A stretch of 32,287 nucleotides of DNA from contig DYLS01000049.1 of NCBI GenBank assembly GCA_020721965.1, forward strand, positions 1 to 32,287, written 5' to 3'. Positions 1 through 32,287 of the stretch are shown in pieces. The notes beneath the pieces are model-generated. The model did not search any database. It was not told the origin of the DNA and worked only from the letters and a program-made list of their open reading frames with translations. Numbering within the stretch: the stretch's first letter is position 1; each line of letters begins with the position of its first letter. This stretch comes from Blastopirellula marina. GTDB taxonomy: Bacteria; Planctomycetota; Planctomycetia; Pirellulales; Thermoguttaceae. Position numbers and translations under genes: made by a program.

Positions 1-710
1 CGATTTTCCTAAAGGATGCCGCCGCCGTGGAACAGGCGGAGTTCCTGGACGCCGTCAAGGCCGCCAATGAGCAAGACGCCTTCGTCTTTTGGAATCACCA
101 GGCGTGGAAGGGCGAGGAGCTGGGCCGCTGGATGGACGTTCACACGACCCTCTTCGAAAACAAATGGCTGCATGGAATTGAGGTCGGCAACGGTGATTCC
201 TACTACCCAACCGCCCATCGTTGGGCATTGGAAAAGAACCTGACCATGGTCGGCAACTCCGATATCCATGTCCCGGATCTCTTGGAAAAAAATACCGCGG
301 CGGAACACCGAACCATCACCTTGGTGTTCGCTCCCGAACGAAGCGTCGAGGCCATTCACGAAGCCCTCCGCGCTGGCCGGACAGCGGTTTGGTGGAAGGA
401 TCAGTTGATCGGCCGTCCCGAGTGGTTGGAGGCCTTAGCCGCAGCGGCGATTCGAATCGATCCCCCGCATTTGCGATCCAAGAATTCGATCTGGTTCCGA
501 GTCCATAACTCCTCTGAAATCGATATCGTCCTGGATCGTAAAGGGACGGTCGGGCCAACACACGTCGTCCTGCCGGCGCGCAGCTCGATCATCGCGAGGA
601 TCAATGTAGCGGATGCGTCCCAACCCGTATCCCTGGAATACACCATCACCAATTTCCGGATCGCCCCCGATACCGGGCTTTCGGTGAGCTATACCATACC
701 CGCCCCTTAA
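1..710 (+). CDS. PHP-domain phosphodiesterase, Sb-PDE-like (5'-partial)
   Basis: The reading frame is open to the left edge (first full codon at 3), so the N-terminal part lies outside the window and about 235 residues remain. The visible part has the back half of a PHP metallohydrolase domain: a WNHQAW segment supplying a metal-ligand histidine, then GIEVGNG with a glutamate, then GNSDIH near the domain end. This spacing and the YYPTAHRWALEKNLTMVGNSDIH-type context resemble the Sb-PDE family of phosphodiesterases (the Sphingobium organophosphate diesterase family), which hydrolyse phosphodiesters with a multinuclear metal centre. After the PHP part comes a C-terminal stretch of about 130 residues, probably a beta-rich accessory domain. 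The natural substrate cannot be told. The family resemblance is from memory of motifs. A PHP hydrolase is secure, the Sb-PDE assignment less so. Confidence 0.72.
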   Translation, partial: IFLKDAAAVEQAEFLDAVKAANEQDAFVFWNHQAWKGEELGRWMDVHTTLFENKWLHGIEVGNGDSYYPTAHRWALEKNLTMVGNSDIHVPDLLEKNTAAEHRTITLVFAPERSVEAIHEALRAGRTAVWWKDQLIGRPEWLEALAAAAIRIDPPHLRSKNSIWFRVHNSSEIDIVLDRKGTVGPTHVVLPARSSIIARINVADASQPVSLEYTITNFRIAPDTGLSVSYTIPAP

Positions 711-947
711 CGTTTGACATTGCCAGAGGCGATTCGAGGTTTTTCCCGGGCGATCTGCTGAATCGCGGCCCGCCGGCGGGGTTTGGTATTCCCGTTTACG
801 CTTCGGCGCGATCCGCTTTTAACGTTTTCGCCCAATCGCATTCTGCTGGGAAGCGAGCCGGTTGCAGCTTGCAGCGGCGCGACCAAGCTGAGCAAGCGAC
901 GCACGCGCAGTGGACCATCCCGCACGAATCCCAGCACGGATCATGGT

Positions 948-988
948 CGCCTGCATCGCCTCGCGATTGTGCGATGCAGGCGTTTTTT
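948..988 (+). terminator. Rho-independent terminator
   Basis: A perfect 12-bp inverted repeat (948-959 CGCCTGCATCGC with 971-982 GCGATGCAGGCG) encloses an 11-nt loop and is followed directly by six T (983-988). This is a textbook intrinsic terminator on the + strand. It either ends a long 3' UTR of the phosphodiesterase gene or a small RNA transcribed from 711-947. Confidence 0.85.
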
Positions 989-1013
989 GTTTCCGACGAC
1001 CTGGGGCAAGTAT

Positions 1014-1117
1014 CTCGCAGATACGGGAAGCAATGGCGTTTCGCGGATATGGGGAGCGACAGCGTCTCACAGATAGGAGAAGCAATAGCTGCTCGCGGAT
1101 GCGGGGAGTAATTCGCC
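1014..1117. repeat. Four-unit 26-bp degenerate tandem repeat
   Basis: Four consecutive 26-bp units start at 1014, 1040, 1066 and 1092. Each has the pattern CTCGCAGAT..GGGAAGCAAT with substitutions but no indels. Units 1 and 3 resemble each other most (GAAGCAAT), as do units 2 and 4 (CGCGGAT, GGGGAG), suggesting an older 52-bp duplication. The array lies between two terminator-like hairpins. There are no spacers, so it is not a CRISPR array. Confidence 0.8.
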
Positions 1118-1160
1118 GGAAAGCGTTCCCTCCGCAACCGCTACCCTGCATCATTCTCAC

Positions 1161-1190
1161 GGCGTATATTGACCGAAGTACGCCTTTTTT
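1161..1190 (+). terminator. Terminator-like hairpin before the helicase gene
   Basis: GGCGTA (1161-1166) pairs perfectly with TACGCC (1179-1184) around a 12-nt loop, and six T follow (1185-1190). The stem is short, so strength is uncertain. It would stop transcription coming from the repeat array before the helicase gene at 1234. Confidence 0.6.
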
Positions 1191-1233
1191 GCGAGGCTCC
1201 CTGAAAATTGCATTGCCGACACGCCGTTAGGCG

Positions 1234-3681
1234 ATGCGGAGTCTCATTTACGGTCAGACATCTAGCCGCATTCCGGAATTGATTGTGAGCAGCCAAACCG
1301 ACTGGGTCCCTCCCACCCGCGAGGAAATTGCGGAACGCTATTTCGCGCAGCTCCCTCATCCCCCCTACCCCATGCAAGAAGATGCCCTTCTGGCCTGGTT
1401 TTCCTGTCGCCAGGGCGTGCTGGTGTGTGCCCCAACGGGTACAGGCAAGACACTGATTGCCGAAGCTGCCTTATTCGAGGCGTTGCACACAAACACAGTT
1501 GCCTATTACACCACTCCCCTGATCGCCCTAACGGAACAGAAGTTTCGTGAGATGCAGCAAGCGGCCGAGCGATGGGGCTTTCGTCGCGAAGACGTGGGGC
1601 TTGTGACGGGTAATCGTCGCGAGAACCCAGACGCGCAAATCCTTGTCGTCGTTGCGGAAATCCTCTTCAACCGTTTGCTTCACCCCGAGGCTTGGGACTT
1701 CTCGTGCGTCAGTTCTGTGGTCATGGACGAGTTCCATAGCTTCAACGACCCGGAACGGGGCATTGTGTGGGAATTCACGCTCGGATTACTGCCCCCGCAT
1801 ATCCGCACGCTATTGCTTTCTGCAACGGTTGGCAACGCTCCAGAATTCTTGCACTGGCTTCGCACAGCCCACGGTCGCGATCTAGAGTTGGTCGCCAGCA
1901 CCGATCGCAAGGTCCCGCTGACCTTCCAATGGGTCGGCGATCGTCTCCTGAACGAGCAGATCGAAGAGATGGCGGCGGGGGCCGAGAGTGAACGGCTTTG
2001 TCCAGCCTTGATCTTTTGCTTCAATCGGGAAGAGTGCTGGACCATTGCCGAACAGCTCAAGGGACGCGGGCTGGTAACGAAGGAACAGCAGCAGGCGATA
2101 GCGGAATACCTTGAGTCGCACGAACTGTCGCGGGGCGTGGGTCCCAAGCTCAGGCAATTGCTGATGCGGGGCGTCGGTGTCCACCATGCTGGGGTGCTCC
2201 CCCATTACCGTCGCCTCGTGGAGGAATTGTTCCAACGCAAGCTGTTATCCGTGGTGGTGTGTACCGAGACCTTGGCCGCGGGGATCAACCTGCCGGCACG
2301 CTCCGTAGTGCTGCCGTCGCTGGTGAAGGGACCCCGCGATCGTCGACGGATCATCGACGCCAGTTCGGCGCATCAGATGTTTGGCCGAGCGGGTCGCCCC
2401 CAGTACGATAGTCAAGGCTACGTCTTCGTTCTCGCACACGAGGACGACGTGAAACTCGCCCGTTGGAGAGAAAAATTCGATCGCATTCCCGCCGACGCCA
2501 AGGACCCGCAACTCCTACGGATGAAAAAAGAGCTGAAGCGAAAAATGCCGCAGCGCCGGCCAGAGGAAACGTACTGGAATGAGGCCCAGTTTTGGAAATT
2601 GAAGGACTCTCCACCCGCTCGTTTGGTAAGCCGTGGCCATCTACCCTGGCGGCTTTTGGCTTACATGCTACAGGCCTCACCCGAGGTGGAACCGATTCGC
2701 CGCCTCGTCAGCAAACGGCTCACGGACAGTTCTCATCGTGACGGTGAGTTGCGGTATCTGGACCAGATGTTGCTCACGTTGCGGCGGGCTGGTCATGTCC
2801 GACTGGAACCGCCTCCACCGGTCGAGGCCGCAGAATCGCCCCAGCCCAAGAAGATCGATTCTTCGCAGACATCCTGGGAATTTCCAGTGGATGCGAAGAC
2901 CTCGGGGAGCGAGGGCCAGGTTGACAGCGACAGTCCCACTCCTCCAGGTTATGCCCCCGCTGCGGCGTTCTCCACGGAAACGCTGCCCCAGCTAACGCTT
3001 TTCCGCAGCGTGCATCCCTTGTACGGGATATTTCTCATTCATCAATTGGGTATCGCCGACGACCAGGAATTGCTTCAGGCCGTGGAGAGCGTCTTGGAGT
3101 TGCCTCGCTCTATATGGAATTACGTCCACGTGCCCTCCCACGATGATCTGCCCCCCGGTCCATTGGCTGTCCAGCGGCTCGACCCGCTGCTGCTGCACCT
3201 TGGGCTGGCACTACCCGATCAATTGACCGGGCGCAAGGCTGAAGACGATGAGGACGCCAAGGAAGAGCGGCGGCGGCGTCAACGCCGTGGTTTCGCGGAG
3301 GAGGCCCCTCGCGTTTTTACCCTGGCGGAAAAGTTGGAGCTACTGTTTTGCCATGATTATCCCGACATCCGAGACCTCCGCCTAACCCCGGTCTGGGTGG
3401 CTGGGGAACTGCTCGAGTTCGGCGGTCAATTCCACAAATACATCTCCGCCAAGAGTCTTCAAAAACAGGAGGGCCTCATCTTTCGCCACCTCTTGCGGCT
3501 GATCCTGTTGCTTGGTGAATTCAAGCAGTTGTGTCCGGCAGAGCTGACCGGGGAGGATTGGGCTGCCCGCCTCGACGGTCTAATCGCCGCATTCACACAA
3601 ACTTGCCGTGAGGTCGATCCCGAGAGCACCGAAAAGGTCGTAGAGCAGATCGAGAGTGAAGCCCCGGCGGACGATTTATAG
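1234..3681 (+). CDS. Ski2-like DEAD/DEAH-box helicase
   Basis: A superfamily 2 ATP-dependent nucleic-acid helicase of 815 residues. Visible motifs are Walker A APTGTGKT (66-73), motif Ia/Ib region TTPLIALTEQK (about 93-103), the DEFH box (165-168), SAT (196-198), HHAGVLP (317-323), motif V TETLAAGINLPA (344-355) and motif VI QMFGRAGR (381-388). The QM-GRAGR form of motif VI is typical of the Ski2/Mtr4/Hel308 branch. Residues beyond about 400 form a long C-terminal part. It contains a charged, low-complexity linker (about 535-580) and a Lys/Arg/Glu-rich stretch (about 670-685), with no domain I can name. RNA or DNA as substrate cannot be told. Start is uncertain: ATG 1234 has only a weak upstream GGCG, and a GTG codon near 1285 is an alternative because residues 1-18 look unlike helicase sequence. 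Confidence 0.88.
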   Translation: MRSLIYGQTSSRIPELIVSSQTDWVPPTREEIAERYFAQLPHPPYPMQEDALLAWFSCRQGVLVCAPTGTGKTLIAEAALFEALHTNTVAYYTTPLIALTEQKFREMQQAAERWGFRREDVGLVTGNRRENPDAQILVVVAEILFNRLLHPEAWDFSCVSSVVMDEFHSFNDPERGIVWEFTLGLLPPHIRTLLLSATVGNAPEFLHWLRTAHGRDLELVASTDRKVPLTFQWVGDRLLNEQIEEMAAGAESERLCPALIFCFNREECWTIAEQLKGRGLVTKEQQQAIAEYLESHELSRGVGPKLRQLLMRGVGVHHAGVLPHYRRLVEELFQRKLLSVVVCTETLAAGINLPARSVVLPSLVKGPRDRRRIIDASSAHQMFGRAGRPQYDSQGYVFVLAHEDDVKLARWREKFDRIPADAKDPQLLRMKKELKRKMPQRRPEETYWNEAQFWKLKDSPPARLVSRGHLPWRLLAYMLQASPEVEPIRRLVSKRLTDSSHRDGELRYLDQMLLTLRRAGHVRLEPPPPVEAAESPQPKKIDSSQTSWEFPVDAKTSGSEGQVDSDSPTPPGYAPAAAFSTETLPQLTLFRSVHPLYGIFLIHQLGIADDQELLQAVESVLELPRSIWNYVHVPSHDDLPPGPLAVQRLDPLLLHLGLALPDQLTGRKAEDDEDAKEERRRRQRRGFAEEAPRVFTLAEKLELLFCHDYPDIRDLRLTPVWVAGELLEFGGQFHKYISAKSLQKQEGLIFRHLLRLILLLGEFKQLCPAELTGEDWAARLDGLIAAFTQTCREVDPESTEKVVEQIESEAPADDL

Positions 3682-3773
3682 GGGGGCTACGATTCTCCGC
3701 GAAATTCCAGAGAAGGCACGATTTTGAACGAAAACCCATATTCTCAGAACAGAGACCCAACAAGGACAACGCC

Positions 3774-4229
3774 ATGAGCCAGGCGAAGATTGGCGACAAG
3801 GCCCCAGACTTCGAGGTGCTCGATCACGAGGGGCGAAAACTCCGGTTATCCGATTTTCGCGGTCGCTGGGTCGTGCTGTTCTTTTACCCCAAAGACAACA
3901 TGCCCATTTGCACGCGGGAGGCGTGCAGCTTCCGGGACGCTTATGACGAACTCGTGGAGATGGACGCCGTCGTGATCGGGGTCAGTCCCGACCCGCCGAA
4001 GAGCCACGCACGTTTTGCCGCAAAGTACCGCCTAACGTTTCCCTTGGTGACAGACGACGGAACCTTGAGCAGCCTCTTTGGCGTTCGGAAGCTATTCGGT
4101 CTTCTTCCTCGTCGGGTCACCTTCGTCATCGACCCAAAGGGGATACTTGCCCTCGAATTCTATGCCTCACTTGCGGCCGGGAAGCACGTCCAGGTGGCCA
4201 AGGAAGCCATCCGTCGCGCCTCGGGCTAA
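3774..4229 (+). CDS. bcp: Peroxiredoxin, PrxQ/BCP type
   Basis: A 151-residue thioredoxin-fold peroxidase that would reduce hydrogen peroxide and organic peroxides in the cytoplasm using thioredoxin-like reductants. The start is supported by AAGGA seven bases upstream of ATG 3774. The active-site region reads FYPKDNMPICTREACSFRD (residues 37-55). The peroxidatic Cys is C46, and the resolving Cys C51 five residues later is the hallmark CxxxxC spacing of PrxQ/BCP. The near-universal Thr/Ser of the PxxxTxxC motif is Met43 here, which is unusual because that hydroxyl helps position and activate the peroxidatic cysteine. The downstream RVTFVIDPKG matches the conserved RxTFVID region containing the active-site arginine. 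It follows the helicase gene by 92 bases. Confidence 0.9.
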   Translation: MSQAKIGDKAPDFEVLDHEGRKLRLSDFRGRWVVLFFYPKDNMPICTREACSFRDAYDELVEMDAVVIGVSPDPPKSHARFAAKYRLTFPLVTDDGTLSSLFGVRKLFGLLPRRVTFVIDPKGILALEFYASLAAGKHVQVAKEAIRRASG

Positions 4230-4270
4230 AGACTCATAAGGCGGTCCTAAGGCGAGGGGGCACCAGCAAT

Positions 4271-5791
4271 TCAGCCGGATCCCGCACGGGATGGCGGGGG
4301 CAGCGGTCCTCCACCGTTCTGCAACAACACGGCTTCCCATTCTCTCAATTTCTCTCGCCAGGCCTCCAGGCTTCTCGTGGGATAATCGGCAGGCCAGCCC
4401 CCCTTGCGGAACTCTTCGCTAATCTCGCCGTCTCCAATCTCGTCTCTCCAATCCGCGAGGACTTTGCGCATGCGCTGCAAGACCTCCGCATGGCGTGGGT
4501 CACCGGCCAGGTTTTTCAGCTCATACGGGTCTGCCTCAAGGTCGTACAGTTCCTCCTTTGGTTTCGATGCCTGCATAAAAGCATCTTGTTCCGCGGAAAG
4601 TCTTCCCTCCAAGTGCATCACGTTGAGCAGCGCCAAAACCGGATACTGCATTTCCTTGTACTCGTTGTATTGGCAATAGGCGCGCTCAGGCATGAGGTTG
4701 AGGATGTATTTGTATCTTCCATCTTGGCAGGCCCGCATGGCATCGTGGGTGTCGTCCATTTTGTCCCGTGCCGTGAACAAGAAGTTTCGACGCGGATGAT
4801 TTGGGTCCATCAAATCATGGCCTTGCATCCACGGTGGGACTGCCGTGCCGGACGCCGCCACAATCGTCGCTGTGACGTCGATTGCGCTGACCAACTCATC
4901 GCTAACAGTCCCCAGCGGGATCTTCCCCGGCCAGCGCATGATCAGGGGAACGTGCGTCCCTTGCTGGTAAAGGAATTGTTTGCCGCGGACCTCGCATCGA
5001 CCGTTGTCTCCCATAAAAATGATCAGCGTTTGGTCGAGCAGGCCCTCACGACGCAGGCGGTCCACAATCTCCCCCACCAACGCATCCATCTTTTGCACCT
5101 CTTCCAAACCGTTTGCGATGTCTCGCCGCGTGAGAGGTGTATCCGGGTAGTAGGGCGGAACCACCACTCTTGCTGGATCCACAGGTCGATCCGGATAGTG
5201 GTGCCACGTGCGATGCGTGTTGGCTAGGGTAATCTGGGCGAAAAAGGGGCGGCCGTTGGCTTCTGACCAATCCTTGCCCGGAAACAACCGCGCCGGATCA
5301 TGCTCGAAATTGAGATCGAGCTTCTTGCTTTTCCCTAAGACCGTCAAATAGCCCCCCTTTTGCAATAAGAGCGGAAAGGGCATGATCGGCGGGGGAAGCG
5401 GCTTTTTTCCCGCCGTGCGGTGTTGATGGGCACCAATGGCGTTCTGGTACATACCCGTCATGATGGCGCTCCGCGACGTGGAGCAGACGGGGGCAGTGGT
5501 GTGGGCGTTCCGATATAGAATACCCTCCGCCGCCAATCGATCCACGTTCGGCGTGCTCACACATTTCAGGCCGTAGCAACCCAGATCTGGCCCGATATCC
5601 TCGGCAAAAATCAAGACGATGTTCGGTGGGTCACCCCCTTCCGCCACGGTCGCACCGGCCGTGCCAAGCGCCGTTCCCAAAGCCATCGCGACAGCCAAGC
5701 CGAAGAGGGCGATTCCGTGAAAATGGCAACCTCGTGATCGCGTAAAAGCCGAAATGGCCAGCCAAACCACCGAAGGGCTGTTCCAGGACAT
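4271..5791 (-). CDS. Secreted sulfatase, formylglycine-dependent
   Basis: A 506-residue alkaline-phosphatase-superfamily sulfatase that would cleave sulfate esters or N-sulfate from polysaccharides outside the cytoplasm. The N-terminus has a hydrophobic segment (about 27-50, IALFGLAVAMALGTALG) that looks like a signal peptide behind a long n-region, so a later start is possible. Metal-binding residues appear in NIVLIFAEDIGPDLGCYG (57-74). The sulfatase motif CSTSR (C103-R107) carries the cysteine that a formylglycine-generating enzyme would modify. A GDNG metal-binding segment follows further down. The layout is closest to heparan N-sulfatase-like (SGSH/arylsulfatase A) members, which planctomycetes have in great number. 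No modifying enzyme or second sulfatase is nearby. It is convergent with the peroxiredoxin gene. Confidence 0.92.
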   Translation of the reverse strand: MSWNSPSVVWLAISAFTRSRGCHFHGIALFGLAVAMALGTALGTAGATVAEGGDPPNIVLIFAEDIGPDLGCYGLKCVSTPNVDRLAAEGILYRNAHTTAPVCSTSRSAIMTGMYQNAIGAHQHRTAGKKPLPPPIMPFPLLLQKGGYLTVLGKSKKLDLNFEHDPARLFPGKDWSEANGRPFFAQITLANTHRTWHHYPDRPVDPARVVVPPYYPDTPLTRRDIANGLEEVQKMDALVGEIVDRLRREGLLDQTLIIFMGDNGRCEVRGKQFLYQQGTHVPLIMRWPGKIPLGTVSDELVSAIDVTATIVAASGTAVPPWMQGHDLMDPNHPRRNFLFTARDKMDDTHDAMRACQDGRYKYILNLMPERAYCQYNEYKEMQYPVLALLNVMHLEGRLSAEQDAFMQASKPKEELYDLEADPYELKNLAGDPRHAEVLQRMRKVLADWRDEIGDGEISEEFRKGGWPADYPTRSLEAWREKLREWEAVLLQNGGGPLPPPSRAGSG

Positions 5792-6236
5792 GGCTCGCCG
5801 CCTCCTCGGTCAAGAGTTCCCAATCGTACGAGTGAATGCCACAGCGCAGGGTTGTCTGCTAGGCTCAACCTCTTGCAACCTCTTCTGGTCATGCCACATA
5901 TTGCCTCGCAAGATATGCCGGGCACATCACCCCATCAGACGGGCTTTGCACCGTAGGATCGGCCGCCAGGCTTCTGCACCATGCTCGGGCCGAGATAGCA
6001 TCATCGGGCCTGGATAGCACAAGATGCATCAAGCGGCCCGTCACCCCAGCCACTCAACGACCTTTTCGCCCCTCGTCGTAGCCCGCGGTCTCGACCAGCC
6101 CATCGCCATGCGTTATCCTAAACCATTTGGGTCGCGTTGGCACGAGTGGGGCACCCGGTTTTGATCGAAATAGGTGCGAGCCGTCCCACCTTGGATTGGT
6201 GCCCCAAGAGCTGAGAGACGCTCCGGAGCTTTCCCT
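5792..6236. other. Divergent intergenic region with repeats
   Basis: These 445 bases separate the divergent sulfatase and pgi genes. They contain copy A of the dispersed element (5839-5956) and, just after it, a short direct repeat: TCGGGCCGAGATAGCA at 5985-6000 and TCGGGCCTGGATAGCA at 6004-6019, two mismatches in 16, period 19. Promoters for both genes should lie here, but I could not pick one with confidence. Confidence 0.5.
5839..5956 (+). repeat. Dispersed intergenic element, copy A
   Basis: 118 bp, from CCACAGCGCA to the terminal CCGTAG. The shared core TATGCCGGGCAC is at 5914-5925 and lies exactly 31 bases before the right end, as in all other copies. Its right 43 bases match copy C at 35 of 43 positions by hand count, without gaps. 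The inverted ends have decayed compared with copy C. It is the longest copy because its left half is extended. It lies between divergent genes. Confidence 0.8.
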
Positions 6237-7652
6237 ATGGTAGAAGAAAACATCACGCTTCGATACGACGCATCCGGTGTCATCGTAACCTCTCCCAATG
6301 CGGGGACTTGGGATAGGGAAACAGGGTTGACCGAAGAAGACATCCGGTGGCTTTGGCCGCGCTTGACGGCTTGCCGCGACGAAGTCTTGGCGGACGTAGC
6401 TGCGAGGGTTGCGGGCAGGCCGATTCCGCCCGAGAAAGCCCCGCTCGACTCCCGTTTCGCGGATCTTCCCGAACGATTGCTGGGACCCGACAAAGCACTG
6501 ACCGACCAATGGCTGGACACGGCCCATCGCTTTGCGCGGGAATTGGAGCGTGTCGTAATCCTTGGCATTGGTGGCTCCTACATGGGGGCACGGGCCATGT
6601 TCGAGGCCTGTTGCCATCCTTACCACAATGAGCTGCCACGGGAAAAACGAAACAGTCGCCCGCGTATCTATTTCGAGGGTAACAACGTCGATAGCGACGC
6701 AATGCGCGGTCTGTTGGACCTGCTCCAAGCCGATGATGCACCCTGGGGCATCGTCGTCATCAGCAAGAGCGGTTCGACGCTGGAAACAGCCACCGCCTTT
6801 CGCGTTTTCATGGATGCCCTCCAGGCTGCGGCGGGCAACCATTCCGCCCAGCGGGTTCTCGCCGTCAGTCAAAAGGGGAGCCGTCTCTGGCGACTCTGCG
6901 AGGCCCTTGGTGTCCCTCAAAATCAACTCTTCGAATTCCCTGAGGACGTGGGGGGGCGATTTTCCGTCCTTACCGCCGTGGGCCTTCTCCCCGCTGCCAT
7001 CATGGGGCTTGATATCCGGGCGGTGCTACAGGGCGCGGCCGCCATGAACGCGGCCTTTCGTCGCGACACATTCGAGGCGAATCCGGTGTTGGCCTACACT
7101 GCCGTCTGCCATTTGATGGAATCGCGACGCCAGGCCAACATTCGAGTCCTGGCTACTTGGGGGAAACGCCTCGAAGCCGTAGGCTTGTGGTACGATCAAC
7201 TGCTGTCGGAAAGCCTGGGCAAGAACGGTCTGGGAGCCACTCCGCTGACCGTCGTCAACACACGCGACCTTCACTCGCGTGGGCAGCAGCATCAGCAAGG
7301 CCGCCGTGACAAACTGTTCACCAACCTTTACCCGCAGAAAGCCTCGTTTCCAACCGTCCAAGTGCCACGTTGGGACCACGACGAAGATCAATTGAATGTC
7401 CTGGCCGCCAAGACCATCGGGGACATCCTCACAGCGGCGCGCCTTGGGACCAAAGATGCCTACTCCCAGGATCGCAGGCGGACCGCCGAGATCACTCTAT
7501 CCCGACTCGACGAGCGATCGTTGGGCGAACTATTCCAGATGCTAATGCTCGCGACCGCCGTGGAAGGCCGACTGATCGGGATCAACCCATATGGCCAACC
7601 GGGGGTAGAGGCCTACAAACGCTGCATGCAGGCATACCTCAAGGGCCAGTGA
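6237..7652 (+). CDS. pgi: Glucose-6-phosphate isomerase
   Basis: 471 residues. Interconverts glucose 6-phosphate and fructose 6-phosphate in glycolysis and gluconeogenesis. ATG 6237 is preferred over the in-frame ATG at 6174 because GGAG lies eight bases upstream and the protein homology begins only there. The SIS-type fold is visible: VILGIGGSYMGARA (107-120), the phosphate-binding VISKSGSTLETA (174-185), the PGI signature GGRFSVLTAVGLLP (239-252), a catalytic His in HSRGQQHQQG (H346) and the catalytic-glutamate region WYDQLLSESLGK (E325, K329). The length fits the shorter bacterial (Bacillus-like) PGI class rather than the roughly 550-residue E. coli form. It is divergent from the sulfatase gene. 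Confidence 0.95.
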   Translation: MVEENITLRYDASGVIVTSPNAGTWDRETGLTEEDIRWLWPRLTACRDEVLADVAARVAGRPIPPEKAPLDSRFADLPERLLGPDKALTDQWLDTAHRFARELERVVILGIGGSYMGARAMFEACCHPYHNELPREKRNSRPRIYFEGNNVDSDAMRGLLDLLQADDAPWGIVVISKSGSTLETATAFRVFMDALQAAAGNHSAQRVLAVSQKGSRLWRLCEALGVPQNQLFEFPEDVGGRFSVLTAVGLLPAAIMGLDIRAVLQGAAAMNAAFRRDTFEANPVLAYTAVCHLMESRRQANIRVLATWGKRLEAVGLWYDQLLSESLGKNGLGATPLTVVNTRDLHSRGQQHQQGRRDKLFTNLYPQKASFPTVQVPRWDHDEDQLNVLAAKTIGDILTAARLGTKDAYSQDRRRTAEITLSRLDERSLGELFQMLMLATAVEGRLIGINPYGQPGVEAYKRCMQAYLKGQ

Positions 7653-7768
7653 CGGAGGAATGCGGAGCCGCTTACCGGAGTCCGCTGGACTGGCAACGCC
7701 CGGCAATCGAAGCATGGACCATGCCGATCATGGATTATGCCGATAACGGACCATGCCGACATGATCAG

Positions 7769-7807
7769 GCGGATGTTTGCGGGCGTGTGACTTCCGCCAA
7801 CATCCGC
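7769..7807. other. Intergenic stem-loop between pgi and hydrolase gene
   Basis: A 14-bp inverted repeat (7769-7782 with 7794-7807, one mismatch) encloses an 11-nt loop. No T-run follows on either strand, so it is not a standard intrinsic terminator. Just before it lies a run of short ATGCCGA(T/C) repeats (about 7720-7760). It could stabilise the pgi mRNA 3' end or attenuate read-through to the next gene, about 85 bases on. Confidence 0.6.
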
Positions 7808-7891
7808 GCCGATAATGGTAAGATCGGATCTTGGTAAGAGTGGTTGATGACGAGGTTGCTAAGACGCGACATTTCCGCGAGGAGGATGAAT

Positions 7892-8578
7892 ATGGCCTCG
7901 GAACTGCGCTGGCTGGGGCACGGCTCATGGCAGATTCGTACGAAGGCGGCGAACCTGGTGCTGGACCCTTTTCTCGACGACTCGCCCGTCGCGCCCGTCA
8001 AGTCCAGCGAATTGCCGGCCGATTACATCTTGGTTTCTCACGGCCATTTCGATCATATCGCGGACGTGGAAAAAATCGCCAAGCGGACGGGGGCCACCGT
8101 AATCGCCAATTTCGAGATCTGCCAGTGGCTATCCGCAAAAGGAGTGGGAAAGACCCACGCCATGAACATTGGCGGCGGCTACAACTTCCCATTCGGCCGA
8201 GTTTATCAAACCATTGCTCACCACACTTCCATGCTGCCGGACGGGGCCAACGGTGGCCAGCCCTGCGGTTACCTGCTGTCCTTGCCCGAGGGCAATGTGT
8301 ACTTTGCGTGCGATACCGGCCTATTTAGGGATATGCAGCTCATCGGCGACCGCGGTCTGGCATTGGCCGCGCTGCCCATCGGCGACAACTTCACGATGGG
8401 ACCCGACGACGCCCTGGAAGTGGTCCGCTTGCTGCGTCCCAAACGCGTGATTCCGGTACACGCGAACACTTGGCCGTTGATTGCGCAAGACCCGCACGCT
8501 TGGGCCGAACGCGTCCGCCAGCAAGGCATCTCCAAACCGATCGTGCTGGAGCCAGGCGGCAGTTTCGTGCTCGATTAG
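7892..8578 (+). CDS. UPF0173 metal-dependent hydrolase
   Basis: 228 residues, metallo-beta-lactamase fold, of the UPF0173 (YtkL-like) group. The HxHxDH zinc motif is SHGHFDH (H50, H52, D54, H55). A later histidine in the AHHTS segment and the D in FACDTGLF complete a typical metal site, and the C-terminal PVHANTWP fits the conserved histidine of this family. Start choice: GAGGAGG at 7879-7885 is six bases from ATG 7892 but abuts ATG 7886 and lies downstream of ATG 7844, so 7892 is the likely start. Physiological substrate is unknown for the family. Confidence 0.9.
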   Translation: MASELRWLGHGSWQIRTKAANLVLDPFLDDSPVAPVKSSELPADYILVSHGHFDHIADVEKIAKRTGATVIANFEICQWLSAKGVGKTHAMNIGGGYNFPFGRVYQTIAHHTSMLPDGANGGQPCGYLLSLPEGNVYFACDTGLFRDMQLIGDRGLALAALPIGDNFTMGPDDALEVVRLLRPKRVIPVHANTWPLIAQDPHAWAERVRQQGISKPIVLEPGGSFVLD

Positions 8579-8646
8579 TCATTTACCACCTTCGCTCATG
8601 CCGCACGCCACACCGCCACGGCATCCGCAAACCAATCACAGGTGCT

Positions 8647-8757
8647 GCCACGACAACGTAGGGTTGCTTGCTTGACTCAACTCTTGCATCGATGGCAAAT
8701 AACACCCCGCAACATATGCTGGGCACGCAAGGCAATCACGCCGACTTTGCGCTGTAG
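8647..8757 (+). repeat. Dispersed intergenic element, copy B
   Basis: 111 bp between two convergent genes. The core TATGCTGGGCAC is at 8715-8726 and the right end TTTGCGCTGTAG finishes at 8757. That is only two bases before the stop codon (8762-8760) of the Rieske gene on the other strand. The left end is degenerate (CACGACAACGTA in place of CTACAGCGCA). Confidence 0.8.
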
Positions 8758-8759
8758 TC

Positions 8760-9179
8760 CTAGACCGACGGGCATCCCCTATCGGGTTGCACCGTTGCAT
8801 CGCACTCACAGCGGCCATCTCCAGAGAGCGGCTCCTCCCGCGGCAAGGCCACCTGAATCTCGCCGTTCACCACGCGAACTTCATAGAGCTGGGCGCGCAA
8901 GCCGGGCACGTCTTGGCAACCTCCGTCCTGAAGCCGGAATGCCCACATGTGGCGCGGGCAAATGATCATCCCCTCCCATAATTGGCCGGCGCTGAGCGAA
9001 TCGCCCATGTGAGGACAAAGGTCGTTCATCGCATATACCTGGCCATTCACCCGAAACAGCGCGATGTCGTGGCCCGCCATCTGCACCAATCGACTCGCCC
9101 CTTCGGGCAACTCCTCCAGACTTGCCACCCGGATAAACCGTCTTGCGGAGTTGTCTTGCGAGTCCATATCGTGCACCAT
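8760..9179 (-). CDS. Rieske [2Fe-2S] ferredoxin
   Basis: A 139-residue soluble single-domain Rieske protein. The cluster ligands are visible as C55-P-H57 and C74-P-R-H77, separated by 16 residues, with the flanking loops typical of bacterial ferredoxin components and NirD-like proteins (NDLCPHMGDSL, ICPRHMWAF). Such proteins carry electrons to oxygenases or reductases, but no oxygenase or reductase gene is adjacent, so the partner is unknown. The last 20 or so residues (CECDATVQPDRGCPSV) are unlike the family and lie next to the dispersed element. Start is either ATG 9179 or the in-frame ATG 9167; no clear Shine-Dalgarno decides. Confidence 0.88.
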   Translation of the reverse strand: MVHDMDSQDNSARRFIRVASLEELPEGASRLVQMAGHDIALFRVNGQVYAMNDLCPHMGDSLSAGQLWEGMIICPRHMWAFRLQDGGCQDVPGLRAQLYEVRVVNGEIQVALPREEPLSGDGRCECDATVQPDRGCPSV

Positions 9180-9503
9180 GATTCTGAAGGTGGAAGTGGC
9201 GGAATCCCAAACGCTAAAACCCCATAATTGGGCATTTCGTGCTACAGCGCAAAGTTGTTCGCTTGGCTGAACGTCTTGTGGTGATGGGACATATCGCTTC
9301 GCAATCTATGCTGGGCACATCGTACCATCAGGCGGGCTATGCGCTGTAGAACTTGCCGTGGCCCCCATCGACGCCCCCGGGCACGTCCACAACCGACATT
9401 TGCCGAATGTCCACCCGATCACTGGCCAGAGCCACATGAGGATGCCTGATTCCTGAATCCTATTTTACGGCAATCGATACCAAGGGCAAAAGGAAACGCC
9501 GCC
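9180..9503. other. Divergent intergenic region carrying copy C
   Basis: 324 bases between the divergent Rieske and aldolase genes. Copy C of the dispersed element fills the middle third. I see no gene, and no promoter that I would call, in the remainder. Confidence 0.5.
9242..9349 (+). repeat. Dispersed intergenic element, copy C (best-preserved ends)
   Basis: 108 bp with perfect 10-bp inverted ends CTACAGCGCA (9242-9251) and TGCGCTGTAG (9340-9349). The match continues inward for 12 of 13 positions. The core TATGCTGGGCAC is at 9307-9318. The left-half motif GTTGTTCGCTTGGCT is shared with copies A and B. No target-site duplication is evident. Confidence 0.85.
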
Positions 9504-10292
9504 GTGCTCACGAACCCGTTGAAAGAGAAGCTGCGTCGAGGGCTGCCGACATTCGGAACCTGGTTGTCACTCGGCAACGAACGTGTCGCCAGGATTTTGG
9601 CAAGACACCGTTTCGACTGGCTGACGGTCGATCTGGAACATAGTCCTGTGGACTGGCAGACCGCAGGTGCGATTGTCGGGTGGATTGCCGAGGCGGGCTG
9701 CGTTCCCCTCGTTCGTGTCCCTGGCAATGATCCCATATCCATCAAACGATCGCTCGACCTCGGGGCGTTCGGCCTGGCGATCCCCATGGTGAACACGCCG
9801 CAAGAGGCCGCTGCTGCCGTTCGGGCAGCCAAATATCCGCCGGTCGGCGACCGGAGTGCCGGAAACGGGATGCAAACGCTCACCTTCAAGGTCGGCTTCG
9901 AGCAGTACCTCAGCCAGGCGAATGAAGCGGTTTTCATCGCCGCTCAAATTGAAAGCGCGCTGGCCGTAAAAAACGCCACAGCCATTGCGTCGGTCGCCGG
10001 TATCGATGCCCTTTTCGTCGGGCCGAACGATTTGCGACTGCGGTTGGAGGCTTCGCCAGCGACGGAGCCACCGACAGAGGCAGCGACTTTGGACGCTGCT
10101 ATCCGCGCTGTTGTAAAAGCGGCAAGAGAGGCTGGTCGCGCGTCGGGCATCCACGCAGCCAACCCCCAAGAGGCTCGCCGGTACGCCGAATACGGCATGA
10201 CCTTCATCGCAATAGGAAGTGATTCGGCCATGCTGGAAACCCAAGCCGACCACTGGCTACGGGCCGTCCGCCAATTCGAGGATCAGGGTTGA
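9504..10292 (+). CDS. HpcH/HpaI-family class II aldolase
   Basis: 262 residues. The family performs metal-dependent retro-aldol cleavage of 2-keto-3-deoxy or 4-hydroxy-2-keto acids, releasing pyruvate plus an aldehyde. The start is GTG 9504 with AAGGA about eleven bases upstream. Residues align with E. coli HpaI at a constant offset of one: His46 (DLEHS), Arg71 (VRVPGND), Glu150 (AQIES) and Asp176 (VGPNDL), i.e. the base, the substrate-binding arginine and the two metal ligands. GAFGLAIPMVNTPQEA (88-103) is the other family hallmark. The usual RG in the PPxGxRG loop is altered to DRSAGN, so substrate preference may differ. No neighbouring catabolic genes point to a pathway. Confidence 0.92.
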   Translation: MLTNPLKEKLRRGLPTFGTWLSLGNERVARILARHRFDWLTVDLEHSPVDWQTAGAIVGWIAEAGCVPLVRVPGNDPISIKRSLDLGAFGLAIPMVNTPQEAAAAVRAAKYPPVGDRSAGNGMQTLTFKVGFEQYLSQANEAVFIAAQIESALAVKNATAIASVAGIDALFVGPNDLRLRLEASPATEPPTEAATLDAAIRAVVKAAREAGRASGIHAANPQEARRYAEYGMTFIAIGSDSAMLETQADHWLRAVRQFEDQG

Positions 10293-10356
10293 GCGAGTTG
10301 CAGGGGCATCGCCAGACGGATCAGCAACCGGCAAATGCCCACCTTCGGGATTGGCT

Positions 10357-11361
10357 CTAGGCGGTGATCCCCCGCGTCAACACCATGAATGCTGTCTCCA
10401 AATTGATTTCCTCTTCGCGGAAGAGCGTCAAGCGGTAGCCTGCCTGCACCAGAATCGCCGCCAAATCGCTGTAATCGACATCGTTGGTCTTCAACGTCAC
10501 CCGCAACCGATCACCCTTGGCATCCAGCGATTCGATAGCGGGATGGCCCTCCAGAACGCGAGCCGCCCCGTCCAGATCGTCGCGAACGCCAATCCACAGA
10601 ACGAGCTTTTCCCGGACTCGGCGGAGCACTTCCTCAACCTCCGCGCACACAACCAGTTTGCCCAATTCGATCATCCCGACCTTGTTGCAAATGTCAGCTA
10701 GCTCCGGCAGGATGTGGCTGGATACCATGATCGTCTTTCCCATCTCCCGAAGCCGCTTCAAAAGGGCTCGGATCTCGATTCTGGCACGGGGATCCAATCC
10801 GCTGGCCGGCTCGTCCAAAATGAGGACCTGCGGATCGTGAAGCAACACGCGAGCCAAACCAAGACGCTGGGTCATACCGCGGGAAAGACTGGTGACGAAC
10901 GCATCGCGCTTGTACCCCAGGTCTACCAGCGCCAGCATCTCTTCGCAGACCTGGCGACGCCGTGGCCCGTGGATACGGTAGGCGGAGGCGAAAAACTCGA
11001 GGTATTCGATGACCTTCATGTCGTCGTAGACCCCGAAGAAGTCGGGCATGTAACCGATCAACTTGCGAATTTCCTTGGGCTGCGTGTAGATCGAGCAATT
11101 GCAAACGTAGGCCTCGCCCCAGGTCGGCTGAAGAAGGGTCGCCAGCATCCGCATGGTCGTGGTCTTGCCCGATCCATTTGGACCGATAAACCCGAAGAGG
11201 TCGCCCTGCCGCAGCTCGAGCGTCAGCCGATCGACGGCTCGTTTCTCGCCGTAGATTTTTGTCAGATCATCGGTCTTCACCACCACCGGTCGGGCAACAC
11301 TCTCTTGGGAAGCGATGGAAATGGCCGGTGCAGCCGTTGGTTCAACAGGAGAAAGGCTCAT
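10357..11361 (-). CDS. ABC transporter ATP-binding protein, GldA-like
   Basis: 334 residues. It would power an ABC-2-type membrane complex from the cytoplasmic face. Visible are Walker A GPNGSGKT (60-67), signature LSRGM (159-163), Walker B VLILDEP (179-185), the D-loop SGLD and the switch histidine (H216, SSH). The Q-loop position in GYMPDFFGVYDDM is Asp rather than Gln, a substitution type also found in GldA-like exporters. Residues from about 230 form a C-terminal regulatory domain usual in ABC-2 ATPases. It follows the 774-residue membrane protein gene by 72 bases on the same strand, so the two are probably co-transcribed. No separate ABC-2 permease is present in the window. Confidence 0.92.
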   Translation of the reverse strand: MSLSPVEPTAAPAISIASQESVARPVVVKTDDLTKIYGEKRAVDRLTLELRQGDLFGFIGPNGSGKTTTMRMLATLLQPTWGEAYVCNCSIYTQPKEIRKLIGYMPDFFGVYDDMKVIEYLEFFASAYRIHGPRRRQVCEEMLALVDLGYKRDAFVTSLSRGMTQRLGLARVLLHDPQVLILDEPASGLDPRARIEIRALLKRLREMGKTIMVSSHILPELADICNKVGMIELGKLVVCAEVEEVLRRVREKLVLWIGVRDDLDGAARVLEGHPAIESLDAKGDRLRVTLKTNDVDYSDLAAILVQAGYRLTLFREEEINLETAFMVLTRGITA

Positions 11362-11433
11362 GGAATTAAAGACCTACCTCTTGGAAAGACTCGATGATAT
11401 TGCAGATCGGGAGGCATCGGCCGGTTGCGCGAG

Positions 11434-13758
11434 CTACTCTGCCGGAGGGGCCAATTGATTCGTCTCCGCTCCGCTCTCCGCTCCTTCGACGGGACACACC
11501 GCACGCACGTACAAGACTGATCGATACCGTGGTCGTTTCCCAAGGGCCTGCTCACCCGGCTTCACGGCGATCGTCCCTGTGCCAGCGTCGGTATCGGCCC
11601 GGGCAAGGAGAATGGCTCGGCCGTTTTCCAGCCAATCCGTACCATCCAACCCGGCATACTGGGCATTCCACAATTTTACGTAACCTTCGCCCCCCGCCGC
11701 CCGGTACAGCAACATCATCCGCAGGATGTACCAAACGTCTCGGCTCGATCGGTCGTACGGAGCCGTCACTTGCCGGGCCTGCTGCTGAACTCCTTCGCCG
11801 ATGGTTTCCACGCGACGACCATTGAGCCAGGACCGCAGTTCTCGGCGGTCTTCTGCGATTTGAGGCCGCCACGCAGCCCCTGGCTCTAGCCGTCCCACGA
11901 AGTAGACCCAACCCCGATAGATCATGACCGCACCGTCCAAGGCAAAGGGGAATTGATTCGTCACGGAGCCATCTAAAAGCCCTTGCTGGTCCGTAAGTCG
12001 CGATTGCAACAGCGGGCGATCCATTTTGCCGTCCACAACGGCGGAGACAGCACGAGTGGCTTTTGCGGCCACGGGCAACCCTTCCAGCCGGGCTGACGGA
12101 CCACCAAAGTGAATTGTGTATTTCCCCGCTACGTCCCCGACACCGAGCCTGGCTCCCTCCATGCCGCCCAGCCCTCCCCCGGGCGATGCAAACCAGCCCA
12201 CCGAGGCAGCGGTGACTCGCAAACCCAAGGCGTCCCCGTGGCTCGGCTCAGGAAATACATCAAAGACTTCCGGCTGAGACGAAAAGAGATTTGCCCAGGT
12301 GATGCCGCGAGCTCGCTCGTTTTCGACGTCGAGGTCGATCAAGCCGACCTCGTTCACCAGGACTCCCCTTCCCTTCCACGCCTCCGCCAGTTGCCAAGCA
12401 AAGATACAGACGACGACCACGATCAGGGGGAACGTGAGCCAAGTCCAACGTCGATCAGGAAAATACCTACCAAGGACCAAGTAATCCAAAGGCCCCACTA
12501 ACAGGAAATACACCCCCATGAGGATCGCCACGGTAGAGAAAGGGATGAATACTACCCCCGGGAATTCCTCCAGCGCCGCGCGCAGTTGCCCCGACAGGTC
12601 GTTGAAGCCATGATGCATCAACGTCCGCCGTTCGAGGCCCTGCTCCCCGGGTGACTCCCCGCAGTCGAGCAATCGTTCCAATAGCCGGTCTTTCTGCGTC
12701 CAGTCGCGAATGGCCCGATGCGATAAGTCCACCGTACACAAGATGACCGTCCCGAATCCGTACTGGCGACGGAAGATCAGAGGGATGTTTCCTTCCTTCG
12801 CCAGGACCCTGCCACGAAAGCCCGGCGACTGAACCGCCTTCAGATACGACTCACCGCGGCGAATCACGATCGGCCGAGGACTTTCTGCATAACTCTCCAG
12901 GGCCGACGTTTTGCGTAGTTGGACGCTCCCCTGGATCCCGTCGGGCAAGGCCCAATTCAAGGGTCCGCCTTGTCGGAAAAGCTCCGCCGCCGCTTCATCG
13001 ACGCTTAATATTAGACGCCCACCGGAGGCAACCCAATCGCGTAAGCCCTCGCACGCCTCGTCCGCTGCACGCAATTTCTCTATGAACCGCGAATCCGAGC
13101 CGGTCGTGAGCACGACGGCGGAAATCATCTGGTAGGCGTCGCCGCTTTCCGGTAGCAGGGCCGGATCCGCAACACTCAACCAGCGAATGCTGGTCGCAGA
13201 GCCGCCCTCACGGTTTTCCGCAATCGGCGTCGGCCCGATCTGGACAACGATAAGCTGTTCGAACGGCGTACCCTTCCCTCCCCCCGGCGACGAACCGCCT
13301 GGACTGAGGATAGAGCGGAGATTCCTCCCATCGGCCAGTCTCCACTCAACGATCACGTCTCCCTCGGATCGGCCTAACCGCACCAACGCCTCCACGGTTC
13401 GAACCTCGTTCCAACCCACGTCCACTCGGTCGAAAGGATACGCGCAAAGGGTGCCTTCGCTGTCCGTGGCCATCAGAACCAAGTCGCCGGATGCGCCACT
13501 CGTCCCACCGCTGAGTGCGACTTGAACCGGGAGCCACAGCCCCGGCTTGACAACTCCCCCCCAGATCAAGTGAACGGATTCGATCCGCGGATCGGCCCTC
13601 CCAGCCTCGGCCTGCTGCAAACTGGCATGCTCTTTCCCTATTTCGCCAGGGGAAGACGACGCTATCGCTCCAGCATGAGCCAACACCACCTGGAGCGAGA
13701 TAGGCATCGCCACAGCAAGAACGAAAAGAATAGTAAGACAGCTTCGAGGAAACTTCAC
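11434..13758 (-). CDS. Membrane protein with GldG-like periplasmic part
   Basis: 774 residues, not assigned to a named family. A signal peptide or anchor occupies about 7-28. A periplasmic region to about 400 contains a Rossmann-like, glutamine-amidotransferase-like segment (about 205-345, including VVLTTGSDS, LRDWVASGGRLILSVDE, FGTVILCTVDLS). This resembles the auxiliary domain of GldG-type ABC partners. Two membrane spans follow (about 402-422 and 440-458), separated by LDYLVLGRYFPDRR, then a second soluble domain to the C-terminus with beta-rich character. The gene leads a two-gene unit with the ABC ATPase. An extended -10 promoter lies about 55 bases upstream. The GldG comparison is inference from layout. 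Its role may be in envelope or exopolysaccharide-linked export. Confidence 0.8.
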   Translation of the reverse strand: MKFPRSCLTILFVLAVAMPISLQVVLAHAGAIASSSPGEIGKEHASLQQAEAGRADPRIESVHLIWGGVVKPGLWLPVQVALSGGTSGASGDLVLMATDSEGTLCAYPFDRVDVGWNEVRTVEALVRLGRSEGDVIVEWRLADGRNLRSILSPGGSSPGGGKGTPFEQLIVVQIGPTPIAENREGGSATSIRWLSVADPALLPESGDAYQMISAVVLTTGSDSRFIEKLRAADEACEGLRDWVASGGRLILSVDEAAAELFRQGGPLNWALPDGIQGSVQLRKTSALESYAESPRPIVIRRGESYLKAVQSPGFRGRVLAKEGNIPLIFRRQYGFGTVILCTVDLSHRAIRDWTQKDRLLERLLDCGESPGEQGLERRTLMHHGFNDLSGQLRAALEEFPGVVFIPFSTVAILMGVYFLLVGPLDYLVLGRYFPDRRWTWLTFPLIVVVVCIFAWQLAEAWKGRGVLVNEVGLIDLDVENERARGITWANLFSSQPEVFDVFPEPSHGDALGLRVTAASVGWFASPGGGLGGMEGARLGVGDVAGKYTIHFGGPSARLEGLPVAAKATRAVSAVVDGKMDRPLLQSRLTDQQGLLDGSVTNQFPFALDGAVMIYRGWVYFVGRLEPGAAWRPQIAEDRRELRSWLNGRRVETIGEGVQQQARQVTAPYDRSSRDVWYILRMMLLYRAAGGEGYVKLWNAQYAGLDGTDWLENGRAILLARADTDAGTGTIAVKPGEQALGKRPRYRSVLYVRAVCPVEGAESGAETNQLAPPAE

Positions 13759-13812
13759 GTGCGAAATGCCTAGTTAAATTCAAATAATCTGAGGCAATAC
13801 CCCCTCTACAGT

Positions 13813-13821
13813 ATTATAACA
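13813..13821 (-). promoter_or_regulatory. Extended -10 promoter of the ABC operon
   Basis: Read on the minus strand the bases are TGTTATAAT, a perfect TGn plus TATAAT extended -10 element. It lies about 55 bases upstream of the 13758 start codon. No good -35 hexamer stands 16-18 bases further up, which fits an extended -10 promoter. The start of transcription would be near 13806. Confidence 0.6.
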
Positions 13822-13905
13822 CGTCGCATCAAAAGTCGCCTCAGGGGCAACCATCGAAACCGTTGCGAGCATACCCCACAAAAGGTGATGCAGCCCCAAG
13901 GCTAC

Positions 13906-13943
13906 GGTATATGTGGTATACCGATATGCGGTACATGCAGTAC
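13906..13943. promoter_or_regulatory. Cluster of GGTAT/GTAC palindromic half-sites
   Basis: Overlapping inverted repeats: GGTAT (13906-13910) with ATACC (13918-13922), TACCG (13919-13923) with CGGTA (13929-13933), and GTAC (13931-13934) with GTAC (13940-13943). They lie about 100-137 bases upstream of the presumed transcription start of the ABC operon. This may be an operator or activator site. No factor is identified. Confidence 0.35.
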
Positions 13944-14033
13944 GCACACGCCGCTCGACAGTTCACGGCTTACCCATTTTAACAATCGTGATGTGACAGA
14001 GAACGGCCCGGACGAGTCATGCTATCGCAGACG

Positions 14034-14399
14034 CTACGGTTTACCACTGTTGGGGCACACGCAAATGAATTGCCCGCACCCGGGGCAACCGCATCCGTAT
14101 TTCTTCCGCAGGGCCTGCGTCAGGTCGATTTGGGCCACATTGGCTATGGTCGTCAGCCAAGCGATGACATCCGCGAACTCCGCCTCGCGCTCTTCCTGTG
14201 ACCCGCTCCTGAGTGCGGCGGCCAGCTCTCCGACCTCCTCCATCAGCCACATGAACGTGCCGTCAATGCCCCGCGCCACATCCTTTTCGTAGTACATCCG
14301 GTATATCAAAGTCTGAAAATCGGCGAAGCTGATCGACGCGAGTCTTGAATCGGCAGAATCGCGAGCGCTCTCGTTCGGCACAGATTCCCGCTCTTTCAT
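14034..14399 (-). CDS. MazG-like nucleotide pyrophosphohydrolase
   Basis: 121 residues of the all-alpha NTP pyrophosphohydrolase (MazG) superfamily, which hydrolyse nucleoside triphosphates to monophosphates plus pyrophosphate and often clean damaged nucleotides. The metal motif EEVGE (54-58, EExxE) and EFAD (74-77, ExxD) are both intact. The C-terminus is cysteine-rich (C103, C105, C108, C113, C115) and probably binds zinc. The start ATG 14399 is chosen over 14474 because AGAGGA stands eight bases upstream and residues before it look non-homologous. It follows the HAD phosphatase gene by 93 bases on the same strand. Confidence 0.88.
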   Translation of the reverse strand: MKERESVPNESARDSADSRLASISFADFQTLIYRMYYEKDVARGIDGTFMWLMEEVGELAAALRSGSQEEREAEFADVIAWLTTIANVAQIDLTQALRKKYGCGCPGCGQFICVCPNSGKP

Positions 14400-14492
14400 G
14401 GTCGGATTCCTCTTTTCAATCGCTCCCACCATTCCCTGCCTGACATGCCATGCACGGACGCGGCTAGCTACCATGCCCCTCGTTTTGCGGGG

Positions 14493-15371
14493 TTAGCGTA
14501 CCTCAGAACGGCGTGCACCGCCCGGGAGGGGTCTTTCGCCCAACAGCCAGGCCACCACCTCCACCAACCCCTCTTGATCGTGGGTTGGCGCTACACAGTC
14601 GGCGGCATTCTTTACGCTCGGTAAAGCATTTCCCATAGCGATTCCCAGACCCGCCTCGCGAATCATCGGCAAATCGTTCACATCATCGCCCACAGCGCAC
14701 ACAGCGTCTAATGGCACCCCGAACAAAGCAGCAACTTTTTTCACCGCCGACCATTTGTCCACGCCGCATGGCGCAATTTCGCAAAAAAAGCCTTCGTAGC
14801 GCGGACTGCGCAGGACGTGCGTGACGTATTGCCCGGGGTACACATGCTGGATCGCGCGTTCCACCATCAGCATCTGCTCGCGATCCCCGATGGTAAATGC
14901 GGCAAAGACGTCCAGCGGAGACTCCTCATCCATTCGCTGCCAATACCTTTCGCAACCCGGGTTTGCGGCGAGATATTCCCGCAGATAGGCGTTGGGGATA
15001 TCGCTGGGGTCCAAATAGTAGTCGAAACCCTGGTCGAACGTGTCGGAAAGCAGTACCGTCTGGCATCCGTGCTTGCGTACTAGCAAAATGATTCGGCGAA
15101 GGGCCGGGAGGGGAAATTCCGCGCGAAACAGCGTTTGATGGTTGCGGGGGTTCTTGACCACGGACCCACTGGATGCGATGACCGGCACATCTAAACCCAT
15201 CGCTTCCACTAATGGCAGTGCGCGGCTGTATCTTCGCCCGGTTGCCAGAACCACTTGCAACCCCACCGCCCGAGCACGTCGAATCGCCTGACAAGTTGCT
15301 ACCGTCAGGTGATCCTCACTATTGACCAACGTGCCGTCGATATCTATAGCCAATAGTCGATATGGCAACAT
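14493..15371 (-). CDS. HAD-IIB (Cof-type) phosphatase
   Basis: 292 residues of the Cof/YbiV branch of haloacid-dehalogenase phosphatases. Motif I is DIDGTL with nucleophile D10 and acid/base D12, motif II lies in VVLATGR, the motif III lysine in GVDKWSAVKKV, and motif IV is GDDVNDLPMI. The large C2 cap between motifs II and III is complete. Members dephosphorylate sugar phosphates, pyridoxal phosphate or flavin mononucleotide, and substrate cannot be read from sequence. The gene heads a minus-strand pair with the mazG-like gene, so both may take part in metabolite clean-up (inference). Confidence 0.9.
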   Translation of the reverse strand: MLPYRLLAIDIDGTLVNSEDHLTVATCQAIRRARAVGLQVVLATGRRYSRALPLVEAMGLDVPVIASSGSVVKNPRNHQTLFRAEFPLPALRRIILLVRKHGCQTVLLSDTFDQGFDYYLDPSDIPNAYLREYLAANPGCERYWQRMDEESPLDVFAAFTIGDREQMLMVERAIQHVYPGQYVTHVLRSPRYEGFFCEIAPCGVDKWSAVKKVAALFGVPLDAVCAVGDDVNDLPMIREAGLGIAMGNALPSVKNAADCVAPTHDQEGLVEVVAWLLGERPLPGGARRSEVR

Positions 15372-15462
15372 AAGGTAGATAATGTAGGTGTGCTATTAAG
15401 TCGATCGATCCGGTTCGGCGAGGTGGTACGGGACTCTCGCATCGTATCACATAAAGACCGTG

Positions 15463-15519
15463 CCGTCACCTGGCATCGCGGCCACTCCCATGCAGACTTT
15501 CCCGGCACCTGGCATTGCG
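15463..15519. repeat. Direct repeat pair, 18 bp, period 39
   Basis: CCGTCACCTGGCATCGCG at 15463-15480 and CCGGCACCTGGCATTGCG at 15502-15519 match at 16 of 18 positions. Confidence 0.65.
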
Positions 15520-15591
15520 ATTCCGAAAGGTTGCGTTGCTCGCTCACGATACTGTGCGACTTCGCCTCGCAGCCCTAGTCCCCACGCACGG

Positions 15592-15686
15592 TACGATTCG
15601 CACGAGAATGAAGCTAGCCGGGGACCGCAGTGGGGGATGGGGAATTGCCGTCCCAATGCAAGATACGATTCGCACGGGAATGAAGC
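15592..15686. repeat. Direct repeat pair, 23 bp, period 72
   Basis: The 23 bases from 15592 (TACGATTCGCACGAGAATGA then AGC) recur at 15664-15686 with a single change. Weaker similarity extends some ten bases upstream of each unit, suggesting an older duplication of about 72 bp. Confidence 0.75.
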
Positions 15687-15732
15687 CCCGCTCGGCGACC
15701 GGGCACCGTCCCACCCCGCTGGCCGAGTCCCC

Positions 15733-15762
15733 TGATGTCGGCTAATGTCCGCTAATGTCGGC
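15733..15762. repeat. Three-unit 10-bp tandem repeat
   Basis: Units TGATGTCGGC, TAATGTCCGC and TAATGTCGGC follow each other without gaps. Confidence 0.7.
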
Positions 15763-16028
15763 CTCGCTCACCCAAAGGAGCGGCAGCCGCAGCCGGTAGC
15801 TTGCTAGCGAACCGTAAATCGCTTAGGCTGTGAAAGTTGGATACGAAAAGCCGCATGACATGGGGCGTCTGACGCTGGGGGCGGTTTATCCACAATAAAC
15901 CCAGCGCTATTTGCCGCCCAATAATCTGAAATCGCGAGTGTTGTTCGGACAAATTTATTGACACGCAAGAATCGGCCCCGCTCAGGCTTCCAAACCAAGA
16001 CAAGCATTCAAACCAAGAACCGAAACGT

Positions 16029-17045
16029 ATGGATCAGCCGTCGCTTCTGGATACCCTGCCTTCCGACACCAAGCTCGTGATGCTCTTGCACAATCCGAAG
16101 GCCGGCAGGCACTCCTCGCAGCGAAGAATGGAAAAGCTGGTCCGATCCATCCAAGAGCTTGGTTACCAGGTCGAGGTATCTACCGATCTGGCACAGGCCA
16201 CGGAAGTCGCCAACCGTCGTCACGAAGCCGGCGATTTGCGATGTCTCATCGGGCTTGGGGGCGATGGCACCGCGCTGGAGCTGATCAATCGTTGTTCGAC
16301 AGGCGTGCCTTTACTGCTGTATCCAGCGGGAACGTCCAATCTTGCGGCGTCATACCTGGAAATCAGCAAGAATCCCATCGAAGCGGCGCGGCTTGTTCAA
16401 AGCGGCCGTGTTCTGAGACTGGACGCCGGCGCCGCCAACGGACGCTTGTTCCTGGTAATGGCCAGTTGCGGTTTTGACGCAGCAGCCGTGCAGATGGTGC
16501 ATCGGCGACGCTTGCAAGGACACCGCGGCGGACATGGCAGCTTCCTGAGTTTTCTCGGCCCAATTTTCCATCTTATGCGGACATACCCCTTTCCAGAGCT
16601 TTCGGTCACCTACACCCTCCACGACCATCGCGAGGAGAAGGTGCTCGCCCCCGTGGCTTGGGCCTTCGCGTTCAACTTACCGAAATACGGCTGGGGGTTA
16701 CCCCTCACGCCCCAAGCGGATGGGATGGACGGGCAATTGGATATCTGTACTTTTGCCCGCGGCGGGGTGATGCGAGGATTGTGGTACACGGCCATGAGCC
16801 AGCTCTCACTCCATTCGAAACTCCCCGATTGCACGATAGTTCGGGCCAAGCGAATTCGCATCACGGCAACGCAGCCGGTCGACTATCAGCTCGACGGCGA
16901 CCCGGGAGGGATGCTGCCCCTGGATATCGAAATCGCGGTGAGACAGGTTCCCGTGATCGTCGCTCCGCGAGTGGCGGACAAATACGCCAACCGCACACAG
17001 GTCGAGGGCGGCTCCGATGCTTCGCAATCTACCGACACCGCATGA
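16029..17045 (+). CDS. Diacylglycerol kinase family lipid kinase
   Basis: 338 residues of the DAGK catalytic superfamily (DgkB/YegS-like), which phosphorylate lipids or sphingoid-like acceptors with ATP at the inner membrane face. The N-terminal HNPKAG (21-26), the ATP/metal motif GLGGDGTALE (75-84) and PAGTSNLAA (99-107) are the family hallmarks. The later PQADGMDGQLDI segment matches the conserved DG-DG/LD region of the C-terminal beta-sandwich domain. No transmembrane segment is present, as usual for soluble members. Lipid substrate cannot be told. ATG 16029 lacks a good Shine-Dalgarno but agrees with the family N-terminus. Confidence 0.88.
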   Translation: MDQPSLLDTLPSDTKLVMLLHNPKAGRHSSQRRMEKLVRSIQELGYQVEVSTDLAQATEVANRRHEAGDLRCLIGLGGDGTALELINRCSTGVPLLLYPAGTSNLAASYLEISKNPIEAARLVQSGRVLRLDAGAANGRLFLVMASCGFDAAAVQMVHRRRLQGHRGGHGSFLSFLGPIFHLMRTYPFPELSVTYTLHDHREEKVLAPVAWAFAFNLPKYGWGLPLTPQADGMDGQLDICTFARGGVMRGLWYTAMSQLSLHSKLPDCTIVRAKRIRITATQPVDYQLDGDPGGMLPLDIEIAVRQVPVIVAPRVADKYANRTQVEGGSDASQSTDTA

Positions 17046-17276
17046 CCCTTGCGCAGGCGTGCTTGGCGGCTTTCGACAGCGACGGATAGGGCAGATAGGA
17101 TTCCAAGGTAACAATTACGCGACCATGCAGGCGGAATCGAGACCCTGCCTCCAGAGTGCCCAGGCATGTCCCGGTATAAAGTCGGCTCGAAATGACTTAT
17201 TCCGCTCGCCGATGGATGCCCGACAGTAGCGCGAAATCATCGGTCGTTCACACAAACGTCTTGTAAGGAGGAGACA

Positions 17277-18122
17277 ATGCTACGGCTTCCCGTCGAAATC
17301 GGGTCCTATCGTTGCGGTCCCGGGCAACCGCTTCTGTTCATCGCGGGGCCGTGCGTCATCGAATCCCAGGAGTTGACGGTACGGGTCGCCAACTTCCTCC
17401 GGCGCACCGCTGATGAACTCCATTTACAAATCGTCTTTAAGGCCTCCTTCGACAAGGCAAATCGTACCAGCCTTCACTCGTTTCGCGGGCCAGGGATGGA
17501 AGAGGGACTACGAATCTTGGCCCATGTCCGGGCAGAGTGTGGTCTGCCGATTACGACCGACATCCACCTGCCGCACCAGGCATCCCCCTCGGCAGAGGTG
17601 TGCGACCTACTCCAAATTCCAGCCTTTTTGTGCCGCCAGACCGATCTGCTGGTCGCTGCCGGATCGACCGGCAGGCCCGTACACGTAAAAAAAGGGCAAT
17701 TTATGGCCCCTGGCGACATGCGACACGTGGTGACCAAACTTGCAGACGCCGGTTGTCGCGATGTGATCCTGGGCGAACGGGGGACGTTTTTCGGGTACGG
17801 TCGGCTGGTCAACGACATGCGTAACATCCCGCTCATACAATCTTTGGGCGTCCCCGTGATCTTTGACGCGACCCACAGCGTACAGGAACCCGGCGGCCAA
17901 GGCGATCGTTCTGGAGGTGATCGGAGAATGGTCCCTCCGCTGACACGCGCGGCGGTGGCTGCGGGAGCGGACGGGGTGTTCCTCGAAACCCATCCCGACC
18001 CCGATAACGCCCTCAGCGACGGCCCCAACATGGTACCGCTCGAACAATTGCCGGATTTGTTACGTCAATTGGCGGTGCTCCGAAGTTTGTATCTGCGTGA
18101 TTTCGCGGAGAATCCAGCATGA
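17277..18122 (+). CDS. kdsA: 3-deoxy-8-phosphooctulonate synthase, metal-dependent class
   Basis: 281 residues. Condenses phosphoenolpyruvate with arabinose 5-phosphate to Kdo-8-phosphate, the first committed step to the Kdo of lipopolysaccharide. A strong AAGGAGGAG lies just upstream of ATG 17277. Conserved segments include [10 protein letters not shown] (21-30), [11 protein letters not shown], the [11 protein letters not shown] segment and HVKKGQ. Cys26 in AGPC marks the metal-dependent class (as in Aquifex), whereas E. coli-type enzymes have Asn there. The stop codon overlaps the next gene's start in ATGA (18119-18122), so the downstream lipoprotein is translationally coupled. The presence of kdsA implies Kdo-containing lipopolysaccharide. 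Confidence 0.95.
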
Positions 18123-19918
18123 ATCGTGGAGGATTTCGAGAAGCAGTCGCCCCCTGTATCGATTGCGATCCGCCAAAGCCCGTCTTCCGATTTCTGACTT
18201 CGCCACTCATGAGTTGCGTACTTTTGCTGCCGATACTTGTCGGTTGCCCGAAACCTGCGCAACAACCGGCGACCTTGCAATCCAACAGCGCGAGCCAGAC
18301 CGCTACGCTCCACCGAGATGAATTATTCGAAATCGCCATCGATACCCTGAACCGGCTCTACCAGTTTGACGGAATGGACATGGCGTTCCAGGTGGCCGAT
18401 CGGCTGGACCAATGGATTCGCACCCAGAGAGCGCTGGTGGATTGGCAACCGGATGCACTCATCGCCACGCTCCCCGCGGAAATGCAGCAGCTCCCGGAGG
18501 TCAAAAGCCTTGCCGATCTGCATTTCACCCGAGACGATGCGTTTTTTCTGCAAACCGCGGTATGGCTTCGCGACATCGCGAGCTGGGCGAGGGGTGATGG
18601 GGTCGACGAGCTGTCCCGTGCCAAAGCGATCTTCGATTGGGTGGTCTTTCATATTCAGTTGGATCCGCTGGATGTCACGCCGCAACTCTCCGACGGTGAA
18701 GCGATCGTGCGATCGCCTTGGCAAACGCTGCTTTTCGGCCGTGGTACCGCCACCGCCAGGGCCTGGGTATATTTGCTGCTTTGTCGGCAAGAGGGAATCG
18801 ACGCGGCCATGCTCGCCATCAACGTGGCGGCGGAAGGGCAAGAACCACGCTGGGAGCCTTGGGCCGTGGGCGTCGTGATCGACGGGAATATCTACGTATT
18901 CGAACCGAGCTTGGGGCTGCCCATTCCTAGCGAAAACGGTCTGAAAATGACGCCCGGAAAGGGGTTGGAAATCCAGCCCGCCACTTTGGAGGAACTGGCT
19001 GGGAACGACGCCCTCCTGCGACGACTCGATGCCGATCCGAGAAATGCCTACCGCGTCAAGTCCTCGATGCTCCGTTCCGTTCGAATGCTACTGGAAGGCT
19101 CGCCCGGCTACCTCTCCCAGCGAATGGAGATGGTAAGGCGCATGTTGGCCGGTAATGAGTCCCTCGTTTTGACGGCATGTCCATCTCCCAGCGACGAGGC
19201 CAAGAGATTTCGCGATCTCCCCCGGGTCGAGGACGTGGCCCTTTGGACCGTGCCCTATCGGGATCTGCTCCAAAAACGACAGTTCGCAACCGAAGTGAAT
19301 CGCTACCAAACCCTGGACCTGCTTCCCTTTTCCATGCACACGGAGAATATGATGCCGCTCTGGCGAGGGCGCGCCCTGCACCTCAAGGGCGACCTGATCG
19401 GAGATGAGAGCGCGACGACCTATTACCAGGCCGCACGACCTGCCCAAAGGCTCTTGGACTCCTCCGGCATGAATTCAACCCAGGAGATGATCTACATCCA
19501 AGCCAAACTCAGCGCCTCCTATTGGCTCGGCCTGATCTCCGTCTGGATGGGAAATCGAAAATCGGCGGAGGACCTCTTGATCAACCGCACCGCCTTGTCT
19601 CTTCCGGGACAGCCTTGGGAACCAGGCGTGACGTATGCCCTGGGGCGTCTCAACGAAAAGCTCGGCGATTATTCCCGAGCCATTACAGCGTACCGGGCCG
19701 ACGTCCACCTGCCTAGCCGATTTGGCAACCTCGTTCGGGCCAGATGGATCGAGGAGCTGACTGGGGCAAAGCCGTTGCAGATCAGTGGTCCGCCACCTGG
19801 CGCAGCGTCTCCCACAACGAAAACGCCCGAGACTGACACAGACACAAAGCCGGCTCCCGCTGAGACGGAAGATTCCCCCGGCGCTGGTCCGCCCAAAGGC
19901 GAGAAATCCACAAAGTGA
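18119..19918 (+). CDS. Lipoprotein with degenerate transglutaminase-like domain and TPR-like tail
   Basis: 599 residues, not a named family. A hydrophobic segment ending in the lipobox LVGC (cysteine 43) indicates a lipoprotein, although the n-region is long and a later start is possible. Residues about 160-280 follow a transglutaminase-like layout: [13 protein letters not shown], then a [20 protein letters not shown] helix, then [17 protein letters not shown]. The expected catalytic Cys, His and Asp positions read Thr/Ala, Trp and Glu, so the fold is probably non-catalytic (inference). Residues 400-540 look helical and TPR-like. The last 50 are Pro/Thr/Glu/Lys-rich and probably disordered. 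Coupling to kdsA by the ATGA overlap hints at an envelope function. Confidence 0.78.
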
Positions 19919-20118
19919 CCCGGCCGCCAGAAACATTCTCCAGCACCTCGTATCTCTCCCACATTTTCCAAGGCTCCTATTCTACCGTGTGGATTTGAAG
20001 CGTCTTTTGTAACCCTTTACCGGTATAGAGTGGGGAAAACGCGGTGTTTTCACGAACTGTGTGGAAAAGCCCTCTGCTCATACCCGCCGATTGCTCAAGG
20101 TTACCACAAGATTTTGTT

Positions 20119-20161
20119 GTTGACGCAGCGGGGCGCCCCCAAGGTTCCGTGAACCGTCAAC
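20119..20161. other. Compact folded segment (three-stem inverted repeats)
   Basis: GTTGACG (20119-20125) pairs with CGTCAAC (20155-20161). Inside lie the 10-bp palindrome GGGGCGCCCC and a hairpin GGTTC-CGT-GAACC. Together they could form a small cloverleaf-like RNA or DNA structure. It is not a tRNA and there is no T-run. Confidence 0.4.
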
Positions 20162-20183
20162 GCCTTTTCAACCGACAATTGAA

Positions 20184-20217
20184 CCCCAAATTGGATAGGC
20201 AGCCCCAAATTGGATAG
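20184..20217. repeat. 15-bp direct repeat, period 19
   Basis: CCCCAAATTGGATAG occurs at 20184-20198 and, identical, at 20203-20217. Confidence 0.8.
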
Positions 20218-20315
20218 CCAGGATGTTTGGCAACAAGGAGAAGCCGCGAATAAGCGGTTGCGATGTCGCTTTGCGAGGCAGTCTTTTTGTGGTCGTCTGG
20301 GGCGATTGAGGAAGC

Positions 20316-20344
20316 GTGAATCGATCGCTATACTTTATAGGTTT
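20316..20344 (+). promoter_or_regulatory. Sigma-70-type promoter of rpmE
   Basis: TTGAGG (20316-20321), a 17-base spacer, then TATACT (20339-20344). Hexamers match the consensus at four and five positions with ideal spacing. Transcription would start near 20351, leaving a leader of about 135 bases before rpmE that could house control of bL31 synthesis. Confidence 0.65.
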
Positions 20345-20487
20345 GGGAAAGCACGGTGCGCGCCAGCGTGTTGCGTGCGTGAATCAAATGCCGCAATCCC
20401 CCCAGGTTGAGGATTTTGTATAGCGGTGGTGGGGGATACCTCCCAGCCAGCGGGCCAAGACCACTCGTTACCTCCGGAGCGCGAATC

Positions 20488-20724
20488 ATGAAGGAAGGCA
20501 TTCATCCGAATTATGTAGAGACGAAAGTCACTTGCGGTTGCGGCAACAGCTTCGTTACCCGAAGCACCAAGCCGGAATTGAAGATCGATATCTGCAACGC
20601 CTGCCATCCTTTTTTCACGGGCAAGCTCAAGTATGTGGATACCACGGGGCGGATCGAAAAATTCCGCAATCGTTTTTCGGGAGGCTATTCGAGCGTGGGC
20701 AAAGGAAAAAAGCAGGCCCAGTAG
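20488..20724 (+). CDS. rpmE: Large ribosomal subunit protein bL31, zinc-binding form
   Basis: 78 residues. The N-terminus MKEGIHPNY and the segment [21 protein letters not shown] are diagnostic of bL31. Zinc ligands C16, C18, C36 and C39 are all present, so this is the zinc-containing (C+) paralogue rather than the zinc-free form made in zinc starvation. ATG 20488 is chosen because GGAG stands eight bases upstream and it begins the family homology. The longer frame from 20407 is not supported. The tail is Lys/Gly-rich and slightly longer than usual. It leads the translation cluster with prfA and prmC, 178 bases upstream of prfA. Confidence 0.96.
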
Positions 20725-20902
20725 CAACAGCCTCCGCAGGAAAGCTGAGGTCTGCAGAAGCCGGTGTTCTCACCGATCTAGGCAGGCGGCTGCCAACGCT
20801 GGTAGCCGGACCGCGCTTTGGGTCAGGGTCTTGGTCTCTGCTCGGTTTTCGGGGACATCCGTGGCGTCTTCATGAAGCCGACGTTTACTGTGCGAGTATT
20901 CC

Positions 20903-21979
20903 ATGCGTAAACAACTGGACGAAAAGTTCGCCCGGTTTGAGCAATTGGAACGCAGCCTTCACGATCCCGAAGTGCTCAGCGATCCCTCACGGATGTCCGC
21001 CATCCTTCGCGAACACGGATCCCTTGCCAAATTGGCAACGCGTTACCGCCGTTTTCGGCAAATCTCACAGCAAATCTTGGAAATCCGAGAACTTGCGGAC
21101 CAGTCGCCCGACCTCGAACTTCGCGAGCTGGCTCAATCCGAGTTGGAGGAGCTGCGGCAAGAACGCGAATCGCTGTGGGACGATCTTCTAGCCTTGACCG
21201 TGGGTGGGGAAGATGCAGCGAGATCCCGCTGCATTATGGAGATCCGTGCCGGCACGGGGGGTGAGGAAGCCGCGCTTTTTGCCCGCGATCTCTATGAAAT
21301 GTATCGCCGTTACGCGGAACAGCGGAACTGGAAACTGGAAATTCTCGAGATGAATCCCACGGAGCTGGGCGGATTCAAGGAAATCTCGTTCGGGTTGGAG
21401 GGCGAAGAGGTCTTTCGCCGCATGCAGTATGAAAGCGGCGGACACCGCGTCCAAAGGGTCCCCGAAACCGAGGCCAAGGGACGAGTCCATACTTCCCTGG
21501 CCACCGTGGCCGTACTCCGCGAACCCGACGAGGTGGAGGTCGATCTCAAGCCCGAGGACTATCGCCGCGATACCTACCATGCCAGCGGTCCCGGCGGGCA
21601 GCACGTCAACAAGACATCTTCCGCGATTCGCTTAACGCATTACGAGACGGGCATTGTGGTCCAATGCCAGGATGAAAAAAGCCAACACAAGAACTTCGCC
21701 AAGGCGTTGCGGGTCCTAAAGAGCCGCATTTACGAGCACTACCAGCGCAGCAAGGACGCGGAACGGGCCGAACAGCGGCGAAGCCTCATCGGGTCGGGAG
21801 ATCGCAGCCAGAAAATCCGGACCTATAATTTTCCCGAAAACCGCGTAACCGATCACAGAATCAATCTCACGCTGTATCAATTGAACAATATATTGGCAGG
21901 CAATTTGGACCCGCTGATAGAGGCCATTTTGGATCACGAGCGAGCGGAACTTCGCAGCACGTTCGGTCCGCTCGATTAA
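20903..21979 (+). CDS. prfA: Peptide chain release factor 1
   Basis: 358 residues. Recognises UAA and UAG and triggers peptide release on the ribosome. The stop-codon-reading tripeptide is PET (187-189) within [15 protein letters not shown], the PxT form of RF1 rather than the SPF of RF2. The catalytic GGQ is at 231-233 in [14 protein letters not shown], where the glutamine is the target of the PrmC methylase encoded next door. Length is normal. No clear Shine-Dalgarno precedes ATG 20903, but the N-terminus agrees with the family. The dispersed element copy D begins two bases after the stop codon. Confidence 0.96.
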
Positions 21980-21981
21980 TG

Positions 21982-22082
21982 CTACAGCGCTGCGCTGTTC
22001 TCAATATCTCGTAGGGATGAGAAACAACGCATTGCAACGTATGGTGGGCGCATCATACACGCACACGGACCTTACGCTGTAG
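21982..22082 (+). repeat. Dispersed intergenic element, copy D
   Basis: 101 bp inserted between prfA and prmC. Ends CTACAGCG (21982-21989) and CGCTGTAG (22075-22082) are perfect inverted repeats of 8 bp. The core TATGGTGGGCGC is at 22040-22051, again 31 bases from the right end. It is the shortest and most diverged copy, and its left half is condensed. The left end lies two bases past the prfA stop codon. Confidence 0.8.
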
Positions 22083-22171
22083 GATTATGATCTCCCAACA
22101 ATCGTCGAACGGCTGGGGAGCCCTTGCCATCGGCATCGTGTCTTGGATTCCAGCGAAAAGGCCATCTCACC

Positions 22172-23050
22172 ATGCCCGAATCTGAGGTCTGGACCATCGG
22201 GCGACTCCTCTCATGGACGGCCGACTACCTCGCAAAACATGGCTCGGACACACCACGGTTGGACGCCGAGGTCCTTCTCGCAGCCGCAAAGAGCTGCCGA
22301 CGCATCGAGCTTTATACGGCCTTCGATGAAGTCGCCTCGCAGGAGGTTCGCACAAAATTCCGTGCAATGGTTCGCGAGCGGGCAGAGGGCAAACCGGTAG
22401 CCTATCTGGTCGGGCATCGCGAATTTTTCTCCCTCGACTTTCAGATCACCCCAGCCGTGCTGATCCCCCGCCCTGAAACCGAAGATTTGGTCGTGCGTTT
22501 GCTGGACGTCGCCAAGGACCTCGCCAGGGACGCTCCTCTCCGGGTTTGTGACATGGGTACGGGTAGCGGCATTGTCGCGGTTTGTGCGGCGAAGCATTTG
22601 CCGCAGGCCGAGGTCACAGCGGTAGACATCAGTCGCGAAGCGATTCAAGTGGCTCAAAATAACGCCCGGAAATTGGGGCTGGCAGAGCGCATCCACTTCG
22701 TTGAGAGCGACCTTTTGAGCGCCCTCTCGCCCGATGAGTCGTTCCATGTCATTTGTTCCAACCCCCCTTACGTGAGCGAAGAGGAATTTGAGCAACTCCC
22801 TTCCGACGTGCGCAAGTACGAGCCTTATCAGGCCCTTGTGGCCGGTCCTCGCGGTACCGAAGTCATCGCTCGGTTAGTGCCGCAAGCAGCCGAACGCTTG
22901 GTATCCGGCGGTTGGCTGCTCTTGGAGATCAGCCCCATGATCCGCGAAGCAGTGACGGATATCCTCGAGGCCGACACTCGATGGGAAGTCGGTCCTACGC
23001 TTAAAGACTCGGCGCAGCGCTGGCGGATCGCCCAGGCGCGGCGCATCTGA
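22172..23050 (+). CDS. prmC: Release factor glutamine methyltransferase
   Basis: 292 residues. Uses S-adenosylmethionine to N5-methylate the GGQ glutamine of release factors. The N-terminal helical substrate-binding domain is followed by the signature IPRPETE (98-104), the SAM-binding GTGSG (129-133), VDIS (151-154) and the catalytic NPPY (197-200). ATG 22172 is chosen over 22124 because it begins the family homology and follows AAAAGG at modest distance. The prfA-prmC neighbourhood is a widespread functional pair, here separated by 192 bases that carry element copy D. Confidence 0.95.
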   Translation: MPESEVWTIGRLLSWTADYLAKHGSDTPRLDAEVLLAAAKSCRRIELYTAFDEVASQEVRTKFRAMVRERAEGKPVAYLVGHREFFSLDFQITPAVLIPRPETEDLVVRLLDVAKDLARDAPLRVCDMGTGSGIVAVCAAKHLPQAEVTAVDISREAIQVAQNNARKLGLAERIHFVESDLLSALSPDESFHVICSNPPYVSEEEFEQLPSDVRKYEPYQALVAGPRGTEVIARLVPQAAERLVSGGWLLLEISPMIREAVTDILEADTRWEVGPTLKDSAQRWRIAQARRI

Positions 23051-23164
23051 ACTTTTCGGGCACCGGGGCGACACAACGGGGCCATCACCGTTCCAGGAGC
23101 CGCCCAGCCTCCCCTACCCTGCTCTTTCCTGCCGCCCCGGCTCTGTTTACGAATCGGCGAAAAT

Positions 23165-24178
23165 TCATTCCGCCGCATCCGCGGAACCGCGGAACAAGGC
23201 GTGGCGCAACAAATTACGATCTGAGGTCAAGGGGCCATCTTGGCCGCCCTCCTCAAAGATCTGCCGCATGATCGCGAACTTGGTGTCAATCACATCGGCG
23301 TAGCGCACCAGGAGAGCCTCGGAAAACATCGTTGGTTTCGAAACGCCGCTACCAGGCCAATCTTGATGCGAAACAATGATATGCTCCAATTTGAGCAAGC
23401 GCTCGCCCGAAAACCCGACCTCGCTGGCCGCCTCACGGATGATATCTCGCCCCAAAACCACGTGGCCGATCAAAGCACCATCCGGCGAGTACACAGCTTG
23501 CAGCGGTGAAGATACCAGCTCTCGCAGCTTGCCGATATCGTGCAGAACGCCACCTGCCAAGACAAGCTCTCGATCGATCGGCGGCCGCAGCTCAGGATAC
23601 TGCTGCACGTATTTCTCGGCTAGAAACACACAAATCTCGGCAACAGAAAGCGTGTGTTCCAGCCATCCGCCGGGGTATGTGTGATGGTGCGTCCGGGAAC
23701 CAGGGAGCGTCAAGAGAGGCTGTCTTTCGTCCTTCAAGATTTTCTCGGTCATGTCCCGAAGAGGAGAAGGGGACATCCTCTCAGCCAGTAGCGTCATCAA
23801 CTTGGCATACAACTCTTCTTTGGGGACAGGTGATTCCGGCACGTATTTGGTGGGATCGAATCCCTCCTCATAATCGCTCTCACGGATGTGCCGGATCTTG
23901 CGGATGTCCAGCGTCGGCCCCCATCGCGATTGTCGCAGGCTTGCCCGCACCTTGAAAAAATCGCCAATCTTCCATTCCTTTTCGCAAGTTTCGTACCACG
24001 GCGAGTTCGCCCAAATGGCAACCTCGATCTCCTCCGACCCGTCACGGAATTTCAACAACCAGAACGGCTGGTTGGTCCGAGTGGTACCACTTTCCTTCGC
24101 CACCAGTAACAAAAAGAGATCCGCCTCATCGCCGAGCGATAAATCCCCAAGGGAACGAATTTCTCGCGATAGAGCCAT
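23165..24178 (-). CDS. YhaM-like 3'-5' exoribonuclease (OB fold plus HD domain)
   Basis: 337 residues from the preferred ATG 24178. The N-terminal part (about 10-115) is an OB-fold nucleic-acid-binding domain (LGDEADLFLLLVAKES, FWLLKFRDGSEEIEVAIW), followed by an HD-type phosphohydrolase domain with HHHTYPGGWLEHTLSVAE, the HD pair in GGVLHDIGKL and a later HIIVSHQDW. This order matches YhaM/CbF1, an RNA 3'-5' exonuclease. The open frame extends upstream to 24325. The in-frame ATG codons at 24229 and 24325 are less likely since their extra residues do not resemble the family. No clear Shine-Dalgarno is seen. Convergent with prmC. Confidence 0.85.
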   Translation of the reverse strand: MALSREIRSLGDLSLGDEADLFLLLVAKESGTTRTNQPFWLLKFRDGSEEIEVAIWANSPWYETCEKEWKIGDFFKVRASLRQSRWGPTLDIRKIRHIRESDYEEGFDPTKYVPESPVPKEELYAKLMTLLAERMSPSPLRDMTEKILKDERQPLLTLPGSRTHHHTYPGGWLEHTLSVAEICVFLAEKYVQQYPELRPPIDRELVLAGGVLHDIGKLRELVSSPLQAVYSPDGALIGHVVLGRDIIREAASEVGFSGERLLKLEHIIVSHQDWPGSGVSKPTMFSEALLVRYADVIDTKFAIMRQIFEEGGQDGPLTSDRNLLRHALFRGSADAAE

Positions 24179-24566
24179 CGATTTTTCGGAAGAAATCTGG
24201 GGTTGGCCGCGAATCGGGATAACGTCCATTCCGATAAAAGAACAGGGACGGCTTCCTGCTTCGGGGATCGGGTAGTTTGGCCTGCGTCCCGCCCCCACGC
24301 CCAGGAGCGTCTCACCCTCCGCCATCCAGGAGCGTCGTAAGCGATTTTAATCCCCGTCGAGCCAAGAGGGAACTGGACTTTTGCAAAGTGCGCGCCCCCC
24401 ATCTGAGAGAGGGTTACAAGCTGGAGGGCTGGGCAACTCAGGAAAACAAGAAAAGCCGTTTTCATGAGAAACGGCCTTCACCCCGCCATCGCTCCAGGGA
24501 ACGTGGGGGCTTGTGGCGTCAAGTTGCAAAAGCCCAGAGGGAAGTTGCCCGTCCATCCGTTCGGGA
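24179..24566. other. Divergent intergenic region before the recombinase gene
   Basis: 388 bases between the divergent exoribonuclease and recombinase genes. The main feature is a leftward terminator-like hairpin (24444-24475). The exoribonuclease frame is open to 24325, so its true start could lie inside this region. No other gene is visible. Confidence 0.45.
24444..24475 (-). terminator. Leftward terminator-like hairpin
   Basis: Read on the minus strand, GCCGTTTC and GAAAACGGC (24475-24468 and 24463-24455, one bulged base) form a stem around a 4-nt loop. A T-rich tail TTTTCTTGTTT (24454-24444) follows. It would stop a minus-strand transcript starting inside or upstream of the recombinase gene, for which no gene is known. 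Confidence 0.55.
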
Positions 24567-25511
24567 ATGAAGATGAGCCCGCCGCGAAGAAAGCTACGCC
24601 CGCAATCCCCGTCCCTCAGCCACGTTACCCGCAATTGGGAAGAAGACTTTGCGCACTACCTTGCAGCGGAGTGCCATCTTTCCGAGAATACCGTCGCTGC
24701 CTATCGCCGCGATCTGCGCCGCTTTCTCCGCTGGTTGGGAAACCGGCTACCCGCTCAACTGGAGATTCAGGATCTGTCCGACTACGTGGCTTGGCTGCAC
24801 CAAGAAAAACTGGCCGCAGCGTCATTGGCTCGGCACGTCGTTTCGCTTCGGCTATTTCTGCGTTACCTCCAATTGGAGGGGCTGCTTACGCAGAACAAAG
24901 CGGAACTCCTCGGCGGCCCCAAACTGTGGGAACGCGTCCCGCACGTCTTAACGCCCGGCCAGGTGGAAGCGTTGCTTCAGAGTCCACGTCCCTATGACCG
25001 CTGCTATCTCCGCAATCGGGCGTTGCTGGAATTCCTATACGCCACCGGTTGCCGCGCCAGTGAGGCAGCAAACCTGCGCATGGCCGACCTTCATTTGGAG
25101 GAAGCCCATTGCGTCTGCCGTGGCAAGGGAAACAAGGAGCGCGTGGTCCCCTTGGGCAAACGAGCGATCCAGGCCTTCCATGCCTACCTCGGCGAAGAGC
25201 GTCCGCGTTTGGCGGCCGCCACCGGGGGCCATACCCCTTACGTCTTTCTCTCCTATCGCGGCAAGCGCATTCGGCGTGAACGGATTTGGGAATTGCTAAA
25301 ACTCCACGCGGTCAGATCGGGTATCCCGCCGGATATCAGCCCTCACACACTGAGACACAGCTTCGCCACGCACCTCCTAGCGGGGGGCGCGGACCTGCGA
25401 CACGTCCAAGAGATGCTGGGGCACGCGGGCATAGCCACCACACAGATCTACACCCACGTCAACTACACCCGGCTGAAAGCCGTCCACAAGCGTTTTCACC
25501 CCCGGGCGTGA
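24567..25511 (+). CDS. Tyrosine recombinase XerC/XerD
   Basis: 314 residues. Site-specific recombinase that resolves chromosome dimers at dif with its partner. The N-terminal SAM-like core-binding domain (about 23-110) precedes a catalytic domain with all six active-site residues: R163 (GCRASE), K187 (GKGNK), H260 and R263 (SPHTLRHSFATHLL), H286 (LGHAGI) and the nucleophile Y295 (TQIYTHV). It is closer to XerD in the motif details, but XerC cannot be excluded without a tree. Starts at ATG 24567 or 24573; GGGA just upstream fits the second better. Nothing nearby suggests an integron or mobile element, so this is the housekeeping type. Confidence 0.9.
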   Translation: MKMSPPRRKLRPQSPSLSHVTRNWEEDFAHYLAAECHLSENTVAAYRRDLRRFLRWLGNRLPAQLEIQDLSDYVAWLHQEKLAAASLARHVVSLRLFLRYLQLEGLLTQNKAELLGGPKLWERVPHVLTPGQVEALLQSPRPYDRCYLRNRALLEFLYATGCRASEAANLRMADLHLEEAHCVCRGKGNKERVVPLGKRAIQAFHAYLGEERPRLAAATGGHTPYVFLSYRGKRIRRERIWELLKLHAVRSGIPPDISPHTLRHSFATHLLAGGADLRHVQEMLGHAGIATTQIYTHVNYTRLKAVHKRFHPRA

Positions 25512-25547
25512 CGAGAGCCGGGCAAACCGCCCACAGCCGAGATCGCT

Positions 25548-26036
25548 TTACTCCTTGCGAGGCGGGGCGAACTTGATCTTTTCCACAAGGCGGACAATGC
25601 GTCCGTCGGGTGCGAAATAGCCCGAGACGGCCGTGATCGCCTTCATCACGTTTTCGTAGTTGAGATCGTAGTCGCAATCGAATTCCACCTCGGCGTCGCC
25701 GGCGCCGCTCGGACCGGCCTGGTCGCCGACCAAAAGGCGGATCTGTTGGCGCAGATCCTCGAAGCTCCCCAATCGTCGCTCGGACAAATAGATGCCCGCC
25801 AGTCGCCCTCCCGCCGCCGCGGTCAAGCGGACCTTGATCGGTGGCAATTGGGCGTCGCTGGGCACGCCCGCGCTTGGGGCGGCTAGCGGCATTTTGATGT
25901 AAAAATCCCCTTCCGGCGATACGATCTTGAACGTCATGATGAAGAACGTCAAGAGCTGGAACACGACGTCAATCATGGGCGTCATCATCAGCTCGATTTT
26001 GTCGCCTGATCGGGTACCCGAGCCGCGAAACTTCAT
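25548..26036 (-). CDS. ExbD/TolR-family biopolymer transport protein (second)
   Basis: 162 residues. One short cytoplasmic N-terminus, one membrane span (about 17-39, MMTPMIDVVFQLLTFFIMTF) and a periplasmic domain. The membrane aspartate in PMID is the proton-path residue of ExbD/TolR. It begins three bases after the stop codon of the upstream exbD-like gene (TAG-ACG-ATG), so translation is coupled. The periplasmic domain has the C-terminal YENVMKAITAVSGY helix typical of the family. Together with the preceding ExbB-like and ExbD-like proteins it would form the stator-type complex that turns proton flow into work on the envelope. Confidence 0.9.
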   Translation of the reverse strand: MKFRGSGTRSGDKIELMMTPMIDVVFQLLTFFIMTFKIVSPEGDFYIKMPLAAPSAGVPSDAQLPPIKVRLTAAAGGRLAGIYLSERRLGSFEDLRQQIRLLVGDQAGPSGAGDAEVEFDCDYDLNYENVMKAITAVSGYFAPDGRIVRLVEKIKFAPPRKE

Positions 26037-26039
26037 CGT

Positions 26040-26480
26040 CTAGGTGCTCTCTTGTTTGGCGCGCAACGTAAACTTTTCAAACCCCACCGATTGACACGTA
26101 CGTATCAGTTCCTGCACGCGTCCCGTCTTGGCATATCGATCGGCCCGGATGATGATCGTCGTATCCCGATAATCACCGCCGCGCCGCTCTACCAATTGTT
26201 TTTCCACCTGAAGAATGGGTATGATCCCATCTAGAGTGTATTCCTCCACGCCGTAAAATACCGTCCCCTTGGAAGTCATTTGCAAGGTAACGGGATAGGC
26301 TGGGGCTGTTTCGGGAGGTTTCGCAAGCTCGCTCGCCGGCAGACGAATCAACTGGTTTTGATCCCCCTCGGAAAAGTTGATCAGGATCATAAAAAAGGCG
26401 ATCAACTGAAATGTCATGTCGATCATCGGCGTCATATCGCCTTCGGCATCGGGGATCTGTCTTCCACGCCCATACCGCAT
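26040..26480 (-). CDS. ExbD/TolR-family biopolymer transport protein (first)
   Basis: 146 residues. N-terminal span about 15-36 (DMTPMIDMTFQLIAFFMILI) with the conserved aspartate in PMID. The periplasmic part ends in the family helix VQELIRTCQSVGFEKFTLRA. GAGGAG stands nine bases upstream of ATG 26480. It differs clearly from the next exbD-like gene, so the pair are paralogues that probably form a heteromeric partner set rather than a recent duplication. Confidence 0.9.
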   Translation of the reverse strand: MRYGRGRQIPDAEGDMTPMIDMTFQLIAFFMILINFSEGDQNQLIRLPASELAKPPETAPAYPVTLQMTSKGTVFYGVEEYTLDGIIPILQVEKQLVERRGGDYRDTTIIIRADRYAKTGRVQELIRTCQSVGFEKFTLRAKQEST

Positions 26481-26573
26481 TCGTGTCCACTCCTCAAGCC
26501 AGCAATCTTGGATAAGGCTCGCCCCCGGGGCCCGACCAACCCTCGTGACTGGAGCTCGCTTCTACCACCCTGT

Positions 26574-27422
26574 TCAGGTTTTCTTGACCCCGGCCCCGGA
26601 GAATCGCGACATCAACCCCTCGCTCACGATTCCGACCTCGAGAACCAGGCGTGCGATGCGATTGCGGAGGAAACCGTAGATAATGATGGCGGGAATAGCA
26701 ATGATCAGCCCCACCAACGTCGTGATGAGTGCGGTGGAAATACCGGCCGCCAGCTCAGACGGCTTAGGCGTGGTGGCGCTATTGGCAATTACGCTGAAGG
26801 AGCGAACCATACCGTCCACCGTCCCCAACAACCCGACCATCGGGCTGACGGTGCCGATCAGTCCGATATAGCTCAGCCGGTGTTCCATCCGCATGGCCTG
26901 CTCCTCGCCGACCTCCTGCATGGCCTCCACCGCCTGGGCATAACCGGACGAAAGTTTCGCCAATCCGGCAGACAATACCTGCCCCAAAAACGACTCATCG
27001 TTCTTGGCCAGTTCGTAGGCCTCCTGGTAGCGTTTCTCATTGAAATGGGCCTCAAAGCCGTCAATGAGCGAAGAGGGAATCACGCTTTCGCGGCGACAAC
27101 CGACCAGATTCATCACCAGGAGAGCCACGAACGAGAATGATAGGGCAAAAAAGGCCACGGTGTACGTCCATCCCAAGGACTCGAAGAACCAACGCAAGAC
27201 GGACTTCTCTTGGGGTTGGGGAGCTTCCGTGGCTGCGGGAGCAGAACCCTCATCGGCAGCCGGGAGCGTGTCGTCGGTAGCCGGCTCTTCCGCGTGAACC
27301 AGCGTCCCATAACTCGATGCCCACCACGGCAATCCACCGAGCATTACCAAGAACATTGCGATAGAAGCCGCTACCGATCCGCTCCAGTCCGATAACCAAG
27401 TTGACAAGTAGCCACGCCGCAT
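26574..27422 (-). CDS. MotA/TolQ/ExbB proton-channel protein with signal peptide
   Basis: 282 residues. The start ATG 27422 is chosen because GGGAGG lies five bases upstream; an in-frame ATG at 27446 adds eight unsupported residues. The N-terminus has a signal-like hydrophobic segment (about 17-33) and an Ala/Pro/Glu-rich periplasmic linker to about 75. Three family spans follow: WTYTVAFFALSFSFVALLVM, then YIGLIGTVSPMVGLLGTVDGM, then ISTALITTLVGLIIAIPAIII. Classic ExbB/TolQ lacks the leading signal and linker, so this is the extended ExbB variety. It sits directly upstream of two exbD-like genes and downstream of two TPR protein genes. Confidence 0.9.
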   Translation of the reverse strand: MRRGYLSTWLSDWSGSVAASIAMFLVMLGGLPWWASSYGTLVHAEEPATDDTLPAADEGSAPAATEAPQPQEKSVLRWFFESLGWTYTVAFFALSFSFVALLVMNLVGCRRESVIPSSLIDGFEAHFNEKRYQEAYELAKNDESFLGQVLSAGLAKLSSGYAQAVEAMQEVGEEQAMRMEHRLSYIGLIGTVSPMVGLLGTVDGMVRSFSVIANSATTPKPSELAAGISTALITTLVGLIIAIPAIIIYGFLRNRIARLVLEVGIVSEGLMSRFSGAGVKKT

Positions 27423-27489
27423 GGAAACCTCCCATCTGAAGGCCAAGACTGCTAGACTAGCTCCAAAACTCTGTTCCGCGATATGGCCT

Positions 27490-27527
27490 CCCCTCTGAAT
27501 CTCTGTTGATTAACAGCGTGAGAGGGG
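27490..27527. other. Nested stem-loop between the TPR and exbB-like genes
   Basis: CCCCTCT (27490-27496) pairs with AGAGGGG (27521-27527), and inside it CTGTT (27503-27507) pairs with AACAG (27512-27516) around GATT. No T-run follows on the minus strand. It may be an mRNA processing or stability element that sets the ratio of TPR proteins to motor proteins. Confidence 0.5.
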
Positions 27528-27585
27528 CCTAGCCGTCTTCCCAGCTCGCGCATCCGCTTGCGCCGAATCGCGACTCGAAATTTTT

Positions 27586-27615
27586 AATATACCCTCCCGA
27601 CAAGGCGGTCGTAAA
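27586..27615 (-). promoter_or_regulatory. Possible promoter of the exbB-exbD-exbD genes
   Basis: On the minus strand TTTACG (27615-27610), an 18-base spacer, then TATATT (27591-27586). Hexamers match the consensus at four and five positions. If real, the motor genes have a start of their own besides read-through from the TPR genes. Confidence 0.4.
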
Positions 27616-27699
27616 CTGCCAACCTGAGACTTTCGGAACAACCTCATCAGGCGTGGTTTTCTGACAAGGCCGGCGGGCCTCGGGGACCGCATTCTGATG

Positions 27700-28719
27700 T
27701 TACCCGCCCGACATTTCCACCTTGTACTGCTCCTTCAGGACATCCACCGCCTCCGCCGCCCGTTCAGGGTGTTGCAGTTGCGGCCACAATTCTGCGAGAT
27801 TCCGGAGCGCTTCGATATGGGATGGGGCATGATTGAAGTACAAGAGATCCACATGCAGGAAGGCGATCACCGCATCCTCCAGCTTGCCGGCCTTTCGATA
27901 CGCCGCCCCCAAGGCCCCATACAAACGCCCCATGATCTCCGCATTTTCCGTGAGGTCCGGGCGATCCAGGATGGGCTGCACCATCGCAATCGCTTGATCG
28001 GTCTCGCCCTTTTCCACGAGACATCGCGCCTTGCCGATGGTAGCCAGCAATTTGGGCGTATCATCGCCGCTCAAGGAAATAGCGAAGGCGCGATCGAAAG
28101 CCGCCTCTGCTTCCGAGTATTTGCCCGCCGCGATGTACGCCCACCCCGTCCGCTGCAATCCTTCAATCTTATAGTCTGGCCAAGGGGCGTCGGCAATCTT
28201 GCCGTAATACTCAATCGCTTTATCGTAGTTTTTCAAGGCGACCAGAAGTTCAGCGATCATCCGGCAGGCATCCCAATAGTGATAGCTATTGGGGCTAGCG
28301 GCGAGAAAATTCACCAAGGCCCCACCTGCCTCTTGGGCCGATCCCGTGCCCGCCAAGGCGATCTTCCCCCGGCAATACGCGCGATAGAAGTCGACATCCT
28401 GCGATACTTCCGGGCGGCGTAGGCTTTCCGGCGGAATTCGGTCGAGAGCGGTAAGCGCGTCCTCATAACGCGAGGTCTCAACATTCGAGCGAGCTGTAGC
28501 CAACGCAGCCGGCTCTCCGTCGTACGTGATTCGCAGAATCTGATTGACTGGCACGGCTTTCGGCCCGGCGGCAATCTCAACCGTCACCTCTTGCGGGGAC
28601 ATCTGCGTGATCCGCCCCCGGACTTGTTCGGAAGACGTAGCGACTGTATCCACCGCCCAAGCCGTCGTTTGACATAGGCACGCGATCGCCACCGCCAATC
28701 CTGAACCGTTGATCCTCAT
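27700..28719 (-). CDS. Secreted tetratricopeptide-repeat protein
   Basis: 339 residues from ATG 28719, chosen because GGGAG lies nine bases upstream and a clean signal peptide begins there (about 1-22, cut near AWA). The longer frame from 28764 adds a basic leader that does not look natural. A small beta domain (about 30-70) is followed by TPR-like helical repeats, for example YDKAIEYYGKIADA, KYSEAEAAFDRAFA and KLEDAVIAFLHVDL. It would be a periplasmic scaffold. The gene lies 116 bases after the 1027-residue TPR gene and upstream of the exbB-like gene, all on one strand. Confidence 0.82.
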   Translation of the reverse strand: MRINGSGLAVAIACLCQTTAWAVDTVATSSEQVRGRITQMSPQEVTVEIAAGPKAVPVNQILRITYDGEPAALATARSNVETSRYEDALTALDRIPPESLRRPEVSQDVDFYRAYCRGKIALAGTGSAQEAGGALVNFLAASPNSYHYWDACRMIAELLVALKNYDKAIEYYGKIADAPWPDYKIEGLQRTGWAYIAAGKYSEAEAAFDRAFAISLSGDDTPKLLATIGKARCLVEKGETDQAIAMVQPILDRPDLTENAEIMGRLYGALGAAYRKAGKLEDAVIAFLHVDLLYFNHAPSHIEALRNLAELWPQLQHPERAAEAVDVLKEQYKVEMSGG

Positions 28720-28835
28720 ATTACCGATCTCCCTGGTTCTTCTCTTCCGCTTGTTCCGTTTCACCAGCCATCATGGCCAAGCCCTGGTCTTCCGGCTGGG
28801 CTTCCCTCACCACGCACTCCCACGACTCAGCCCCG

Positions 28836-31800
28836 CTAAGACCGCCTCGCAGTCGCCTCTTTTGGTTTGCTTTCCTCCCAAGCCTTCAGACCTTGGGGCG
28901 TTCTCTCACCTCCAAGTTGCTGAATCGTTCTCACTAGCTTATCGTACTTGTCGTACCAATCCTTTCCACCCAGTGACGGATAGAGCAAATAGGTACGACG
29001 CACGTCCAATAACGCCTCATCGAGCAGGCGGGAACGCTCCTCTCCGGATTTCTTCTGCGCCAATTTGAGGCGACACAAAGCCATGTTATAGCGGGCTTCG
29101 TGGAAGATATCCTCGAATTTTTGGTAGGACCCGGCCACCCGCTTGGCGATGCCGCCCCAGCCCCAGATCAGGTAACGCCCACCCTTTTCGTATCCTCCGC
29201 GAATCGCGTTGAGATAGTAGTCCTCTTTGCCCGGCATTTCAGCCCACTCCTGGTAAATCGTTGCCGCTTCGATTTGGGCGTCGATGCGAGTTTCCTTGCC
29301 CAGTTTATCAATCACGTAGATCACCACTTCCAAAGCTTTATCGTAGCGCCTTAGCCCACGCAAGACCCTGGACAACCTGACACGAAGGAAGATCGGGGCG
29401 TCTTCGGGGGCAAAACCCGCCTCTTGTTCGCTCCGCTTGACGAGTGTCACGTAATTGCCCAACGCCTCTTTGTAGTATTCCGCGGCCTTTGCTGGAACCT
29501 CGGGGCCTCCGGGATCCAGCCCCTTGCCAAGGCTGTAATAGGTTTCAGCCACCCAGTTCAGCGACCGAAAATCGACGCCCTGAGCCCGTTCTGAAATTCG
29601 CCCCAGCAGCGTCGTGAAACCCGACAGCACCGTCTCCACCTGCTCGGTTTTGTTTTCACCACGGAGCTGCTGGAGTTGCTGTTCGAGTTGGCGTCCCAGA
29701 CTGACATAGACGGCCGTCAAGTTCTTACCGCCGCCCTCCACGTCTCCCGCCGTAACCAAGGTCTCCAGGCGGTCCAAATACTGCATCGCCTCATCGACTT
29801 TTTGCGCCATCACGCTGGCCCGCAGCGCGAGTTTCAATACTTCCTCTTGAAACGATTGCCGCTCGACCACCGGGTTTTGGCGATCCATCAAAGTGAGCGG
29901 TCCAATGGATTCGTCGCGCAGCAACTCGATGGTTTTGCCGGGTCCTCCCAGCGTCAAATAAGCCTGAGCCAAGAGAAGAGCGGAATACTCCACGAAATAA
30001 TCCGCAGCTTGGCCACCGCGCACCGCCGTTCGAACGATTTCCAAACCCTTTTCCAAGCGACTTCGCGCCTCATCTCGCAGAGCGGTCAATTGATCGGGGG
30101 AGAGTGACGTGTTACTATCCGCTACGGCTTTCACGTAGTTCGCCCACAGCACCTGTCCCAACCTCAACTCCAATCGGCTCCGCCCCCAAGATTGATCTGG
30201 CAACTTGTCTAGATAAGCCTTGGCCTCGTCTAAAAGCCCCAAATCGACGAGGGAATCCATGACCGCTAAGGCCGCTTCAGCCGCTTCGCTTTGCCCCGGC
30301 CAGCGTTGGATGATCTGATCCGCCAATCGCTGCATCCACTCTACTGCCCATTCACCTTTCCCCCCGTGGTTGATGGTATCAAGAAAGAGCTTCCGGACCG
30401 CCTTGACTGCCACCTCGCCGGCCTTATTTACCCCAGCCGCTTGCGGATAGCGACGAACCAAGAACTCCCCCAAGACAGCACATTCTTCCAATCGCCCCGC
30501 ATCCCAGAGAAGATAGACCAATTTGAAGCGGATGGCATTCACCTGATCCATGGCGTCGAGTGGCGCCAATCGCAGAGCCGTCCGGTATAGTTTAATAGCG
30601 GCATCTCTCGCCGAGTCCGCCTCCTGCCGGGCGGCGGCATCACCGTCTCCTTGCTGCAAGCGATTCATGGCGGCAAGGAACTGGTCCCAAGCCATGTCGC
30701 CACGTTCCACCGCGTCCGTAAAACTCTGGACTGGCCCCTCCGCCTTGATCTCGCCGGTCAGGTTGGCCAAGGCGGATTGGGCGGCACCACGATCGGAATT
30801 AGGCAATCGCGCTACGACCTCCAAGAATCGTCGCGCCGTGGCTTGCAATTGCCGCGCCAACCGGGCGTCATTGCCCTTTTCCGCCGCTTCCGCCGCCGAC
30901 ACAGCCGCCATTCCCGCCAGGAATTGAAGCCGCAAGCCCGTCTCGCTGTTACGGATGTTGGCCTGTGTCACATCGAACCATTGCTCTGCACGCGACACAA
31001 TCGCTTGATGATTGCCCTGCTTGCCGAGGATCTCGCAAAGCCGGGCTAGAGCCTCTGTACGCAGAGGCTGCGTTGCCGGGTCCTCGGCCGGGAGCGTCAA
31101 GGTCTCTTCGAATATGGTGCTGGCCTCTTTGTCTTTCCCTAACTCTTGAAGGCACACGCCTTGCTGTAGCCGCGCCACCAATCCTGCCCCGTAATCGGCA
31201 TACTTTTCGTATATTTTGCCGTATTCGTCAGCGGCCTCCTGCAATATCTTGTTTCGGGTCGCATCCCCTTTCGGATACGATTGTGCGAGCTGGTAGTTGG
31301 CGCCAACTGTGTACAACCTCGCCCTGAGATAGTCTCGATAAGCAGCTTCCCTCTCACGCCCTTCTCGGGAATTGCTATCGACCACCCGCCCTTGAAAGGT
31401 CTCTGCCCGCTTGCGCGCAGTGTCCAGAAATACGGCAAACGACTTTTGCGCCTCTTGGATCGCCGCGCGGGCCTCCTCACGCAACCGCGTGGCCTCCGCT
31501 TCCGGCTTACCTTCGGCCGAAGCAAGCGTGGTCTTGGCGCGTTCGACCAAAACCTGCGCCAACTGCGCATTCGCATCTCCCACCAACGCATGCTGGGGGT
31601 GCTCTTGCACGAATTTTTTCAACCGAGCCACGGCCTGCGTGAGGTACTGCTCGCGAGTCAGGGCTACGCGAGAATGAGCCGCCGCGAGAATCCAAGTCGA
31701 ACCCGCCTGATAATCGACCTCTTCCTTCAGATCCGCTGGGCAGGTGGGATCATTGGGCAGCCTGTCGATATAATCCACAGCGGTGTCGAAATAGCCGCGA

Positions 31801-31919
31801 TCCCGCAAGGCGTCGAGAAACTTCCGGTGGTCATTCGCCGCCCAGACAGCAGGTAAACAGACCGACCATACTCCCGCGGCCAACACGATTAGCCCAATAG
31901 GCCGGAGCGAACCTCTCAT
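28836..31919 (-). CDS. Large secreted tetratricopeptide-repeat protein
   Basis: 1027 residues. A signal peptide (about 1-27, ending VWA-A) shows export. The rest is almost entirely helical with TPR-type repeats, e.g. AAYRDYLRARLYTVGANYQLAQ, CLQELGKDKEASTIFEETL, ARLEKGLEIVRTAV and RYDKALEVVIYVIDKL. There is no enzyme motif. GGAG lies nine bases upstream of ATG 31919, in a context (GGAGATCGG) nearly identical to that of the next TPR gene. It heads the five-gene set with the smaller TPR protein and the ExbB/ExbD/ExbD proteins and is a likely periplasmic partner of that motor. No homolog with known function can be named from sequence alone. Confidence 0.85.
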   Translation of the reverse strand: MRGSLRPIGLIVLAAGVWSVCLPAVWAANDHRKFLDALRDRGYFDTAVDYIDRLPNDPTCPADLKEEVDYQAGSTWILAAAHSRVALTREQYLTQAVARLKKFVQEHPQHALVGDANAQLAQVLVERAKTTLASAEGKPEAEATRLREEARAAIQEAQKSFAVFLDTARKRAETFQGRVVDSNSREGREREAAYRDYLRARLYTVGANYQLAQSYPKGDATRNKILQEAADEYGKIYEKYADYGAGLVARLQQGVCLQELGKDKEASTIFEETLTLPAEDPATQPLRTEALARLCEILGKQGNHQAIVSRAEQWFDVTQANIRNSETGLRLQFLAGMAAVSAAEAAEKGNDARLARQLQATARRFLEVVARLPNSDRGAAQSALANLTGEIKAEGPVQSFTDAVERGDMAWDQFLAAMNRLQQGDGDAAARQEADSARDAAIKLYRTALRLAPLDAMDQVNAIRFKLVYLLWDAGRLEECAVLGEFLVRRYPQAAGVNKAGEVAVKAVRKLFLDTINHGGKGEWAVEWMQRLADQIIQRWPGQSEAAEAALAVMDSLVDLGLLDEAKAYLDKLPDQSWGRSRLELRLGQVLWANYVKAVADSNTSLSPDQLTALRDEARSRLEKGLEIVRTAVRGGQAADYFVEYSALLLAQAYLTLGGPGKTIELLRDESIGPLTLMDRQNPVVERQSFQEEVLKLALRASVMAQKVDEAMQYLDRLETLVTAGDVEGGGKNLTAVYVSLGRQLEQQLQQLRGENKTEQVETVLSGFTTLLGRISERAQGVDFRSLNWVAETYYSLGKGLDPGGPEVPAKAAEYYKEALGNYVTLVKRSEQEAGFAPEDAPIFLRVRLSRVLRGLRRYDKALEVVIYVIDKLGKETRIDAQIEAATIYQEWAEMPGKEDYYLNAIRGGYEKGGRYLIWGWGGIAKRVAGSYQKFEDIFHEARYNMALCRLKLAQKKSGEERSRLLDEALLDVRRTYLLYPSLGGKDWYDKYDKLVRTIQQLGGERTPQGLKAWEESKPKEATARRS

Positions 31920-32287
31920 CGTTTCCGATCTCCATCGCGAGTCGCATGGTACCGCATGTCCCCCAAGCGCACTTTCAATTATGGTCTTTCGCGGCCCTCA
32001 TCCGCAACACCACCTCCGGCCCGACTCGTCTGGCGAACCTGCGTACGGAACTAATGTCGGGGCCATGCGGCGCAGAAAACGCCTGCCTCGCACGCTCGCG
32101 TGCTGACATCGAGGCGGCAGAGTCACGGCAGAGTCATACGATGGCCTGCCCTATGGCTCGGCTCAAGCCCTGCGAGTCGGGCACCCTCGTTCCGCCCATC
32201 CCCTCCGGAGTCGGCAAAAGGGGCTTTCCTCGCGTCCCTCCTTTACGTGGCGCGAATCCGCCACCGAGGTCAAGTCGCGTCCGTTAG
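31920..32287. other. Gene-free right edge
   Basis: 368 bases. Contains a leftward hairpin with a T-rich tail (32074-32115) and a tandem repeat GGCAGAGTCA at about 32116-32136. The open frame across it has no family resemblance. Any promoter for the TPR operon should lie in the left part, but none is clear. Confidence 0.45.
32074..32115 (-). terminator. Weak leftward terminator-like hairpin
   Basis: On the minus strand GCCTCG (32115-32110) pairs with CGAGGC (32090-32085), enclosing a second hairpin CACGC/GCGTG. AGGC separates the stem from a GTTTTCT tail (32080-32074). It could end a gene lying beyond the right edge. Its last 21 bases closely resemble the terminator at 948-988. Confidence 0.35.

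Follow-up and report, generated by a model that had tools for sequence, protein, structure and literature searches.

A five-gene set of two TPR proteins and an ExbB/ExbD-type motor conserved in Planctomycetia, with secretin genes beside homologous sets in other classes

A related vWA/TPR/TolQR system was already published in 2025 (PMC12204202), in which TPR, tolQ-like, paired tolR-like and vWA genes are described together in PVC bacteria. In Campylobacter, the TPR proteins PflA and PflB are described as a scaffold of MotAB stators (PMC12222027). The secretin Amuc_1098 and the PilM-like Amuc_1101 of Akkermansia (models NF042912 and NF045709) belong to systems for which no adjoining ExbBD motor was found in the open-access literature searched. 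For planctomycetes, a wide periplasm and outer-membrane crateriform structures, some of them joined to the inner membrane, have been described, together with a dextran uptake that was absent in CCCP-treated cells and whose machinery is given as uncharacterised (PMC5394234); genetic tools are available for the laboratory planctomycete Planctopirus limnophila (PMC5394234).

The window, that is, the whole stretch of 32,287 nucleotides of Blastopirellula marina contig DYLS01000049.1 analysed here, contained five genes at 25548-31919, all on the minus strand and in the order TPR1-TPR2-ExbB-ExbD1-ExbD2:

28836..31919, minus strand: TPR1, 1027 aa, predicted secreted alpha-solenoid with degenerate TPR
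27700..28764, minus strand: TPR2, predicted N-terminal five-stranded beta domain followed by a TPR solenoid
27447..27699, no strand: intergenic gap between TPR2 and ExbB
26574..27446, minus strand: ExbB/TolQ-type channel with an N-terminal signal-like segment and an extension preceding TM1
26040..26480, minus strand: ExbD1, ExbD/TolR family, TM aspartate D21
25548..26036, minus strand: ExbD2, a separate ExbD/TolR family, TM aspartate D23

All five open reading frames were verified, with ambiguous starts for TPR2 (GTG at 28764, 354 aa, or ATG at 28719, 339 aa) and ExbB (TTG at 27446 or ATG at 27422). On the upstream side of TPR1 the view stops with the contig, after about 370 bp. In common with the PVC vWA loci (PMC12204202), the window had a TPR gene, a tolQ-like gene and two unlike tolR-like genes; it differed in having two TPR genes and no vWA gene in view.

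ExbB belonged to the ExbB/TolQ/MotA family (PF01618, 99.5 bits; cut-off 22.9), and ExbD1 and ExbD2 to the ExbD/TolR family (PF02472, 65 and 57.2 bits, respectively; cut-off 25.4). TM1, TM3 and the signal-like segment of ExbB were seen by hydropathy, and TM2 by alignment only; its N-terminal hydrophobic stretch fitted a signal peptide in the hydropathy scan. The pore threonines T201 and T235 of ExbB were present in 31/31 sequences, D21 of ExbD1 in 29/29 and D23 of ExbD2 in 28/28, the positions aligned to E. coli ExbB T148 and T181 and ExbD D25 being invariant; judged by alignment, the motor residues of the window proteins are intact. The families, the pore threonines and the ExbD aspartate were shared with TolQ/TolR and ExbB/ExbD motors, whereas the two unlike ExbD genes, the TPR partners, and the N-terminal signal and extension of ExbB set the module apart, as did the residue aligned with E176 of E. 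coli ExbB, which was T, K, M or Q in 21, 4, 4 and 2 of the 31 sequences, and the fact that neither TonB nor TolA was found with it.

TPR2 matched several TPR models above cut-off in the profile scan. TPR1 matched no TPR model above cut-off (TPR_1, 9.8 bits); its AlphaFold2 model was a single long alpha-solenoid (mean pLDDT 91.9), and its profile could be aligned lengthwise to the TPR protein that takes its place in other classes. Two out-of-class TPR1 groups were aligned by hhalign to the window family (E 3.3e-55, 878 columns; E 5.9e-14, 819 columns), with scores that the repeats may inflate. The N-terminal hydrophobic stretch of TPR1 fitted a signal peptide in the hydropathy scan; that of TPR2 was below the threshold of the scan, and its signal peptide was called by eye. 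The initial annotation had described these five genes, on one strand and in this order, as two secreted TPR proteins, an ExbB-type channel with its own signal peptide and two distinct ExbD-type proteins, with TonB, TolA, TolB and Pal absent. This description was confirmed in layout, in the motor families and in the ExbB signal, and none of the four absent proteins was called among the 17 window open reading frames scanned, which were a part of the total; for the TPR proteins it held for the repeats of TPR2 and for the solenoid and signal-like start of TPR1, and for the secretion of TPR2 by eye only.

A hydrophobic segment past residue 50 occurred in 1/97 aligned rows of TPR1 and TPR2, and both proteins look soluble and periplasmic, which makes a role as scaffold likelier than direct substitution for TonB; the initial proposal that they may replace TonB/TolA transmission was not supported in that form. 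Structure searches with both TPR models returned many unrelated TPR proteins and no telling functional match. PflA was among the matches of both models, weakly (TM-scores 0.21-0.51). As far as the PflA/PflB system is described in PMC12222027, it has in common with the module a periplasmic TPR pair, one member with an N-terminal beta domain, alongside a MotAB-family motor; the motor of the module, by contrast, was of ExbBD type, and the likeness is one of fold, without demonstrated sequence relationship.

Conservation of the five-gene order, named initially as the check on the grouping, was far beyond chance. All five genes were together and in order in 67 of 80 named loci, which ruled out chance adjacency; these were the best 80 of 535 confirmed ExbD1 matches (585 pattern matches in a contig search with the ExbD1 alignment), and thus represented the closest relatives and not an even sample. 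Among 61 regions surrounding a TPR1 match, window included, 28 also had the complete order; many of the 61 end at contig ends or contain TPR1 paralogues, and the two samples overlapped, since several contigs were common to both. TPR1 occurred without TPR2 or motor at L064, L082-L088 and L093-L096 (paralogues), partly at contig ends. Among 60 relatives, TPR1 was matched in 57 at E<=1e-3, some matches being paralogues, and TPR2 in 56 at E<=1e-20. Sampling of 244 genomes across the phylum gave strong matches to TPR1 and TPR2 in 24/24 in-class genomes listed, and to ExbB in 23/24. Outside the class, TPR2 was matched in 42 listed genomes and lay directly before ExbB on one strand in 29 of them. These distributions support reading the five genes as a conserved unit.

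New in this analysis was that homologous sets outside the class were flanked by secretins, often behind a PilM-like gene. Of 27 out-of-class loci, 23 had a secretin-like gene on one side of the homologous module or the other (in 22 there was one upstream and in 17 one downstream), the loci having been picked from a longer list by their TPR1/TPR2/ExbB matches before the secretins were noticed; the other four were L220 (cut upstream), L224, L240 and L244. A PilM-type gene was three places upstream of the secretin in nine of the 27 loci (three of the nine scanned). The same gene types as Amuc_1098 and Amuc_1101 flank the homologous modules, and the flanking secretins likewise come with TPR and PilM-like genes, but the module-flanking genes scored far under the NF042912 and NF045709 cut-offs, and none adjoins the module in the window.

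Within the order of the window, a secretin of the same family was matched at 196 bits at least in 49/60 relatives and in the own genome. In a tree of C-terminal parts only, with SEC1 and SEC2 paralogues mixed, 17 secretins of this order clustered together (0.89) and joined the module-adjacent secretin of L243 (1.0). The secretin of this order was on another contig or, where the contig permitted comparison, 0.5 Mb or more from the module, and PilM and secretin of the own genome were on different contigs away from it. Twenty PilM/secretin regions were picked partly for having both genes on one contig, so that the 9/17 obtained there is not an unbiased rate. Some gene maps, including those of the own-genome PilM and secretin and of L294, left out open reading frames with long sequence-less stretches. 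At L294 a PilM gene lay three genes beyond ExbD2 on the same strand; the genes between resembled a kinase and an oxidoreductase (by eye and in a small local search), and as these are unrelated the closeness of PilM may be chance.

Favoured tentatively, with somewhat less than even confidence, is a TPR-scaffolded motor, powered by proton-motive force, that serves a planctomycete secretin-type complex with a PilM/PilO-like platform. The module would form an inner-membrane motor driven by proton-motive force, probably of ExbB5 and an ExbD1:ExbD2 heterodimer, which periplasmic TPR1 and TPR2 would dock, by way of the ExbD domains in the periplasm, to a larger assembly spanning the envelope. This assembly would most likely be the secretin with its PilM/PilO-like inner-membrane platform, because its genes flank the out-of-class module and the same families occur elsewhere in the genomes of the order; gene neighbourhood, by itself, suggests the partnership. 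The output might be gating of the outer-membrane pore, or movement of a macromolecule or fibre through it. The PflA/PflB scaffold of MotAB stators is a precedent. Against the secretin-motor reading were the retention of TPR2 by seven of the nine ExbB-less relatives, the unlinked secretin in the order of the window and the four out-of-class loci that showed no secretin. If true, it would be a further means, independent of TonB and TolA, of coupling ExbBD motors to the outer membrane. A widespread Planctomycetota machine, in which such a TPR-held ExbBD motor drives a secretin with a PilM/PilO-like platform and which could be the uncoupler-sensitive crateriform uptake of macromolecules, is very doubtful; a conserved proton-motive module that some members of the phylum carry next to genes for secretins and PilM-like proteins does offer a named gene set, deletable in a genetically tractable planctomycete, for the dextran-uptake question.

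A Tol-like maintenance of the envelope, with a TolQR-like motor and CpoB-like TPR helpers serving outer-membrane integrity or division and other proteins replacing TolA and Pal, is unlikely. TolQ was the best-scoring NCBIfam model for ExbB, at 75.8 bits against an equivalog cut-off of 221 and hence short of a Tol-Pal assignment, and the YbgF/CpoB model matched TPR1 (E=4.3e-8) and TPR2 (E=1.4e-6), both far under cut-off. A sequence comparison of TPR2 with the PDB included CpoB (6g5s) and YbgF (2xev) in its matches, ranked behind many designed and eukaryotic TPR proteins, and the single-copy, near-universal module fits a housekeeping role. TolA, TolB and Pal were, however, uncalled in the scanned part of the window, and the neighbours in other classes were secretins and PilM-like genes.

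Quite unlikely is a vWA force-transducer system of the kind whose co-located genes PMC12204202 describes, with the vWA gene lost from the locus or replaced. A vWA/YfbK-like gene cluster lay upstream of TPR1 in 16/61 regions (with one open reading frame between in three), and 19/60 relatives had a match at 288 bits or more; but family-level vWA matches were absent from the own genome and genus (G000-G003), G002 and G003 having generic matches of 43-44 bits only, and the upstream vWA family of the relatives, at variance with the PVC loci, had a TM helix without the histidine in 4/4 checked. No vWA with an S-x-x-x-H TM helix was found beside the motor of the module. Such a protein was encoded beside ExbB, ExbD and TPR-type genes in a separate module on contig C60 of the own genome, which fits the PMC12204202 system better than the window module does. 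The upstream vWA gene of the relatives and the out-of-class secretin/PilM neighbourhood both lie outside what the window shows.

A chance neighbourhood of two independent units, TPR pair and motor trio, is decidedly improbable. The two stayed adjacent throughout the class, as did homologous genes in much of the sample taken across the phylum, even where identity to the window protein fell as low as 22% (TPR1) and 39% (ExbB). The TPR2-ExbB junction was nevertheless the longest in relatives (measured to the closest ATG upstream, its median was 186 bp and those of the other junctions 79, 45.5 and 11 bp), which makes two transcription units, pair and trio, possible. A promoter and terminator scan of the region gave nothing above chance (promoter-like, 2 found and 2.6 expected), and the sole minus-strand promoter-like match, at chance level, was at 27615-27586 in this gap. 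Pair and motor were on separate contigs in G033 and G024. Three loci with upstream room (L146, L150 and L203) had no TPR genes beside the motor, and in these and two more motor-only loci (L154 and L201) TPR2 was still present, on another contig or distant in the genome (5/5), which counts for the favoured reading of a motor with a TPR scaffold.

ExbB was matched at E<=1e-60 in 51/60 relatives. TPR2 was kept in 49/51 of these and in 7/9 of those without ExbB, so that co-occurrence among the 60 relatives hardly discriminates. TPR1 was beside TPR2 in three motor-less relatives (G008, G053 and G054), and its match was weak and away from TPR2 in G005, G021 and G022; in G053 and G054 XerD directly followed TPR2, resembling a deletion of the motor trio. 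TPR genes can thus exist without this motor. The relatives that keep TPR2 without the motor count for independent units, whose separate conservation the initial annotation had named as contrary to its grouping; the conserved adjacency counts against them.

An ordinary TonB motor with its TonB encoded elsewhere is extremely improbable and was set aside, because, although exbBD genes are frequently not linked to tonB, neither the own genome nor its genus gave a TonB_C (PF03544) match at E<=0.01, a search that a divergent TonB could escape, and the domain was matched in 15/60 relatives, far fewer than ExbB. A MoxR/DUF58/Bat-type operon was considered as partner from a weak bpX0 match of TPR1 (17.1 bits; cut-off 27) and the sizes of the out-of-class upstream genes, and was rejected, those genes being secretins and PilM by Pfam.

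The arrangement proposed in the initial annotation, TPR1-TPR2-ExbB-ExbD1-ExbD2 on one strand, was confirmed by minus-strand ORFs in the window (32,287 bases), which is one entire contig of a draft genome 4.95 Mb in size. Profile scans agreed with the protein families assigned to the five genes. The features are:

31919-28836, minus strand, TPR1 ORF
28764 or 28719-27700, minus strand, TPR2 ORF with two candidate starts
27446 or 27422-26574, minus strand, ExbB ORF with two candidate starts
26480-26040, minus strand, ExbD1 ORF
26036-25548, minus strand, ExbD2 ORF
24513-25511, opposite strand, XerD-type recombinase, convergent with the module

The XerD-type gene directly followed ExbD2 in 9 of the 61 regions surrounding TPR1 matches (window included). 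The upstream neighbour of TPR1 was out of view in the window because the contig ended about 370 bp upstream. Among the matches listed, the nearest named relative of the ExbD1 gene was in Thermogutta sp. MAG-77 (85% identity).

The module is real and strongly conserved. TPR1 was matched in 57 of 60 relatives (E ≤ 1e-3, paralogues among them), TPR2 in 56 (E ≤ 1e-20), and ExbB in 51 (E ≤ 1e-60), the ExbB matches of G035 and G029 (208 and 213 bits) being weak or cut. Gene order was checked in the relatives as had been proposed: in the best 80 of 535 ExbD1 matches, all five genes were present in order and on one strand at 67 loci. At 10 of the 80 no more than 3.5 kb separated the start of the locus from the first gene found; the remaining 3 (L146, L150 and L203) had no TPR genes despite sufficient room. 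A strong TPR2 was found elsewhere for these 3 and for the motor-only loci L154 and L201, both belonging to the former 10, either on another contig or, for L203, 7 Mb away in the chromosome; both positive controls for this search (L190 and L172) were matched.

Conservation of the TPR genes and the motor as one unit was supported by gene order and weakened by the relatives lacking an ExbB match, as TPR2 was retained in 7 of these 9 (G005, G008, G021, G022, G052, G053 and G054). TPR1 adjoined TPR2 in G008, G053 and G054, and XerD came immediately after TPR2 in the last two (L074 and L053, respectively). The motor was on a separate contig in G033 and G024, and TPR2 and TPR1 were on different contigs in five genomes (G005, G012, G021, G022 and G031). 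Separate transcription of the TPR genes and the motor is possible, because the TPR2-ExbB gap was the longest of the module (median 186 bp).

ExbB could be aligned to solved TolQ and ExbB across TM2-TM3. At the equivalents of E. coli ExbB T148, T181 and E176, residues of importance, the first two were threonine in all 31 ExbB sequences and the third was T, K, M or Q. The aspartate matching E. coli ExbD D25 was kept in ExbD1 (29/29) and ExbD2 (28/28). ExbD1 and ExbD2 are two separate, co-conserved families, and their joint conservation suggests an ExbD1:ExbD2 heterodimer. A third ExbD-type gene followed ExbD2 in L077, L078 and L208.

TPR2 was predicted to consist of a five-stranded beta domain and a TPR solenoid (mean pLDDT 94.3), and TPR1 of a single long solenoid (mean pLDDT 91.9, pTM 0.63). 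The lipobox pattern was found in 0 of 50 TPR2 rows; a loose pattern matched 5 of 47 TPR1 rows, which by eye resembled ordinary signal peptides. Both proteins are thus most likely soluble and periplasmic.

Across 244 genomes sampled from the phylum, strong TPR1 and TPR2 were found in all 24 genomes listed from the class Planctomycetia, and strong ExbB in 23 (absent in G151, on a different contig in G136). Outside the class, 42 genomes were listed with a TPR2 match (E ≤ 1e-20), in 29 of which TPR2 was directly before ExbB on the same strand. Among 27 out-of-class loci, which had been picked by TPR1, TPR2 or ExbB matches when their secretins had not yet been recognised, 23 had a secretin-like gene on at least one side, 22 of them upstream and 17 downstream; secretins were called with a profile built from four genes confirmed by Pfam, and six in total were confirmed by Pfam or NCBIfam. 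At nine loci a gene of one cluster, PilM-like in the three members scanned (PF11104 over cut-off, the Amuc_1101-type model well below its own), stood three places ahead of the first secretin. Two bitopic proteins separated it from the secretin, one of them PilO-like as judged by size and topology. The typical order, where complete, was PilM - PilO-like - third protein - secretin - TPR1 - TPR2 - ExbB - ExbD1 - ExbD2 - secretin, and TPR1 at that place could be aligned along its length to the window TPR1 family. The Akkermansia secretin Amuc_1098 has N-terminal TPRs (PMC4960237, in the part available).

Matches to this secretin family (at least 196 bits) came from 49 of 60 relatives and from the window's own genome (contig C53). 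In Pirellulales the secretin and TPR1 were on different contigs or, where one contig carried both, no less than 0.5 Mb apart. The 17 Pirellulales secretins formed one group (support 0.89), which joined the secretin of L243, itself adjoining the module (support 1.0). PilM preceded the secretin in 9 of 17 secretin-centred regions, a biased choice that gives no unbiased rate, with two same-strand proteins between in eight. The own genome carried PilM on C204, a different contig from that of the secretin; a second PilM and a second secretin match lay together on C244, probably an ordinary type IV pilus locus. In the relative G031 (L294:1-10476), the third gene after ExbD2 was a same-strand PilM, which may be chance because the intervening genes were kinase-like and oxidoreductase-like.

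In ExbBD-type motors, ion flow moves the ExbD periplasmic domains. TPR1 and TPR2 might hold such a motor with labour divided as between two Campylobacter proteins, PflA, which joins a beta domain to TPRs, and PflB, a TPR protein; these position the MotAB stators (PMC12222027) and offer a precedent for a motor-holding TPR pair. The most likely partner would be a secretin complex, because of the gene neighbourhood in other classes, and the machine could serve to gate a pore, handle a fibre or take up macromolecules. According to the accessible part of PMC5394234, CCCP-treated Gemmata obscuriglobus showed no visible dextran uptake, and crateriform structures join both membranes in Planctopirus limnophila; tying the module to either is speculation.

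Among the open-access papers covered by the searches, none was seen to link ExbBD to secretins in planctomycetes or to describe the secretin/PilM neighbourhood of other classes; the module itself partly overlaps a 2025 report of vWA force-transducer loci (PMC12204202, in the part available). A one-cluster gene was upstream of TPR1 in 16 of the 61 regions (3 with one intervening ORF). Two members scanned were vWA/YfbK-like, with N-terminal repeats and a single TM helix. This family was matched (at least 288 bits) in 19 of 60 relatives, was without a match in G000 and G001 (E ≤ 1e-10), and had generic 43-44-bit matches only in G002 and G003, from which the window's genus appears to lack the gene. 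As judged by eye from the alignment, the family members upstream of TPR1 in L051, L061 and L069 kept the C-terminal part, whereas the vWA part looked eroded or divergent. Closer than the window module to the published description, as far as its available text goes, was a second module of the own genome:

L098:4711-11804 (contig C60), vWA protein with S-x-x-x-H TM helix, small TPR-type gene, ExbB, ExbD, TPR1-like gene

The window module is related to this type and forms a separate set. On C69 of the own genome, a further module (L099:3123-12077) combined ExbB and ExbD with a TPR protein of 1055 aa and a protein of 1312 aa whose resemblance to squalene-hopene cyclases stayed below cut-off. L082, L083, L084 and L087 carried TPR1 paralogues but neither TPR2 nor a motor, each paralogue being preceded by a protein of one cluster, squalene-cyclase-like by eye. 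The MotA-like genes of L101 (C175) and L102 (C196) in the own genome, each followed by two genes with TM-helix-like N-termini, represent a different motor type.
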